Shown here piece by piece: positions 1-64,000 of a DNA stretch of 64,000 nucleotides. The DNA lies in NCBI RefSeq assembly GCF_017302275.1, contig NZ_JAFLDR010000010.1, positions 62,001 through 126,000 on the forward strand. The letters are read 5' to 3'. Below the pieces are notes generated by a model that ran no database searches, had not been told where the DNA came from, and saw only the letters and a list, made by a program, of their open reading frames with translations. The position numbers and the translations under genes were made by a program. Source of the stretch: Sulfuritalea sp. (GTDB lineage Bacteria; Pseudomonadota; Gammaproteobacteria; Burkholderiales; Rhodocyclaceae). Position 1 is the first letter of the stretch. Every line of letters starts with the position of its first letter.

Positions 1-574
1 AGGGAATCGCCGAGGCCGACGCGCCGAGCGACTCAACCAGCGCCTTGTAGACGGGCGAGGGCTGGATGCGGATCTTCATGCCCTTCATGTCGGCCGGCGA
101 CTGGATCGGCCGCAGGCTGTTGGTGAAGTGGCGGACGCCGTTGTCGGCCAGGCCGAGCAGGCGGATGCCGCTCTTCTTGACCATGTCGGCGCTCGCTTCG
201 TCCTTCCACTTCGAGTCATACACGCGCCAGGCGTGCTCGTGGCTTTCGTAGAGGAAGGGAATGCCGAGCACGCCGATCGGCTTGTAGATGGTGGCGACCG
301 CGCCGTCGTGGGCCACTGCGAGCTCCAGCGTGCCGAGCTTGACACCCTCCATTGTCTGCTGGTCCTTGCCGAACTGGCCGGCCGGATAGATCTCGACCTT
401 GATCGAGCCATTGGTGGACTTTTCCACATGTTCCTTGAATGCCAGAGCCGCCACATGCTTGGGCTGGTCTTCCTTGGCCGGCTGGAAGTGGGCGTACTTG
501 AGCACCTTCTGGGCATGGGCGGCGGGCAGGCCCATGAAGAGGACGGCGCCGAGGGCAAGCAGGTTCAGTTTCAT
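1..574 (-). CDS. dctP: TRAP transporter substrate-binding protein, DctP family (C-terminal part outside window)
   Basis: Periplasmic binding protein that captures an organic acid, probably a carboxylate, and hands it to the DctQM permease. The reverse-strand frame opens at ATG 574 and stays open for 191 codons to the window edge, so the C-terminus is missing. Residues 1-21 form a signal peptide ending AHA before Gln22. The mature part begins KVLKYAHFQP and continues with EIYPAGQFG, the usual DctP opening, and GIRLLGLADNG lies further on. A GGAG-type site (GGAGACTCCC) precedes the start. It follows dctM by 36 bases, giving the unusual order dctQ-dctM-dctP. The family is secure; the substrate cannot be told from the sequence. 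Confidence 0.93.
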   Translation of the reverse strand, partial: MKLNLLALGAVLFMGLPAAHAQKVLKYAHFQPAKEDQPKHVAALAFKEHVEKSTNGSIKVEIYPAGQFGKDQQTMEGVKLGTLELAVAHDGAVATIYKPIGVLGIPFLYESHEHAWRVYDSKWKDEASADMVKKSGIRLLGLADNGVRHFTNSLRPIQSPADMKGMKIRIQPSPVYKALVESLGASASAIP

Positions 575-610
575 GGGAGTCTCCTTGTGTGTAATGGGTC
601 AGGGTGAGGA

Positions 611-1900
611 TCAGCGGGTGTAACCGAACAGGCCGGGCAGCCAGGTGACCAGTACGGGGAACAGGGTGAGCAGCAGTATCACCACGAGCTGGGCGGCGAA
701 CATCGGAATCATCTCGCGCACCATCTTGCCCATCGGCACGCCGGAAACGACCGTGGTGATGAACAACAGGGCGCCGACCGGCGGCGTGATCATGCCCAGG
801 GTCAGGTTGATGATGACGACGATGGCGAACTGCAATGGATCGATGCCGGCAGCCAGTGCCATTGGCGCCAGGATGGGCACGAAGATCATCACCCCGGGCA
901 GCGGTTCGATGAAGATGCCGCCGAGCAGCAGGAACACGTTGAGCAGCAGGAACAACTCGAGCGGGCTAAGGTGCAGCCCGGCGATCCACTGTGCGGCGGC
1001 CTGCGGAAGCTGGCCCACGGTAAGCACCCAGCTGAGTACTTCCGAGGTGGCGATGATCATCAGGATCGATGAGGTCACCAGCGCGGTGCGGAACAGTATC
1101 CCCGGCAACATGTCCCATTTCAGCGTTCCGTAAAGGAAGCGCCCGATCGCCAGCGCATAGAACACCGCGACCGCCGAAGCCTCGGTCGGCGTGAACACGC
1201 CGAAATGGATGCCGCCGAGGATGATGAGGGGCAGGGCCAGGGCAGGCAGCGCCCGCACGAAAGTCTTGAAAATTTCACCGGCCGACGGACGCAGATCTGA
1301 GCCGTGGTAATTGCGCCGCACGCTGATCCAGTGGTTGACCAGCAGCATGGAGCCGGAAACCATCAGACCGGGAATCACGCCCCCAAGGAACAGACCCATG
1401 ATGGTCACGCTGTTTTCGGTCAGGGCGTAGACGATCATGATGATCGACGGCGGAATGATGGGCCCGACGATGGAAGTGCATGCGGTCAGCGCGGCCGCGT
1501 ATTCCGCCGAATAGCCCGACTTCTTCATCATGTGGATGAGCATGTTGCCGGGGCCGGCCATGTTGGCCAGCGCCGAGCCGCTGATCCCGGAAAAGAAGGT
1601 GATGGTGAGGACGTTGGTGTGGCCTAGTCCGCCGCGCACACGGCCTACCAACTGGTTGGCGAAGCGCAGCAGCACCTCCGTCAGCGCGCCGCCGGTCATC
1701 AGTTCGGCGGCAAGGATGAAGAAGGGAATCGCCAGCAGCGGAAAACTGTCGATGCCGGCAAACATGTTCTGCACCGCCGAGATCGGGCTCAGCGAGCCCT
1801 GCACCAGCACCGCCGCCAAACCCGCGATGACCATGGTGAAAGCGACGGGCACGCCGATCATCAGCGTGAGAAGAAACACAATGATCAAGGTAGCGCTCAC
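611..1900 (-). CDS. dctM: TRAP transporter large permease, DctM family
   Basis: Large membrane subunit of a tripartite ATP-independent periplasmic transporter, which uses an ion gradient to import the ligand bound by DctP. The product is 429 residues and almost wholly hydrophobic, the usual DctM length. Typical segments are IPFFILAAELM near residue 60, GPIIPPSIIMI in the middle and NLTLGMITPPVG near the C-terminus. The frame extends upstream into low-complexity repeat DNA. I chose GTG 1900 because the protein there begins SATLIIVFLLTL, which matches family N-termini, and GGGAGGG lies just before it. The 109 bases between it and dctQ contain a dispersed repeat. Confidence 0.93.
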   Translation of the reverse strand: MSATLIIVFLLTLMIGVPVAFTMVIAGLAAVLVQGSLSPISAVQNMFAGIDSFPLLAIPFFILAAELMTGGALTEVLLRFANQLVGRVRGGLGHTNVLTITFFSGISGSALANMAGPGNMLIHMMKKSGYSAEYAAALTACTSIVGPIIPPSIIMIVYALTENSVTIMGLFLGGVIPGLMVSGSMLLVNHWISVRRNYHGSDLRPSAGEIFKTFVRALPALALPLIILGGIHFGVFTPTEASAVAVFYALAIGRFLYGTLKWDMLPGILFRTALVTSSILMIIATSEVLSWVLTVGQLPQAAAQWIAGLHLSPLELFLLLNVFLLLGGIFIEPLPGVMIFVPILAPMALAAGIDPLQFAIVVIINLTLGMITPPVGALLFITTVVSGVPMGKMVREMIPMFAAQLVVILLLTLFPVLVTWLPGLFGYTR

Positions 1901-1935
1901 GGAACGACCCTCCCCCCACCCCCCGCCCCAAGAGC

Positions 1936-1968
1936 GGGGGTGACCGTGGTTCGCCGCAGCGCGGCTCC
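1936..1968. repeat. Dispersed repeat, family A copy 1
   Basis: This 33-base segment in the dctQ-dctM gap reads GGGGGTGACCGTGG, then TTCGCCGCAGCGCGGCTCC. It aligns with 8248-8281 between purT and mutY with only a few differences and small gaps. Both copies are preceded by C-rich and G-rich arms that could pair (CCCCGCCCC/GGGGG here). Both lie just upstream of a minus-strand gene. Whether it is a REP-like element or an older mobile remnant is not known. Confidence 0.6.
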
Positions 1969-2009
1969 GTGCAATGACTTGTGCTGCTTCGGGCGGCCGC
2001 GCGCAGCGC

Positions 2010-2561
2010 TCACAGCACCGCGTCCTCGGGATTGAAGGTTTCCGACTTGTCGAACTGGCGGCCAATGACATAGGGCCGCGCGATGCATAGGAGGTGGATC
2101 AGCATCAGCGCTGAGCCGATCGGTATGGCGAGATAGATCAGGCCGAAATTCCAGTTGAACACCGGTGTTTCCTGATCCCAGGCGAAGCGGACGTACTGGA
2201 TGCCGAGCCAGGTCATGGCGATGAAGGTGATGGCGAGGACGACGACGACAAGCACGCGCGTCAGCTGCGCGGCGCGCGTCGGCAACACGTCCTGCAAAGC
2301 CTCGACGGCAATGTGGGCGCCATAGCGCAGGACCAGTCCGGAACCGATGAAGCCGACCCAGACCATCATGTAACGCGACATTTCCTCGACCCAGAGGAAG
2401 GAATGGTTGAACAGGTAACGCGACACGACGTTGGAGAACACCAGCACGGACATCGCGGCCATCAGGGCAATCACCACCCAGCGATTGGCCCCGACCAGCA
2501 CCGCTTCCAGGCGTGCGCCCATCCCGCCGCCCGTGGTTTCGGGCTGTGGAACTACCGCCAT
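2010..2561 (-). CDS. dctQ: TRAP transporter small permease, DctQ family
   Basis: Small four-helix membrane subunit of the TRAP transporter, which pairs with DctM. From ATG 2561 the product has 183 residues. After a polar N-terminus of about 30 residues come four hydrophobic segments, starting with WVVIALMAAMSVLVFSNVV. The stretch LWVEEMSRYMMVWVGFIGSG (W-EE-sRY) is the DctQ hallmark. Two ATGs lie close together, 2567 and 2561. The perfect GGAGGA at 2568-2573 touches the first and is six bases from the second, so 2561 is preferred. It is the first gene of the operon and diverges from the GntR regulator. Confidence 0.92.
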   Translation of the reverse strand: MAVVPQPETTGGGMGARLEAVLVGANRWVVIALMAAMSVLVFSNVVSRYLFNHSFLWVEEMSRYMMVWVGFIGSGLVLRYGAHIAVEALQDVLPTRAAQLTRVLVVVVLAITFIAMTWLGIQYVRFAWDQETPVFNWNFGLIYLAIPIGSALMLIHLLCIARPYVIGRQFDKSETFNPEDAVL

Positions 2562-2649
2562 GTCCATTCCTCCGCGTTTGTTGCGTCGACCGGCCTGCCA
2601 TGCACCAAGCATGCATATCGCCGATCGCCGGGCTCCTTTGATGACTAGC

Positions 2650-2667
2650 GTATCAGATACCATATCT
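2650..2667. promoter_or_regulatory. Overlapping palindromes, candidate GntR operator
   Basis: Two perfect inverted repeats overlap here: GTATC-A-GATAC at 2650-2660 and AGATA-CCA-TATCT at 2655-2667. They lie 31 bases before the GntR-family gene and about 90 bases before dctQ, in the only divergent gap of this locus. FCD-type GntR proteins are dimers that bind short palindromes, so this is the natural site for autoregulation and control of the transporter. The assignment is inferred from position and symmetry. Confidence 0.5.
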
Positions 2668-2698
2668 CAGGCGCAAGATTTTTTGGTAAGATCGCGCC

Positions 2699-3397
2699 AT
2701 GTCGAACGCCAACCACCTCGATCCCGCCGAGCAGCGCATCGATCGTCCGCGGTCGCTGGTGGATATGGCCGTGGAGCGCATCCGGGCCGCGATCGTCGAC
2801 GGCCGGCTCGGCTTCGGCGAGCAGGTATCGGAAATCGGCCTCGCCACCACCTTCGGCATCAGCAAGACGCCGGTACGCGAGGCTCTGCTGCGGCTCAAGC
2901 TCGAAGGCCTGGTGGACATCCATCCGCAGCGCGGCAGCTTTGTTTTCAGCCTTTCCGGGCAGCAGGTGCATGAGCTCATGCAGTTCCGCGAGCTGATCGA
3001 GTCGGCCGCCCTGGGCGAAGCCATTCGCGAAGACCGGGCAGCACTCTCCCGCATGCTGGAAGACAATCTGGCGGCCATGGCACGCTGCGAGGCGGAAGGA
3101 AAAATGGAACTGATCCCGGCGCTGGATTCCGACTTCCACGAATCCATCCTCAAGGCCTGCAGCAATCCGTATCTCCGTGCTTCCTATGCTCTGATCGGCT
3201 ATCGCTTCCAGGCCCTGCGTTCTCGCCTTCCGGCGCAGAACAAGAAGGTGGACGACTGCCAGCAGAGCCATGGCGCCATCCTCGACGCCGTGACTGCCGG
3301 CACCACGGCCCGCGCCCAGAAGCTCCTCAAGGAACACATCCGCAGCACCGAGTCGGCCTATCTGGAGGCCAGCCGCAAGGCACGCGTCGCTGCCTAA
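2699..3397 (+). CDS. GntR-family transcriptional regulator with FCD ligand domain
   Basis: A 232-residue DNA-binding regulator of the FadR subfamily. Residues about 20-85 are a winged helix-turn-helix with the recognition segment ISKTPVREALLRLKLEGLV (54-72) and the wing HPQRGSFV. Residues 90-225 are an all-helical FCD domain. The likely metal or ligand residues of that fold are present: Asp143, His147 in DFHESIL, His191 in SHGAILDAV and His213 in KEHI. The gene diverges from the TRAP operon across 137 bases holding overlapping palindromes. It therefore most likely senses the transported acid or a product of it. The family is certain; the effector is unknown. Confidence 0.94.
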   Translation: MSNANHLDPAEQRIDRPRSLVDMAVERIRAAIVDGRLGFGEQVSEIGLATTFGISKTPVREALLRLKLEGLVDIHPQRGSFVFSLSGQQVHELMQFRELIESAALGEAIREDRAALSRMLEDNLAAMARCEAEGKMELIPALDSDFHESILKACSNPYLRASYALIGYRFQALRSRLPAQNKKVDDCQQSHGAILDAVTAGTTARAQKLLKEHIRSTESAYLEASRKARVAA

Positions 3398-3481
3398 CAA
3401 GGCATGCGCTTGCGACTAGAATCAGCCCGAACCAAAACCGGGTATGCCTGAGCGGATCCGGGCGGGCTGCGCATCCCCGCT

Positions 3482-3509
3482 CGCCGCTGGACCCCAAACA
3501 CCAGCGGCG
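3482..3509. other. Perfect 9-bp inverted repeat between GntR and aminotransferase genes
   Basis: CGCCGCTGG (3482-3490) and CCAGCGGCG (3501-3509) pair perfectly around a ten-base loop. There is no T tract after it, so it is not a classical intrinsic terminator. It lies 35 bases before the aminotransferase start and could be a REP-like hairpin, a weak terminator or a regulatory site. Confidence 0.45.
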
Positions 3510-3544
3510 CACCGCCGACCTGAACAATCATCTTGGAGCAAGCG

Positions 3545-4672
3545 ATGTCCGCAGCAAGCAATCCCGTCGATCCCGGCGGGCTACTCGAATACTCCGTGGT
3601 CTACACCGACCGCGCCCTGAACCACATGTCGCAGGCCTTCCAGGGCGTGATGCGTGACATCTCCGCCACGCTCAAGCGGGCCTATGGCGCGGACGCCGTG
3701 GCGGTGGTGCCCGGCGGCGGCACCTATGCCATGGAAGCCGTGGCGCGCCAGTTTGCCGGCGGCGCGAACTGCCTGGTGTTGCGCAACGGCTGGTTCAGCT
3801 TTCGCTGGTCGCAGATCCTAGACATGGGCGGCTTCGCCGAGGCAACGACGGTGCTCAAGGCGCGGCGGCAGGGCGAGGGCGCGCAGGCGCCGTTCGCGCC
3901 CGCGCCGATCGCCGAGGTGGTGGCGACGATCCGCGCCCAGCGTCCAGCCGTGGTGTTCGCACCTCACGTGGAGACCGCCTCCGGCATGCTGCTGCCCGAC
4001 GATTACCTGCGTGCCGTCGCCGCAGCCGTGCGCGAGGTCGGCGGGCTCTTCGTGCTCGACTGCATCGCGTCCGGCGCGCTCTGGGTGGACATGCGCGCGA
4101 TCGGCGTCGATGTGCTGATCAGCGCGCCGCAGAAGGGCTGGAGCGGCCCCTCCTGTGCCGGGCTGGTCGGCCTCGGCGAACGGGCCATCGCACGCATGGC
4201 TGAAACGACCAGCAGCAGTTTCGCCTGCGACCTCAAGAAGTGGCGCCAGATCATGGAGACCTACGAAACCGGCGGCCATGCCTACCACGCCACCATGCCC
4301 ACCGATGCCCTGCGCCACGTGCGCGACGCGATGCGCGACACCGAGAGCTTCGGATTTGAACTGGCACGCACCCGGCAACTGGAGCTGGGCGCCCGCGTGC
4401 GCGCCATGCTCGTCGGCCACGGTTTTCCCAGTGTCGCCGCGACCGGGTTCGAGGCGTCCGGCGTGGTGGTGAGCTACACCACCGATCCGGCAATACAGTC
4501 GGCGCAGAAATTCGTTGCGCTGGGCTTGCAGGCCGCCGCCGGGGTGGCTTTGCAGTGCGACGAGGGTGCCGATTTCAGGAGTTTTCGCATCGGCCTGTTC
4601 GGCCTCGACAAGCTGGGCGATGTCGAACGCACGGTGGCCTTGCTGCAAGACGCGGTGAAGCGCCTCAGCTGA
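3545..4672 (+). CDS. Class V (alanine-glyoxylate type) PLP-dependent aminotransferase
   Basis: A 375-residue fold-type I aminotransferase of the serine-pyruvate / alanine-glyoxylate group. The glycine-rich cofactor loop VVPGGGTYAMEAVA is near residues 55-68. FVLDCIASGALWVD around 170 carries the Asp that contacts the pyridine nitrogen. SAPQKGWSG holds the Schiff-base lysine, Lys197. The open frame extends upstream to TTG 3533, but ATG 3545 has GGAG six bases before it and is preferred. The neighbouring TRAP transporter and regulator suggest a shared substrate, perhaps an amino acid or oxo acid, which is inference. Group-level assignment is firm; the exact substrate is open. Confidence 0.87.
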   Translation: MSAASNPVDPGGLLEYSVVYTDRALNHMSQAFQGVMRDISATLKRAYGADAVAVVPGGGTYAMEAVARQFAGGANCLVLRNGWFSFRWSQILDMGGFAEATTVLKARRQGEGAQAPFAPAPIAEVVATIRAQRPAVVFAPHVETASGMLLPDDYLRAVAAAVREVGGLFVLDCIASGALWVDMRAIGVDVLISAPQKGWSGPSCAGLVGLGERAIARMAETTSSSFACDLKKWRQIMETYETGGHAYHATMPTDALRHVRDAMRDTESFGFELARTRQLELGARVRAMLVGHGFPSVAATGFEASGVVVSYTTDPAIQSAQKFVALGLQAAAGVALQCDEGADFRSFRIGLFGLDKLGDVERTVALLQDAVKRLS

Positions 4673-4692
4673 TCCCCCGCCGGCGAAGCGAA

Positions 4693-4739
4693 AAGTCGGC
4701 GCCCCACAGGGACTTCCTTCGGTCGGCGACACGGCGAGC
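4693..4739. repeat. Dispersed repeat, family B copy 1
   Basis: A 33-base block (4693-4725, AAGTCGGCGCCCCACAGGGA then CTTCCTTCGGTCG) recurs at 10643-10675 with one mismatch. It continues into CGGCGACACGGCGAGC (4724-4739), a 16-mer repeated exactly inside hslU at 25019-25034. This copy fills most of the gap between the aminotransferase and rapZ. Confidence 0.75.
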
Positions 4740-4775
4740 CGCCCGCGTTCCGCGTTATCCGCTATCCTTTCGGGC

Positions 4776-5618
4776 ATGCAAGTCGTGCTCATCAGCGGCC
4801 TTTCCGGGTCCGGCAAGTCCATCGCGCTCAACGTGCTGGAGGACGCCGGTTATTACTGCGTCGACAACCTGCCGGCGCCGCTGCTTTCGGAACTGGTATC
4901 CCACCTGCGGATGGAGGGGCATAAACTCGTTGCGGTGGCGGTGGACATGCGTGGCGGGTCGAGCATCGCGGCGTTGCCGCCGCAGCTGCGCACGCTCGAA
5001 GCGGACGGCATTACGCTGCGCTTCCTGTTCCTCGACGCGCGTGACGATGTGCTGATACAGCGTTTCTCGGAAACCCGCCGGCGCCACCCGCTCGCCGGCG
5101 ACGACGTGACGCTGGAGGAGGCCATCGCCCGCGAACGCGAGGCGCTGGAGATGCTGGCTTCGCTCGGCCACCACATCGACACCAGCGACCTGCGGCCGAA
5201 TGCGCTGCGCGCCAGCATCAAGGATTTCGCCGTGCTCGACGAGCGCAGCGGGCTGATCCTGCTGTTCGAATCCTTCGGCTTCAAGAACGGCATTCCGCTC
5301 GACGCCGACCTGGTGTTCGATGTGCGCTGCCTGCCCAATCCGCATTACGATCCGGCGCTGCGCCCGCTCACCGGGCGCGATGCCGAGGTGATCCGCTTCC
5401 TCGCCGCGCAGCCGGAAGTGATGCGCATGGAATCCGACCTGCGCCGCTTCATCGGCGACTGGTTGCCGGCTTACGTGCGCGACAACCGGTCCTACCTGAC
5501 GGTCGGCATCGGCTGCACCGGCGGCCAGCACCGCTCCGTATACCTGGCGGAAAGGCTGGCCGCGCATTTCGGCGAGTCGGCGCGCGTGCTGGTGCGGCAC
5601 CGCAGCCTGATCGAATGA
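4776..5618 (+). CDS. rapZ: RNase adapter protein RapZ
   Basis: A 280-residue P-loop protein. In enterobacteria RapZ binds the small RNA GlmZ and delivers it to RNase E, so controlling GlmS synthesis. The Walker A motif GLSGSGKS is at residues 8-15, DNLPAPLL follows at about 31, and the C-terminal domain has the signature TVGIGCTGGQHRSVYLAE. Length and both domains match the family. It overlaps the next gene by four bases (ATGA). In many proteobacteria rapZ sits with PTS genes (hprK, ptsN), but none are visible here. glmS is about 52 kb away in the same window; whether the GlmZ circuit exists in this organism is not shown by the sequence. Confidence 0.95.
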   Translation: MQVVLISGLSGSGKSIALNVLEDAGYYCVDNLPAPLLSELVSHLRMEGHKLVAVAVDMRGGSSIAALPPQLRTLEADGITLRFLFLDARDDVLIQRFSETRRRHPLAGDDVTLEEAIAREREALEMLASLGHHIDTSDLRPNALRASIKDFAVLDERSGLILLFESFGFKNGIPLDADLVFDVRCLPNPHYDPALRPLTGRDAEVIRFLAAQPEVMRMESDLRRFIGDWLPAYVRDNRSYLTVGIGCTGGQHRSVYLAERLAAHFGESARVLVRHRSLIE

Positions 5619-6061
5619 ACCCGCAGATCCCGGACGGACTGCGCGAACTGCTGGCGCTGGCGGCGGGCGCGGGCCAGGCTCCCTGGCGCACGCTGCTCAG
5701 GCCCGGTGACTGGCTGCTGCTGTTGTGCTGCGCCGCGCTGGTCGCGGCGTCCTATCCGCTGCTGTGGCGCGGCGGGGTGGCGGACCGCGCCATCGTCAAG
5801 CGCGACGGGCGACTGGTCACCGAACTGGCGCTCAACGTGGCGCGCAAGTACGAGGTCACCGGCGCCATCGGCACCACCGTGATCGAAGTGCAGCCGGGCC
5901 GCGCCCGCGTGCTGTCCGACCCAGGGCCGCGCCAGTACTGCGTTCAGCAGGGCTGGCTGTCGCGCGCCAACGCGGTGGCGATCTGCGCGCCGAACCACGT
6001 CACGCTGCAGCTCGCCGGTCGCGGCGGGGCGCATGCCGATTATGACACCATCAACTATTGA
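5615..6061 (+). CDS. Membrane-anchored NusG domain II protein
   Basis: A 148-residue protein starting inside the rapZ stop codon. The first 30 residues are soluble, then LLLLCCAALVAASYPLLW forms one transmembrane helix. The outer region carries the small beta-barrel called NusG domain II, with ALNVARKYEVTGAIGTTVIE and a pair of Cys (QYCVQQGW, AICAPNH). Such proteins usually lie directly before a Gx transporter gene, as here, and often near flavin or quinone-linked functions. Its biochemical role is unknown. The next gene starts within its last ten codons. Confidence 0.82.
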   Translation: MNPQIPDGLRELLALAAGAGQAPWRTLLRPGDWLLLLCCAALVAASYPLLWRGGVADRAIVKRDGRLVTELALNVARKYEVTGAIGTTVIEVQPGRARVLSDPGPRQYCVQQGWLSRANAVAICAPNHVTLQLAGRGGAHADYDTINY

Positions 6062-6575
6062 GCTGCCGGTCACGGCCGACGATTACCGCATCGCGCGCTA
6101 CGCGGCGGCGGCGATCGCGCTGTCGGTGGCGGAAACCGCCCTGCCCAGCCCGCTGCCCGGCATCAAGCCGGGGCTGGCCAACATCATCGTGCTGGTGGTG
6201 CTGGCGCGCTACGGTTGGCGCGACGCGGCCTGGGTCAGCCTGCTGCGCGTGGTTGCCGGCAGCCTGGTGGTCGGACAGTTCCTCGCGCCGGGCTTCTTCC
6301 TTGCGCTGGCCGGCGCCCTGTGCAGCCTGGCTGTGCTGGCGGCGGCGCAGCACCTGCCGCCGCGCGTTTTCGGCCCGGTATCGGCCAGCGTGCTGGCGGC
6401 CTTCGCCCATATCGGCGGCCAGTTGCTGCTGGCGCGCGCCTGGCTGGTGCCCCATGACGGCGTGTTCTACCTGCTGCCGCTGTTCGCCACGGCCGCGCTA
6501 TTGTTCGGCAGCATCAACGGCCTGGTCGCAGCGCGCCTGCTGGCCGCACCCTCCACGGAGTCGCCGACGCCATGA
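6033..6575 (+). CDS. Gx transporter family protein (HepI-like membrane protein)
   Basis: A 180-residue integral membrane protein with five or six hydrophobic segments. The opening RYAAAAIALSVAETALPSPL and the segment GIKPGLANIIVLVVLARYGW are typical of the family once named heptaprenyl diphosphate synthase component I and now grouped as Gx/ECF-like transporters. The start is ambiguous between ATG 6033 and ATG 6042. Either overlaps the NusG-domain-II gene by 20 to 29 bases, implying translational coupling. The substrate is unknown. The name HepI is historical and does not mean it makes prenyl diphosphate. Confidence 0.83.
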   Translation: MPIMTPSTIELPVTADDYRIARYAAAAIALSVAETALPSPLPGIKPGLANIIVLVVLARYGWRDAAWVSLLRVVAGSLVVGQFLAPGFFLALAGALCSLAVLAAAQHLPPRVFGPVSASVLAAFAHIGGQLLLARAWLVPHDGVFYLLPLFATAALLFGSINGLVAARLLAAPSTESPTP

Positions 6576-7177
6576 TCGTTCCTCTGTTTCCCCTCGGTTC
6601 GGTGCTGTTTCCCGGCGGACGGCTGCCGCTGCGCATCTTCGAACAGCGCTACATGGACATGGCGAAGGCCTGCTTCAAGGAGTCCGGATCCTTCGGCGTC
6701 TGCCTGATCGCCGCCGGCGAGGAGGTCGCCCGGCCCGGCGAGAAGCCGGCCGAGCCACACTCGGTAGGCACGCTGGCGCATATCGCCGACTGGGACATGC
6801 AGCAACTGGGAGTGCTCGACATCGTCGCCCAGGGCGGCGAGCGCTTTCGCCTGAAACGCCATTGGGCAGAGGCATCGGGCCTGTTGTGCGGCGAGGTCGA
6901 GCTGATCGAGTCGCCGCCGGTGCTGCCGGTGCCGGGCTCCTATGCGCGCCTGGTGCCGCTGTTGCGCGCCATCATCGACGACCTCGGTGCCGCCAGCGGC
7001 GCGCCGGCCGCACCGCACCGCTTCTTCGACGCCGGCTGGCTGGGCATGCGTTATGCCGAAGTGCTGCCGATTCCGCTCGTCGCCCGGCAGAAGCTGCTGG
7101 AAATCGAGGACAGCATCGACCGGCTGGAAATCATCTATCGCTTCCTCGAAGGCAAGGGCCTGTTGCCGGAAGCTTGA
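6572..7177 (+). CDS. LON peptidase substrate-binding (N) domain protein
   Basis: A 201-residue stand-alone version of the N-terminal substrate-binding domain of Lon protease, without ATPase or protease parts. It begins MIVPLFPLGSVLFPGGRLPL and continues RIFEQRYMDM, the standard pattern (lFPL..vLfPg..lpl.iFE.rY). The function of these single-domain proteins is unproven; a role in recognising damaged or unfolded proteins is only suggested by homology. It overlaps the upstream gene by four bases (ATGA), closing the rapZ operon. Its 3' end overlaps the convergent mutY gene by 43 bases. Confidence 0.9.
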   Translation: MIVPLFPLGSVLFPGGRLPLRIFEQRYMDMAKACFKESGSFGVCLIAAGEEVARPGEKPAEPHSVGTLAHIADWDMQQLGVLDIVAQGGERFRLKRHWAEASGLLCGEVELIESPPVLPVPGSYARLVPLLRAIIDDLGAASGAPAAPHRFFDAGWLGMRYAEVLPIPLVARQKLLEIEDSIDRLEIIYRFLEGKGLLPEA

Positions 7178-8211
7178 AGTCCTTCCAGGATGCGGCGCAC
7201 CGGCGCCGGCACGCCGGCCGTGGCGAGTTCCTCGTCGTTTAGCCAGCACAGGCCGGGTTCCATCGCCGCTGATGAAGGCTCGACGTCCAGCAGCAGCGGC
7301 GCGATGCGCAGGCGAAAATGGCTGAAGGCGTGGTCAAGAGTCGGCGCCGGCGCGACGGCGATGACACGGCAGGCGAAGCGTCGCGTGGCCCACTGGCGGG
7401 CATCGGCTGCTTCCGGCAGTTCCGGCAGGGACAGCAGGCCGCCCCAGATACCCGCCGGCGGACGGGTTTCGAGCAGGATGCGGCCCTCGTGGCGCAGCAC
7501 CAGCAGCGTCGCCTCGCGTCGCGGGATCGCCTTGCGCGGCTTCGGCTCAGGCAACTCGCCGGTGCGGCCGGAGGCGAGCGCGACGCAGATGTCATCGAGC
7601 GGGCAGGATTCGCAGCGCGGCTTGCCGCGCTTGCAGACGGTGGCGCCAAGGTCCATCTGCGCCTGGTTGTAGGTGCCGCCGTCGCGCTTCGGCATCAACT
7701 CGCCGGCCAGTCGCCACAGGCGCTTTTCCACAACCGAGTTGCCAGCAAAGCCCTCGACGCCAAAGGCGCGGCACAGCACGCGTTTGACGTTGCCGTCGAG
7801 GATGGGCGCCTGCGCGCCGAAACAAAAGGTGGCGATGGAATTGGCCGTGGAGCGGCCGATGCCGGGCAGGCCGGCAATCACATCGGGGTGGTGGGGGAAT
7901 TCGCCGCCATGCTCGCGCATCACCGCCAGCGCGCAGGCGTGCAGGTTGCGCGCGCGGGCGTAGTAGCCCAGCCCGCTCCACAGCGCCATGACGTCGTCGA
8001 CCGGCGCGGCGGCGAGGTCGGCGAGCCGCGGAAAGTGCCGCAGAAAGCGCTCGTAGTAAGGCACCACGGTCGCCACCTGGGTCTGCTGCAGCATGATTTC
8101 CGACAGCCAGACGCGATAGGGATCGGTGGTGTTCTGCCACGGCATGTCGTGGCGGCCGTGGCGCTTGTGCCAGCGGATCAGACGCGCAGCAAAGCTGCGC
8201 GCCTGAGGCAA
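7135..8211 (-). CDS. mutY: A/G-specific adenine DNA glycosylase MutY
   Basis: Base-excision repair enzyme that removes adenine mispaired with 8-oxoguanine. A helix-hairpin-helix core contains SEIMLQQTQV with the catalytic Glu, LPGIGRSTANSIA (hairpin) and LDGNVKRVL with the catalytic Asp. The 4Fe-4S loop is intact: Cys-X6-Cys-X2-Cys-X5-Cys in CKRGKPRCESCPLDDIC. A C-terminal NUDIX-like domain follows. The frame is open upstream to 8328 through repeat DNA. I chose TTG 8211, where LPQARSFAARLI aligns with the N-terminus of E. coli MutY and gives 358 residues against about 350. An upstream ATG at 8280 lies in the repeat and would add 23 unlike residues. Confidence 0.93.
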   Translation of the reverse strand: MPQARSFAARLIRWHKRHGRHDMPWQNTTDPYRVWLSEIMLQQTQVATVVPYYERFLRHFPRLADLAAAPVDDVMALWSGLGYYARARNLHACALAVMREHGGEFPHHPDVIAGLPGIGRSTANSIATFCFGAQAPILDGNVKRVLCRAFGVEGFAGNSVVEKRLWRLAGELMPKRDGGTYNQAQMDLGATVCKRGKPRCESCPLDDICVALASGRTGELPEPKPRKAIPRREATLLVLRHEGRILLETRPPAGIWGGLLSLPELPEAADARQWATRRFACRVIAVAPAPTLDHAFSHFRLRIAPLLLDVEPSSAAMEPGLCWLNDEELATAGVPAPVRRILEGLQASGNRPLPSRKR

Positions 8212-8247
8212 TGAACCGGCCTTCCCCCCGGCCCCCTCCCCGTGGGA

Positions 8248-8281
8248 GGGGGTGACTACGGTTCGCCGCTGGCGCGGCTCC
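8248..8281. repeat. Dispersed repeat, family A copy 2
   Basis: This segment, GGGGGTGACTACGG then TTCGCCGCTGGCGCGGCTCC, matches the copy at 1936-1968 apart from a few substitutions and short gaps. It is also preceded by pairing arms (CCCCTCCCC / GGGAGGGG, 8233-8251). It lies between purT and mutY and creates misleading start codons upstream of mutY. Confidence 0.6.
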
Positions 8282-8324
8282 ATGGTCTTGACGGCGTTCC
8301 CTTGGGGCGGCCCGGCGGGGATGC

Positions 8325-9560
8325 TCACCCCTTGACCGGCTTCACGCGACTCGCGGCGAGTTTCGCCCGCTGCCGCGCTTCGTCGGTGGTATCGGCATTC
8401 GCCACCGCCACGCCCATGCGCCGCTTGACGAAGCTCTCCGGCTTGCCGAACAGGCGCAAGTCGGATTCGGGCACCTGCAGGGCTTCGGCCGCGCCTTCGA
8501 AGGCAATGCCCTTTTCCTCCATGCCGCCGTAGATCACCGCCGAGGCGCCGGGCCGGCGCAGGCTGGTGTCCACCGGCAGGCCGAGGATCGCGCGCGCATG
8601 CAATTCGAATTCGGAAAGGCGCTGCGTGGCCAGTGTTACCAGGCCCGTGTCGTGCGGGCGCGGGCTGACTTCGGAGAACCAGACCTGGTCGCCCTTGACG
8701 AACAGCTCGACGCCGAAGATGCCGCGTCCGCCCAGGTTGGAGGTCACCGCACGCGCCATGTCGCGCGACTTCTGCAATGCGACCGGCGTCATCGCCATCG
8801 GCTGCCAGCTCTCGACGTAATCGCCATTCACCTGCACATGGCCGATCGGTTCGCAGAAGAAGGTTTCGACCGCGCCGCTGGCGCCGACGGCGCGCACCGT
8901 GAGCTGGGTGATTTCGTAGTCGAAATCGATGAAGCCCTCGACGATGATGCGACCCGCGCCGACGCGGCCGGCGGCCTGCGAGTAGTCCCAGGCCTGCTGC
9001 ACCTCGGCGGCGGATCTCACCAGCGATTGGCCCTTGCCCGAGGAGGACATCACCGGCTTGATCACGCAGGGATAACCAATGCCCGGTTTGTCAGACCCGT
9101 CGATGGCGGCCTGCAGCTCGGCCAGCGAGTCGGCGAACTTGTAGGGCGACGTCGCCAGCCCGAGTTCCTCGGCGGCCAGGCGCCGGATGCCCTCGCGGTT
9201 CATGGTCAGTTGCGCCGCGCGCGCGGTGGGAATGAACTCGGGGAAATGCCCGGCCACGCCGTCGCGTTCCATCTCGACCAGCGCGGCGGTGGCGATGGCC
9301 TCGATCTCGGGCACCACCAGCGCCGGCTTCTCCTTTTCGATCAGCGCGCGTAGCGCGGCGCCGTCGGTCATGTTCACCACGTGGCTGCGGTGCGCCACCT
9401 GCATGCCGGGAGCATCGGGGTAGCGATCGACGCCTATGACTTCGCAGCCCAGGCGCTGCAATGCGATAATGACCTCCTTGCCCAGTTCGCCGCAGCCGAG
9501 CAGCATGACCCGCGTGGCGGAAGGGGAAAGCGGAGTGCCGATACGTTTGGCGATGCCCAT
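8325..9560 (-). CDS. purT: Formate-dependent phosphoribosylglycinamide formyltransferase PurT
   Basis: Purine synthesis enzyme that makes formyl-GAR from GAR, formate and ATP, the folate-independent alternative to PurN. The 411-residue ATP-grasp protein starts at ATG 9560. Visible landmarks are [20 protein letters not shown] near residue 20, [21 protein letters not shown] (ATP-binding loop) and [19 protein letters not shown]. Its length matches the family (about 392 in E. coli). It diverges from the flavin reductase gene across 59 bases. mutY lies downstream on the same strand, separated by a repeat. Confidence 0.95.
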
Positions 9561-9619
9561 CAGGTGCTCCAGAAAAATTACAAGTCGCCGATTTTAGAGC
9601 CAGTTGACGGTCATCCCCA

Positions 9620-10111
<492 letters not shown>

Positions 10112-10127
10112 TCCGGAGCCGTTGGCG

Positions 10128-10613
10128 TCACGGCTGCGCCTGGTAGGCCGCGCGGATCGCCTCGATGCGCTGCCGGTTCACGCCGAAATCCTTGCGTCCG
10201 ATACGGCTCGCGCTGCGCAGTTCGATCACGCCGGACGCCGGATTGACCCAGAACTCAAGGTCGTCCACGAACTTCAGCCAGCGCGTCTGCGCCAGGGCGT
10301 AAAGGTAGTCGGGCCGCTGCTCGACGACTTCGATGCCCGGCATGCCCCGCAGCACGCCTTCCAATACCCGCAATGACGGTGCCGCGCCGCCGGCCTTCAA
10401 CGGCAGCGGCTTGATGTCCGCGTAGTCACGCTGCGGATGGCCGGGATGGAGCGCGGCCTGGCTGGAAACGCTGTTGGGCGTCGGCGACGGAGCTTTCAGG
10501 CGCGACTGGCTGACGCCGAGGTCGGCCGGACGGCTTCCACTGAGCGCGCCGAACTGGATCGCGATGGTGGCGACCACGAGCAGGGCCAGGAGAATGTAGA
10601 GGGTGGCTTTCAT
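10128..10613 (-). CDS. DUF1499 domain-containing membrane-anchored protein
   Basis: A 161-residue protein starting at ATG 10613 with an N-terminal hydrophobic helix (ATLYILLALLVVATIAIQFG), either a signal anchor or an uncleaved signal. The rest is a DUF1499 domain, with PLPLKAGGAAPS, FWVNPASGVIELRSASRIGR and DFGVNRQRIEAIR. The function of DUF1499 is unknown. The frame continues upstream through a copy of repeat family B, which would add an unrelated segment, so the longer start was refused. Confidence 0.85.
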   Translation of the reverse strand: MKATLYILLALLVVATIAIQFGALSGSRPADLGVSQSRLKAPSPTPNSVSSQAALHPGHPQRDYADIKPLPLKAGGAAPSLRVLEGVLRGMPGIEVVEQRPDYLYALAQTRWLKFVDDLEFWVNPASGVIELRSASRIGRKDFGVNRQRIEAIRAAYQAQP

Positions 10614-10642
10614 TTGCACTGGGCTCGCATTGGTGCTTTCAG

Positions 10643-10675
10643 AAGTCGGCGCCCCACAGGGACTTCCTTTGGTCG
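10643..10675. repeat. Dispersed repeat, family B copy 2
   Basis: These 33 bases equal 4693-4725 except for one C-to-T change at 10670. The copy lies 30 bases upstream of the DUF1499 start codon, in the otherwise featureless gap 10614-10813. Confidence 0.75.
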
Positions 10676-10813
10676 CTGGCAATACTGTGTGAATCAGGTA
10701 CCAGCTTTCGTTGGCGGCAAAAATCTGCTGTTGGCAACAGCTTACAGGCATCCGGCAAGCTGATCCAAGAAGCCGTCCGGTGTCACTAAAGCCGCTGACC
10801 GAACAACCCCCCC

Positions 10814-10844
10814 AAAAAAAAGCCCCACCAAATTCAGGTGGGGC
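10814..10844 (-). terminator. Intrinsic terminator of the small gene at 10896-11171
   Basis: Read on the minus strand this is GCCCCACC, a seven-base loop, GGTGGGGC, then eight T. The stem is 10822-10829 with 10837-10844, and the T run is the A tract 10814-10821. It lies 52 bases after the stop codon of the small minus-strand gene and is the clearest Rho-independent terminator in the window. Confidence 0.9.
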
Positions 10845-10895
10845 GAGCGGCCTGAATGTGCAGGCCGAGGAGGAGACGGGGGTGGAACGGTCAGG

Positions 10896-11171
10896 TCAGT
10901 GCGCCTGCGGGTTCCAGCTGAAGAGGCTGCGCAGCGACAGGCTGGCGCGGGTGGCTAGCGAGGGTCCGATGGCGCGGCGGCCGGGCTTGGCGTTCTGCGG
11001 GTTCCAGGAGAATAGCGGACGCAGGGCCTCGCCGGCGTCGGCCAGGGATCCGGCCAGCAGCCGGACATAGACCACGAGGCGGGCGGTCATCAGCCCCTGG
11101 ATGCGGCGCATTTCCTCGGCGCGCATTGCCCGGGCTTGTCTGAGGATCTCGTTGGTATCGTAGGTTTCCAT
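10896..11171 (-). CDS. Small hypothetical protein with duplicated LFSWNPQ motif
   Basis: A 91-residue protein from ATG 11171 (METYDTNEILRQAR), preceded by GGAAG. An amphipathic helical region (residues 5-45, rich in Arg, Ala, Glu) is followed by two copies of the motif LRxLFSWNPQ. One is in the middle (LRPLFSWNPQ) and one at the extreme C-terminus (LRSLFSWNPQ). I do not recognise the family; the N-terminal DxNEILRQARAMRAEE resembles short alphaproteobacterial proteins of unknown function. It has its own strong terminator and diverges from a LysR-type gene, so it may be that regulator's target. No signal peptide is seen. Confidence 0.7.
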   Translation of the reverse strand: METYDTNEILRQARAMRAEEMRRIQGLMTARLVVYVRLLAGSLADAGEALRPLFSWNPQNAKPGRRAIGPSLATRASLSLRSLFSWNPQAH

Positions 11172-11289
11172 GTTGGCTTCCTTTCTGCTGCGATGCAAAA
11201 TCGCGTGACTGCAATGTAATTACTTTTACGGCTAATCACAATAAATACTTAAGTCACAACATTGATGAAAAATATTCCATAATTGCTCC

Positions 11290-12198
11290 ATGGATCGTGC
11301 TGGTGAGATGACTGCCTTTGTTCGTGCCGTGGAAACCGGAGGGTTTACTGCGGCAGCGCGGGATTTGGGTTTGACCCCTTCCGCGCTGTCGAAGCTGGTG
11401 ACCCGGCTGGAAGATCGCCTGGGCGCGCGGCTAATGCAGCGGACCACGCGCCGCCTGCAATTGACGGCCGAAGGTGAGGCCTTCTACAGCCGGGCGCGGG
11501 ACATCCTGGCGGCGATCGCCGAGGCAGAGGCGGAAGTGGCGGAAGCCGGCGCCAGCCCGCGCGGCCAGTTGCGCCTGCATTGCGGCTCGACCTTCGGCAT
11601 GCACCAGTTGGCGCCGGCAATACCGCGCTTCCAGGCGCGCCACCCGGCGGTCGGCATCGACATCACGATCAGCGACGAGCGGCTGGATATGATGCAGGAG
11701 GGCGTGGACCTGGCGATCCGCATCGGCCCGCTGGAGGAATCCTCGCTGGTGGCGCGCCGCATCTGCAACCTCGAGCGGGTGATCTGCGCTTCGCCCGACT
11801 ACCTGGCGCGCCACGGCACGCCGCGCACGCCGGACGAACTGCAACGCCACAACTGCCTGTGGATGACCAGCCAGCCCGCGCTGCGCCGCTGGCCCTTCGA
11901 TACCGACGACGGCATCCGCGTCGTCCATGTCGATGGCAACGTCGTCACCAACAATGCCGAGACGGTGCTGCAACTCGCCGTCGCCGGCGTAGGTGTCACC
12001 CGCTTGTCGGATGTGGTGGTGGCCGAGGCCATCCGCGCCGGCACGCTGGTGCCCATCCTTTCCGATTGGCACCACGTCGAACCGGTGCCCCTGTTCGCCA
12101 CTTATCCGAGCGGCCGCAACCTGTCGCCCAAGGTGCGCGCCATGGTCGATTTCCTGGTCGAGGAATTCGGCGGCGCGCCCTGGCGCAGACCGCGCTGA
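11290..12198 (+). CDS. LysR-family transcriptional regulator
   Basis: A 302-residue regulator. Residues 1-60 are the winged helix-turn-helix (VETGGFTAAARDLGLTPSAL, then SKLVTRLEDRLGARLMQRTT). Residues 88-292 are a periplasmic-binding-like effector domain, with GVDLAIRIGPLEESSLVARR and LAVAGVGVTRL. The pattern is that of the CrgA/AaeR-like subgroup common in betaproteobacteria. It diverges from the small LFSWNPQ gene across 118 AT-rich bases, where LysR proteins usually bind. The effector is unknown. rlmI follows 32 bases downstream on the same strand. Confidence 0.93.
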   Translation: MDRAGEMTAFVRAVETGGFTAAARDLGLTPSALSKLVTRLEDRLGARLMQRTTRRLQLTAEGEAFYSRARDILAAIAEAEAEVAEAGASPRGQLRLHCGSTFGMHQLAPAIPRFQARHPAVGIDITISDERLDMMQEGVDLAIRIGPLEESSLVARRICNLERVICASPDYLARHGTPRTPDELQRHNCLWMTSQPALRRWPFDTDDGIRVVHVDGNVVTNNAETVLQLAVAGVGVTRLSDVVVAEAIRAGTLVPILSDWHHVEPVPLFATYPSGRNLSPKVRAMVDFLVEEFGGAPWRRPR

Positions 12199-12230
12199 CG
12201 CGGCCTGCGATTCCGCCGCACAATGACGCC

Positions 12231-13421
12231 ATGGCCACCCTGATCCTCCATCCCGGCAAGGAGAAATCCGTCCTGCGCCGCCACCCCTGGCTGTTCTCCG
12301 GTGCCGTCGCGCGGCTCGATGGTCGCGTGCGGCCGGGCGACACGGTCGATGTCGTATCGCACGAAGGCCGCCCGCTGGGCCGCGCGGCATGGAGCCCCGC
12401 CTCGCAGATACGTGCCCGGATCTGGAGCTTCGACGCCGAAGAGACTATCGATCACGCCTTCTTCAAGCGCCGCGTGGCGGCTTCCGTCGCGCGCCGCGCC
12501 GCGCTGCCGGAACTCGCCGGGCAGCAGGGCTTGCGTTTGATCCACGCCGAATCCGACGGCCTGCCCGGTGTCGTCGCCGATCGCTATGGCGATACCGTGG
12601 TGCTGCAACTGACCACCGCGGGCGCCGACAAGTGGCGTGGCGCCATCGCCGACTCTTTGCTCCGGGCCACCGGCTGCGCGCGCATCTACGAACGTTCCGA
12701 CGTCGAGGTGCGCAAGCTCGAAGGCCTCGAAGCCGTCACCGGCTGGCTGCACGGCCAGGCGGCCGACGAGGAACCGGTGATCGTCGAAAACGGCATCCGG
12801 ATGACGGTCGATTTCGTCGGCGGCCACAAGACCGGCTTCTACCTCGACCAGCGCGACAACCGCCGCCGCGTCGCCGAACTGGCGCGGGATCGGCGCGTGC
12901 TCAACTGTTTCTGCTACACGGGGGGCTTCTCGCTGCAGGCATTGGCCGGCGGCGCGCGCGAAGTGGTGTCGGTGGACAGCTCCGGCCCGGCGCTGGCTAC
13001 CGCGCAACGCAACCTGGCGCTGAACCCCCAACTCGATGCGGCGCGCGCCGTATGGCGCGAAGCCGATGTCTTCGCCGAGCTGCGCAACCTGCGCGCCGCC
13101 GGCGAACGCTACGACCTGGTCATCCTCGACCCGCCCAAGTTCGCCAACACCGCGGCGCACGCCGACCGGGCAGCGCGCGCCTACAAGGACATCAACCTGC
13201 TGGGCCTGCAACTGCTCGCCCCTGGCGGCCTGCTGATGACTTACTCATGCTCGGGAGGCATCGGTGCCGAACTGTTCGCCAGGATCCTCGCCGGCGCCGC
13301 GCTGGATGCGGGACGCACTGCGCGCATCGTGCAGCATCTGCACGGCGCCGCCGACCATCCGGTGGACCTTGCCTTCCCCGAGGGCGAATACCTCAAGGGC
13401 CTGCTGCTGCAGGTGGATTGA
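12231..13421 (+). CDS. rlmI: 23S rRNA (cytosine-5)-methyltransferase RlmI-type
   Basis: A 396-residue SAM-dependent methyltransferase. E. coli RlmI makes m5C1962 in 23S rRNA. An N-terminal PUA domain (LHPGKEKSVLRRHPWLFSGA at residues 5-24) is followed by an EEHUD-like middle part and a Rossmann fold. The latter carries VLNCFCYTGGFSLQALAGGA (motif I), DLVILDPPKFA (motif IV) and MTYSCSGGI. The frame is open far upstream inside the LysR gene. ATG 12231 is right because the PUA domain starts directly after it. Downstream is a 9-bp hairpin in a convergent gap. Confidence 0.93.
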   Translation: MATLILHPGKEKSVLRRHPWLFSGAVARLDGRVRPGDTVDVVSHEGRPLGRAAWSPASQIRARIWSFDAEETIDHAFFKRRVAASVARRAALPELAGQQGLRLIHAESDGLPGVVADRYGDTVVLQLTTAGADKWRGAIADSLLRATGCARIYERSDVEVRKLEGLEAVTGWLHGQAADEEPVIVENGIRMTVDFVGGHKTGFYLDQRDNRRRVAELARDRRVLNCFCYTGGFSLQALAGGAREVVSVDSSGPALATAQRNLALNPQLDAARAVWREADVFAELRNLRAAGERYDLVILDPPKFANTAAHADRAARAYKDINLLGLQLLAPGGLLMTYSCSGGIGAELFARILAGAALDAGRTARIVQHLHGAADHPVDLAFPEGEYLKGLLLQVD

Positions 13422-13429
13422 AAAGTCCT

Positions 13430-13450
13430 GTCTCCGGCCGTGCCGGAGAC
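13430..13450. terminator. Convergent hairpin between rlmI and DUF3299 genes
   Basis: GTCTCCGGC, a three-base loop CGT and GCCGGAGAC form a perfect 9-bp stem in the 49-base gap between two converging genes. There is AAAAG on the left and a weak pyrimidine run on the right, but no long T tract. It is probably a bidirectional terminator. Confidence 0.6.
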
Positions 13451-13470
13451 GGTATCCCTTGCGGGCGGCG

Positions 13471-13995
13471 CTACTTTTTCTTCGCTTCCTCGTAGGGCGC
13501 GATCTTGTCCGCTGTCAGGCGGTAGCCGGCGGAACCCCAGGGCGTGTTGGCGTACTGCAGGCTCATGGTGCCGCTGACCCAGACCGAGTCCATGCTGTTC
13601 AGCTTGCTCACAGGCGTTTTCGTCACGACGTGGATGATCTGGTTGGCCGGCGGCGGCGGGCTGTGGATGCAGGCGCCGAAGTAGGGCACCAGGATGAATT
13701 CGGAGACTTTGCCGCCCTTGTTTTCGAGCGGAATCGCGAAGCCGGGCAGCCTGACCTTCGCCCCTGCCATCGTCGGCACGGTCGGCGCCGCGTCCCACAG
13801 CGCCTTCATCTTATCCAGCGCTTCCATGGCGCGCGGGTCTGAGTCCTGCAGCTTGCCGAAGTCGAGCGCCTTGAGGTCCTTGGCCGGGTCCCAGTCCCTG
13901 GGCACCAGCGCTTCCCATTTGATGTCCCGGTAATCGTCGGCCGCGGTTAGCGGCGGGGCGAGGCAGAGGGCGAGCAGGAGCAGAAGTTTGCGCAT
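13471..13995 (-). CDS. DUF3299 domain-containing periplasmic protein of zinc-responsive operon
   Basis: A 174-residue exported protein. Residues 1-19 are a signal peptide (LLLLLALCLAPPLTAAD), followed by the DUF3299 core with VRLPGFAIPLE, FILVPYFGACIHSPPPPANQ and the single Cys in that motif. In Pseudomonas aeruginosa a DUF3299 protein is the last member of the zinc-responsive operon PA4063-PA4066, after DUF2796, an ABC ATPase and an FtsX-like permease. The same set precedes it here on the same strand, now separated by a 269-bp mobile element. Its molecular role is unknown; Cys/His-bearing surfaces suggest metal handling (inference). Confidence 0.86.
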   Translation of the reverse strand: MRKLLLLLALCLAPPLTAADDYRDIKWEALVPRDWDPAKDLKALDFGKLQDSDPRAMEALDKMKALWDAAPTVPTMAGAKVRLPGFAIPLENKGGKVSEFILVPYFGACIHSPPPPANQIIHVVTKTPVSKLNSMDSVWVSGTMSLQYANTPWGSAGYRLTADKIAPYEEAKKK

Positions 13996-14004
13996 CGGGT
14001 TCCT

Positions 14005-14273
14005 TAGGGTCTGTTCTCAATCATCCGGCGGATGGCGTTGAGGCCAGACGTGGATGGATGCAAGGCGGAGGACGCCGGCAAGGGTAATCCCTTGCCAAGT
14101 CCGACAACGCCGCAGACGCCGCGTCTGGCCTCAACCCGAAGGGCCGGGTCAAATCGGGCGCGCTGCGGCGTTGCGGCTCCTTGCAAGATATGAATATCGC
14201 GGCGTCGCCGCGCCTTGCATCGCATCCCGATTTGATCCCGGCGCCACCGTCGCATGATTGAGAACAGACCCTA
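14005..14273. mobile_element. MITE-like element with 20-bp perfect terminal inverted repeats
   Basis: A 269-bp non-coding element. Its ends, 14005-14024 (TAGGGTCTGTTCTCAATCAT) and 14254-14273, are perfect reverse complements including a terminal TA. This fits TA target duplication of the IS630/Tc1-mariner type. Inside, 14038-14050 pairs with 14122-14134 (13 bp), 14077-14084 pairs with 14089-14096 (GGCAAGGG / CCCTTGCC), and 14144-14158 pairs with 14226-14241 with one extra base. No transposase frame is present, so it would need a transposase in trans. It lies between the FtsX-like permease and DUF3299 and provides the permease stop codon. Confidence 0.85.
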
Positions 14274-15530
14274 GAGTTTCGGCGTCAGGCCGTCGGCCAG
14301 CGACATGCGCCACGCGCGCCAGCCCGGGATCAGGCTGGCGACCAGCCCCGTGGCAATGACCGCGCCGATCAGGGCGAGTTCCGCAGTACCAGGCCAGCGC
14401 GTGCCGAGTACCACGCCGAGGCGGTCTAGCAACCAGGGCGCGGCGAGGCTGCTGGCGACGGTCAGCAGAGCGAGGCCGAGCAGCGCGCCGGCGGCGGTGA
14501 CCAGCACGCCCTCGGCGGTCAGCATCAGGAACATGTCGCCCGGCCCGGCGCCCAGCGCGCGCAGGATGGCGAGTTCGCGGCGGCGTTCGTTGAGCCCGGC
14601 CAGCAGCGTCGCCGCCAACCCGGCCAGGCCGACCAGCACCACCAGCGCGGAGACGGCGAGCAGGGTGCGTTCCAGCAGCGCGATGCTCTGCCACAGCTCG
14701 TCCAGCGCCACGCCGGGCAAGACCGCCAGCAGCGGTTCGCCACGATACTGGTTCACGAAGCGCTGCATGCGGAACACGTCGCCGCGCTGCTTGAGGCCGA
14801 CCAGCGCGGCGGTGATTTGTTTCGGCCGCAGGTCGAACTTGGCGACGAATTCCGCCGGGATATTGACACCCGGCATGGGCGCGCCGCCGACCCAGTCGAG
14901 GTGCAGCGCGCTGATCGATTCGAGGCTGACATGCACCGTGCGGTCGACCGGCGTACCGGTCGGGGCGAGGATGCCGGTGACGCGGAAGGGCTTGTCGCCG
15001 TGTTCCGGTCCGAGTTCGCCGAGGCCGTGGCTGAGGATGATCTTGTCGTCCAGCCGGTAGCCGAGGCCTTGCGCCACCTCGCTGCCGAGCACGGCCTCGA
15101 AGACCCCGGCGAAGGGCTTGCCCTGACGCAAGCGCAACTCTTCGCGGTCGCCGTAACGGAAGCGGGCGAAATAGTCGGCGCTGGTGCCGAGCACCGCGAA
15201 GCCGCGGTGCGAATCGCCCAGCGACAGCGGCAGCGCCCAATCGACGGCGGGGTGGGTGGCGATCATCTGATAGCTGTCCCAGGCGATGTTGTTGCTCGCC
15301 GCGCCGGCATGGAACACGGCGTAGAGCATCAACTGCACGCTGCCGGTGCGCGCGCCGACCACCAGGTCCACGCCCGACACCGACTGGGTGAAGCTCTGCC
15401 GCGCGTCGACGCGGATGCGCTCGACCGCCAGCAGCAGCGTCACCGCCAGGGCGATGGCGACCAGCGTCAGGCCCAACGTCAGGCGCCGGCTCCAGGCCGA
15501 GAGCGCGGCAAGGCGCAGCACGGCTTTCAT
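14271..15530 (-). CDS. FtsX-like ABC transporter permease of zinc-responsive operon
   Basis: A 419-residue permease of the MacB/LolCE kind. An N-terminal transmembrane helix (LTLGLTLVAIALAVTLLLAV) is followed by a large periplasmic domain (residues about 45-270). Three C-terminal helices follow, with RRRELAILRALGAGPGDMFL as the FtsX coupling segment. It overlaps the ATPase gene by four bases (ATGA). Its counterpart in Pseudomonas is PA4065, thought to act with PA4064 in zinc deprivation. The TAG stop consists of the TA end and first G of the mobile element, so the original C-terminus either ended at that TA or was changed. The family is firm; the transported molecule is unknown. Confidence 0.88.
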   Translation of the reverse strand: MKAVLRLAALSAWSRRLTLGLTLVAIALAVTLLLAVERIRVDARQSFTQSVSGVDLVVGARTGSVQLMLYAVFHAGAASNNIAWDSYQMIATHPAVDWALPLSLGDSHRGFAVLGTSADYFARFRYGDREELRLRQGKPFAGVFEAVLGSEVAQGLGYRLDDKIILSHGLGELGPEHGDKPFRVTGILAPTGTPVDRTVHVSLESISALHLDWVGGAPMPGVNIPAEFVAKFDLRPKQITAALVGLKQRGDVFRMQRFVNQYRGEPLLAVLPGVALDELWQSIALLERTLLAVSALVVLVGLAGLAATLLAGLNERRRELAILRALGAGPGDMFLMLTAEGVLVTAAGALLGLALLTVASSLAAPWLLDRLGVVLGTRWPGTAELALIGAVIATGLVASLIPGWRAWRMSLADGLTPKL

Positions 15531-16222
15531 GCCGCGACTTCCTGCGCCGTGCGATTGATTTCGTCCAGCGCCACGACGCGATCGAAATGCCCTGCCAGCC
15601 GCCGGTCATGGCTGACGAACACCAGCGTTGCGCCGACGGCCGCGGACTCCTGCAGCAGCAGGTCGATGAAGACCTGCTGGCGTTCGGCGTCGAGCGCCGA
15701 AGTCGGTTCGTCGGAGATCAGGATTTCCGGCCGCCCGATCAGCGCGCGCGCCGCGGCGACGCGCTGCTGCTGGCCGACGGAAAGCTCCCCGGCCGGCTTG
15801 CGCCAGCTTGCGGTGTCGAGGTCGAGGTGGCGCAGCATGCGCTCGGCCTCGGCGCGCGGGTCGGCGCCGGCGCGTTCGCGGCGGCGCGCGGAAAAGGTGC
15901 ACGGCAGCAGCACGTTGTCGATCGCCGGCAGCCAGGGCAGGAGGTTGAACTGCTGGAACAGGAAACCGATGTGGTCGGCGCGAAAGCGGTCGCGGGCGCG
16001 GCTGGAGAGCCGCGTGATGTCGGTGCCGAGCAGTTCGATGCGGCCCTGCTGCGGCAGCGCGACGCCGCCGAGCAGGCCGAGCAGCGTGCTCTTGCCGCTG
16101 CCGCTGGCGCCGTGCAGGAAGACGCGTTCGCCGGCGGCGAGGTCGAAGCGCGCAATGTCGAGGCAGATCTCCGCCTGTCGCGGCCAGCGAAATACCAGGT
16201 CGGTGATTCGCAGCGCCGTCAT
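15527..16222 (-). CDS. ABC transporter ATP-binding protein, LolD/MacB-like
   Basis: A 231-residue ATPase with Walker A GASGSGKST at about residue 38, Q-loop LFQQFNLLPW, signature LSVGQQQRVAAARAL, Walker B ILISDEPTSALD and switch His in VFVSHDRR. The LSVGQ signature and length place it with the LolD/MacB group that drives FtsX-type permeases rather than with ZnuC. It is coupled to the permease by a four-base overlap and follows DUF2796 by ten bases. It corresponds to P. aeruginosa PA4064. It is the only ABC ATPase in the zinc locus. Confidence 0.9.
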   Translation of the reverse strand: MTALRITDLVFRWPRQAEICLDIARFDLAAGERVFLHGASGSGKSTLLGLLGGVALPQQGRIELLGTDITRLSSRARDRFRADHIGFLFQQFNLLPWLPAIDNVLLPCTFSARRRERAGADPRAEAERMLRHLDLDTASWRKPAGELSVGQQQRVAAARALIGRPEILISDEPTSALDAERQQVFIDLLLQESAAVGATLVFVSHDRRLAGHFDRVVALDEINRTAQEVAA

Positions 16223-16232
16223 GCTTCGGAGC

Positions 16233-16727
16233 TTACCAGTTCAGCAGGGGATTCTTCGGCGTCAGCCGCTGCTTGCCCTGGCCCGCGGGCCCAACGCGCT
16301 GGGCTTCGAGACGGTAGAGTCGCTTGAAGCTCTTGAATATGCTGGTTTCGATGCCTTTCAGCGCGGCGGGGTTGGCGCAGCGATAGCTGTAGCTCGCATC
16401 GACGTCACCATGGTCATCGGCTCCGACCTTGGCGCCGAATGCCGGCATCACGATCTTGGGCGTTTGCGCCTTGCAGTTGGCGGCCGGCGTCGGCACGAAC
16501 AGCGCCGCATCGGCGAGGGTTTTTTCCGTCGCGGCGAGCGCTGCCTTTTCGCGTTCGTTCCGCGGCGCGCGCTCGAAGCCGACCGCGGCATCCAGCGGCA
16601 GCTCCAGGCTGATGGCGATGCTGTCCTTGTCGATCACGACGTCGAGCTTGCCCTCGCCGTGGGCGTGCTGGGCATGGGCGGGCAGGGCAAACGCGGCGAG
16701 CAGGGTGAGCAGATGAATCGGATGCAT
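16233..16727 (-). CDS. DUF2796 domain-containing periplasmic protein
   Basis: A 164-residue exported protein from ATG 16727. The signal peptide ends near residue 19 (FALPAHAQ), directly followed by the metal-ligand-like HAHGEGKLDVVID, then the DUF2796 body with SISLELPLDAAVGFERAPRN and a conserved pair of Cys (NCKAQ, YRCAN). DUF2796 proteins such as PA4063 in P. aeruginosa are induced when zinc is low. The His-rich mature N-terminus supports a periplasmic zinc chaperone role, which is inference. It is followed by the ABC pair and preceded by the ZIP gene 20 bases upstream. Confidence 0.88.
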   Translation of the reverse strand: MHPIHLLTLLAAFALPAHAQHAHGEGKLDVVIDKDSIAISLELPLDAAVGFERAPRNEREKAALAATEKTLADAALFVPTPAANCKAQTPKIVMPAFGAKVGADDHGDVDASYSYRCANPAALKGIETSIFKSFKRLYRLEAQRVGPAGQGKQRLTPKNPLLNW

Positions 16728-16747
16728 GGTATGTCTCCGGGTAGCGG

Positions 16748-17560
16748 TCAATGCGAGTGCCCGCCGCTGCCGAACACCACCACGGCGATGCCGGCGGCGA
16801 GCAGCAGGCCGTGCCAGCCGACCGACTGCGTTTCGCGCTTCAGCCGCGGCATCAGGTCGGCGATGGCGATGTAGAGGAAGCTGGCGGCGGTGATGGTGAG
16901 GATGTAGGGAATCCAGTCGCGGGCATTGTCGAGGGCGAAATAGCCGATGATGCCGCCGGCCACCGCGGTCAGGCTGGACACGCCGTTCCACAGCAGTGCC
17001 CGGCCGCGCTTCCAGCCGGCGGCGAGCAGGATGGCGAAGTCGCCGGCTTCCTGCGGCACTTCGTGGGCGATGATGGCCAGCGTGGTGCCCCAGCCCAGCG
17101 CGGGATCGGCGAGGAAGGCCGCCGCGATCAGGAGGCCGTCGGTGAAGTTGTGGAAGCCGTCGCCGACCAGGATGGACAAGGTCTCGCCCTGGCTGCCGGC
17201 GGCTCCGTGCAGGTGGTGGTGGCTGTGGGTGTGGTCGTCGCACTGCTGGCCGCCCTGGTGCATGTCGGATTCGCCGCTGGCATGGGCGTGGCGCCACAGC
17301 GCGTATTTTTCCAGGATGAAGAAGGCGAGGATGCCGCCCAGCAGCAGCGGAAACACCTCGCGCGGCGCGAGTCCGCTTTCCAGCGCCTCGGGCAGCAGGT
17401 GCAGCGTCGCGGTCGCCAGCAGCAGGCCGGTGGAAAAGCTCACCGTGAAGCCCAGCCACTTGCGCGGCAGCCCGAACATCACCAGCGCGGCGGCGGCCAC
17501 GCTGAGCAGGCCGCCGAGCAGGCAGGCGAGGACGATCTGGGTGAGCAGGGGTGCGGACAT
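16748..17560 (-). CDS. ZIP family zinc/divalent metal transporter
   Basis: A 270-residue inner-membrane transporter of the ZIP (ZupT/SLC39) family that imports zinc. From ATG 17560 the protein starts SAPLLTQIVLACLLGGLLSV. A variable His-rich loop (HTHSHHHLHG, around residue 115) links helices III and IV. Helices IV and V carry the metal-site motifs GDGFHNFTDGLLIA and AIIAHEVPQEAGDFA. A frame-extended start at 17602 would lie close to the palindromic operator and add 14 Pro-rich residues, so the shorter start is preferred. It is the first gene of the leftward zinc operon. Confidence 0.93.
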   Translation of the reverse strand: MSAPLLTQIVLACLLGGLLSVAAAALVMFGLPRKWLGFTVSFSTGLLLATATLHLLPEALESGLAPREVFPLLLGGILAFFILEKYALWRHAHASGESDMHQGGQQCDDHTHSHHHLHGAAGSQGETLSILVGDGFHNFTDGLLIAAAFLADPALGWGTTLAIIAHEVPQEAGDFAILLAAGWKRGRALLWNGVSSLTAVAGGIIGYFALDNARDWIPYILTITAASFLYIAIADLMPRLKRETQSVGWHGLLLAAGIAVVVFGSGGHSH

Positions 17561-17622
17561 CGGGGCTGGAGAGTGCGGGCGCCGTGGAACGGGAGGCACC
17601 ATTCAATCACAGCAAGGCCACT

Positions 17623-17641
17623 AATGCAACAGTGTTGCATT
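17623..17641. promoter_or_regulatory. Zur box: perfect 19-bp palindrome
   Basis: AATGCAACAGTGTTGCATT is a perfect 9-1-9 inverted repeat. It lies 28 bases before the Zur-type gene and 62 bases before the ZIP gene, in their shared divergent gap. Symmetry, length and position fit a Zur operator controlling both arms of the zinc locus and its own repressor. The sequence differs from the enterobacterial box, so binding by this particular protein is inferred. Confidence 0.8.
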
Positions 17642-17669
17642 TGAAGGCGGGCTGTGGTTTCATGCGCGC

Positions 17670-18122
17670 ATGGCTCGCGCAACCGCTACCACCGAAGACT
17701 CCCTGTCGTCCGAACTGATCCGCGCCGCCGGCGTCAAGGTGACGCGCGGCCGGGTGCGCGTGCTCGACGCGCTGCGCGCGGCGCGCCAGCCGCTGTCGCA
17801 TGCGGAAATGGAAGCGCTGCCGGCCGGCGCCGGCGATGCCGCGATCGACCGCGTCACGCTCTACCGCGTGCTCGATTCGCTGGTGGCCTGCGGCCTGGCG
17901 TTGAAGGCCGTGGATACGCGCGGCGTGTTCCGCTTCTCCGCCGCCGGGTCGCAGCGCCAGCATGCCAAGCACGTCCATTTCCGCTGCACGGGTTGTGGCG
18001 GGGTGTTCTGCCTCAAGGCCGAGCCGCCGCCGCCGCCCAGGCTGCCACGCGGCTTCCGCCTGCAGCAGGTCGAGTTCGACCTGCGCGGGCTGTGTGCCGG
18101 CTGCGGTGCGGGTACCTCATGA
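17670..18122 (+). CDS. zur: Fur-family zinc uptake regulator Zur
   Basis: A 150-residue Fur-family repressor. The winged helix spans residues 10-85 (KVTRGRVRVLDALRAARQPL, then RVTLYRVLDSLVACGLA). The dimerisation and metal part has HAKHVHFRCTGCGGVFCL and a second CxxC near the end (GLCAGCG), giving the four-Cys structural zinc site of Fur/Zur proteins. Context decides for zinc: it diverges from a ZIP importer over a palindrome and heads a run of zinc-uptake-type genes. The N-terminus could also be a few codons different, but ATG 17670 starts right before the first helix. Confidence 0.9.
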   Translation: MARATATTEDSLSSELIRAAGVKVTRGRVRVLDALRAARQPLSHAEMEALPAGAGDAAIDRVTLYRVLDSLVACGLALKAVDTRGVFRFSAAGSQRQHAKHVHFRCTGCGGVFCLKAEPPPPPRLPRGFRLQQVEFDLRGLCAGCGAGTS

Positions 18123-18129
18123 GGGCCGC

Positions 18130-18495
18130 ATGAGGCGCCCCCGCCGCCAAGTCCTGCTGGCCTGCTGGCTGGTATTGCAGTTGCTGTTTGGCCAGCAACT
18201 GGCGCTGGCCCACATGGTTGGCCATGTCGGTGACGCCCTTGCCCATGCCGTCGCCGGCGGCGATGCCGGTGCCAGCGACGAAGACAGCGAGCATGGCGGT
18301 GCCGAAGCGCTGACCCATGCCTGCTCCGCCTGTGCCAGTGGCCTGGGCGCCGACATGCTGCCCGCTGCCGGGCAGCCTGCCCGTTTCGACCCGCGCTGCC
18401 GCGATCAGGGACTCTCCTGTGCCGTGTCGCCAGTGCCGACTTTCGGCTCGTGCGCCGCCTTTCGCAGTCGCGCACCTCCCACGTTCCAGGCCTGA
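18130..18495 (+). CDS. DUF2946-like small exported protein
   Basis: A 121-residue protein with a basic start and hydrophobic signal (LLACWLVLQLLFGQQLALAH). A variable His/Asp/Glu-rich middle (HAVAGG, DEDSEHGGAEALTH) and HACSACASG follow. It ends FRSRAPPTFQA, and the R-x-PP tail is typical of DUF2946 proteins. Such small Cys/His proteins often occur in metal loci. A periplasmic or membrane-bound metal-binding role is inferred. It starts eight bases after the zur stop and is 60 bases before the outer-membrane gene. Confidence 0.68.
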   Translation: MRRPRRQVLLACWLVLQLLFGQQLALAHMVGHVGDALAHAVAGGDAGASDEDSEHGGAEALTHACSACASGLGADMLPAAGQPARFDPRCRDQGLSCAVSPVPTFGSCAAFRSRAPPTFQA

Positions 18496-18555
18496 TCCGG
18501 ATTCTTCCGCCCGGCGCCCCGCGTCGGGCCTGTCCCTGTCTACCTGGAGTACGTC

Positions 18556-19962
18556 ATGAACCACGTGTCATTGTTCGCGCTGGCTGCCGCCGGTGCGCTA
18601 TCGGCATTTCCCGCCGTCGCCGCCGACGCCGACCTGCAATCCCTGCGCGACGAGATCGCGCAGATGAGAAAGTCCTACGAACAACGCATCGAGTCGCTGG
18701 AGAAGCGCCTGGTGCAGGCCGAGTCGACCTCGACCCAGGCCAAGGCCGCCGCCGACAAGGCGGCCACCCAGACGGCCCGTGCCGGCGAGGCCAAGGCCAA
18801 TGCCTTCAATCCCGAGATCGGCCTCGTCCTGCAAGGCCAGGCCAAGCGCATGAAGGATGTACCCGAACGCGCCGTTTCCGGCTACTGGCCGGCCGGGCAC
18901 GAACACGGCGACAAGCGCGGCCTGTCGCTCGAACATTCCGAGCTGATGCTCTCGGCCAACATCGACCCGAACTTCCGCGGCGTTTCCCGCTTCGGCGTCA
19001 CCGGCGACGGCGAAGTGGAGGTCGAGGAAGCCAGCGTGTCGACGCTGGGCCTGGGCAACGGCTTTACCGTGCGCGCCGGGCGCTTCGCCTCGGACATCGG
19101 CTACCAGAACGCACAGCATCCGCACGAGTGGGACTTCGCCGACGCCACGCTGATGCAGAAGGTGCTGTTCGGCAACGAGGGCTATCGGCAGGACGGCGTG
19201 CAGCTGAAGTGGCTGGCCCCGACGCCCTTCCTGTTGCAGTTCGGCGCCGAGGTCGGCCGCGGCGCCGGCTTCCCCGGCACCGACCGCAACAAGAACGGCA
19301 GTGGCGCCGGCGCGATCTTCGTCAAGACCGGCGGTGACGTCGGTGCGTCGAACGCGTGGCAGGCGGGGCTGTCGCTCTTGCACACCAAGGCATCCGACCG
19401 CGCCGCACATTTCGAGGATACCGGCGGGGTCGAGGCGGAGAGCTTCTTCAGCGGCAAGAGCCGTACCGCCATCGCTGACTTTGTCTGGAAGTGGGCGCCG
19501 AACGGCAATGCCTCGGATCGCAGCCTGAAGCTGCAAGGCGAGGTTTTCCGCCGCACCGAGAATGGCACCTGGCGCTGCGATGACGCCGATGCGGCCAATG
19601 CCACCACCTGTACCGGCGGCGCGGCGCTGGGCGATCTGTCGACTCGCCAGAGCGGGGGCTATGCATCGGCCGTGTTCCAGTTCATGCCGAAATGGCGCGC
19701 CGGCTACCGCCACGACTGGCTGGCCAAGGGCACCAAGTCCTTCGACAGTGCCACGGTATTCGGCCTGCTCGATGCCGGCAACCATTACTTCGCCGACTTC
19801 AAGCCGCGCAAGGACAGTGTGATGCTGGACTGGAGCAACTCGGAGTTCTCGCGCCTGCGCCTGCAGTACTCTCGTGACAGGGCGATGATGGGTGTGACCG
19901 ACAACCAGGTGACCTTGCAGTACATCATGAGCCTGGGCGCCCACGGCGCGCACAAGTTCTAA
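18556..19962 (+). CDS. Zinc-locus outer-membrane beta-barrel protein with N-terminal coiled coil
   Basis: A 468-residue exported protein with signal peptide 1-22 (ALSAFPAVAAD). A coiled coil follows at residues 25-75 (LQSLRDEIAQMRKSYEQR, IESLEKRLVQAES). The rest is a long beta-rich domain with alternating aromatic residues, including HSELMLSANIDPNFRG, VRAGRFASDIGYQNAQHPHEW and WLAPTPFLLQFGAEV. It resembles porin-like proteins that accompany zinc ABC genes in other proteobacteria. It has no TonB box or plug. GGAG lies seven bases before ATG 18556. It most likely lets zinc or a zinc complex through the outer membrane (inference). Confidence 0.75.
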   Translation: MNHVSLFALAAAGALSAFPAVAADADLQSLRDEIAQMRKSYEQRIESLEKRLVQAESTSTQAKAAADKAATQTARAGEAKANAFNPEIGLVLQGQAKRMKDVPERAVSGYWPAGHEHGDKRGLSLEHSELMLSANIDPNFRGVSRFGVTGDGEVEVEEASVSTLGLGNGFTVRAGRFASDIGYQNAQHPHEWDFADATLMQKVLFGNEGYRQDGVQLKWLAPTPFLLQFGAEVGRGAGFPGTDRNKNGSGAGAIFVKTGGDVGASNAWQAGLSLLHTKASDRAAHFEDTGGVEAESFFSGKSRTAIADFVWKWAPNGNASDRSLKLQGEVFRRTENGTWRCDDADAANATTCTGGAALGDLSTRQSGGYASAVFQFMPKWRAGYRHDWLAKGTKSFDSATVFGLLDAGNHYFADFKPRKDSVMLDWSNSEFSRLRLQYSRDRAMMGVTDNQVTLQYIMSLGAHGAHKF

Positions 19963-19971
19963 GGGGCGGCA

Positions 19972-20859
19972 ATGAAGAAACTTTTCGTGATTCTGGCCGC
20001 GGTGTTGGCCCTGCCGGCGCAGGCGGCGCTGAACGTGCTGGCCACGGTGCCGGAATGGGCGGCACTGGCGCAGGAAATTGCCGGCGACAAAATCAAGGTG
20101 AGTTCGGCCACCACGGCCTTGCAGGACCCGCACCACATCGATGCGCGGCCTTCGCTGATCGCCCGGGCGCGCAACGCCGATCTGCTGCTGGCCACCGGTG
20201 CCGAACTGGAGGTCGGCTGGCTGCCGGTGGTGCAGCGCGAGTCGGGCAATCCGCGCATCCAGTCCGGGCAGCCGGGGTATTTCGAGGCGGCCGGCGCGGT
20301 GCGCATGCTGGAAGTTCCGGCGCGGCTGGATCGCGCCGACGGCGACGTCCATGCCGCCGGCAACCCGCACATCCAGACCGATCCGCGCAACATGCTCGCC
20401 GTCGGCGAGGCGCTGGCGGCGCGCCTGGCCCAGGTCGACCCGGCAAATGCCGCGGCCTACCGCACGGCTTACGCCGCCTTCGCCGACCGCTGGCGCGCAC
20501 AGATCAAACGCTGGGAAGCGCAGGCGGCGCCGCTGAAGGGGGTGGCCGTGGTTTCGCAGCACAAGGCCTGGGCCTACCTCTACGACTGGCTGGGCATGCG
20601 CGAGGTGGCCGCGCTGGAGCCCAAGCCCGGGGTCGAGCCTTCGCTGGCCCACCTGGCCCTGGTGCGCGACCAGGCGGCGACAAGCCGTCCGCGCATGGTG
20701 ATCCGTGCCGCCTACAACTCGGCGCGACCCGCGGAGTGGTTCGCGCGGGAGGCGAAGGTGTCGGCCGTGGTGCTGCCATTCACGGTCGGCGCGCCCGAGG
20801 CGGCCGACCTGACGGCACTGTTCGAGACCACCGTGCAGCGCCTGCTCAAGGGCTTGTGA
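19972..20859 (+). CDS. ZnuA-like metal ABC transporter substrate-binding protein
   Basis: A 295-residue periplasmic binding protein of cluster A-I (zinc/manganese). The signal peptide is residues 1-18 (VLALPAQAA). The core has DPHHIDARPSLIARARNAD with the first metal His, GNPHIQTDPRNML with the second, and AVVSQHKAWAYLYDWLG with the third. It lacks the long His/Asp-rich loop of E. coli ZnuA. It starts ten bases after the barrel gene and ends one base before the GTG of the permease, so the three are co-transcribed. Zinc is preferred over manganese because of the locus. Confidence 0.88.
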   Translation: MKKLFVILAAVLALPAQAALNVLATVPEWAALAQEIAGDKIKVSSATTALQDPHHIDARPSLIARARNADLLLATGAELEVGWLPVVQRESGNPRIQSGQPGYFEAAGAVRMLEVPARLDRADGDVHAAGNPHIQTDPRNMLAVGEALAARLAQVDPANAAAYRTAYAAFADRWRAQIKRWEAQAAPLKGVAVVSQHKAWAYLYDWLGMREVAALEPKPGVEPSLAHLALVRDQAATSRPRMVIRAAYNSARPAEWFAREAKVSAVVLPFTVGAPEAADLTALFETTVQRLLKGL

Positions 20860-20860
20860 G

Positions 20861-21646
20861 GTGAGCGCTGCCGTGTCCGATCTCGGCCTGCTGGCGGCGC
20901 CCTTCGCCGCCGGGCTGGTGGTGCTGGCGACCCACGTGCCGCTGGGCATTACCGTGCTCCGGCGCGGCATCATCTTCATCGATCTTGCCGTGGCGCAGGT
21001 GGCGGCGCTGGGCGTCATCGTCGCCGGACTGGCGCATCTCGACGACCATTGGGGCGGCTTCGGCGCCCAGCTTGCGGCGGGAATCGCCGCCCTGGCCGCG
21101 GCGGCACTGCTGACGTTCTGCGAGCGACGCTGGCCGGACATTCAGGAAGCCCTGATCGGGCTGCTGTTCGTCTTCGCCGCTGCTGCCGGCATCCTCTTGC
21201 TGGCAGGTAACCCGCACGGCGGCGAGCATCTGCGCGACCTCCTGGCCGGCCAGATACTCTGGGCGGGCTGGGGCCAGATCGGTGTCGTGGCCGCACTGTC
21301 GGCCGTCGTGCTGGCCGGCCGGGCGTGGTTCGCGCGTCGCGGCGGCGGCGAAGGCTTTGCTTTTTACGCGCTGTTTGCCGTCGCCGTCACCGCCTCGGTG
21401 CAACTGGTCGGCGTACTGCTGGTGTTTGCCAGCCTGATCGCGCCGGCGGTGGCTACCCGCGCCCTGGGCGGCAATCGCCGCCTGGCCGGCGCCTTCGGCG
21501 TCGGCGCGCTGGGCTACGGCGGCGGGCTCGCCGGCTCGCTGGTGTTCGATCTGCCGGCCGGCGCCGCCATCGTCTGTTTGCTGGTGCCACTGGCCGTCGC
21601 CGGCCTGGTTGTCTGGCGCCGTCCCGCCAGCGCCGACTTTTCCTGA
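20861..21646 (+). CDS. ZnuB-like metal ABC transporter permease
   Basis: A 261-residue membrane protein of the ABC-3 family with about eight hydrophobic segments. Marks of the family are PLGITVLRRGIIFIDLAVAQ near residue 25 and VGVLLVFASLIAPAVATRAL near 190. It starts at GTG 20861, one base after the binding-protein stop. No cognate ATP-binding gene (znuC) follows or precedes it; the next gene is a His-rich protein. An ATPase must come from elsewhere, or from the LolD-like ATPase of the divergent operon. The last codons (RRPASADFS) are formed by an exact copy of a dispersed 13-mer (21626-21638). Confidence 0.87.
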   Translation: MSAAVSDLGLLAAPFAAGLVVLATHVPLGITVLRRGIIFIDLAVAQVAALGVIVAGLAHLDDHWGGFGAQLAAGIAALAAAALLTFCERRWPDIQEALIGLLFVFAAAAGILLLAGNPHGGEHLRDLLAGQILWAGWGQIGVVAALSAVVLAGRAWFARRGGGEGFAFYALFAVAVTASVQLVGVLLVFASLIAPAVATRALGGNRRLAGAFGVGALGYGGGLAGSLVFDLPAGAAIVCLLVPLAVAGLVVWRRPASADFS

Positions 21647-21671
21647 TTCCATTTTGACAAGGGGATTCACC

Positions 21672-22103
21672 ATGAAAACCAATGCAATCGTTCTTGCGGT
21701 CGCACTGACCGCCTTTGGCGGCGCGGCCGCCGCCACACCGCAGGCCGAGCATGCCACGCATGCGCGCGAGCATCAGTCCTGGGCCAAGGAGCATCAGGCC
21801 TGGCGCAAGGACCACGAGCGTGCACGCAAAGCGCTCGCCAGCCTGCAAAAGGACATCGACGAGCACGAGAAGGCAATTGATGAGCATGAGAAGGCCATGG
21901 CCGAACATGGCGCCCGCATCAAGGCCCACGAGGACGCGCTCAAGGCCGGCAAGGCCGATCCGGCGTTGGCCGTGGAACACAAGAAGCAGGCCGCGCAGCA
22001 CCGCGAGCATGCACGGCACCACAAGGCGATGGCGAAACACCACGCCGAGGTGATGGAGGTCGTCAAACGCATCGAACGGCTGACCGGGAAGCCGGCGCAC
22101 TGA
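21672..22103 (+). CDS. Histidine-rich exported coiled-coil protein, putative zinc binder
   Basis: A 143-residue protein with a signal peptide (residues 1-21, VALTAFGGAAAA). The mature part is almost entirely charged helix with 17 histidines, many in repeated units such as DEHEKAIDEHEKAMAEH and QHREHARHHKAMAKHH. No known domain is recognised. Its place between the zinc permease and DUF1826 makes a periplasmic zinc buffer or chaperone the simplest idea, which is inference. GGGG precedes ATG 21672 by a short spacer. An upstream extension of the frame would run into the permease gene and lose the signal peptide. Confidence 0.78.
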   Translation: MKTNAIVLAVALTAFGGAAAATPQAEHATHAREHQSWAKEHQAWRKDHERARKALASLQKDIDEHEKAIDEHEKAMAEHGARIKAHEDALKAGKADPALAVEHKKQAAQHREHARHHKAMAKHHAEVMEVVKRIERLTGKPAH

Positions 22104-22105
22104 GC

Positions 22106-22774
22106 ATGAACGCGCCATGTGAGTTGCCGCCGAGTGCCACGATCGTTGCGCACTGCGCCGAGGCCGGCGACCTCGCCGCCATCTTCGAGGAGGCGGTGCA
22201 GATCGCCGTGCTGCCGCGGGCAGTGGATGCGGGGATTTCGGGCTATCTGGCTCGGGCGGCGGCGACCGGCAGGCTGTGCAGCGGCTTTCGGGCCGAGCTG
22301 GGGACTGGTGAGGGCTCCGGCAAGTCCGAAATCGACCTGCCTGACCTGCCTGGGCGCGAGGCCTTGGTCGGCGACATCACCGGATTGGCTGAACTGTATG
22401 GCGATCTGCTCGGTTGCAGATCCGTCGGATTGCGCCTGGAAGTCATCGAGCGCGCGATGTGCCCGCGCTTCCATGTCGACCATGTCGGCATTCGCATGCT
22501 GTGTACCTTTCGCGGGCCGGGAACGGAATGGCTGGACGCCGCCGCTGCCGATCGCAACTTACTCGGCGCGCGTAGCGGCGGCCAGCCCGACGAGACATCG
22601 GGATTGATCCGAGACTCACGTGGGATCCATGCCGTGCCACCATTTGCCGTCGCGCTGCTAAAAGGCGACCTGTGGCAGGGCAATGCCGGCAGGGGCATCA
22701 TCCACCGATCACCCTCAGTGCTCGTGGAGCAAGCACCACGCATATTGGTCGCGATCGACGCTATCTGGGACTGA
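22106..22774 (+). CDS. DUF1826 domain-containing protein
   Basis: A 222-residue cytoplasmic protein whose body matches DUF1826: LRLEVIERAMCPRFHVDHVG, IRMLCTFRGPGTEWL and GNAGRGIIHRSPSV. The CPRFHVDHVG motif (Cys, His, Asp, His) looks like a metal site and resembles the HxD of cupin or dioxygenase folds. DUF1826 genes are known neighbours of COG0523 GTPases in Zur-regulated loci, although no COG0523 gene is seen here. It begins three bases after the His-rich gene and is the last gene of the rightward zinc operon. Confidence 0.85.
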   Translation: MNAPCELPPSATIVAHCAEAGDLAAIFEEAVQIAVLPRAVDAGISGYLARAAATGRLCSGFRAELGTGEGSGKSEIDLPDLPGREALVGDITGLAELYGDLLGCRSVGLRLEVIERAMCPRFHVDHVGIRMLCTFRGPGTEWLDAAAADRNLLGARSGGQPDETSGLIRDSRGIHAVPPFAVALLKGDLWQGNAGRGIIHRSPSVLVEQAPRILVAIDAIWD

Positions 22775-22888
22775 TGCGGAAAGGGGGCGCGGCCACTGTC
22801 CGAGTTTCCCGCCCGTTCGGGAACTGATCCCTCGTTTATACTGACCGGCCCCCAACACAGGCAGCGCGACGGAAGCTGCGCCAGATCA

Positions 22889-24037
22889 GTGGCAGACGAA
22901 GACGATCTGATGTCCCTCGATTTCACGGTGCCCGGCGCGTTCAATGCGCCGCCGGCGCAGCCGGCCGCGTCCGAACTCGCGCTGGTACCGCTGAACGAGC
23001 TGCCTGTGCCGGCGCAACCCGAGCCGCCCGCGCCACCGTTGCGGGCGCCACTTCCAGCGGCCCTGGCCGAGGCCGCGACCCTGTATGCCGCCGGGCAGGA
23101 ACTGGATGCCATGCGCCGGCTGGAGTCCGCTCTCAAGAGCGGCGAGGATCTGGGGGATGCCGCGCTGCGGGCCTGGGGCGGCCTGTTCGACCTGTTGCAG
23201 GTTCTCGGCCGCCGGCCCGCTTTCGAGGCGCTGGCACTGACCTTCGCGCGGCGCTTCGAGAAGTCGCCGCCGGCGTGGACCGCGGCGGCCGAAAGCGAGC
23301 ACAGTGCCACCGAAACCACCGGCGGCCGCGCCCACGTCTCGCTTACCGGCGCGCTCAATGCCCGCGTCGGTGAAGTGCTCAAGCAGACCATGAAGCTGGC
23401 GGCGACCAGCCCCATGGTGCGCATGGACCTGGCCAAGCTCGAGGATGCCGACAATGACGGCGCCACGCTGATGATGCGTGCCCTTGCCGCGCTGAAGAAG
23501 GCGCGCAAGGAGTTCGTCTTCGGCAGTCCCGACCACCTGGCGCAACTACTGTCGGCCAAGCTGGTGGTGGGCGAACGCAGCAACGAGGCGATGTGGCTGC
23601 TGTTGCTCGAGCTCTATCAGCAGGCCTATCGGCAGGACGCCTTCGAGGAGGCGGCAGTGAACTACGCGATCACCTTCGAGGTCTCGCCGCCATCCTGGGA
23701 AGCCCTGCCGGAACGGCGCGACGAGGCGCCGGAGCTGTCGTCCCTGCCGCCGCCCAAGGCCGAGGGCTTCAGCCTGCACGACCAGCTGCTGGGCGCCGCC
23801 GTGGCTGACTTCGCGCCGCTTGAAGCCGTGCTGGCCGGGCGCGACGATTACGACATCGACGCGCGCAAGCTGGTGCGCATCGACCAGCCCAGCGCGAAAA
23901 GCCTGCTCGAGGTACTGACGCGGCTCCAGGCCGCGGGCAAGAAGCTGCGCATCGTCGGCCTCAGCACCCTGATCGCCGCCTTCCTCGAACTGCAGGGCTT
24001 TGCCGATGTCGCGGAACTGCGCGCCAAGGCCATCTGA
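22889..24037 (+). CDS. STAS domain-containing protein upstream of hslVU
   Basis: A 382-residue protein. The N-terminus is Pro/Ala-rich and disordered (residues 10-60). A helical middle with TPR-like character follows ([40 protein letters not shown]), then a C-terminal STAS-type domain (about 295-382) with [20 protein letters not shown] and [24 protein letters not shown] domains mediate partner switching, but no anti-sigma partner is nearby. The start is GTG 22889; ATG 22910, seven codons in, is a fair alternative. The gene is commonly found before hslV in betaproteobacteria, with no demonstrated link to the protease. Confidence 0.8.
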
Positions 24038-24057
24038 ACCGATACGCGGGGAATTCC

Positions 24058-24594
24058 ATGGAGCAATATCACGGCACCACCATCCTTTCCGTGCGCCGCG
24101 GCAACTGCGTTGCGCTGGGCGGCGACGGCCAGGTGACGCTGGGCAACATCGTGATCAAGGCCACCGCGCGCAAGGTGCGGCGCCTCTACAACGAGCGCAT
24201 CCTGGCCGGTTTCGCCGGCGGCACCGCCGACGCCTTCACCCTGTTCGAGCGCTTCGAGGCCAAGCTGGAACAGCACCAGGGCAAGCTGATGCGCGCCGCC
24301 GTGGAACTGGCCAAGGACTGGCGCACCGACCGCATGCTGCGCCGCCTCGAAGCCATGCTCTCCGTCGCCGACCGCGACCATTCGCTGGTCATCACCGGCA
24401 ACGGCGACGTGCTGGAGCCGGAACACGGCATCGTCGCCATCGGCAGCGGCGGCGCCTACGCCCAGTCGGCGGCGCGCGCATTGCTGGAAAACACCACGCT
24501 GACACCGGCGGAAATCGTCAGGAAGTCGCTGGAGATCGCCGGCGACCTGTGCATCTACACCAACCAGAACCACCTGATCGAGGTTCTGGAATGA
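24058..24594 (+). CDS. hslV: ATP-dependent protease subunit HslV
   Basis: Proteolytic core of the HslUV (ClpYQ) protease, a double hexamer of N-terminal-threonine hydrolases. The 178-residue product starts [15 protein letters not shown]. Removal of six residues exposes Thr7 as nucleophile, a short propeptide usual in betaproteobacteria but absent in E. coli. [32 protein letters not shown] and [16 protein letters not shown] are family hallmarks. The stop overlaps the hslU start (ATGA). Confidence 0.96.
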
Positions 24595-25916
24595 CCCAGA
24601 TGACGCCCGCGGAGATCGTTTCCGAACTCGACAAACACATCGTCGGCCAGTCGCGCGCCAAGCGCGCGGTGGCGATCGCGCTGCGCAACCGCTGGCGCCG
24701 CATGCAGGTTGCCGAACCCCTGCGCACCGAAATAACGCCGAAGAACATCCTGATGATCGGCCCCACCGGCGTCGGCAAGACCGAGATCGCGCGCCGCCTG
24801 GCGCGGCTGGCCAATGCGCCCTTCATCAAGATCGAGGCGACCAAGTTCACCGAGGTCGGTTATGTCGGTCGCGACGTGGACACCATCATCCGCGACCTCG
24901 CCGAAACGGCGATCAAGAACGGCCGCGAACACGCCATGCGCATCGTCCGCGACCGCGCCATGGATGCCGCCGAGGACCGTGTGCTCGACGTGCTGCTGCC
25001 GTCTGCAAGAGTCGGCGCCGGCGACACGGCGAGCGAGGACTCCGGTACGCGCCAGAAATTCCGCAAGAAGCTGCGCGAAGGCGAACTCGACGACAAGGAG
25101 ATCGAGATCGAAGTCGCCGCGCCCCAGGCCAGCATGGAGATCTTCGCCCCACCCGGCATGGAGGACCTGACGCAGCAGATCCAGGGCATGTTCCAGAACA
25201 TCGGCGGCGGCAAGAAGCGCGTGCGCAAGATGAAGATCCGCGACGCGATGAAGTCGCTGGCGGACGAGGAAGCGGCGCGCCTGATCAACGACGAGGAAGT
25301 GAAGACCGAGGCGTTGCGGAACGTCGAGCAGAACGGCATCGTCTTCCTCGACGAGATCGACAAGATCGCCTCGCGCTCGGAAGCGCACGGCGCCGAAGTC
25401 TCGCGCCAGGGCGTGCAGCGCGACCTCCTGCCGCTGGTGGAGGGAACGACCGTCAGCACCAAGTACGGCATGATCAAGACCGACCACATCCTGTTCATCG
25501 CCAGCGGCGCCTTCCACATCGCCAAGCCCTCGGACCTGATACCGGAACTGCAGGGCCGCTTCCCGATCCGGGTCGAACTCGATTCGCTGTCGGTCGATGA
25601 TTTCGAGCGCATCCTGACCCAGACCGACGCCTGCCTGACGCGACAGTACCAGGCGCTGCTGGCGACCGAGGAGGTGGCCCTGGAATTCGGCGCGGACGGC
25701 ATCAAGCGCCTGGCCGAAATTGCCTACCAGGTCAACGAAAAGACCGAGAACATCGGCGCGCGCCGGCTCTACACGGTGATGGAAAAGCTGCTCGAGGAAA
25801 TCTCCTTCGATGCCGGCCAGCGTGTCGGCGAAAAGCTTGCCATCGACGGCGCCTACGTCGACGCGAGGCTGGGCGAACTGGCGAAAAACGAAGATCTCTC
25901 GCGCTACGTGCTCTGA
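24591..25916 (+). CDS. hslU: ATP-dependent protease ATPase subunit HslU
   Basis: AAA+ unfoldase that feeds HslV. The 441 residues compare with 443 in E. coli. Walker A is GPTGVGKT at 57-64, Walker B is VFLDEIDKI, the pore motif is the family's GYVGRD (in [10 protein letters not shown]), and the C-terminal tail EDLSRYVL inserts into HslV. Within the intermediate domain, residues about 140-150 ([15 protein letters not shown]) are encoded by DNA identical in part to dispersed repeat family B (25008-25034). This variable part of the I domain has apparently absorbed a repeat without losing the frame. Confidence 0.96.
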
Positions 25917-25921
25917 ATCCG

Positions 25922-26797
25922 ATGCTGGAGAGAATTCTCGGCATCGTCTTCCCGATCTATGCCGTGGTCGCCGTGGGCTATGCCTACGGACGCTGGAAGA
26001 AGCCCGACATGGCCTTCGCCAACCAGCTCAACATGGACATCTTCGTCCCGGCGCTGGTGTTCGCCGCGCTGGCCTCCAGGTCCTTCGACATCGCGCAGAA
26101 CCTGCCGCTGCTGCTCGGCGCCACTCTCGTGGTGCTCGGCACTGGCCTGCTGGCCTGGCCGGTGGCGCGCCTGCTGGGGGTCGCCAGCAACACCTTCGTG
26201 CCGCCGATGATGTTCAAGAATTCCGGCAACATGGGCCTGCCGCTGGCGGTGCTCGCCTTCGGCGAAGCCGCGCTGCCGGCCGCCGTGGTGCTGTTCTTCG
26301 TGGAGAACTTCCTGCATTACTCGCTGGGCACCTGGATGCTCGACCATCATGCCCGGTTGTGGAACCTGTGGCGGGTGCCGGTGATCGGCGCGGCGCTGGC
26401 GGGGCTGGCGGTGAGCCTGTTGCAGTTTCCGCTGTGGCAGCCATTGTGGCTGGGGGTCAAGATGCTGGGCGACGTGTCGATCCCGCTGCTGCTGTTCTCG
26501 CTCGGCGTGCGCCTCACCGACAGCCGCCACGCCGACTGGAAGATCAGCATCGCCGGGGCGCTCACCACGCCGCTGGCCGGCGTGCTGGTGGCGCTGCTGG
26601 CGAACCATCTGCTCGGGCTGAGCGGGCGCGATGCGGCGATGCTGGTGCTGTTCGGCGCGCTGCCGCCGGCGGTACTCAACTACATCTTCGCCGAGCGTTA
26701 CCGGCAGGAGCCGGAGCGCGTCGCCTCCATCGTGATGGTCGGCAACACCGCCTCGCTGCTGGTGATCCCGCTGACCCTGGCCTGGGTGCTGAAATAG
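25922..26797 (+). CDS. AEC (auxin efflux carrier) family transporter
   Basis: A 291-residue membrane protein with about ten hydrophobic segments, starting five bases after hslU. Typical of the AEC family are GYAYGRWKKPDMAFANQLNM near the N-terminus, FKNSGNMGLPLAVLAFGEAA in the middle of the first half and FGALPPAVLNYIFAERY near residue 245. Relatives export or import malate, malonate or other organic acids. The substrate here is unknown. It converges with the MFS gene over 12 bases. Confidence 0.9.
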   Translation: MLERILGIVFPIYAVVAVGYAYGRWKKPDMAFANQLNMDIFVPALVFAALASRSFDIAQNLPLLLGATLVVLGTGLLAWPVARLLGVASNTFVPPMMFKNSGNMGLPLAVLAFGEAALPAAVVLFFVENFLHYSLGTWMLDHHARLWNLWRVPVIGAALAGLAVSLLQFPLWQPLWLGVKMLGDVSIPLLLFSLGVRLTDSRHADWKISIAGALTTPLAGVLVALLANHLLGLSGRDAAMLVLFGALPPAVLNYIFAERYRQEPERVASIVMVGNTASLLVIPLTLAWVLK

Positions 26798-26809
26798 CGG
26801 CGCGCCGCC

Positions 26810-27997
26810 TCAGTGGCGGCGCCGCAGCAGAAACTGCGCCGCCATCGCGCAAAGCGTGAAGGCGAGCATCAGCAGGCCAAGGTTCACCGTGTTCGCGTGG
26901 CTCACCAGCCCCACCGAATAGCCGCCCAGCGCGCCCATCAGTTGCTGCATCAGGCCGGCCACGGCGGCGCCGGCGCCAGCCAGCGCCGGCACAGCGCCCA
27001 CCGTGCCCGCCAGCGTCGGCGGCATCAGGAAGCCGTGGCCGATGCCGAGCAGCATCAGCGGCAGGGCGAAGGCCAGCGGGCTGCCGACCCCGGCCAGCGC
27101 CAGCAGCAGGGCGATTCCCGCCAGGGTCAAAAGCTGGCCCAGGGCCATCATGCGGCGATCGCCCTGGCGGCGGATCAGGCGGCTGGTGAGGAAGTTGCCG
27201 GCGACATAGGCGAAGGGCACGCACATGATGTACCAGCCGATATCGGCGGGGCCCACACCATAGCCGCCAAGCACGATGGGCGCGCCGCCGAGAAAGACGT
27301 AGAACGCCGCCGTGGTCATCGCCAGGATGGCGACATGGAGCAGGAAGGCTGGCTCGCGCGCCAGCCGCGCATAGGCCATGCCCATGTCGTGGAGCCAGTG
27401 CGTATCGAGGGCCGCCGCGGGCTCGCGCGTCGGCAGCCCGCGCCATGCCGCGACCAGCAGCACCGCGGCCAGCACGGCGACCAGCAGGAAGTTCGACTGC
27501 CAGCCGAGCGCGACATGCAGTTGCCCGCCGATCACCGTCGCCAGCGGCGGGCAGAAGCCCATCGTCATGCCCACCCAGGCCATCACGCGGGTGCGCTCCG
27601 GGCCGCGGAACAGGTCCTGGACCATGGCCCGCCCCACCACCATGCCGGCGGCGCTGCCGGCGCCCTGCAGCGTGCGCGCCGCGATCAGCGACGGCAGGTC
27701 CGGCGCCAGCGCCGCCAGCAGCGAGCCGATCCCGGCCACCGCCAGCCCTATCATCAGGATGCGCTTGCGGCCATGGCGATCCGACAGCGGCCCATACAGC
27801 AGTTGCAGCGCGCCGTAGGCCACCAGGTAGCCGCTCAGCGTCAACTGCACGCCGGCCTGCCCGGCGCCGAAGATCGCCCCCCACTCCTGCATCGACGGCA
27901 GGCAGACCGTCATCGCCAGCAGGCCGAAGGCGATCTGCGCCAGCAGGTTGGCGATCAGGAGTCCGTGCGGCGGCGTGTCGGGCGGGGGCGGGGTCAT
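26810..27997 (-). CDS. Bcr/CflA-type MFS drug exporter
   Basis: A 395-residue major facilitator of the 12-helix drug:proton antiporter group. Motif A between helices 2 and 3 is LYGPLSDRHGRKRILMIGL, preceded by VQLTLSGYLVAYGALQLLYG, both characteristic of the Bcr/CflA branch. The second half has GVGPADIGWYIMCVPFAYVA and GAAVAGLMQQLMGALGGYSV. It probably exports drugs or metabolites; specificity is not readable. The start at ATG 27997 gives MTPPPPDTPPHG before the first helix. Confidence 0.9.
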   Translation of the reverse strand: MTPPPPDTPPHGLLIANLLAQIAFGLLAMTVCLPSMQEWGAIFGAGQAGVQLTLSGYLVAYGALQLLYGPLSDRHGRKRILMIGLAVAGIGSLLAALAPDLPSLIAARTLQGAGSAAGMVVGRAMVQDLFRGPERTRVMAWVGMTMGFCPPLATVIGGQLHVALGWQSNFLLVAVLAAVLLVAAWRGLPTREPAAALDTHWLHDMGMAYARLAREPAFLLHVAILAMTTAAFYVFLGGAPIVLGGYGVGPADIGWYIMCVPFAYVAGNFLTSRLIRRQGDRRMMALGQLLTLAGIALLLALAGVGSPLAFALPLMLLGIGHGFLMPPTLAGTVGAVPALAGAGAAVAGLMQQLMGALGGYSVGLVSHANTVNLGLLMLAFTLCAMAAQFLLRRRH

Positions 27998-28136
27998 CGG
28001 GAAAAGGGCGCAGGCGGGAGTCGGCGTCGGGCGGCCGTCGAGTATCGTCGCAAGCGGCTTGTGCGGTCAATCGACTGATGGCGGCGCGCTGCGGGCGATG
28101 GGTGGCTGGCAGCCCTTCCCGTCACGTCGCGTTGCC

Positions 28137-28174
28137 ATATCTTCCCGATTGGAGGACAATATCTTCCCAATTGG
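28137..28174. promoter_or_regulatory. Direct repeat pair, candidate operator of the AAA/DUF4143 operon
   Basis: ATATCTTCCCGATTGG (28137-28152) recurs as ATATCTTCCCAATTGG (28159-28174), with one difference and exactly 22 bases from start to start, which is two helical turns. The pair lies 35 bases before ATG 28209, where a promoter would be expected. Tandem sites on the same helix face suggest cooperative binding of a regulator that is not identifiable here. Confidence 0.55.
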
Positions 28175-28208
28175 CAATGACGCCCATCCCGTTTGGACAC
28201 CCAGTGCG

Positions 28209-29483
28209 ATGACTGCCCAGGAGGCTTCCCGATCCCTCTATCCGCGCTTCCTCGCGCCGCGCATCGAGGAGGCGCTTGCCGATACCCCCGTGGTCCTGAT
28301 CAGCGGGCCGCGCCAATCCGGGAAAACCACGCTGGCCAGGCAGTTGGCGGGGGCGCGGACATTCCTGACGCTCGACCATGAGCCGACCCTGCGGGCCGCT
28401 ATCGACGATCCCGTCGGCCTGGTGCGCGGTTTCGACGCGCTCGTCATCGACGAGATCCAGCGTGCCCCGCGATTGCTGCTGGCGATCAAGCAGGCCGTCG
28501 ATGCCGATCGCCGGCCCGGACGATTCCTGCTGACCGGCTCGGCAAACCTGATGACCTTGCCGATGGTGGCGGACTCGCTGGCCGGGCGGATCGAAAACCA
28601 GGTCCTGCTGCCACTGTCCCAATCGGAAATGGTGGCGCCTGAAAGCCGCGCCGTGCAGGACTGGATCGACCGGCTGTTCCGGGGCGAAATTCCCCATCCC
28701 GCCGCCGGTCGCGGCGAAATCGTCGATCGCGTGCTGCGCGGCGGCTACCCCGAAGCCCTCGCGCGCGCCACCCCAAGGCGACGCCAGGCCTGGGCGCGCC
28801 AGTACCTGGACATGCTGATCCAGCGCGACATCCGCGATCTCGCCCGCCTGGACAAACTGGAACACCTGCCCCGCCTGCTGGCGATGCTGGCCCAGGTATC
28901 CGGACAGTTGTGCAATTTCTCCCAACTTGGGGGCCAGATCGGGCTCGACCACAAGACGATAGGCAAGTATCTCGCGGTCTTCGAGCAGATGTACCTGCTG
29001 CAACGCGTTCCCGCCTGGGCGGGCACGACCCTGGGTCGGCTGGTCAGGACGCCCAAACTCCAATTCATCGACTCGGGATTGCTGGCCGCGCTGCTGGAAA
29101 TCGGCGACATCTCGCCGGTCCAGTCGCGGAGCCGTTTCGGGCCCTTGCTGGAAAGCTTCGTGTTCGGCGAACTGCTCAAATTCTGCACCTGGTCCGAACG
29201 CCGCCACGCCATGTACTACTACCGCGACAAGAGCCAGCGCGAAGTCGATTTCGTCATCGAGAACACGCCGGGCGACATCGTCGGCATCGAGGTCAAGTCG
29301 GCGGCAACGGTAGGCGGCAGCGATTTCTCCGGCTTGCGGCAACTTGCCTTGCTCAGCGGACAGCGATTCCGTGCCGGCCTGGTGCTCTACGACGGCGACC
29401 TCACCTTGCCGTTCGGCCCCGGCCTGTGGGCCGTGCCCCTGAGCACCCTGTGGCAGGCCGAATTCCGGGAGGCAAGCGCATGA
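28209..29483 (+). CDS. AAA ATPase with DUF4143 domain
   Basis: A 424-residue ATP-binding protein. The Walker A motif GPRQSGKTT is at residues 33-41, Walker B DALVIDEIQRAP is near 79-90, and sensor LLTGSANLMTLP is near 112. A winged-helix segment (NFSQLGGQIGLDHKTIGKYL) follows. The C-terminal DUF4143 nuclease-like part has EVDFVIENTPGDIVGIEVKS, which resembles a PD-(D/E)xK core. These proteins are widespread and poorly understood. It overlaps the next gene by four bases, so the two are a unit. A long upstream open frame exists, but ATG 28209 starts just before the conserved domain and after the direct repeats. Confidence 0.88.
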   Translation: MTAQEASRSLYPRFLAPRIEEALADTPVVLISGPRQSGKTTLARQLAGARTFLTLDHEPTLRAAIDDPVGLVRGFDALVIDEIQRAPRLLLAIKQAVDADRRPGRFLLTGSANLMTLPMVADSLAGRIENQVLLPLSQSEMVAPESRAVQDWIDRLFRGEIPHPAAGRGEIVDRVLRGGYPEALARATPRRRQAWARQYLDMLIQRDIRDLARLDKLEHLPRLLAMLAQVSGQLCNFSQLGGQIGLDHKTIGKYLAVFEQMYLLQRVPAWAGTTLGRLVRTPKLQFIDSGLLAALLEIGDISPVQSRSRFGPLLESFVFGELLKFCTWSERRHAMYYYRDKSQREVDFVIENTPGDIVGIEVKSAATVGGSDFSGLRQLALLSGQRFRAGLVLYDGDLTLPFGPGLWAVPLSTLWQAEFREASA

Positions 29484-30046
29484 ACTACACCGAAATCCTT
29501 GCCACGCTGGGCCAGGCCTCGGCCTTCGACCTCTTCCGCCTGCGCGCCGCCATTGACCGCGTACTCGACCAGCCGGGCTGGATGGCCGCCGTGCAGGCCC
29601 GGCTGGCGCCAGGCGCGAACATCGAGTACTTCGACGCGCAGGCCAACCGCGCCGTCAAGGGCCAGTTGCTGGAGATGCGTCGCAAGCAGGCGGTGGTGCT
29701 CGATCCGGAAACCCGCCGGCGCTGGCTGATCTCCTATGCCGCGATCAACCTCGACGGCGCTGACGTCGACATCCGTGAACAGGTGCCGCATGGCCTGAGC
29801 CGCCAGTCCGTCGCCGTCGGCGACGTGGTCGGTTTTGTCGATCGCGAGCACCGGCAACGCGGCGGCCGGATCCTGCGCCTCAACGACAAGACCGTCACCC
29901 TGCAGGTCGGCCCCCAGCGATGGCGAGTCGCCTACGGCCTGCTGCATCGCGTGGTCGAGTCCGGCGCCGGCGACGGCGATCTGGCGGAACTCGGTGTCGC
30001 CGATGCGCGGGCGGAAATCGTGATCGAACCGGAGGATCGCGGGTAG
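29480..30046 (+). CDS. Hypothetical protein with two similar beta-rich segments, coupled to the AAA/DUF4143 gene
   Basis: A 188-residue soluble protein starting inside the ATPase stop (ATGA). The first 40 residues are helical. Two similar segments of about 45 residues follow. The first has IEYFDAQANRAVKGQLLEMR, VVLDPETRRRWLISYAAIN; the second has VVGFVDREHRQRGGRILRLN, VTLQVGPQRWRVAYGLLHRV. The shared pattern (hydrophobic strand, FD/VDR, G, strand, W-R/L-x-x-Y-x-x-[IL]) suggests tandem SH3- or Tudor-like barrels, which is my inference. I do not recognise a named family. It is presumably a partner of the ATPase. Confidence 0.72.
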   Translation: MNYTEILATLGQASAFDLFRLRAAIDRVLDQPGWMAAVQARLAPGANIEYFDAQANRAVKGQLLEMRRKQAVVLDPETRRRWLISYAAINLDGADVDIREQVPHGLSRQSVAVGDVVGFVDREHRQRGGRILRLNDKTVTLQVGPQRWRVAYGLLHRVVESGAGDGDLAELGVADARAEIVIEPEDRG

Positions 30047-30396
30047 GGTTTGCGCATCCCGGTCGGCTGCGATGCGGGGAGGGTTGGGCGACGGGGAGCG
30101 GCGCTCGTCAGGCCGCAAATCGCCGTGTTGCCAGCGCCGACTTGTTGTTGATCGGCGGTTTGGGCCAAGAGCGGGCATAGCGACAAGGGGCAATTTGGTG
30201 GCGCCAATGCCCGGTGACCGATCCGAGACCCGCCACTTGCTCCCGCTACCGCTCGGCCTGAGGACTGAAACGCCACCCCAGAAGTGAGGCCAGCGTGGGC
30301 AGCCCGGTCTTAAGCAGGGTAATGACCTCGAAAATGTACTTGCACCTAGGGCGAGCATTGGTCAGAATGTCCCGACTTATTCCCCGCGAGAGCGCC
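30047..30396. other. Left flank of the restriction-modification island, no gene supported
   Basis: This stretch before the methyltransferase has no convincing coding frame. The 13-mer GCCAGCGCCGACT is at 30130-30142, also found in the same orientation at 33475-33487 on the other side of the island. The sequence GGTTTGGGCCAAGAGCGGGC near 30160 resembles degenerate intergenic DNA. Possible earlier starts of the methyltransferase (GTG 30295, ATG 30322, ATG 30334, ATG 30367) lie in the last 100 bases. Confidence 0.5.
30130..30142. repeat. Dispersed 13-mer, left side of RM island
   Basis: GCCAGCGCCGACT occurs exactly here and at 21626-21638, 33475-33487 and 38001-38013, all on the plus strand. 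One-mismatch copies are at 18429-18441 (plus) and, in reverse complement, at 7339-7351, 25010-25022 and 58524-58536. Confidence 0.7.
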
Positions 30397-31638
30397 ATGC
30401 TAGCCGAGTCAGCCGAAACCGTTTATTTCCTTGAGCAAGCCGTTGCACGTTACAACGTCGGGCGAGTAGCCGAAATGCTGGGCAAAGCCCCGAAAACAAT
30501 TACCCGGTGGCGCACTGGGAAAACTCCGCCGCCGTCCTATTTGGCGCCGGCCCTGCAGAAAATTCTCGACTTTGGCCGGGTTACCCCGAGTGGAGGTGAT
30601 TTCACTTTCATCGACCTGTTCGCCGGTATCGGCGGTATCCGGCTTGGATTCCAGTCTCACGGGGGGCGCTGTGTGTTCACATCAGAATGGAATACGTGGT
30701 CGCAAAAAACTTATGTCGAGAACTTCCGCGACGCGCATGAGATTGTTGGTGACATTGTTCCATGCGAGGCCAAGGACATTCCCGATCACGACGTTCTACT
30801 CGCCGGATTCCCTTGTCAGCCGTTCAGCATTGCTGGCGTCAGCAAGAAAAATGCACTGGGCCGTCCGCACGGGTTTGAATGCACAACACAAGGTACCTTG
30901 TTCTTTGATGTAGCGCGGATCATTGCCGAAAAACGCCCCAAAGCCTTCCTGCTCGAAAGCAACAAGCGACTTGTCTCGCACGACAAGGGAAACACGTTCA
31001 GAGTGATCTTGCACGCTCTGCGCGAAGAACTCGGCTATGACGTGCACTACCGTGTCATCGATGCCCGCCATTTTGTACCCCAGCATCGCGAGCGCATTCT
31101 CATCGTTGGTTTCCGCGAGCCGACCGGATTCAGTTGGGACGCTCTGCAATTTCCGGAATCCGGGCCGGTCTTGTCAAGCATTCTGCATCCGGAAAATGGA
31201 AGTGAATTACCCCAGCCTCCATACACGCATGGTGCAAAGGCCACCGTCCATGACAAGTACGTCCTGACTGACAAGCTCTGGGCCTACTTGCAAGCCTATG
31301 CCGAAAAACACCGCGCCGCCGGCAACGGATTCGGCTTCGGTTTGGTGACGCCCGAGCAAACGGCGCGCACCCTGTCTGCGCGCTATTACAAAGACGGTTC
31401 GGAAATTCTCGTGAGCCGTGGCAAGAACAAGAACCCGCGCCGGCTGACGCCGCGTGAGTGCGCACGACTGATGGGTTTCCCGGATGATTTTCGTATTCCT
31501 GTTTCGGACACGCAAGCCTATCGGCAATTTGGTGATGCGTCCGTGCCTTCTCTTATCGATGGAGTTGCAAGAGCAATGAAGCCGCACGTGATGATCGCCA
31601 TTTCGACATCACCAAGGATGAACGCACATGGCAACTAG
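30397..31638 (+). CDS. DNA (cytosine-5) methyltransferase, M.EcoRII/Dcm type, with atypical motifs VI and X
   Basis: A 413-residue C5-cytosine methyltransferase. Residues 12-45 look like a helix-turn-helix (RYNVGRVAEMLGKAPKTITR), as in the N-terminal extensions of M.EcoRII and Dcm. Motif I is FIDLFAGIGGIRLGFQ, motif IV GFPCQPFSIAGVSKKN holds the catalytic Cys, and LTPRECARLMGFP with RIPVSDTQAYRQFG is strongly Dcm-like. This suggests CCWGG recognition (inference). Two motifs are odd: VI reads LLESNKRLVSHDKG instead of ENVK, and X reads FGDASVPS instead of FGNSVVVP. The start is uncertain; ATG 30397 keeps the complete HTH. It overlaps the HNH gene by 11 bases. DNA is of lower GC than the surroundings. 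Confidence 0.9.
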   Translation: MLAESAETVYFLEQAVARYNVGRVAEMLGKAPKTITRWRTGKTPPPSYLAPALQKILDFGRVTPSGGDFTFIDLFAGIGGIRLGFQSHGGRCVFTSEWNTWSQKTYVENFRDAHEIVGDIVPCEAKDIPDHDVLLAGFPCQPFSIAGVSKKNALGRPHGFECTTQGTLFFDVARIIAEKRPKAFLLESNKRLVSHDKGNTFRVILHALREELGYDVHYRVIDARHFVPQHRERILIVGFREPTGFSWDALQFPESGPVLSSILHPENGSELPQPPYTHGAKATVHDKYVLTDKLWAYLQAYAEKHRAAGNGFGFGLVTPEQTARTLSARYYKDGSEILVSRGKNKNPRRLTPRECARLMGFPDDFRIPVSDTQAYRQFGDASVPSLIDGVARAMKPHVMIAISTSPRMNAHGN

Positions 31639-32407
31639 AGCCGGTTGGTTACGCGAACAGTTGCTGGTTGCATTTCATCTTTATTGCCGGATGCCATTCG
31701 GCAAGATGCATCGTGCCAATCCTGACGTAATTCGCTACGCCGGTTTGATTGGGCGTACGCCATCCGCTCTAGCGATGAAACTCACAAATATCGCCAGTCT
31801 CGATCCGGCCATTACCAGTACGGGCAGGAAAGGGCTTGAGGGAGCATCTTCGGCAGATCGAGCGATGTGGGAGGAGATGCAGACTGATTGGGAGCAGTTT
31901 GCGTTGGCTGTACAGCAAGCCGTAGAACGGGTTGAAGGGCAAGCTATCGAGCTCCCAATAGCTGAGGATGTTCACTTGGGCGCAGCGGAAAACTATGAGG
32001 GTACCGAAAGGTTTGCCACGACCAAGACCCGGGTGGGCCAGGCATTTTTCCGCGATGCTGTATTGAGCGCCTATGACTATTGCTGCTGCATCAGCGGGCT
32101 AGGTGTACCGCAGCTTCTGGTAGCCAGTCACATTGTTCCGTGGCGCAGTGACGCCAAGAACCGGTTGAATCCAAGAAACGGACTGTGCTTATCCATGCTG
32201 CATGACAAGGCGTTCGATCTTGGTTTGATTTGCATTGCCGACAATTTCACCGTACAAATTTCCCCAAAGCTCATGCGGCTTGACGATGAGTTTCTAACTT
32301 CCTCAATCATCAGATATAGCGGACAGCGGTTGCGTACCCCCGAGAAATTCATACCTGACCGTGAATTTCTGGCATTCCACCGTGACAACGTGTTTGTGAG
32401 AACGTAA
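31628..32407 (+). CDS. HNH endonuclease, putative restriction enzyme
   Basis: A 259-residue protein. The N-terminal half is helical (WLREQLLVAFHLYCRMPFGK) and of the type found in HNH restriction-like proteins. The C-terminal half carries the nuclease: YDYCCCISGLG, LLVASHIVPWRSDAKNRLNP and NGLCLSMLHDKAFD. These give the His-Asn-His pattern with the ASHI-W signature. It lies within a methyltransferase operon, overlapping that gene by 11 bases and sharing its TAA/ATG with the next gene. It may be the cleaving enzyme or a second, modification-dependent one. GC is low: 27 of 60 bases in 32221-32280. Confidence 0.85.
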   Translation: MATRAGWLREQLLVAFHLYCRMPFGKMHRANPDVIRYAGLIGRTPSALAMKLTNIASLDPAITSTGRKGLEGASSADRAMWEEMQTDWEQFALAVQQAVERVEGQAIELPIAEDVHLGAAENYEGTERFATTKTRVGQAFFRDAVLSAYDYCCCISGLGVPQLLVASHIVPWRSDAKNRLNPRNGLCLSMLHDKAFDLGLICIADNFTVQISPKLMRLDDEFLTSSIIRYSGQRLRTPEKFIPDREFLAFHRDNVFVRT

Positions 32408-32721
32408 TGAATATCGTCTTTGAGTACCTATACCGAGACGCTGGCAACTACAAGAATTGGGAGAGTGTAGTGTTCTCCAATCCTCGTGCTCATGACATAG
32501 ATACAGTGAGGGCGTCAGTTAGGCAGGCCATGTCTAATGCCGAGTTCTTTGATGCACCTGCTGCTCGTTTGCCAGATTTGCATTTTCCAGTGTTCTGCGC
32601 GGAGCTAGATGTGCCTCTACATGAGTTTTTTGATGTCAGCGACACTGATCAAGCTCCAGACGATTTGTTTGGCAGAAGCATTGACCAACTCTTAGTCGAG
32701 ATTGGAAATTTCGGTCGATAG
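32407..32721 (+). CDS. Small acidic hypothetical protein of the RM operon
   Basis: A 104-residue protein whose ATG uses the last base of the HNH stop codon. It begins NIVFEYLYRDAGNYKNWESV and is rich in Asp, Phe and Pro, with PDLHFPVFCAELDVPLHEFF in the middle and RSIDQLLVEIGNFGR at the end. No signal peptide, membrane segment or known motif is visible. I do not recognise the family. Tight coupling to both nuclease genes suggests it is a subunit, immunity factor or regulator of the system. Codon use and low GC match its neighbours, so it came with the island. Confidence 0.7.
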   Translation: MNIVFEYLYRDAGNYKNWESVVFSNPRAHDIDTVRASVRQAMSNAEFFDAPAARLPDLHFPVFCAELDVPLHEFFDVSDTDQAPDDLFGRSIDQLLVEIGNFGR

Positions 32722-32745
32722 TGCAATTTGCATCCCGATCCGGCA

Positions 32746-33192
32746 ATGAAGGTCGCGCAAAGCGCATTCCAGCGCCGCAAGTCGAGAGCCGGAAATGCCT
32801 TGGAAAACCACCTTGAGGCCATCTTCAAGTCACATGGAGTGACCTATTCACGTACTGCCGTGACCGAGCAAAAACTCAAGCCGGATTTCATTTTTCCTGA
32901 CATCAGGCACTATCACGACCAATCCTTTCCTTCGACCCGACTCACCATGCTGGCATCAAAGACGACCAGCAAGGACCGGTGGCGACAAATACTCAACGAA
33001 GCGGCGCGAATTCCTTTAAAACACTTGGTCACGCTGGAACCTAGCATCAGCGAAAATCAGACCGCTGAAATGCAATCTGAGCGGGTGCAACTCGTGATTC
33101 CCGCACCTCTGCACGATACCTACACAGCAGCACAGCGGAGCTGGCTGCTTGATATTTCTGGTTTTGTCGATCTGGTAAAGGGACGTCAATAG
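32746..33192 (+). CDS. Stand-alone EcoRII-type restriction endonuclease catalytic domain
   Basis: A 148-residue protein matching the C-terminal nuclease domain of EcoRII (family EcoRII-C): FQRRKSRAGNALENHLEAIF, LKPDFIFPDIRHYHD, MLASKTTSKDRWRQILNEAA and IPLKHLVTL. The PD-(D/E)xK-like residues are Asp47, Lys72 and Lys76; the 25- and 4-residue spacings are those I recall for EcoRII Asp299, Lys324, Lys328. The regulatory N-terminal DNA-binding domain of EcoRII is missing, and no remnant is seen in the adjacent 104-residue gene. The start is ATG 32746; TTG 32728 would add six residues. The expected target is CCWGG, protected by the upstream methyltransferase. Confidence 0.88.
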   Translation: MKVAQSAFQRRKSRAGNALENHLEAIFKSHGVTYSRTAVTEQKLKPDFIFPDIRHYHDQSFPSTRLTMLASKTTSKDRWRQILNEAARIPLKHLVTLEPSISENQTAEMQSERVQLVIPAPLHDTYTAAQRSWLLDISGFVDLVKGRQ

Positions 33193-33490
33193 GATGGCTC
33201 TACCTTCCAATCCGCCACCGCATAAGTCGGCGTTTCTACAGCCTTTTGCCGACATTGCGGCGAAAGTTTCGGGACTCTGCACGTAGCGTCTGTTTTCCCT
33301 TATCGTCATTTTCTTGGCCGCACAGCAGGCGCGTTGCTGCTTGGTACTGAACGTCTATTTTGGCCGAGGTCAGGATTGCCACCCCGGAAAATCGAACGAC
33401 GGCTTTCCGATCAGTCTGCCACCAACGCAGATATTTTTGTCATCAGGCCGTTTAGGGCACCAAGCCGCCGTTCCGCCAGCGCCGACTCTT
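33193..33490. other. Right flank of the RM island, no gene supported
   Basis: This 298-base gap separates the EcoRII-type gene from the stop codon of the RND permease. No frame with recognisable protein content is seen. It carries the exact 13-mer GCCAGCGCCGACT at 33475-33487, three bases before the RND stop codon, and a partial AAGTCGGCG at 33213. GC rises again towards the right. Confidence 0.5.
33475..33487. repeat. Dispersed 13-mer, right side of RM island
   Basis: This is an exact copy of the 13-mer at 30130-30142 in the same orientation, so the two could act as or derive from direct repeats at the ends of a 3.3-kb insertion. Confidence 0.7.
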
Positions 33491-36400
33491 TCACTCGACC
33501 TTGCGGCGTCGCCCCTCGATCAGCGAATACACCGCCGGCACCACCACCAGGGTCAGCAGGGTCGAGGAGATCATGCCGCCGATCACGGCGATCGACAGCG
33601 GCTGGTTGGTCTCGGCGCCGGCGCCGAGGCCCAGCGCGGCAGGGAACAGCGCCAGGATCACGGTCGCCGAGGTCATCAGCACCGGGCGCATGCGGATCGG
33701 GCAGGCGTTGCGCAAGGCGGCGTCGACCGCCATGCCCTGCTCGCGGCGCTGGTTGGTGAGGTCCACCAGCAGGATCGAGTTCTTCGCTACGAGGCCGATC
33801 AGGAGCGTCAGGCCGATCATCGAGTAGATGTTCAGCGTGTGGCCGAACAGCCACAGCGCGGCAATGCCGCCGACCACCGCCAGCGGCTGGGCGAGCATGA
33901 CGATGGCCGGTTGCAGGAAGCTGTTGAACTGGCTCGCCAGCACCATGTAGAGCAGCACCAGGGCGAGACCGAAGGCGAAGCTCATGTACTTCTGCGTCTT
34001 GCCGAATTCCTCGGCCTGGCCGATCAGCTTGACCTGGTAGCCGGCGGGAAGGATCTCGGCCGCCGCGGCGCGCATCTGGGTCACGGCGTCGCCGAGCGGG
34101 ATGGCCGGCGTGGCATAGAAGGTGGCCGAGTATTGCAGGTCGAAGCGGCCGATCACGGCGGGGCCGAGCTTCTCCTCGAAGCGCGCCACGGAATCCAGGC
34201 GCACCAGCTTGCCGTCGCGGTTGCGCAGGAAAATCTTCGACAGGTCGGCGGGCTGGGTGAAGGCGCCTTCCTTCGCCTTGACACGAATGTCATAGCGCTG
34301 GCCGTCGCCGGGTTCGTCGTTGAACTTGGCGATGTCGATGCCGCCGGTCAGCATGTTCACCGCCAGCGCGACGTCGGCGGTGGAGAGGTTGGCGTTGGCG
34401 ATGCGCAGTCGGTCGGGGCGGAACACCAGTTGCGGCAGGTCGAGCTGCAGGTCGGTGTCGACGCGGCCGATGCCGGGCAGCAAAGCCAGCTTCTGCTGCA
34501 GTTCGCGCGTGAGGCGGCCGACTTCGTCGATGTTCTCGCCGGCGAGGACGAACTGCAATGGCTCGCCGCGCTGGCCGCCGCCGACGATGGAGAAGGGCGC
34601 GGCGAAGGCGCGCGCGCCGGGGATGCCGGCGAGTTCCTTGCGCACCTCGGCGATCACCTGCTGCTGGCTGCGCTGGCGTTCCTCGCGCGGCGCCATGCGC
34701 ACCACGACCGTGCCCTGGTTGACCTGGCCGGCGCTGCCCAGGCCGATCAGGGCGAACTCGGTACGCACCTCGGGGTAGTTGTTGAGCACCGCCTCGACCT
34801 CGCGCAGCTTGCCGTCGGTGTAGTCGATGCTGGAGCCCAGCGGCGTGCGCAGCGAGACGCGGAAGCGGCCCTCGTCCTCGTCCGGGGTGAAGGTCTTGCC
34901 GATGTGGATGAAGAAGAAGCTGCTGGAAGCCACGATCAGCGCGGTCAGCGCCACCACCCACCAGCGGTGCGTCAGCGCGGCTTCGAGCAGGCGCACATAG
35001 AGGCGGTCGAGGCCGCCGAGGATGCCGTCGAGCAGGTGGTAGAGTCGGCCGTGCTGCTTTTCCACCGTGAGATAGCGCGAGCAGAGCATGGGGGTGAGCG
35101 TCAGCGAGACGAACAGCGAAACCAGCACGCCGAAAGTGACCACCACGGCGAAGGAGCGGAAGAACTGGCCGATCACGCCCTGCAGGAAGATCACCGGCGC
35201 GAAGATGGAAACCAGCGAGAGCGTGGCGGCGATCACCGCGAACACCACCTCGCGGCTGCCGTTGATCGCGGCGGACTGCGGATCGGGATCGAGGTCCTCG
35301 CGGTGGCGGAAGATGTTCTCGAGAACGACAATGGCGTCGTCCACCACCACCCCGATCAGCAGCAGCAGCGCCAGCATGGTCAGCGAATTCAGCGTGTAGC
35401 CGAAGAAGTAGATCACCGCGATGGCGCCCATCAGCGACACCGGGATGGCCAGCGCGATGATCAGCGTCGAGCGCAGCGAGCGCAGGAAGAACCACACCAC
35501 CAGCGCCGCCAGCAGGGTGCCTTCGACCAGGTGCTGCTTCAGCGAGTTGACGATTTCGAGGATGAACACGGCATCGTTGGAGACGATGCTGATCTTCATG
35601 CCCGGCGGCAGTTGCGGCTCGATCTCGTTGGCCAGCTTCGCCCTGATGCGCTCGGCGATGGCGACGGTGTTGGCATTGGCGACCTTGACCACGCCGAGGC
35701 CCACCGTCATCTCGCCGTTGAAGCGCGCCAACTGGCGGTTGTCCGTGAGACCGTCCTCCAGCTCGGCGACATCGCCCAGGCGCACCGCGACGCCGTTGCG
35801 CTGCGTCACCACCAGGCCGGCCAGCGCGTCGAGCGAGTGGAATTCGAGGTCGAGCTTGACCAGGTGTTCGGTGGCCTGGCCGACCACAAAGCCGCCGGCG
35901 AGCTGCACGTGCTCGGTGGCGAAGGCGCTGGCGATGTCCTGCGCCGAGATCGCCAGCGCCGTCATGCGTTCGGGGATTAGGTTTACGCGGATGGTGCGGT
36001 CGCGCCGCCCGCCGAGGCGCACCTCGCCGACGCCGTCTATGGTCTCCAGCTTCTTCTTGACCACGTTTAGCGCGTACTGGTTGAGCTGCTGCTGGGTGCG
36101 GTCGCCCTGCAGCGCCATCCAGAACATCGGCGAGGCGTTGGTCTCGACCTTGGCCACGATGGGCGGATCGACATCCTTCGGCAGGCGGCGCAGCACCTGG
36201 TTGACCTTGGACTGCACCTCGTTGAAGGCGATGTCGACGTCCTTCTCCAGGCCGAAGGTGATGTTGATCACCGAGACGCCGGGCGAGGAAGTGGACTGGA
36301 TGTGCTCGATGCCGGGCACGCTGTTCACCGAGCTTTCCAGCAGGTTGGTGACGCTGGCGTCGACGATGTCCGGGTTGGCGCCCTTGAGTGCGGTGGTCAC

Positions 36401-36538
36401 CGAGACCACCGGGAATTCGATGTAGGGCAGGCGGTCCATGCCGATGCGGCTGAAGGAGATGACGCCGAACAGCACCAGCACGGCGTTCAGCATCCACGCC
36501 AGGACGTGGCGCTTGACCGATAGCTCGGGCAGGGTCAT
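33491..36538 (-). CDS. RND efflux transporter permease subunit (HAE1 type)
   Basis: A 1015-residue inner-membrane proton antiporter of the AcrB/MexB superfamily, the normal length. The first helix ends FGVISFSRIGMDRLPYIEFP. The proton-relay motif in helix 4 is GVVVDDAIVVLENIFRHRED with both Asp. Later segments include GKTFTPDEDEGRF and LIGLVAKNSILLVDLTNQRR. It is coupled to the adaptor gene by a four-base overlap. No outer-membrane channel gene lies nearby, so a TolC-like protein encoded elsewhere is needed. The DxD-containing HAE1 pattern favours organic or drug substrates over heavy metals; the substrate is unknown. Confidence 0.95.
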   Translation of the reverse strand: MTLPELSVKRHVLAWMLNAVLVLFGVISFSRIGMDRLPYIEFPVVSVTTALKGANPDIVDASVTNLLESSVNSVPGIEHIQSTSSPGVSVINITFGLEKDVDIAFNEVQSKVNQVLRRLPKDVDPPIVAKVETNASPMFWMALQGDRTQQQLNQYALNVVKKKLETIDGVGEVRLGGRRDRTIRVNLIPERMTALAISAQDIASAFATEHVQLAGGFVVGQATEHLVKLDLEFHSLDALAGLVVTQRNGVAVRLGDVAELEDGLTDNRQLARFNGEMTVGLGVVKVANANTVAIAERIRAKLANEIEPQLPPGMKISIVSNDAVFILEIVNSLKQHLVEGTLLAALVVWFFLRSLRSTLIIALAIPVSLMGAIAVIYFFGYTLNSLTMLALLLLIGVVVDDAIVVLENIFRHREDLDPDPQSAAINGSREVVFAVIAATLSLVSIFAPVIFLQGVIGQFFRSFAVVVTFGVLVSLFVSLTLTPMLCSRYLTVEKQHGRLYHLLDGILGGLDRLYVRLLEAALTHRWWVVALTALIVASSSFFFIHIGKTFTPDEDEGRFRVSLRTPLGSSIDYTDGKLREVEAVLNNYPEVRTEFALIGLGSAGQVNQGTVVVRMAPREERQRSQQQVIAEVRKELAGIPGARAFAAPFSIVGGGQRGEPLQFVLAGENIDEVGRLTRELQQKLALLPGIGRVDTDLQLDLPQLVFRPDRLRIANANLSTADVALAVNMLTGGIDIAKFNDEPGDGQRYDIRVKAKEGAFTQPADLSKIFLRNRDGKLVRLDSVARFEEKLGPAVIGRFDLQYSATFYATPAIPLGDAVTQMRAAAAEILPAGYQVKLIGQAEEFGKTQKYMSFAFGLALVLLYMVLASQFNSFLQPAIVMLAQPLAVVGGIAALWLFGHTLNIYSMIGLTLLIGLVAKNSILLVDLTNQRREQGMAVDAALRNACPIRMRPVLMTSATVILALFPAALGLGAGAETNQPLSIAVIGGMISSTLLTLVVVPAVYSLIEGRRRKVE

Positions 36539-37743
36539 TTCGCTTCGGGTTTGACGGGGTCGGCCTTCTTCGCCGTGGCGTCAGCGCCAGCGCCCTGCGT
36601 CCCTGCGGGAACTGTCTTGTCGGCGGCGGAATCCTTGGGCGGGCCGCCCTTGCCGCCCGGCTTGGCTGCCTCCTTGATCGCCACCACGGCATTGTTGGTT
36701 AGGAAGCCGGCGCCGTCGAGCGCGATCGTTTCGCCACCCTTGAGCCCTTCGAGGATATCGACGCGGCCGCCGCGCTTGGCGCCGGCCTTGACCACCTTCG
36801 CCTGCGCCCGCTTCTGTCCTTCGACCTCGCTGATGACATAGACCACCTTGCCGGCCGGGCGCAGCACCACGCTTTGCTCGGGCACCGTCAGGGCCGTGGC
36901 CTTGGCGGCGATGCGCACCGTGGCATTCACCGTGCCGCCGCCGCGCAACAGGCCCTCGCGGTTGTCGATGTCGGCCAGCACGTCGAGCGTGCGGCTGCCT
37001 TCGACGATGCCGGGACGGATTTCGTGGATGCGGCTTTCGAATAGCTTGCCCGGCGCCAGCGGTGACGTCATGCTCACCGCCTGGCCCCGGGCGAGGCGAG
37101 TGGCGGCGACTTCGGGGAAGGGCAGGTGGGCGCGCAGCTTGTGCGGCGCGACCAACTGGAACAGCGGATCGCCGACCTTGACGTAATCGCCGGGGGCGAC
37201 GATCTGCACTTCGACCACGGCATCGAGCGGCGCCGTGACGCGGGTCTTGCCCACCGAGCGGCGGCTGTTTTCGGCGCGGGCGCGGGCGGCGGTCAGTTGC
37301 TCATTGACGGCGGTGCGCTGCGCGGCGATATCCTCGCCGGCATTCTTCGACAGGAAGCCCTTGGCCACCAGCGCCTGCTGGCGTTCGAGCAGGCGGTCCT
37401 GCTGGGTGGCGAGCGCTTCGAGCCGGCGCGCTTCGGCTTCGTCGGCGCGGTTGGCCAGCGTGGTATCGCCGGCGTCGATGACCGCCAGCACCTGCCCCTT
37501 TTTCACGCGCTGTCCGGTGCGCGCCAGCACCTGCACGACGCGCCCCGGCACCTCGGCGCCGACTTTCGGGTCGGCCAGCACTTCCAGCGTGCCCAGGGTT
37601 TCCTCGACCACTTCGAATTCGCCGCTGCCGACCTGGGTGACGGTGATCAACGCCGGCGGCGGCCCGGCTTTCTTTTCCTCGGCTTTCTGGCCGCAGGCGC
37701 CAAGCAGCAGCAGGGCGATGCCGGCGGCGAATGTCCTGCGCAT
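36535..37743 (-). CDS. RND efflux periplasmic adaptor (membrane fusion) lipoprotein
   Basis: A 402-residue periplasmic adaptor linking the RND pump to an outer-membrane channel. The signal peptide ends with lipobox LLLGAC, so Cys is lipidated. Barrel-sandwich halves (VGAEVPGRVVQVLARTGQRV and VTAPLDAVVEVQIVAPGDYV) flank a helical hairpin. A Lys/Pro/Ala-rich tail (AADKTVPAGTQGAGADATAK) follows. GTG 37746 and ATG 37743 are adjacent possible starts; ATG is chosen. It overlaps lysA's stop codon and the RND gene's start, forming lysA-adaptor-permease in one transcript by position. Confidence 0.92.
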   Translation of the reverse strand: MRRTFAAGIALLLLGACGQKAEEKKAGPPPALITVTQVGSGEFEVVEETLGTLEVLADPKVGAEVPGRVVQVLARTGQRVKKGQVLAVIDAGDTTLANRADEAEARRLEALATQQDRLLERQQALVAKGFLSKNAGEDIAAQRTAVNEQLTAARARAENSRRSVGKTRVTAPLDAVVEVQIVAPGDYVKVGDPLFQLVAPHKLRAHLPFPEVAATRLARGQAVSMTSPLAPGKLFESRIHEIRPGIVEGSRTLDVLADIDNREGLLRGGGTVNATVRIAAKATALTVPEQSVVLRPAGKVVYVISEVEGQKRAQAKVVKAGAKRGGRVDILEGLKGGETIALDGAGFLTNNAVVAIKEAAKPGGKGGPPKDSAADKTVPAGTQGAGADATAKKADPVKPEAK

Positions 37744-39008
37744 CACGGCAGGACCGACTCCAGGGCGAAGAGTTCCGCAAGGTCCTCGCGGCGGCGGATC
37801 AAGTGGGCCTGCGCGCCATCGACCATGACTTCGGCGGCGCGCGGCCGGCTGTTGTAGTTCGATGCCATGGCCATGCCGTAGGCGCCGGCCGAAAGGATGG
37901 CGAGCAGGTCGCCTTCCCGCAAGGCCAGACTGCGGTCGTGGCCGAGGAAGTCGCCGGATTCGCAGACCGGACCGACAATCTCGTACGGCATCGCCGTAGC
38001 GCCAGCGCCGACTGTTGCCACCGGCACGATGTCGTGCCAGGCGTCATACAGGGCGGGACGCATCAGGTCGTTCATCGCCGCGTCGACCACGGCGAAATGC
38101 TTCTCCGCGCCGGGCTTGAGCACCTGTACTCGGGTCAGCAGCAGGCCGGCATTCCCCACCAGAGAGCGACCCGGTTCGAAGATCAGGCTTTCGCGCCGGC
38201 TGGCGAACTTCGCGAGCATCGGCGCAAGGTAGTCGGCGGTCGCAGGCGCCGGTTCTTCGCGGCGGTACTGGATGCCCATGCCGCCGCCGAGGTCGATGTG
38301 TTCCAGCACGATGCCGGCCGCCGCGAGGCGGTCGACCAGCGCCAATACCTTGTCGGCGGCCTCCGCGGCGGGCGCCGGGTCGAGCAGTTGCGAACCGATG
38401 TGGCAATCGATGCCCTTTACCGCGAGATGCGGAAGGGACGCGGCGCGGCGGTAGGTGTCGAAGGCCTGGTCGAAGGCGACGCCGAACTTGGCGGTCTTGA
38501 GGCCCGTGGAAATGTAGGGATGGGTCTTGGCGTCGACGTCGGGATTTACCCGCAGCGAAACCGGCGCGCGGCGATTCATGCTGCCGGCGACCGCATTGAG
38601 CTGTTCCAGCTCGCTGGCCGATTCGACGTTGAAGCAATGGATGCCGGCTTCCAGCGCCGCGCACATTTCCTCGCGCGACTTGCCGACGCCGGAGAACACG
38701 ATCTTGTCCGCGCTGCCGCCGGCCGCCAGGACGCGTGCCAGTTCACCGCCGGAGACAATGTCAAAGCCGGCGCCCAGACGTGCAAACAAATTGAGAATGG
38801 CGAGGTTCGAATTGGCCTTGACCGCGTAGCAGATCAGTGAGCGGTCACCCAGACCGTGTGCCTGCAAGGCGTTGCGATAGCCGACGTAGGCGGCGGTCAG
38901 CGCGAGGCGCGAATAGACGTAGCAGGGCGTGCCGAAGCGCGCGGCAACGTCGTCCAGCGCGACGGCCTCGACCTGCAAGCCGTCCTTGCCCATGCTGGTC
39001 AGGCTCAT
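37743..39008 (-). CDS. lysA: Diaminopimelate decarboxylase
   Basis: Last enzyme of lysine synthesis, converting meso-diaminopimelate to lysine with PLP. The 421-residue protein has an alanine-racemase-like barrel with LICYAVKANSNLAILNLFAR (the Lys of YAVKAN forms the Schiff base) and HIDLGGGMGIQYR. The C-terminal barrel has EPGRSLVGNAG and VGPVCESGDFLG with the catalytic Cys. Part of the gene (38001-38013) contains an exact copy of the dispersed 13-mer, encoding VATVGAGATA before MPYEIVGP. It overlaps lptM by four bases. Confidence 0.95.
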   Translation of the reverse strand: MSLTSMGKDGLQVEAVALDDVAARFGTPCYVYSRLALTAAYVGYRNALQAHGLGDRSLICYAVKANSNLAILNLFARLGAGFDIVSGGELARVLAAGGSADKIVFSGVGKSREEMCAALEAGIHCFNVESASELEQLNAVAGSMNRRAPVSLRVNPDVDAKTHPYISTGLKTAKFGVAFDQAFDTYRRAASLPHLAVKGIDCHIGSQLLDPAPAAEAADKVLALVDRLAAAGIVLEHIDLGGGMGIQYRREEPAPATADYLAPMLAKFASRRESLIFEPGRSLVGNAGLLLTRVQVLKPGAEKHFAVVDAAMNDLMRPALYDAWHDIVPVATVGAGATAMPYEIVGPVCESGDFLGHDRSLALREGDLLAILSAGAYGMAMASNYNSRPRAAEVMVDGAQAHLIRRREDLAELFALESVLP

Positions 39009-39208
39009 CGGCGGGGCTCGGCGCGCGGGTCGCGACGACTATCCGCCAGCGCCAGTCCTTGCATCGATTCCATCGATGATGTCGTCGGCAAGGCGGCAGC
39101 CTTCGCCGGCGGTTGCTGCGGCGGCAGCGTCAGGGGAGTCTTGGTACCGCAGCCGGCGAGCGCCCCGAGGAAGGCCAGGGCGGCGAGCAATGGAGTTATC
39201 GGGCGCAT
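39005..39208 (-). CDS. lptM: LPS translocon maturation chaperone LptM (YifL-like lipoprotein)
   Basis: A 67-residue lipoprotein from ATG 39208. A hydrophobic signal (ITPLLAALAFLGALAGC) with the lipidated Cys at residue 20 is followed by the family signature GTKTPLTLPP. In E. coli LptM helps disulfide maturation of LptD. The position immediately upstream of lysA with a four-base overlap is the common proteobacterial arrangement. The remaining 35 residues are polar and probably disordered. Confidence 0.88.
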   Translation of the reverse strand: MRPITPLLAALAFLGALAGCGTKTPLTLPPQQPPAKAAALPTTSSMESMQGLALADSRRDPRAEPRR

Positions 39209-39311
39209 CGGGTTCGCGGAAGGAAGGCTGGGAACGGTAGTATATGCGGCGCGCAGTGCCGGCGACATGTTGGCCTCTCCCGGCCGCGCTTTCCCCTGAA
39301 AGGAACACGCG

Positions 39312-39638
39312 ATGGACGAACAGGAATTCATGGCGGCGGCCGATGCCGAACTGGCGCGCATCGAAGCGGCACTGGAGGCCGCGTGCGACAGTGCTGCGGT
39401 CGATTTCGACTTCGAAATAAAGCCCGGTGGCATCATCGAGATCGAGTTCGACAATGGTTCGAAGATCATCGTCAATCGCCATGCCGCCGCGCGCGAGATC
39501 TGGCTGGCGGCGAAATCCGGCGGGTTTCACTTTCGGCCCGAGGGAGGGCGCTGGTTCGGCACGCGTGACGGCGAGGAACTGATGGTGGCGCTGTCCCGGG
39601 CCGTGTCGCAGCAGGCCGGGACCAGCGTGAAGCTCTAG
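39312..39638 (+). CDS. cyaY: Iron donor protein CyaY (frataxin homologue)
   Basis: A 108-residue cytoplasmic protein that binds iron and regulates Fe-S cluster assembly. It has the frataxin alpha-beta sandwich: an acidic first helix (MDEQEFMAAADAELARIEAA) with Glu/Asp ligands, then strands in IEIEFDNGSKIIVNRHAAAR, EIWLAAKSGGFHF and WFGTRDGEELM. AAAGGAAC, 9 bases upstream, is the ribosome site. It diverges from lptM-lysA across 103 bases and converges with mrcA with a four-base overlap. Confidence 0.95.
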   Translation: MDEQEFMAAADAELARIEAALEAACDSAAVDFDFEIKPGGIIEIEFDNGSKIIVNRHAAAREIWLAAKSGGFHFRPEGGRWFGTRDGEELMVALSRAVSQQAGTSVKL

Positions 39639-42067
39639 GGCTTCTTCTCCGCGGGCTTGGCCGAGACCGGCTTGTCGGCCGCGGCTTTCTCGCCAGCGGC
39701 CTTTTCTCCGGGAGGCTTTTCGCCCGCCGGCCTTTCGACCGGCTTGGGCTTGGCGTCCTGCACCGGCGCGGGTTCCTGTACCGACGCTTCCGCCTCTTCC
39801 TCGGCGGGCGGAGCCGGCAGGTGTTCCTTGTAGACCAGTTCCTTGCCTGTCTTGCCGGCGGGATCGTTGGTGACGACGGATACCAGTCCTTCAGGAAGCT
39901 CGGGCCAGCTTTCGGGGACGTTTTTCAGCGCGTGTTCCATGTAGCCGATCCAGATCGGCAACGCCGCCGCGCCGCCGGTCTCGCCGTTGCCCATGCGCTT
40001 GGGCTGGTCGAAGCCGATCCAGGCGATGCCGACCACCGTCGGCTGATAACCACAGAACCAGGCGTCGATGTAGTCGTTGGTAGTGCCGGTCTTGCCGGCC
40101 AGGTCGCCGCGCTTCAGCGCGGTGGCGGCGCGCGTCGCGGTACCGCGGCGCACCACGTCGTGCATCATGCTGTCCATGAGCCATGCGTTGCGGGCGTCTA
40201 TCGCGCGCAGGGATTCGTCACCCGCCAGGGCTGGCTGAATCGCGGCCAGCAAGCTGCCCTTGTCGTCGCGGATCTCGCGCACGATGTAGGGCTCGACGCG
40301 GTAGCCGCCGTTGGCGAAAATCGAGTAGGCGGCAAGCTGCTGCCAGGGCGTCACGGCGCCGGCGCCCAATGCCAGCGTCAGGTAGGGTGGGTGTTTGTCG
40401 GCATCAAAGCCGAAGCGCGTCACGTAGTCCTGCGCGTAATGGGTCCCGATCGAGCGCAGCAGGCGGATCGAGACCATGTTCTTCGACTTGGCGAGCGCCG
40501 TGCGCAGGCTCATCGGGCCCTCGTACTTGCCGTCGTAGTTTTTCGGCTCCCAGGCCTGCGACCCGGTTTCCTCGGCGGATATAGAGACCGGCTCGTCGGC
40601 GATCACCGATGCGGGCGTGTAGCCTTTTTCCAGTCCCGCCGAGTAGATGAAGGGTTTGAAGCTGGAGCCGGGCTGGCGCCAGGCCTGCGTGACATGATTG
40701 AATTTGTTGCGATTGAAATCGAAGCCGCCGACCAGGGCGCGGATGGCGCCATCGACCGGGCTCGCGGCGACGAAGGCGGCCTCCACCTCGGGCAGTTGGA
40801 GGATTTGCCAGCCTTTTTCGGTTTTTTGCACGCGAATCACCGCGCCGCGTCGCAGGCGCTTGTTCGGCGCCGCCTTGTCGTCCAGCATGCGGGCGGCGAA
40901 CTTGAGGCCCTCTTCGCCGATCTTGAGCAAATCTCCGCCGCGCAGGTAAGCGCGCACCTGCTTCGGCCCCGCTTCGAGGACGATTGCCGGCAGCAGATCG
41001 TCGCTGTCATGGAAATCCGTCAGCAGTTCCTCGAGTTCCTCGTCCTGGTCCGAGGTGACGTCCTTGAGGTCGACGTAGGCCTCGGCGCCGCGATAGCCGT
41101 GACGCCGGTCGTAATCCATCACGCCACGCCGCAGCGCAAGATAGGCTGCCTGCTGTTCGGAGCGATCGACGGTGGTGATGACGTTCAGGCCGCGGCTGTA
41201 CGAATCATCGGGGAAGCGTTCGACGGTGATCTGGCGCGCCATTTCGGCGACGTACTCGGCATGCACCCCGAAGTCGTTGACGTCGCGCTTGACGCGCAGT
41301 GTCTCCGCTTGTGCCGTCTTTAGCTGGGCATCGTCGATGTAGTTCAGCTCGTGCATTCGGCGCAACACATAGCGCTGGCGCAATTGGGCGCGCTTCGGGT
41401 TGGCGACCGGGTTGAAGGCGGAGGGCGCCTTGGGCAGGCCGGCCAGCATGGCCGCTTCGGCGATGGTGACGTCCTTCAGTGCCTTGCCGAAATAGAACTG
41501 CGCCGCCGCCGAGAACCCGTAGGCGCGTTGTCCGAGGTAAATCTGGTTGAGGTAGATTTCCAGAATCTGGTCTTTTTCGAGATTGTTCTCGATTTTGAAA
41601 GCCAGTAACATCTCATACAGTTTTCGGGTCAGGGTCTTTTCACTGGAAAGGAAAAAATTGCGCGCCACCTGCATGGTGATGGTCGACGCCCCTTGCCGCC
41701 TGCCGCCTCCCACGAAATTCGAATACGCAGCGCGCAGTATGCCCTGCGTGTCGATACCGGGATGCTGATAGAAACGCTCATCCTCGGCGGCGAGGATCGC
41801 CTGGGTCATGATGGCGGGAACATCCTTGATACGCGCAAAATTGCGCCGCTCCTCGCCGAATTCACCTATCAGGTGGCCGTCGCCGGAATAGATCCGCATG
41901 GGTATCTTCGGCTGGTAGTCGGTCAGGACTTCCACCGAGGGCAGTTGGGGATACGCAAGAATCAGCACTATCCCGGCCAACGCGAGGACGCCAAGCACGC
42001 TGCCGCCGAGCACGAGCAGAAAATACAGGACCCAGCGGACCGGAGCGTTGACGGAGGAAATTGGCAC
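39635..42067 (-). CDS. mrcA: Penicillin-binding protein 1A, class A
   Basis: A bifunctional peptidoglycan synthase of 810 residues. An N-terminal membrane anchor (VLYFLLVLGGSVLGVLALAG) is followed by a GT51 transglycosylase with ILAAEDERFYQHPGIDTQG. The transpeptidase has PGSSFKPFIY (Ser nucleophile in SxxK), AKSKNMVSI (SxN) and AGKTGTTNDYIDAWF (KTG). The last 60 residues are a Lys/Pro/Glu/Ala tail with repeats of EKAAGEK/PPGEK type. The start is GTG 42067, which fits the short cytoplasmic N-terminus. It diverges from pilM, the usual mrcA-pilMNOPQ order in proteobacteria. Confidence 0.95.
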   Translation of the reverse strand: MPISSVNAPVRWVLYFLLVLGGSVLGVLALAGIVLILAYPQLPSVEVLTDYQPKIPMRIYSGDGHLIGEFGEERRNFARIKDVPAIMTQAILAAEDERFYQHPGIDTQGILRAAYSNFVGGGRRQGASTITMQVARNFFLSSEKTLTRKLYEMLLAFKIENNLEKDQILEIYLNQIYLGQRAYGFSAAAQFYFGKALKDVTIAEAAMLAGLPKAPSAFNPVANPKRAQLRQRYVLRRMHELNYIDDAQLKTAQAETLRVKRDVNDFGVHAEYVAEMARQITVERFPDDSYSRGLNVITTVDRSEQQAAYLALRRGVMDYDRRHGYRGAEAYVDLKDVTSDQDEELEELLTDFHDSDDLLPAIVLEAGPKQVRAYLRGGDLLKIGEEGLKFAARMLDDKAAPNKRLRRGAVIRVQKTEKGWQILQLPEVEAAFVAASPVDGAIRALVGGFDFNRNKFNHVTQAWRQPGSSFKPFIYSAGLEKGYTPASVIADEPVSISAEETGSQAWEPKNYDGKYEGPMSLRTALAKSKNMVSIRLLRSIGTHYAQDYVTRFGFDADKHPPYLTLALGAGAVTPWQQLAAYSIFANGGYRVEPYIVREIRDDKGSLLAAIQPALAGDESLRAIDARNAWLMDSMMHDVVRRGTATRAATALKRGDLAGKTGTTNDYIDAWFCGYQPTVVGIAWIGFDQPKRMGNGETGGAAALPIWIGYMEHALKNVPESWPELPEGLVSVVTNDPAGKTGKELVYKEHLPAPPAEEEAEASVQEPAPVQDAKPKPVERPAGEKPPGEKAAGEKAAADKPVSAKPAEKKP

Positions 42068-42103
42068 GAAATGGAAGGTGGGAGGCGGCGCGGCGAATTA
42101 TAG

Positions 42104-42131
42104 CTGTGGCGTTGAAGAGACGCTGCCACAG
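42104..42131. promoter_or_regulatory. Inverted repeat in the mrcA-pilM divergent gap
   Basis: CTGTGGC (42104-42110) and GCCACAG (42125-42131) are perfect complements around a 14-base centre that contains GTT and ACG. It lies 37 bases upstream of mrcA and just left of the pilM promoter, so it may be an operator for one or both. Confidence 0.4.
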
Positions 42132-42138
42132 TGGATTC

Positions 42139-42168
42139 TTTACAATTTTGCTTTACACTCGATATAGT
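42139..42168 (+). promoter_or_regulatory. Candidate sigma-70 promoter of pilMNOPQ
   Basis: TTTACA (42139-42144) and TATAGT (42163-42168) are separated by 18 bases in an AT-rich stretch 67 bases before the pilM start. No better pair is seen in the gap. The prediction rests on sequence resemblance only. Confidence 0.5.
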
Positions 42169-42234
42169 TGCTGCTAGCATCTGAAGTAAATTATCCGTAT
42201 AGCTTGTAACGCAATATTTTTAAAGGAAAATTCT

Positions 42235-43326
42235 TTGCAGATCGATGTCTCGGCCCTGAAGTCGATCTTTAACCCGAAGCTTCGTCCGCTGATCGGGGTC
42301 GACATCAGTTCGACCGCGGTCAAGATGGTCGAGCTGGTGGATGGCGGCAAGGGGCAGCCGCGCGTGGAGCGTTACGCCATAGAACCGCTGCCCAAGGATG
42401 CTGTGGTTGACGGCAATCTCGCGTCGGTCGATGCCGTGTCCGAAACCCTGTTGCGATGCTGGAAGCGCTTGGGCACATCTACCCGGTATGTCGCCTTGGC
42501 ATTGCCGACGGCGGCGGTAATCACCAAGAAGATCACGCTCCCGGCCAGCTTGCGCGAGCAGGAAATGGAAGTGCAGGTGGAGTCCGAGGCCAACCAATAC
42601 ATTCCCTTTGCATTGGAGGAGGTCAATCTCGACTTTCAGGTCATCGGACCCGCGCCGTCGAGCCCCGACGATGTCGAGGTGTTGCTGGCGGCATCGCGCA
42701 AGGAAAAGGTCGAGGACCGGGTGGCGGCGGCGGAAGTCGCCGAGCTCAAGCCGGTGGTGATGGATGTCGAGGCCTATGCGACCCAGGCCGCCTATGAATT
42801 GGTCACGATGCAACTGCCGCAAGCAGGTGCCGGGCAGATCGTTGCCCTGGTGGACGTCGGCGCCGCCGCCATGAAGGTCACCATTACCAAGGACAACCAG
42901 CAGTTGTATGCGCGCGAACAGGCCTTCGGTGGATCGCAATTGACCGATGAGATCATGCGTGCCTACGGCATGGGCGCGGAAGAGGCCGAGAATCTCAAAC
43001 GTTCCGGTACTCCTCCCGACAACTACGAAGCCGAAATCCTGCATCCCTTCATCGAGAACATGGCGCAGGAAGTCGCACGTGCATTACAGTTCTTCTTCAC
43101 TTCGACGCCGCATAACGAGGTGCATCACATCATCCTCGCCGGTGGTTCCGCGCTGATTCCGGGCGTCGCCGAAATCGTGGGCCAGCGCACCAATGTGAAC
43201 ACCATCCTGGCCGATCCCTTTGCCGGAATGACCATTTCGCCGCGCATCCGGGCCAAGCAACTCGCTGCCGACGCGCCGTCGCTGATGGTGGCGTGCGGAC
43301 TCGCCTTAAGGAAGTTCGATCAATGA
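42235..43326 (+). CDS. pilM: Type IV pilus inner-membrane assembly protein PilM
   Basis: A 363-residue cytoplasmic actin-like ATPase fold protein that binds the N-terminus of PilN. GVDISSTAVKMVEL near residue 22 is the phosphate 1 loop. VALVDVGAAAMKVTITKDNQ and ILAGGSALIPGVAEIVGQRT are the later nucleotide-binding parts. The start is TTG 42235, supported by AAAGGAAA six to twelve bases before it. No in-frame ATG would keep the N-terminal strand. It overlaps pilN by four bases and opens the pilMNOPQ operon. Confidence 0.95.
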   Translation: MQIDVSALKSIFNPKLRPLIGVDISSTAVKMVELVDGGKGQPRVERYAIEPLPKDAVVDGNLASVDAVSETLLRCWKRLGTSTRYVALALPTAAVITKKITLPASLREQEMEVQVESEANQYIPFALEEVNLDFQVIGPAPSSPDDVEVLLAASRKEKVEDRVAAAEVAELKPVVMDVEAYATQAAYELVTMQLPQAGAGQIVALVDVGAAAMKVTITKDNQQLYAREQAFGGSQLTDEIMRAYGMGAEEAENLKRSGTPPDNYEAEILHPFIENMAQEVARALQFFFTSTPHNEVHHIILAGGSALIPGVAEIVGQRTNVNTILADPFAGMTISPRIRAKQLAADAPSLMVACGLALRKFDQ

Positions 43327-43889
43327 TCCGGATCAATCTCCTTCCGCACCGCGAAGAAAAGCGCAAGGCGCGGCGCCAGCAGTTCTATGTCCTGATGGGA
43401 CTGGTCTCGGTTCTTGCGGCCGTGATCTGGTTCCTTGGCTATTCGGTGATCAGCCGCGAGACGGCTCTGCAGAGCGAAAAGAACGAGTTTCTCAAGAAGG
43501 AAATAGCCAGCCTCGACAAGGAAATCAGCGAAATCAAGAAGATCCAGGAGCAGACCAATGCACTGCTATCACGCAAGCGCGTGATCGAGGCCCTTCAGGC
43601 CAACCGTAGCGAGACGGTGCACCTGTTCAACGAGCTGGCCAAGCAGGTTCCCGAAGGCATCTACCTGCGTACCTTGGTACAGACCGGGCCGAGGATCGTT
43701 CTTGCCGGGTACGCGCAGTCGAATGCCCGAATCACGACCCTGATGAACAACCTCGACGAATCGCCGCTTCTTGAAGCGTCGACGCTGGTCGAAACAAAGG
43801 CAGAGGCCGTGGCCGGTCGCCGGCTCAATGCGTTCAGCATCACTACGATGATAACGCGCCAGACCGCGCAGGCACCGGGGAAGAAATGA
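43323..43889 (+). CDS. pilN: Type IV pilus inner-membrane protein PilN
   Basis: A 188-residue bitopic protein of the pilus alignment complex. The cytoplasmic N-terminus IRINLLPHREEKRKARRQQF is the conserved PilM-binding motif (INLLP). One transmembrane helix follows at about 25-45 (FYVLMGLVSVLAAVIWFLGY), then a periplasmic coiled coil (LKKEIASLDKEISEIKKIQE) and a small alpha-beta domain. Overlaps of four bases on both sides indicate translational coupling. Confidence 0.95.
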   Translation: MIRINLLPHREEKRKARRQQFYVLMGLVSVLAAVIWFLGYSVISRETALQSEKNEFLKKEIASLDKEISEIKKIQEQTNALLSRKRVIEALQANRSETVHLFNELAKQVPEGIYLRTLVQTGPRIVLAGYAQSNARITTLMNNLDESPLLEASTLVETKAEAVAGRRLNAFSITTMITRQTAQAPGKK

Positions 43890-44638
43890 TGAAGCTGCCC
43901 TCCCTGAAAGACCTGTTCAAACGCAAGTCAGCTGCCGAAAAGCTGGCCGAAAAGCAGTCGGCCAAGGTGGAGCCCACCGCGCCAAAGGCGCCGATGATCA
44001 ATTTTCAGCAGTTGGCGATGGACTTCAAGACCCTGGACCCCAAGGATCCCGGTTTGTGGCCGCTGGCGCCGAGAATCGTCATTCTTCTGGGCTTGTTCAT
44101 TGCGCTGATGGCAACTGCCTGGGGATTCGGCGCACTTGGATGGAGCGTACAGCTGGAGGAACTGGAAGCGAAGCGCGCCGAAGAGGTCAAACACAAGGAA
44201 GATTGGCTGAACAAGAAACGGCAGGCGGTAAACCTGGACGAATACCGGCGCCAACTGGCCGAAATCGATCGCTCGTTCGGCGCACTGCTGAAGCAGTTGC
44301 CAAACAAGGCCGAAATGGGTGACATGCTGGTCGACATCAACAAGGCTGCGCAAGGCAGGGGCTTGCTGGTGGAACTTTTCAAGCCGGGTGGCGAAGCGCC
44401 CAAGGAGTTCTATGCGGAAGTGCCTATCGCACTCAACCTGACAGGAACCTATCACGACATCGGCGGCTTCACCGGGGATATCGCGAAACTGCCTCGCATC
44501 GTCACGCTCAACGACATCAGCATGGCGGCGAATCCGAATGGCACTCTCGCCATGCGGGCCACCGCAAAGACATTTCGCTATCTGGATGACACCGAGATTG
44601 CCAACCAGAAGAAGGCCGCCAAGGGAGGCAAGAAATGA
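43886..44638 (+). CDS. pilO: Type IV pilus inner-membrane protein PilO
   Basis: A 250-residue partner of PilN. A long cytoplasmic N-terminus (about 65 residues, Lys-rich) is followed by a transmembrane helix (IVILLGLFIALMATAWGFGA). A coiled coil (LEELEAKRAEEVKHKEDWLN) and a periplasmic ferredoxin-like domain with LPNKAEMGDMLVDINKAAQG and LNLTGTYHDIGGFTGDIAKL come next. Two ATGs are in tandem at the start; the first is used. It overlaps pilP by four bases. Confidence 0.95.
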   Translation: MMKLPSLKDLFKRKSAAEKLAEKQSAKVEPTAPKAPMINFQQLAMDFKTLDPKDPGLWPLAPRIVILLGLFIALMATAWGFGALGWSVQLEELEAKRAEEVKHKEDWLNKKRQAVNLDEYRRQLAEIDRSFGALLKQLPNKAEMGDMLVDINKAAQGRGLLVELFKPGGEAPKEFYAEVPIALNLTGTYHDIGGFTGDIAKLPRIVTLNDISMAANPNGTLAMRATAKTFRYLDDTEIANQKKAAKGGKK

Positions 44639-45159
44639 AGCCTAGCGCCCTTCTGATCCTGATCCTGCCGCTGTTGGCCGGGTGTGGCGCCGAGCAGCAT
44701 CAGGATATTCGGGAATGGATGCGAGAGGAAGCCAAGGGCATGAGGGGCAAGGTCGCTCCCTTGCCGGAAATCGCGGCTTTCCCCGTCGTTGCCTATGAAA
44801 CCGAAACGCTGACGCCGCCATTCGCGTCCGGCAAGATCGTGACCTTGGAGGCAGTTGCCGACAAGTCCGCACCGGACAGGTCGCGGCCGCAGCAACCCCT
44901 TGAGATATTTCCGATCGAGGATTTGAAGGTGATGGGCATCGTCATGGCTGGCCCGGTGCCCTACGCCCTCATCCAGACCCCACCACCCAACAAGCCCAAG
45001 CATGTGCGGGTAGGCGAATACATGGGCCGCAGCTTCGGCAGGATCACGCAGATTTCCCGAGATGGCGTTACGGTACTTGAAACCGTCAAGGACGCGAACG
45101 GCGCATGGGTCGCGCAGGAGAAGGTGCTCATGGTGCCGAACGAAGGAGGACGTAAATGA
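44635..45159 (+). CDS. pilP: Type IV pilus lipoprotein PilP
   Basis: A 174-residue lipoprotein linking PilNO to the PilQ secretin. The signal peptide ends LLAGC, with the lipidated Cys at residue 17. The disordered N-terminal half is followed by the HR-like beta domain with LKVMGIVMAGPVPYALIQTP and HVRVGEYMGRSFGRITQISR. It overlaps pilQ by four bases. Confidence 0.94.
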   Translation: MKPSALLILILPLLAGCGAEQHQDIREWMREEAKGMRGKVAPLPEIAAFPVVAYETETLTPPFASGKIVTLEAVADKSAPDRSRPQQPLEIFPIEDLKVMGIVMAGPVPYALIQTPPPNKPKHVRVGEYMGRSFGRITQISRDGVTVLETVKDANGAWVAQEKVLMVPNEGGRK

Positions 45160-47387
45160 ACAAGCTTAAACTTGCCGCGTTGGCCATGCTGGGCTTCTGC
45201 CTCGGCGTTCCGGCCTACTCGTTCGCGGCCGACAACTCGATCAAGCAGGTCCAGGTAAGGCGCGACGGCGATCAAGTCCTGCTCAAAGTCCAGATGGCCA
45301 CTCCCCTGAAGGCACTTCCGGGCAACTGGAGTGTGGTCGAACCGCCACGCGTCGTGATAGATTTTCCGGATACGGACAACCAATCCGGCAAGACCGTGCA
45401 GCAGGTGTCCGAGGGAGACCTCCGCAGCCTCAACCTGGTCCAGACCGACAAGCTGACCCGACTGGTGCTCAATCTCTATCGTCCAACCAAATTTTCGACC
45501 GAAATTGTCGGCGATGCGCTGTTCATCAAGCTTCAGGCACAGGGCGTGCAGGCCAGCCAGGAACAGGCTCCGAGCGTCTATCAGCCAACCCCTGTCACGA
45601 CCACCGCGGCCGCAAAATCTCCCCAGGCGGCTGACACCGCGGCCGTTCGCGACATACTGTTCCGGCGCGGCGAGGATGGGCAGGCATCAATCACAGTGGA
45701 CCTGACGGATGGCACCACGCCGATCGACATCCGTCGCTCCGCAACGGGTATCACCGTCGAGCTGCGTGACGTTGAAATTCCGGAGCGTTTGCAGAATCGC
45801 CGTGACGTGAACGACTTTGCGACGCCGGTGACCACGATTACTTCGCGTGCCGACGGAAACCTGACTCGTATGGAAATTGCTGCACGGGGCCGTTGGTTCC
45901 ATCAGGCGCACCTGACGAACAACCAGCTCAACATCGAGATCAAACCCATCCCCGCTGACGAGGCGAACAAGCTGGTACAGGCCGGCCAGCAAGGCCAGAA
46001 GGTCTCGATCAACTTCTTCAACGCGGACGCAACGATGGTGCTGCGAACTCTTGCCGACATTTCCGGCAAGAACGTCCTGATCGATCCCTCGCTGAATGGA
46101 CGCGCGGTTACCGCGAATCTCGACAACATACCCTATGACCAGGCGCTGGAAATCATCATGGCCCAGGTGAATGCGGGCATGCGGGTGCGAAACGACGTAG
46201 TGCTTTTCGGAGACCGGGCGGTCCTGCAACGGCGCGACCAGGACACGGCTGACGAGTTGGCGCGCGCCAGCGACATAGCGCCGCTGGTGGCCGAAACCTT
46301 CAAGCTAAGCTACGTCAAGGCGGCCGACATCGTTTCGCTGGTGAACACAAGCTTCGCTCCTGCTGCCGCTGGTGCCGCTGCGGCTCCAGCGGCTGGCGCC
46401 GCACCGGCGGCGGCACCTGCGGCTGGCGCGCCCGCCGGCGCCAACAAGGGCATGCTGACCGCGCGCGGCGGGATCTCCATCCACGATGCGACCAACCAGG
46501 TATTCGTCCGCGACACGGCGGCGGTGATCGAGGCGATTCGAGAGGTCATCCGCACGGTTGATATACCGCCCAAACAGGTTCTGATCGAAGCGCGCATCGT
46601 CGAGGCGTCGACCGGATTCACCAATTCGCTCGGTATGCGGCTGCGCGTGGCGGATGCCAACGTTCTGGGCAATCGCGGATACCAGATTCCGTTCACCGAA
46701 TCGAGTACGACGCGAGTCGCGTTGGGAACCACAGCCGGCTTCACCAACGTGGATACGTTTGGCGCACCGTCTGTGCCCGCGCTGGCCAGATCGTCAACGA
46801 ATATCTTCCAGCCCAGCTATGCCCTGGCGGCGGCCGCCAACATCGGGCTGATGCTGTTCAACAATGCCGGGACCAAGCTGCTGGCGCTCGAACTTCAGGC
46901 GGCCGAGCAGGATACGCGCAACAAGACCATATCCTCACCGCGCATCGTCACCCTCAACCGCAAGGCCGCGACCATCAACAACACACAGCAGGTAACGATT
47001 CTGACGGGCGTCAATGCCACAACCGGCCTGCCGATCTACCAGACCTTCTCGGCGCCGCTGACCCTTGGTGTGACTCCGTCGGTGAATCCGGACAATCGAA
47101 TCAGCCTGGAACTCAACATCGCCAAGAGCACGATCACCAACGCGAACACGGGCAGCCTCGACACCAATACCGTGACCACCAATGTGATCGTGGAAAACGG
47201 TGGGACGGTGGTCATAGGCGGCTTTGCCAGGGAAGCCGAGATTCAGACACAGGACCGGGTTCCGTTTCTCGGCGACCTGCCCTATGTCGGCTTTCTGTTC
47301 AAGACCACAAGCAAGAACCAGTCACGCAGCGAGTTGCTGGTGTTCATAACGCCGCGCATCATCAGCGAAACCCTGGCGCAGCGGTAA
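45156..47387 (+). CDS. pilQ: Type IV pilus secretin PilQ
   Basis: A 743-residue outer-membrane secretin through which the pilus passes. Signal peptide 1-24 is followed by an AMIN domain that binds peptidoglycan (VLLKVQMATPLKALPGNWSV region), with a second partial AMIN-like repeat near 165-245. STN/N0 (VSINFFNADATMVLRTLADI) and N1 domains follow. The C-terminal secretin barrel has NGGTVVIGGFAREAE and VPFLGDLPYVGFLFK. Between N1 and the barrel lies an Ala/Pro/Gly-only linker (46360-46448). A 7-bp hairpin follows the stop codon. Confidence 0.95.
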   Translation: MNKLKLAALAMLGFCLGVPAYSFAADNSIKQVQVRRDGDQVLLKVQMATPLKALPGNWSVVEPPRVVIDFPDTDNQSGKTVQQVSEGDLRSLNLVQTDKLTRLVLNLYRPTKFSTEIVGDALFIKLQAQGVQASQEQAPSVYQPTPVTTTAAAKSPQAADTAAVRDILFRRGEDGQASITVDLTDGTTPIDIRRSATGITVELRDVEIPERLQNRRDVNDFATPVTTITSRADGNLTRMEIAARGRWFHQAHLTNNQLNIEIKPIPADEANKLVQAGQQGQKVSINFFNADATMVLRTLADISGKNVLIDPSLNGRAVTANLDNIPYDQALEIIMAQVNAGMRVRNDVVLFGDRAVLQRRDQDTADELARASDIAPLVAETFKLSYVKAADIVSLVNTSFAPAAAGAAAAPAAGAAPAAAPAAGAPAGANKGMLTARGGISIHDATNQVFVRDTAAVIEAIREVIRTVDIPPKQVLIEARIVEASTGFTNSLGMRLRVADANVLGNRGYQIPFTESSTTRVALGTTAGFTNVDTFGAPSVPALARSSTNIFQPSYALAAAANIGLMLFNNAGTKLLALELQAAEQDTRNKTISSPRIVTLNRKAATINNTQQVTILTGVNATTGLPIYQTFSAPLTLGVTPSVNPDNRISLELNIAKSTITNANTGSLDTNTVTTNVIVENGGTVVIGGFAREAEIQTQDRVPFLGDLPYVGFLFKTTSKNQSRSELLVFITPRIISETLAQR

Positions 47388-47396
47388 GCGCCAAAC

Positions 47397-47419
47397 GTCC
47401 GGGGGCCAGGCTCCCGGAC
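47397..47419 (+). terminator. Hairpin after pilQ
   Basis: GTCCGGG (47397-47403) and CCCGGAC (47413-47419) form a GC-rich stem starting nine bases after the pilQ stop. No T tract follows, so termination here would be weak or Rho-aided. It may separate pilQ from aroK. Confidence 0.45.
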
Positions 47420-47531
47420 AACGTGCCTGCCGGCACCATTTTCGGGCTCGCCTTTCGCCGCATCGACGCGCCATTCACGACGATGGCGGGGCGTTCTCGT
47501 CCCCCCCACCGCTGAAGGCTACAATTCGGAC

Positions 47532-48059
47532 GTGAGCACTACCAAGAACATCTACCTCGTCGGCATGCCGGGTGCAGGAAAGACCACCATAGGCCGTCAG
47601 CTTGCACGTCGGTTGCAACGCACCTTTGTCGATGCCGACCATGAGATCGAAGCCCGCACCGGAGTCAGGATCCCGCTGATTTTCGATATCGAAGGCGAGC
47701 AGGGTTTTCGAGACCGCGAGGCAAAGGTGATCGCCGATCTTGCCGGAGATGGCAATCTGATCGTCGCCACCGGCGGCGGCGCAGTGCTGCGGCCGGAGAA
47801 CAGGGTCGCCCTGAAGCAGAGCGGTACGGTGGTCTATCTGCATGCCGCGCCCAGGTTGTTGTTCGAGCGCACGCGCCTGGATCCCAACCGCCCATTGCTA
47901 CAGGTCGCGAATCCGATGCAAAAGATCGAGGAACTCTTTGCCCAGCGCGATCCGCTCTATCGCGAAGTCGCCGATATCGTCGTCAATAGCCTCGGCGGCA
48001 GCACCAGCCACCTCGTAAGACAGCTTGAAAGGGAGTTGCAGAAGCGATGCGCCGCCTGA
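47532..48059 (+). CDS. aroK: Shikimate kinase
   Basis: Phosphorylates shikimate in aromatic amino acid synthesis. The 175-residue P-loop kinase has Walker [12 protein letters not shown] at residues 11-21, [11 protein letters not shown] with the shikimate-binding Asp and [15 protein letters not shown] (the GGG substrate loop). The lid has [13 protein letters not shown]. The start is GTG 47532; no ATG precedes the first strand. It overlaps aroB by 13 bases. The pilQ-aroK-aroB order is common in proteobacteria. Confidence 0.96.
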
Positions 48060-49141
48060 ACGTTGAACTCGCTGCTCGCAGCTACCCGATTCTGATCGGG
48101 CGCGGTTTGCTGGACCGCGCCGACCTGTTGCTTGAGCGGCTGCGCGCGCCGCGCGTTGCGCTGGTCAGCAATTCAACGATCGGGCCAATTTACGCCGAAC
48201 GGTTTGTCGGCGCCCTTGAAAAGCACGGTGTCGGCGTCACGACCATCGTCCTGCCGGACGGCGAAGCGCACAAGAACTGGGAGTCGCTAAACCGAATCCA
48301 CGACGCAATGCTGGCTGCGCGCTGTGATCGATCCACCACGGTCGTGGCCTTCGGCGGTGGCGTCATTGGCGATCTGGCCGGATTTGCCGCCGCTACCTAC
48401 CAGCGCGGCGTGCCCTTCATTCAGGTTCCGACCACGCTACTGTCCCAGGTCGACTCGTCAGTGGGTGGCAAGACCGGCATCAACCATGCGCGAGGCAAGA
48501 ACATGGTGGGAGCCTTCTGGCAACCCCAACTGGTGCTCGCCGACACCGATACCCTGCAGACGCTTCCGCCGAGGGAATTGTCCGCCGGGATGGCCGAGGT
48601 CATAAAGTACGGCCTGATCCGCGACTTGCCGTTCCTTCGCTGGCTGGAGGCCAACATGGACGGGCTGATGGCGCGCGATGGCGAACTACTCGCCGAAGCC
48701 GTGGAACGTTCCTGCGCCAACAAGGCAGAGGTTGTAGGCGCCGACGAGTTCGAGACGGCCACGGATGGAGGCAGAGCCTTGCTCAACCTCGGTCATACCT
48801 TCGGTCATGCGATCGAGGCCGGCATGGGCTACGGGGAATGGCTGCACGGCGAGGCGGTTGCGGCCGGCACCATGATGGCCACCGAGCTTTCCCGCCGCCT
48901 CGGCTGGCTGTCCGCCGCCGACGTGGAGCGGGTCCGCAAGCTACTCCTGCGTGCCGGCCTGCCCGTCACCGGACCCGATCTCGGAGTTGCGCGCTATCTT
49001 GACCTGATGTCGCACGACAAGAAGGTTATCGCCGGCAGCCTGCGCCTGATCCTGCTCAAGGGCCTGGGGCAGGCGGTGACCCATGCCGATGCACCACCCG
49101 CCGACGTCGCAGCGGCCATAGAGACCTGCTGCCATGCCTGA
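48047..49141 (+). CDS. aroB: 3-dehydroquinate synthase
   Basis: Second shikimate-pathway enzyme; it cyclises DAHP using NAD and a divalent metal. The 364 residues match the family. The NAD site shows [40 protein letters not shown] is the substrate loop. The metal ligands are Glu in MAEVIKYG and the two His in [13 protein letters not shown] and [13 protein letters not shown]. It overlaps aroK by 13 bases and the dGTPase-like gene by eight. Confidence 0.96.
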
Positions 49142-50258
49142 TCTGGCGCCCTACGCGGTCTGTGACGGAAACAGCCGGGGGCGAGCGGTTGCGGAGCCGC
49201 GACCCAAGGTGCGCAGCGAGTTCCAGCGCGATCGCGATCGCATTGTCCATTCCACGGCCTTCCGTCGCCTGGAGTACAAGACCCAGGTTTTCGTCAACCA
49301 TGAAGGTGATCTGTTTCGCACCCGGCTGACGCACAGCATCGAGGTGGCCCAGATCGCGCGCACCGTGGCGCGTGCGCTGGAACTCAACGACGACCTGGCC
49401 GAGGCCATCGCACTGGCCCACGACCTTGGCCATACCCCGTTCGGCCACGCCGGCCAGGATGCATTGAACGAATGCATGCAGGGGCATGGCGGCTTCGAGC
49501 ACAACCTGCAAAGCCTGCGCATAGTCGATCGCCTCGAGGAACGCTACGGTGCCTTTGATGGCCTGAACCTGATGTTCGAGACGCGCGAGGGCATCCTCAA
49601 GCACTGCTCGCCGGCGCGGGCACGGGAGTTGGGCGATCTCGGCCTGCGCTTTATCGATGGCCGGCGACCTACGCTGGAGGCGCAAATCTGCAATCTGGCC
49701 GACGAAATCGCTTACAACAACCACGACGTGGATGACGGGTTGCGTTCAGGCGTGCTCACGCTGGAGCTGTTGCAGGACGTGTCTCTATTCACGCGCCATG
49801 CCGCCGAAGTCTCCGCCGAATTTCCTTCCATCGCCGGACGCCGCCGGGTACATGAAACCATCCGGCGCATGATTGACGCCCAGGTCACCGACCTCCTCTC
49901 CGAATCGGCCCGGCGTATTGCGGCAGCAGCTCCGGGCACACTGGAGGATGTCCGCAGTGCAGCGGAGTTGATCGGTTTCTCGGCGGCCATGACTGAGGAA
50001 AACCGTGCGCTCAAGGGCTTTCTCCGCGAGCATCTTTATCGCCATTACGAGGTGCTGCGCATGACCGCCAAGGCACGGCGCGTGATCCATGACCTGTTCG
50101 GCGCTTTCGTCGCCAATCCGCGCCTGCTGCCGCCCCAGTACCAGGCCATGGCCGCCGCGGGAACAATCGAACGGACAACGGCGGATTACATCGCGGGCAT
50201 GACCGACCGCTACTCGATGCGGGAACACCGCCGCCTGTTTGCCGTCAGCGAGTTCTAG
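49134..50258 (+). CDS. dgt: dGTP triphosphohydrolase-like HD-domain protein
   Basis: A 374-residue member of the type 2 dGTPase subfamily, which splits deoxynucleoside triphosphates to deoxynucleoside and triphosphate. The N-terminus has [20 protein letters not shown] and [20 protein letters not shown]. The metal-binding His-Asp motif is [19 protein letters not shown], and a later metal Asp is in [17 protein letters not shown]. Regulation by other dNTPs is known in relatives. It overlaps aroB by eight bases and ends 35 bases before the gltB promoter. Confidence 0.93.
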
Positions 50259-50293
50259 GGAGCACCCTAGCCCGATTGCTGCGTTGCAGCGTA

Positions 50294-50322
50294 TTGAAAT
50301 CCACCTCTTTTGGCGGTATATT
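50294..50322 (+). promoter_or_regulatory. Sigma-70 promoter upstream of gltB
   Basis: TTGAAA (50294-50299), a 17-base spacer and TATATT (50317-50322) make a near-consensus promoter just after the dgt stop codon. Transcription would start near 50329, giving a leader of about 117 bases before gltB that contains a terminator hairpin. Confidence 0.7.
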
Positions 50323-50355
50323 CGAGTGTCCGCGATGCATGGCGGAAAATCCAAG

Positions 50356-50385
50356 GCCGGGGAGCGGCAACACCCCGGCTTTTTT
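50356..50385 (+). terminator. Terminator or attenuator hairpin in the gltB leader
   Basis: GCCGGGG (50356-50362) pairs with CCCCGGC (50373-50379), followed directly by six T (50380-50385). It lies about 30 bases after the predicted start of transcription and 60 bases before the gltB ATG. A small upstream stem (TCCGC / GCGGA, about 50330-50345) precedes it. It could attenuate gltBD or end a small RNA of about 57 bases. Confidence 0.75.
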
Positions 50386-50445
50386 GCCGGCCGCGTTTGC
50401 AGATATTTCGGCCGATTGCCGGTCGCATTTCCGAGGAAAGACACG

Positions 50446-55070
<4,625 letters not shown>

Positions 55071-55074
<4 letters not shown>

Positions 55075-56537
55075 TGGGAAAGCCCACCGGATTCCTCGAA
55101 TTCCAGCGCATCTCCGATAGCTACGAGAAGGCGGAGTCGCGCGTCAAGCATTACCGCGAATTCATCCCGCACCTGAGCGACGAACAGGCGCGCACCCAGG
55201 GCGCGCGTTGCATGGATTGCGGCATTCCGTTCTGCAACAACGGCTGCCCGGTGAACAACCTGATCCCGGACTGGAACGACCTCGTCTATCGCGGCAAGTG
55301 GCAGGAAGCGATCGTCGCCTTGCACTCGACCAACAATTTTCCGGAATTCACCAGCCGCATCTGTCCCGCACCCTGCGAGGCAGCCTGTACGCTGAACATC
55401 CCGCAGACACCCGTCGGCATCAAGTCGATCGAGCGCGCCATCATCGACAAGGCGGGCGAGAACGGTTGGGTCGTGCCGCAGCCGGCGGCGAAGAAGACCG
55501 GCAAGAAGGTCGCAGTCGTCGGCTCCGGGCCGGCCGGGCTGGCCGCCGCGCAGCAACTGGCGCGCGTCGGGCACGCGGTGACGGTGTTCGAGAAGAACGA
55601 TCGCATCGGCGGCCTGTTGCGCTACGGCATTCCCGATTTCAAGCTGGACAAGCGCCTGATCGACTGGCGCATGGCGCAGATGAAGGCCGAAGGCGTCAAG
55701 TTCGTCACCGGCTCCATGGTCACCGGCGCCGCGCTGCCCAAGGGCATCGTCAACGACGCGAAGAAGACCGTCAGCGCCGCGCAGTTGCAAAAGGAATTCG
55801 ATGCCGTGGTGCTGGCCGGCGGCGCCGAGAATCCGCGCGACCTGCCGGTCCCCGGCCGCGAGCTGAAGGGCGTGCATTTCGCGCTCGAGTTCCTGATTCC
55901 GCAGAACAAGGAAGTCGCCGGCGGTCGCAAGAACCCGATCGACGTCGCCGGCAAGCATATTCTTGTCATCGGCGGCGGCGACACCGGCTCGGATTGCGTC
56001 GGCACCTCCAATCGTCACGGTGCTGCCAGCATCACGCAGATCGAGCTGCTGCCGCGTCCGCCCGAGCAGGAGAACGGCGAGCTGACCTGGCCCTACTGGC
56101 CACTGAAGATGCGCACCTCGTCCTCGCACGATGAAGGTTGCGCGCGCGACTGGGCCATCGGCACCAAGGAGTTCGTTGGCGAAAATGGCGTACTCAAGGC
56201 GGTCAAGGCCGTGCGCCTGGAATGGACGGACGGCCGCATGAGCGAGATCGCCGGTTCCGAATTCGAGATCCCGGCCGACTATGTATTCCTCGCCATGGGT
56301 TTCGTCAGCCCGGTCGGCGGCGTGCTCGATGCCTTCGGCATTGACAAGGACAATCGCGGCAATGCCCGCGCCGATACCGAAGGCGGCCAGTCCTATGCCA
56401 CCAACGTCACCGGCGTGTTCGCCGCCGGCGACATGCGCCGCGGTCAGTCGCTGGTGGTCTGGGCCATTCGGGAGGGTCGTCAGTGCGCGCGCAGCGTCGA
56501 CCAATACCTGATGGGTTCGAGTATCTTGCCGCGCTGA
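55071..56537 (+). CDS. gltD: Glutamate synthase small subunit (GOGAT beta)
   Basis: FAD- and NADPH-binding partner of GltB, 488 residues. The N-terminal 4Fe-4S Cys motifs are [20 protein letters not shown] and [14 protein letters not shown]. The FAD site is [20 protein letters not shown] at about 145. The NADPH site is [15 protein letters not shown], and the C-terminal [19 protein letters not shown] closes the FAD domain. Two ATGs in tandem (55071, 55074) could start it; the first overlaps the gltB stop. glmU follows seven bases later. Confidence 0.96.
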
Positions 56538-56544
56538 GCCCGCC

Positions 56545-57870
56545 TTGAACGTCGTCATCCTCGCCGCGGGCAAGGGCAAGCGGATGCACTCCGATCTGCC
56601 CAAGGTGCTGCATCCCTTGGCCGGCAAGGCGTTGTTGGCCCATGTGATCGAGACCTCGCGCCAACTTGGCGCGGCCCGCATTTGCGTGGTCTATGGCCAT
56701 GGCGGCGAGCAGGTTCGCGAGACCCTCGACGCTCCCGACCTGGGCTGGGCGCGCCAGGAGCCACAACTCGGCACTGGTCATGCCGTTCTGCAGGCCATGC
56801 CGGCGCTGGCCGGCACGACCGCTTCCACGCTTGTGCTCTACGGCGACGTGCCGCTGACCCGGGTTGCTTCGCTGCAGCGCCTGATCGCCGCCGCCGGTGA
56901 CGGCGCCTTGGGTCTCCTCACCGCGCATCTCAACAATCCTCATGGCTACGGCCGCATCGTGCGCGTCGATGGCAAGGTTGTGCGCATCGTCGAAGAGAAG
57001 GATGCGGACGATGCCGAACGCGCGATCACTGAAATCAATACCGGCATCCTCGTCGCGCCGACGGCGGCGCTGGCGCGCTGGTTGCCGACCCTGGGCAATC
57101 GCAACGCACAGGGCGAGTACTACCTGACCGACATCGTCGCCATGGCAGTCAGCGAAGGCATGCCGGTGGCAACCGCGCACCCGGAGGCAAGCTGGGAGAC
57201 GGAGGGTGTCAACAGCAAGCTGCAGCTCGCGCAACTGGAACGTGTGTACCAGCAGAACCTCGCCGTGCGACTGATGGAGCAGGGCGTCACCCTGGCCGAT
57301 CCATCGCGCATCGACGTGCGTGGCGAACTGATCTGCGGGCGCGATGTCAGCATCGATGTCAATTGTGTGTTCGAAGGCCGCGTCGTGCTCGGCGACGGCG
57401 TGCGAATCAAAGCCAACTGCGTACTGGAAGACGCCGTCGTCGGCGCCGGCAGCGTCATCGGCCCGTTTGCGCGCTTGCGTCCCGGCACCGAGCTCGGTCG
57501 TGACGTGCATGTCGGCAACTTTGTCGAGGTCAAGAATTCGAGCGTCGCCGACCACTCCAAAGCCAACCATCTGGCCTACATCGGCGACGCCACCATCGGC
57601 AGCCGCGTCAATGTCGGCGCCGGCACCATCACCTGCAACTACGACGGAGCCAACAAGTTCCGCACCGTGATCGAGGATGACGCATTCATCGGCTCCGACA
57701 CGCAACTGGTCGCCCCGGTCACCGTCGGTCGCGGCGCCACGCTGGGCGCCGGCACCACGCTGACGCGCAATGCGCCCCCCGATCAGCTGACCATTTCCCG
57801 TGCCCAGCAGGTTTCGATACCAGGCTGGAAGCGGCCGACAAAGAACGCGAACGCGAAGAAAAAGGACTGA
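56545..57870 (+). CDS. glmU: Bifunctional GlmU (UDP-GlcNAc pyrophosphorylase / GlcN-1-P acetyltransferase)
   Basis: Makes UDP-GlcNAc for cell wall and LPS. The 441-residue protein has an N-terminal nucleotidyltransferase domain with [20 protein letters not shown]; the usual GTRM is GKRM here. [11 protein letters not shown] and VLYGDVPLT follow. The C-terminal left-handed beta-helix acetyltransferase has [20 protein letters not shown] and [13 protein letters not shown]. The start is TTG 56545, fixed by the first strand NVVILAAG. It lies seven bases after gltD and three before glmS. Confidence 0.95.
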
Positions 57871-57873
57871 GCC

Positions 57874-59703
57874 ATGTGCGGTATTGTCGCTGCGGTCGCC
57901 GAACGCAACATTGTTCCCGTGCTGATCGAAGGGCTGATGAAGCTGGAGTATCGCGGCTATGACTCCGCCGGACTGGCCCTGCTCAACCCGACGCTGACCC
58001 GCTTGCGCAGCGTGGGCCGCGTTGCCGAACTCGCCACTCAGTCCGCAGGGCAGGTGGCGCACCACGGCATAGCCCACACGCGCTGGGCGACCCATGGCGT
58101 GCCCTCGGAACGCAATGCGCATCCGCACGTATCGGAAGGCCTTGCCGTGGTGCATAACGGCATCATCGAGAACTATGCCGAGCTCAAACAGGAACTCGCG
58201 GCGCAGGGCTATGTATTCGCCTCGGACACCGATACCGAGGTGATCGCGCACCTGGTCTGGCACACGCTCAAGTCGACGCCCGACCTGTTCGAAGCGGTGC
58301 GCCTGGCCAAGGCGCGCCTGATCGGCGCCTATGCGATCGCCGTGCTGCAGGAGTGGGACGACCGCATCGTCGTCGCCCGCCATGGCGCGCCCCTGCTGCT
58401 GGGCCTGGGTGATGACGGCAACTACGCCGCTTCCGATGCCTCGGCCCTGCTGCAGGTGACGCGGCGCATGATCTACCTCGAAGATGGCGATGTCGCCGAA
58501 CTGCGCCGCGATGGCGTGCGAATAGTCGGCGCTGACGGCACGGCGGCGATGGTGCCGGCCGATCGCCCGGTAAATGAAAGTACGCTTTCGGCCGACGACG
58601 TCGAGCTGGGCGAGTACCAGCACTACATGCAGAAGGAAATCTTCGAGCAGCCGCAGGCGCTGGCCGCGACGCTGGAGATGATCGGCGGCGCGCAGACGCT
58701 GAGCCCCAACCTGTTCGGCGTCGCCGCACCCGAGATGCTGCATGGCGTGAAATCGGTACTGATCCTCGCCTGCGGCACCAGCTACCACTCCGGCCTCGTC
58801 GCGCGCTACTGGATAGAGCAACTCGCGGGCATTCCCTGCAGCGTGGAGATCGCCAGCGAGTACCGCTATCGCATTTCGGTGCCCGACACCGAACAACTCG
58901 TCGTGGCGATTTCCCAGTCCGGCGAAACCGCCGACACCCTGGCCTCGGTGAAGCACGCCAAGGCGCTGGGCATGGGCCGCACGCTGGCGATCTGCAACGT
59001 CGCCGAATCGGCCATCGTGCGCGAATGCGCACTGCGTTTCCTGACCCGTGCCGGCCCCGAGATCGGCGTCGCGTCGACCAAGGCATTTACCACCCAGCTC
59101 GCCGCGCTGTTCCTGCTCGCGGCGACGCTGGCGAAGCAAGCCGGTCGCCTGTCGCCGGAGCAGGAGGGCACCCACCTGACGGCGCTGCGCCACCTGCCGG
59201 TAGCCGTGGGCAAGGTTCTGGCGCTGGAACCGGAGATCAAGGTCTGGGCCGCTCGCTTCGCCGACAAACAGCACGCCTTGTTCCTCGGTCGCGGCCACCA
59301 CTACCCGATCGCGCTGGAAGGCGCGCTGAAGCTCAAGGAAATTTCCTACATCCACGCCGAGGGCTATCCCGCCGGCGAGCTCAAACACGGCCCGCTGGCG
59401 CTGGTAGACAGGGCCATGCCGGTGATCAGCATCGCGCCGAACGACGCCTTGCTGGAAAAGCTCAAGTCCAACCTCAAGGAAGTCGCCGCGCGCGGCGGCG
59501 AACTCTATGTGTTCGCGGATGCCGATTCCGTGGTCGATGCCGAGGAAGGCGTGCATGTGCTGCGCTTGCCCGAGCATTACGGCCTGCTTTCGCCGGTGCT
59601 CCATGTCGTGCCGCTGCAGTTGCTCTCGTATCACGCCGCGCTGGTCAAGGGCACCGATGTCGACAAGCCGCGTAACCTCGCCAAAAGCGTCACGGTCGAG
59701 TAG
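57874..59703 (+). CDS. glmS: Glutamine-fructose-6-phosphate aminotransferase (isomerizing)
   Basis: First step of amino-sugar synthesis: fructose-6-P plus glutamine gives glucosamine-6-P. The 609 residues begin [10 protein letters not shown] with Cys2 as the glutaminase nucleophile. GYDSAGLA and HTRWATHG complete that domain. Two SIS domains follow ([59 protein letters not shown]), and the C-terminus [11 protein letters not shown] is conserved. There are only three bases between glmU and glmS, so no room for a glmS ribozyme. A short variant of the dispersed 13-mer lies at 58524-58536. Confidence 0.96.
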
Positions 59704-59737
59704 GTCGTTGCACGCGCCGAGGCCCGCGGCCCGGGCA

Positions 59738-60511
59738 ATGCTTTCGGCGGTCGCGGCTTTGCTGCTGGCGGCTTGCGCCGGCCAGCCCGCCTGGCACAGC
59801 GGTTTCGAGAACGGCTTTCCCGGCAGCGAATGGCTGAACCACGATCGCGGCGCCTATTCGGCCGACGGCACCCTGCCGGTGGGGCGCGCGTCGGCGTGGA
59901 CCATCGTCGATCGCGAGTCCGGCGCGCCGGTGTTTTCCGGCCGTCATGCCTACAAGGGGTGGATCGTGCGCGCGGCGGGCGACAGCCATCGCGCCTATCC
60001 GGGAATCCATGTCGATATCCCCACCCCGCTGGTCAACAGCTTCATGGTGTACCTCGATTCCGACTACGACAGGCTAGGTGCCGACGACTGGATCCATTTC
60101 GGCACCTGGGGCAACCACGATACAACCGCAGCGACGGGACGCTGGGCGCTGCATACGCTGGCGGTGCGCGACCGCAAGCTCGAATTTGCGCACACCGCGC
60201 CGTTTCATGGGGAATACATCGGCCCCCGGCCGCAGCCCGAGTTTCCGCTGCGGCGCTGGGTGCGCTTGACGGCCTATATCCACTATGCGGATACCTCGGG
60301 CCAGGTCCAGGTCTGGCAGGATGGCGTGCCCATGCTGCGCGCCGAGGTCGCGGCGCTCGCCGGCAATCCCGGGACGCGCCTGCGTACCGCACACTGGGGC
60401 ATGTACGCCAACGGCGGTGTCGACCACGGCGTGCAGTACAACGACCAGATCAGCATCTGCACCCTGGCGGCGCCTCTGGCAGACCTGGGAGGCGAGCCGG
60501 CCTGTCCGTGA
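59738..60511 (+). CDS. Putative lipoprotein with lectin/lyase-like beta fold
   Basis: A 257-residue lipoprotein from ATG 59738. The signal is AVAALLLAAC, with lipidated Cys at residue 13. The mature protein is beta-rich with many Trp, Tyr and His: FENGFPGSEWLNHDRGAYSA, GWIVRAAGDSHRAYPGIHVD, WIHFGTWGNHDTTAATGRWA and HYADTSGQVQVWQDGVPML. The run from VRLTAYIHY to WQDGV resembles concanavalin-like jelly rolls of polysaccharide lyase families, so a carbohydrate-binding or lyase role is possible. I cannot name a family with certainty. TTG 59708 is an in-frame earlier start. Confidence 0.72.
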   Translation: MLSAVAALLLAACAGQPAWHSGFENGFPGSEWLNHDRGAYSADGTLPVGRASAWTIVDRESGAPVFSGRHAYKGWIVRAAGDSHRAYPGIHVDIPTPLVNSFMVYLDSDYDRLGADDWIHFGTWGNHDTTAATGRWALHTLAVRDRKLEFAHTAPFHGEYIGPRPQPEFPLRRWVRLTAYIHYADTSGQVQVWQDGVPMLRAEVAALAGNPGTRLRTAHWGMYANGGVDHGVQYNDQISICTLAAPLADLGGEPACP

Positions 60512-60642
60512 CTGGCCGGCCCCTGCCTCGGCGCTGGCGGCGCGGCGCCGTTCCTGCGTCGCGCGCAGGTGGCTCCTGGGTCGCGTTACGCGATCGGGTG
60601 GGGTAATCGGGTACCCTTTCGCTTTTTCCGATCTTGCCCACC

Positions 60643-61356
60643 ATGTGCGGTCGTTATGTTCTCCACGGGCCACGGTCCAGACTCACGGAATACTTCGACC
60701 TCCAGGATTGCGCGGACTGGACGGCACGCTACAACATCGCACCGCAGAGCGATGTGCTGGTGATACGGCAGCGCCCGGATGTCGGGCGCGTCGGCCAGAT
60801 GGTGCGCTGGGGATTGATCCCGCGCTGGGCGAAGGATCCGTCGATCGGCCTCCGGCTTAACAACGCGCGGGCGGAGACCGTGGCCGAGAAGCCATCCTTC
60901 AAGTCCAGCTTCGAGCGTCATCGCTGCCTGATTCCCGCCAACGGCTTCTACGAATGGCAAGTGGTGGATGGAGAGGGCAAGCCGCGCAAGCAGCCGTGGT
61001 ACATCAGCCCGGCGAACGACGGCGACTTCTTCGCCATGGCGGGCCTGCTCGCGGCGTGGAAGTCGCCGCAGGGCCAGGACATCATCAGCGCCTGCGTCAT
61101 AACCACCACGCCCAACGAACTGATGGCACCGATCCACGATCGCATGCCGGTGCTGCTGGCAGGCGAGCAGTTCGAAACATGGCTCGATCCCGCCGTGCGC
61201 GACCCGGAAACGCTGAGTCGGCACTTGCTGCCGACGCCAGCGCGGAGTATCGTTGCCTGGCCAGTCGGCGGTCGGGTCAATAGCGCCAGGCATGAAGGGC
61301 CGGACCTTATTGAACGCGCGGGCGATCCAAACACCGGGGACGGGGTGAGCCGATGA
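60643..61356 (+). CDS. yedK: SOS response-associated peptidase (SRAP), YedK-like
   Basis: A 237-residue protein that crosslinks to abasic sites in single-stranded DNA through its N-terminal Cys. The start must be ATG 60643 because MCGRYVLHG places Cys2 after Met removal. The other active-site residues are visible: Asn in LNNARAETVAEKPSF, Glu in NGFYEWQ and His in PIHDRMPVLLAG. TTG 60634 would bury Cys2 and is rejected. Its stop overlaps the fbp start (ATGA), an unusual pairing of repair and gluconeogenesis genes. Confidence 0.93.
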   Translation: MCGRYVLHGPRSRLTEYFDLQDCADWTARYNIAPQSDVLVIRQRPDVGRVGQMVRWGLIPRWAKDPSIGLRLNNARAETVAEKPSFKSSFERHRCLIPANGFYEWQVVDGEGKPRKQPWYISPANDGDFFAMAGLLAAWKSPQGQDIISACVITTTPNELMAPIHDRMPVLLAGEQFETWLDPAVRDPETLSRHLLPTPARSIVAWPVGGRVNSARHEGPDLIERAGDPNTGDGVSR

Positions 61357-62405
61357 TCAGGGAACGCATCACGCTGACGCAGTTCATCATCGAGGACCAG
61401 CGCAGCGCCAAGGGCGCGAGCGGCGATTTCTCGGTCCTGCTGAGCGACATCGTCACCGCCTGCAAGAGCATCTCGCACCTCGTATCGAGCGGCGGCCTCG
61501 GCGCCGACGCGACCGATCCGCGAGCCTTCCTCGAGCGCGCGGCCAGCGACTCGATGATCCAGTCGACGATCTGGACCGGACGCCTGTCCGGCATGAGTTC
61601 CAAGTCGGTCGACGGCATGACGTCGATTCCGGCAAAGTATCCGCGCGGCAAGTACCTGCTGACATTCGATCCGCTCAACGGTTCCGGCAACCTCGACATC
61701 AACTTCATGTCCGGCACCATTTTTTCGATCCTGCGTGCGCCCGCCGGCCGCAGAAAAGTAACCGCGAAGGACTTCCTCCAGCCCGGGAGCGAGATGGTTG
61801 CGGCGGGATTCGCGCTCTATGGCGCTTCGACGCGGCTGGTGCTGACTACAGGCAACGGCGCCAATGTCTTCATGCTCGATCGCGAGATCGGCGAGTTCGT
61901 CCTCACCCATCCGAAGGTGGTGATTCCGGACAATGCCGCCACCTTCGCCATCAACGCGTCGAACGAGCGCTTCTGGGAGCCGCCGGTGCGCCGCTACGTG
62001 CAGGAATGCCTGGCCGGCAAGACCGGTCCGCGTCACCGCGACTTCGGCATGCGCTGGGTCGCCTCGCTGATCGCGGAAGCCTATCGCGTGCTGGTACGCG
62101 GCGGTGTATTTCTCTATCCGGTCGACGACAGGACACGTGACCAGGGCGGGCGCCTGGCACTACTGCACGAGGCCAATCCGATTGCCTTCATCATGGAACA
62201 GGCCGGCGGTGGCGCCATCACCGGGCGCGGCCGCATCCTGGACATCACGCCGGCCGATCTGCAGCAACGCACCGCCTTCATTTTCGGCTCGAAGAGCGAG
62301 GTCGATCTGATCCTCCGGTATCACAAGGATTACGTCGAAGGCCGTGATCACAACACCTACGACTGGCCGCTGTTCGGCAAGCGTTCCCTGTTTCGCAACG
62401 AATAG
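61353..62405 (+). CDS. fbp: Class I fructose-1,6-bisphosphatase
   Basis: Gluconeogenic phosphatase, 350 residues. YLLTFDPLNGSGNLDINFMS contains the metal-binding Asp residues (DPLDGSSN in most relatives; here DPLNGSGN, with Asp replaced by Asn and Ser by Gly). The later part has GGVFLYPVDDR and MEQAGGGAITGRGRILDITP, a variant of the usual EQAGG motif. Length and both motifs fit FBPase I. The changed DPLDGSSN motif is noteworthy because that second Asp is normally a metal ligand. It overlaps the SRAP gene by four bases. Confidence 0.88.
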   Translation: MIRERITLTQFIIEDQRSAKGASGDFSVLLSDIVTACKSISHLVSSGGLGADATDPRAFLERAASDSMIQSTIWTGRLSGMSSKSVDGMTSIPAKYPRGKYLLTFDPLNGSGNLDINFMSGTIFSILRAPAGRRKVTAKDFLQPGSEMVAAGFALYGASTRLVLTTGNGANVFMLDREIGEFVLTHPKVVIPDNAATFAINASNERFWEPPVRRYVQECLAGKTGPRHRDFGMRWVASLIAEAYRVLVRGGVFLYPVDDRTRDQGGRLALLHEANPIAFIMEQAGGGAITGRGRILDITPADLQQRTAFIFGSKSEVDLILRYHKDYVEGRDHNTYDWPLFGKRSLFRNE

Positions 62406-62501
62406 GTCTTGCCGGCGACAATCCGGCCGGGCCTGCGCTGATATCCGCCGGCGATGCCGGCGAAGGCTCTATCATTGGGCCATGTTCATGATCCGCTTGC
62501 C

Positions 62502-64000
62502 ATGCCAGCCAGCGCGCTGAAAATCCTCTCCGTCATCCCGCCGATGACGCAGGTGAACACGCCCTATCCGTCGACGGCCTACCTGACCGGCTTCTTGCGC
62601 TCGCGAGGGGTCGACGCGGTGCAGGAGGACCTGGCGCTGGCCTTGGTCTTGCGCCTGTTTTCGCCGGTCGGCCTGCGCGATATCGGCCAGTGCATCGAGG
62701 CGCTGCCGCCGCAGCAGCGCTCGCCGCGAGTGCAGGCCTTCGACACGCAGTTCGCGCGCTACCTGGCGACGGTGGGGCCGGTGGTGGCCTTTCTCCAGGG
62801 GCGCGATCCGTCGATCGGGCATCGCATCGCCGGGCGCAACTTCCTGCCGGAGGGTTCGCGTTTCGAGCCGCTCGACGCCTACGTCGACGACGAAGGGGGA
62901 GATCCCCTGGCCTGGGCCTTCGGTGCGCTCGGCGTGACCGATCGCGCGCGGCATTTCGCCACCCTGTATCTCGATGACATCGCCGACGCGCTGCGCGAGG
63001 CGGTCGATGCGCGCTTCGAGTTCGTCCGCTATGCCGAATCGCTGGCGCAGAGCCAGGCCAGCTTCGATCCGCTGGCGCAGGCGCTGGCGGCGCCGGAGAC
63101 CCTGGTCGACCGCACCCTGCGCGAGCTGACCGAGGACGCGCTGACGTGCCATGTGCCGCGCGTGGTGCTGCTCTCCGCGCCCTTCCCCGGCAACGTCTAT
63201 GGCGCCTTCCGCATCGCGCAGGCGATCAAGGCGCGCGACCCGGCCATCGTCACGGTACTCGGCGGCGGTTTCGCCAACACCGAGCTGAGGGAGCTGTCCG
63301 AACCGCGCGTGTTCGACCATTTCGACTACGTGACGCTGGACGACGGCGAGCGTCCCCTGCTGGCCCTGCTCGAACACCTGCGCGGCAAGCGCCCGCGCGA
63401 ACGCCTGGTGCGGACCTTCCTGCGCGTCGATGGCGTGGTGCGCTACGTCGACGCCGGCGAGCCCGACATCCCCTTCGCCGAGGCCGGTACGCCGACCTGG
63501 GACGGCCTGCCGCTGGACCGTTACCTCTCCCTGCTGGACATGCTGAACCCGATGCACCGGCTGTGGTCCGATGCACGCTGGAACAAACTCACCGTCGCGC
63601 ATGGCTGCTACTGGAAAAAGTGCAGCTTCTGCGACGTCTCGCTCGATTACATCTCACGCTATGAAGCCCTTGCCGCGGCGACCCTGGCCGATCGCATCGA
63701 GGCGATCATCGCCGAAACCGGGCAGACCGGCTTCCATTTCGTCGACGAGGCGGCGCCGCCCAAGGCGCTCAAGGCGCTGGCCGACGAACTGCGCCGGCGC
63801 AATCGAGCGATTTCGTGGTGGACCAACATCCGTTTCGAGAAGTCCTTCACGCCGGAACTGTGCGCCGAACTGGCCGATGCCGGCTGCATTGCGGTGTCGG
63901 GCGGCCTCGAGGTGGCCTCCGACCGCCTGCTCAAGCTGATGCAGAAGGGTGTCTCGGTGGCGCAGGTGGCGCGCGTCACGCGCGGCTTCTCCGAGGCCGG
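62502..64000 (+). CDS. B12-binding domain radical SAM protein (C-terminus outside window)
   Basis: The frame from ATG 62502 is open for 499 codons to the window edge. Residues about 1-330 are a cobalamin-binding-like Rossmann region (ILSVIPPMTQVNTPYPSTAY, VLLSAPFPGNVYGAFRIAQA, VTVLGGGFANTEL). The radical SAM part starts at VAHGCYWKKCSFCDVSLDYI, with cysteines spaced CX4CX2C rather than the canonical CX3CX2C. FHFVDEAAPP and WWTNIRFEKSFTPELC continue the barrel. The substrate is unknown. The longer CX4C spacing is also seen in other B12-type radical SAM proteins with GCxW. Confidence 0.85.
   Translation, partial: MPASALKILSVIPPMTQVNTPYPSTAYLTGFLRSRGVDAVQEDLALALVLRLFSPVGLRDIGQCIEALPPQQRSPRVQAFDTQFARYLATVGPVVAFLQGRDPSIGHRIAGRNFLPEGSRFEPLDAYVDDEGGDPLAWAFGALGVTDRARHFATLYLDDIADALREAVDARFEFVRYAESLAQSQASFDPLAQALAAPETLVDRTLRELTEDALTCHVPRVVLLSAPFPGNVYGAFRIAQAIKARDPAIVTVLGGGFANTELRELSEPRVFDHFDYVTLDDGERPLLALLEHLRGKRPRERLVRTFLRVDGVVRYVDAGEPDIPFAEAGTPTWDGLPLDRYLSLLDMLNPMHRLWSDARWNKLTVAHGCYWKKCSFCDVSLDYISRYEALAAATLADRIEAIIAETGQTGFHFVDEAAPPKALKALADELRRRNRAISWWTNIRFEKSFTPELCAELADAGCIAVSGGLEVASDRLLKLMQKGVSVAQVARVTRGFSEA

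Follow-up and report, generated by a model that had tools for sequence, protein, structure and literature searches.

A PcaII-like HNH nuclease gene between an altered methyltransferase gene and an EcoRII-C piece in Sulfuritalea sp.

Gene layout and recurrence of the island

The window, meaning the whole 64,000-nucleotide stretch of Sulfuritalea sp. DNA that was analyzed, contains four overlapping or closely spaced ORFs whose coordinates agree with those of the preliminary description. Their features and surroundings are:

28013..33465, no strand: stretch missing in the same-genus genome G018, from comparison of the flanking MFS and RND genes
28029-29483: DUF4143/AAA gene (Pfam), not counted in the system
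29486-30046: ORF, not counted in the system
30397..31638, + strand: Dcm/M.EcoRII-like C5-methyltransferase with altered cofactor motif (Pfam DNA_methylase 3e-78; alternative GTG start at 30295)
30955..30963, + strand: methyltransferase motif VI, ESN instead of ENV (ENV in 23/23 comparison methyltransferases)
31531..31551, + strand: methyltransferase motif X, GDAS(VPS) instead of GN[SA]V (GN[SA]V in 23/23)
31628..32407, + strand: probable PcaII-family HNH nuclease (Pfam HNH_2 3e-11; predicted fold; promoter feature of relatives)
32407..32721, + strand: 104-aa partner protein, type A (F.YLYRDAGN.K family; family alignments, no Pfam match)
32728..33192, + strand: EcoRII-type restriction endonuclease gene, very probably a 3' remnant (EcoRII-C 1e-59; aligns to the C-terminal part of homologues)

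The start of the HNH gene overlaps the end of the methyltransferase gene. The small gene and the EcoRII-C ORF, which starts at TTG 32728 or ATG 32746 and ends at 33192, lie in one frame with a single TAG separating them. GC content is 0.47-0.58 over about 30400-33400 (200-bp steps) against ~0.66 around, and positions 32221-32280 hold the 27 G+C of 60 noted previously. In G018 just 21 nt separate the MFS and RND genes that border the stretch; the same flanks are ~1.1 kb apart in G008 and ~2.4 kb apart in G014.

The preliminary description proposed looking for the same four-gene order in other genomes, and it does recur: methyltransferase, HNH, small gene and restriction gene follow one another in eight of the 118 distinct HNH loci, the window among them. 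Identical proteins, a locus with a broken HNH (L110) and matches covering just the C-terminal half of the HNH were left out of the count; among the 117 non-window loci, six have <1000 nt downstream and four <700 nt upstream of the HNH, so partners may be missed there. The HNH and a small gene occur together in 19 of 28 loci with a methyltransferase, EcoRII or Vsr gene versus 30 of the 90 others, which bears out the suspected coupling of the small protein to the nuclease. The possibility that these two genes are independent insertions holds in half: the pair exists without methyltransferase or EcoRII, and the trees indicate that EcoRII-type operons were entered more than once. A simple scenario in which HNH inserted just once, in an ancestral EcoRII locus, is rejected by the trees of both partners, as neither the EcoRII genes behind HNH fit a single origin (p-AU 5.5e-6) nor the HNH-linked methyltransferases a single clade (p-AU 1.3e-4).

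The HNH nuclease and its small partner

The nuclease consists of an N-terminal three-helix domain (residues 9-56) and an HNH_2 domain (153-203). Its predicted model (m1432a211b907, pLDDT 86) has VcaM4I and TagI as best Foldseek matches, and residues 1-258 match the PADLOC HNH type II restriction-modification profile PDLC04132 over the length of the protein (E 2.6e-122). The same build, a three-helix domain preceding a VcaM4I/TagI-like HNH, is published for PcaRCII (PcaII; sequence in CP045097) of Pectobacterium carotovorum, a 5mC-dependent endonuclease (PMC8989522). We strongly infer from the predicted fold, with PcaRCII compared through that description, that the window nuclease belongs to the PcaII family; the earlier guess of one enzyme for modified DNA fits this protein. 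VcaM4I (EVE-HNH) and TagI (SRA-HNH) are type IV enzymes with a related HNH fold, and a similar dependence on modification is expected here, but where those two carry EVE and SRA readers, the present family has a small helical domain, joined in 11 full-length cases by a fused C5-methyltransferase domain.

The HNH family is widespread and mostly solitary. PcaRCII is likewise solitary in its published account, where it lies away from any methyltransferase and a functional Dcm-like one keeps it silent (PMC8989522); the window HNH, in contrast, is embedded in an EcoRII-type operon, accompanied by a small partner gene and by a neighboring (elsewhere fused) methyltransferase whose motif X is altered. 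The same account places 5'-CCTGG-3' across the extended -10 of pcaIIR (PMC8989522), and Enterobacterales relatives of the window HNH share CCTGG in an extended -10-like element: CCTGGCATAGT lies upstream in 11 of 16 HNH loci from the family of G1016, which we take as Enterobacteriaceae because the HNHs of G1016 and Serratia locus L147 group together, and in L147 itself. CCWGG overlaps a -10-like element in 9 of 115 main-set HNH loci (7 outside the G1016 group; shuffled mean 1.5, 0/500 shuffles as high), a pattern chosen after the CCTGGCATAGT result was seen. General enrichment of CCWGG was absent within ≤150 bp upstream of HNH (23/115 versus 26.2 expected), as was any CCWGG in 30040-30396 ahead of the window methyltransferase.

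Genomes with an unfused HNH mostly have no C5-methyltransferase match: 7 of 8 at E <= 1e-10 in a Dcm-like search and 16 of 18 at E <= 1e-20, one of the 16 (G309) retaining a methyltransferase fragment; these searches cover C5-methyltransferases of the Dcm kind, N4C or N6A protection lying outside their reach. Three fused HNHs (L139, L296, L297) have unfused counterparts of 88-92% identity in such genomes (G213, G301; E <= 1e-20). Where fusions occur, the fused methyltransferase is the only C5-methyltransferase match of its genome (6/6), and the window methyltransferase is the sole match of its kind in its own genome (E <= 1e-10).

The 104-aa protein (model pLDDT 90) represents type A of three small partner types found behind such HNH genes. 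It matches no family in Pfam, NCBIfam, PADLOC or PHROGs at the limits used, and neither PDB nor viral folds gave a match at E <= 0.001. Single-sequence search found no viral-contig relative; alignment search gave four weak ones, and there is one plasmid record. One type B and one LHED partner likewise have no Pfam, PADLOC or PHROGs family.

The methyltransferase and the EcoRII-C piece

The family assignment of the methyltransferase as Dcm/M.EcoRII-like stands, but the protein is not a standard member. It is full length and differs at four of 104 columns invariant in 23 comparison methyltransferases, all four in motifs VI and X. Motif X residues Asn380 and Val382, which we take to belong to the AdoMet site, are changed in 14/14 methyltransferases adjoining or fused to HNH (six of them 88-97% alike, so not independent) versus 0/23 Dcm/EcoRII-type enzymes without this HNH, which a check of their loci confirmed to be absent. 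Among the 104 columns, only those in 377-382 are altered in more than one HNH-linked methyltransferase. The 14 exclude fragments <300 aa and three partial methyltransferases (L110, L143, L307), in which N380 is changed in 3/3. PCQ, ENV and QxRxR are all preserved in 12 of the 14; the window has lost ENV in addition to the motif X change, and L079 carries LCQ for PCQ. Motif X forms part of the AdoMet pocket and is placed beside C5 of the flipped cytosine, but eukaryotic DNMT3 enzymes are active despite another motif X; changes in this motif alone are no proof of an inactive methyltransferase. The methyltransferase is fused at full length to HNH in 11 relatives, and in close fused pairs its part evolves under purifying selection (dN 0.015-0.07, dS 0.34-0.62).

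The preliminary description's stripped EcoRII nuclease is confirmed as to family (EcoRII-C, 1e-59), but the piece falls short of a complete catalytic domain: the 222-residue EcoRII chain 3hqg is matched only from residue 69 onward, and in full-length homologues (~410 aa) the alignment covers residues ~243-260 to ~410. The locus shares with type IIE EcoRII systems the methyltransferase family and an EcoRII-C remnant, but the N-terminal effector domain is gone together with part of the catalytic one, motifs VI and X are changed, and the HNH and small genes lie between M and R; intact EcoRII relatives are found on Enterobacter and Aeromonas plasmids (L051, L052).

Among 12 EcoRII genes behind HNH in the 118 loci, 11 are 5'-truncated, at points spread from about residue 144 to 319 (175 residues), and the remaining one is full length but without RRKSRAG, presumably the DNA-recognizing motif. 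RRKSRAG is missing in L084, L098 and L128, frameshifts occur in L076, L088 and L296, and L088 has KPG in place of KPD, which we assume to be catalytic. Away from HNH loci, 17 of 20 EcoRII genes reach at least 389 aa, versus 1 of 12 behind HNH. Truncated or split genes also occur without HNH (3/20: L006, L244, L384; fragments in G172 and G390), and in L384 a canonical methyltransferase is accompanied by an EcoRII-C protein of 200 aa whose motifs are intact. In the window the EcoRII-C reading frame is unbroken and retains KPD and KTTxKDRW; L079, L144 and L151 likewise have intact ORFs. Codon-position divergence of the window piece from L051 (24/16/63%) gives no sign of long neutral decay. The comparisons nevertheless support well the view that the gene is a 3' remnant, a pseudogene or becoming one.

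A candidate takeover of an EcoRII-type operon

The reading we favor, with a probability of roughly 60%, is a takeover: a modification-dependent HNH of the PcaII type would have captured an EcoRII-type (CCWGG) operon, whose restriction gene decayed and whose methyltransferase no longer methylates but was kept, possibly as a reader. Type IV nucleases of this kind may have taken over such operons repeatedly. The HNH and its small partner lie between M and R, and R, its 5' part lost, would be a pseudogene or on the way to one. With its motif X cofactor residues lost, and ENV too in the window, the methyltransferase probably no longer makes CmCWGG, a product that would turn the host genome into an HNH target. 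It probably still binds CCWGG, given the retained domain and the full-length fusions, and could serve as the specificity part of a nuclease that would cut incoming 5mC-modified DNA.

A type II pair, in which the methyltransferase still methylates CCWGG and the HNH, an isoschizomer of another fold, has replaced EcoRII as cutter of unmethylated sites, is the less probable account, although fusion or adjacency of the two proteins, the motifs intact in 12/14, purifying selection in the fused pairs and the name of the PADLOC profile all speak for it. Such a design probably exists, to judge from plasmid pTha01 of Thauera aminoaromatica, where a Dcm-like methyltransferase and Vsr are followed by an HNH endonuclease. 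That enzyme, however, is another protein (333 aa, ~30% identity over the HNH part only), and its methyltransferase has a canonical motif X, altered in all 14 here; the 88-92% identical unfused HNHs in genomes without a C5-methyltransferase match and the kinship to a 5mC-dependent enzyme also count against the pair. Somewhat less likely still is that the HNH, with its partner, alone functions, both window neighbors being decaying remnants without a role. The ESN and LCQ changes and the methyltransferase fragments beside HNH in seven loci (L053, L077, L085, L086, L151, L308, L319) agree with this, but the window methyltransferase is full length and changed at invariant columns in motifs VI and X alone, and fused domains elsewhere remain under purifying selection.

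The preliminary description favored a composite, active EcoRII-C and HNH side by side acting on unmodified and modified CCWGG. The intact window ORF with its motifs and codon-level constraint, the three further intact ORFs and the stand-alone protein of L384 would suit it, but we judge it very improbable: truncation points are scattered, conserved motifs are gone in several loci, the window domain is shorter than the crystallized chain, and an active CCWGG cutter requires a working CCWGG methylase. Neither two working nucleases nor a normal EcoRII methylation-restriction pair finds support, since 11 of 12 EcoRII genes behind HNH are truncated, several EcoRII genes are frameshifted or motif-less, and the HNH-linked methyltransferases have an altered cofactor motif.

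Within the favored takeover, a more tentative proposal is that, on at least two occasions, a modification-dependent nuclease gained its reader through conversion of a C5-methyltransferase. Because the methyl donor site adjoins C5 of the flipped cytosine, a pocket emptied of AdoMet by loss of motif X could leave room for a 5-methyl, hydroxymethyl or larger group carried by the inner C of CCWGG, and the site might then be handed to the HNH. Titles and abstract starts in the open-licence PMC literature yielded no paper on methyltransferase-derived readers, and RM_type_HNH had no match in that literature.

Restriction-modification systems and nucleases that depend on methylation are naturally opposed to each other. 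In the published PcaI/PcaII case, conflict is avoided by silencing the nuclease promoter (PMC8989522). The present loci suggest a different resolution, in which the nuclease comes to lie within the operon, R disappears, and M retains the parts that bind DNA while its cofactor motif is lost. Should the reader role prove true, modified-base readers would derive from methyltransferases as well as from SRA, EVE and similar domains, and automatic type II labels on methyltransferase-HNH loci would be wrong, affecting predictions of host methylation and phage defence. A restriction-modification operon would then have been turned into its opposite, cutting marked CCWGG instead of unmarked.

Gene order of the island and its recurrence

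The four open reading frames placed by the preliminary description at 30397-33192 are present within a patch of low GC content: a Dcm/M.EcoRII-like C5-methyltransferase (MTase), an HNH nuclease, a 104-residue small protein and an EcoRII-C piece. The stretch 28013-33465 is missing from the same-genus genome G018, where the MFS and RND genes that border the island in the window lie only 21 nt apart. It also includes a DUF4143/AAA_14 ATPase gene (28029-29483), perhaps a separate insertion, since its GC content is normal. A single TAG separates the small gene from the EcoRII-C frame, which lies in the same reading frame and matches the 222-residue chain 3hqg from residue 69 onwards.

A single scan of the HNH alignment against 84,980 species genomes supplied the best 80 of at least 569 confirmed relatives, which favours close ones; adding loci from further genomes and from plasmids, and counting the window, brought the comparison to 118 distinct HNH loci (numbered L; genomes, G). 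In 23 of the 118, a complete or partial Dcm-like MTase gene lies directly 5' of the HNH gene, and in 13 of those 23 both share a single ORF (11 full length, L143 with a short MTase piece, L307 interrupted by a contig end). An EcoRII gene or remnant lies 3' of the HNH gene in 12/118 loci. The order MTase-HNH-small-EcoRII, singled out earlier as a candidate undescribed system, does recur: it is found in eight of the 118 loci (the window, L076, L079, L088, L104, L144, L151 and L154), the MTase of L151 being only a fragment. At E <= 1e-40, own genome counted, the HNH occurs in 25/349 genomes of the order, 6/369 of the class and 22/398 of the phylum. In L064 (G096:C14:46000-64000), at ~5241-11131, two more ORFs, located 5' of the full HNH gene, are similar to its N-terminal part alone; with a C-terminal HNH piece also in this locus, the arrangement resembles duplicated gene parts.

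The HNH nuclease and its small partners

The HNH model (pLDDT 86) consists of an N-terminal three-helix domain and an HNH domain, with VcaM4I (1e-5) and TagI (3e-3) as the best PDB matches of the latter. Birkholz et al. (2022, PMC8989522) describe a similar build for PcaRCII (PcaII), a 5mC-dependent HNH enzyme of Pectobacterium carotovorum: its N-terminus resembles the three-helix bundle of hTRF1, and its HNH domain resembles VcaM4I and TagI. According to their account it has no MTase nearby, it restricts DNA methylated at CCNGG/CCWGG, and a CCTGG overlapping the extended -10 of the promoter serves to silence it. The modelled window enzyme shares both domains and, compared with PcaRCII as so described, very probably belongs to the PcaII family.

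Among 324 genomes of the family of G1016, 21 contain a relative of the window HNH; the family is taken as Enterobacteriaceae because the G1016 HNH groups with that of the Serratia locus L147. Of 20 HNH loci retrieved from this family, 16 were checked, and 11 of these have the sequence CCTGGCATAGT 5' of the HNH start; in L345 and L347, whose ORF begins far upstream, the check is off target. L147 and L304 have the sequence there too. A canonical Dcm-like MTase is present as well in two of eight tested genomes of the family, a combination compatible with the silencing model. Outside the G1016/Serratia group, CCWGG overlaps a -10-like element 5' of the HNH or fusion start in L106, L145, L155, L112, L131, L148 and L141. 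Including L147 and L304, this amounts to 9/115 loci versus 1.5 expected; these promoter sequences suggest that methylation control of this HNH may have arisen in several lineages.

Small partners among the 118 loci fall into type A (that of the window, 14), B (13) and C (21), with B and C together in one; none of the three was found in 69 of the HNH loci. A small partner accompanies 19/28 loci with an MTase, EcoRII or Vsr gene versus 30/90 others (Fisher p 0.002). Type C, unrelated to the other types, has ~130 aa and the consensus LHED.FYE.F.PYRHP...DIWGG.GLETFG; its gene directly follows the HNH or the HNH's first partner (L297, L306, L120, L150 and others), occurs with another small type in L306 and L060, and one member had no match in Pfam, PADLOC or PHROGs. 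The fold of the window small protein is predicted with confidence (pLDDT 90), and a fold search with its model returned no match with E <= 0.001. In L296, the place of a known small partner behind the MTase-HNH fusion is taken by a different open frame of ~170 aa, followed by a frameshifted EcoRII remnant.

Motif X and selection in the linked methyltransferases

The comparison set comprised 23 Dcm/EcoRII-type MTases not adjoining this HNH (13 linked to EcoRII, 8 plasmid-borne and 2 taken from genomes whose HNH is unlinked). Of the 104 columns invariant in these, only columns in 377-382 vary in more than one HNH-linked MTase. Within motif X, part of the AdoMet site, N380 is changed in 14/14 HNH-linked MTases (to D, Q, E or R), V382 in 14/14 (to A, S or T) and G379 in 12/14. 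The window MTase additionally has N188S and V189N, turning motif VI from ENV to ESN, and that of L079 has PCQ changed to LCQ. We put the probability that the MTase is not methylating at about 0.65.

A single clade of HNH-linked MTases was rejected (p-AU 1.3e-4; L143 and L151 are mostly gaps in that tree), so the motif X change probably arose at least twice; the replacement residues differ among these MTases. A clade of the window MTase with those of L051/L052, Enterobacter/Aeromonas plasmid EcoRII loci, was not rejected (p 0.14). An HNH neighbour per se is not tied to the change in one case, a Thauera plasmid where a Dcm-like MTase with Vsr and a different HNH enzyme has a canonical motif X. 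That HNH endonuclease, encoded downstream of the MTase and Vsr genes of this plasmid, pTha01 (L379:4255-5256), has an N-terminal half resembling, by eye, the EcoRII effector (B3-like) domain.

In close fusion pairs the MTase part has dN of 0.015-0.07 and dS of 0.34-0.62. MTases 88-96% identical nevertheless precede HNH parts that can be 20-32% apart (L139/L156, L139/L144, L144/L296, L144/L156), and partner types behind them differ (C in L139 and L156, B in L144). HNH-small cassettes therefore seem to have been swapped behind a conserved MTase with an altered motif X. Identity between fused and unfused HNHs, in turn, reaches 92% (L140; L315 and L316, 88-92%). The genomes of the latter two, G213 and G301, gave no C5-MTase match at E <= 1e-20, so the HNH seems to need no C5 methylase for self-protection; this search was for C5 enzymes, as distinct from N4C or N6A methylases.

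Probable decay of EcoRII and a proposed mechanism

The window EcoRII gene is most probably a remnant. Full-length homologues have ~410 residues; similarity begins at ~residue 144 in L088, 159 in L079, 165-172 in L151, 229 in L076, 245-249 in L144, L154 and L104, 243-260 in the window, 288 in L084 and 309-319 in L098. In loci with a small gene it begins at most ~85 nt from that gene's stop or overlaps the gene. The remnant is frameshifted in L076, L088 and L296, has no start codon among roughly its first 50 codons in L104, and is cut at both ends in L154. Conserved motifs are also affected: KPD reads KPG in L088, RRKSRAG is absent from L084 and L098, and L098 also lacks KPD. The sole full-length copy behind the HNH, in L128, has RRTRWI for RRKSRA. 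The ORF is intact in the window, L079, L144 and L151, and two observations count against a window pseudogene. At codon positions 1/2/3 it differs from the L051 gene by 24/16/63%, which implies either a recent truncation or continuing constraint; and on a Sphingomonas plasmid with no such HNH (L384:4815-5417) a 200-aa EcoRII-C with intact motifs adjoins a canonical Dcm-like MTase and Vsr, so a short form can go with a canonical MTase.

A single clade of remnants was rejected (p-AU 5.5e-6, with program warnings of long branches and unsettled bootstrap). In the EcoRII tree L151 groups with L242/L244, L104/L144/L154 with L245, and the remaining remnants with each other; the window gene is closest, by path and identity (71%), to Enterobacter/Aeromonas plasmid EcoRII, at a fork without support. 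Outside HNH loci, 17/20 EcoRII genes have at least 389 aa, the short ones being L006 (split), L244 (278 aa) and L384 (200 aa). The order scan gave EcoRII-C matches in 10/399 genomes, own genome and HNH locus G343 among them; the others are five open frames of 410-476 aa, one of 283 aa in G281, and fragments in two genomes, G172 and G390. G281 and four of the five long frames belong to the 20 as well. Truncation is thus much commoner behind this HNH, yet occurs elsewhere too.

An active CCWGG methylase beside a 5mC-CCWGG nuclease would be fatal to the host if the nuclease were not silenced. Loss of motif X would end this conflict. It would equally render an active EcoRII lethal and so account for EcoRII decay where this HNH sits. 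That the MTase is retained, in many cases as part of a fusion and under selection, suggests some function besides methylation. The simplest would be CCWGG binding. A role as reader is a tentative proposal, at somewhat less than even odds, and one as reader of the modified base is rather unlikely.
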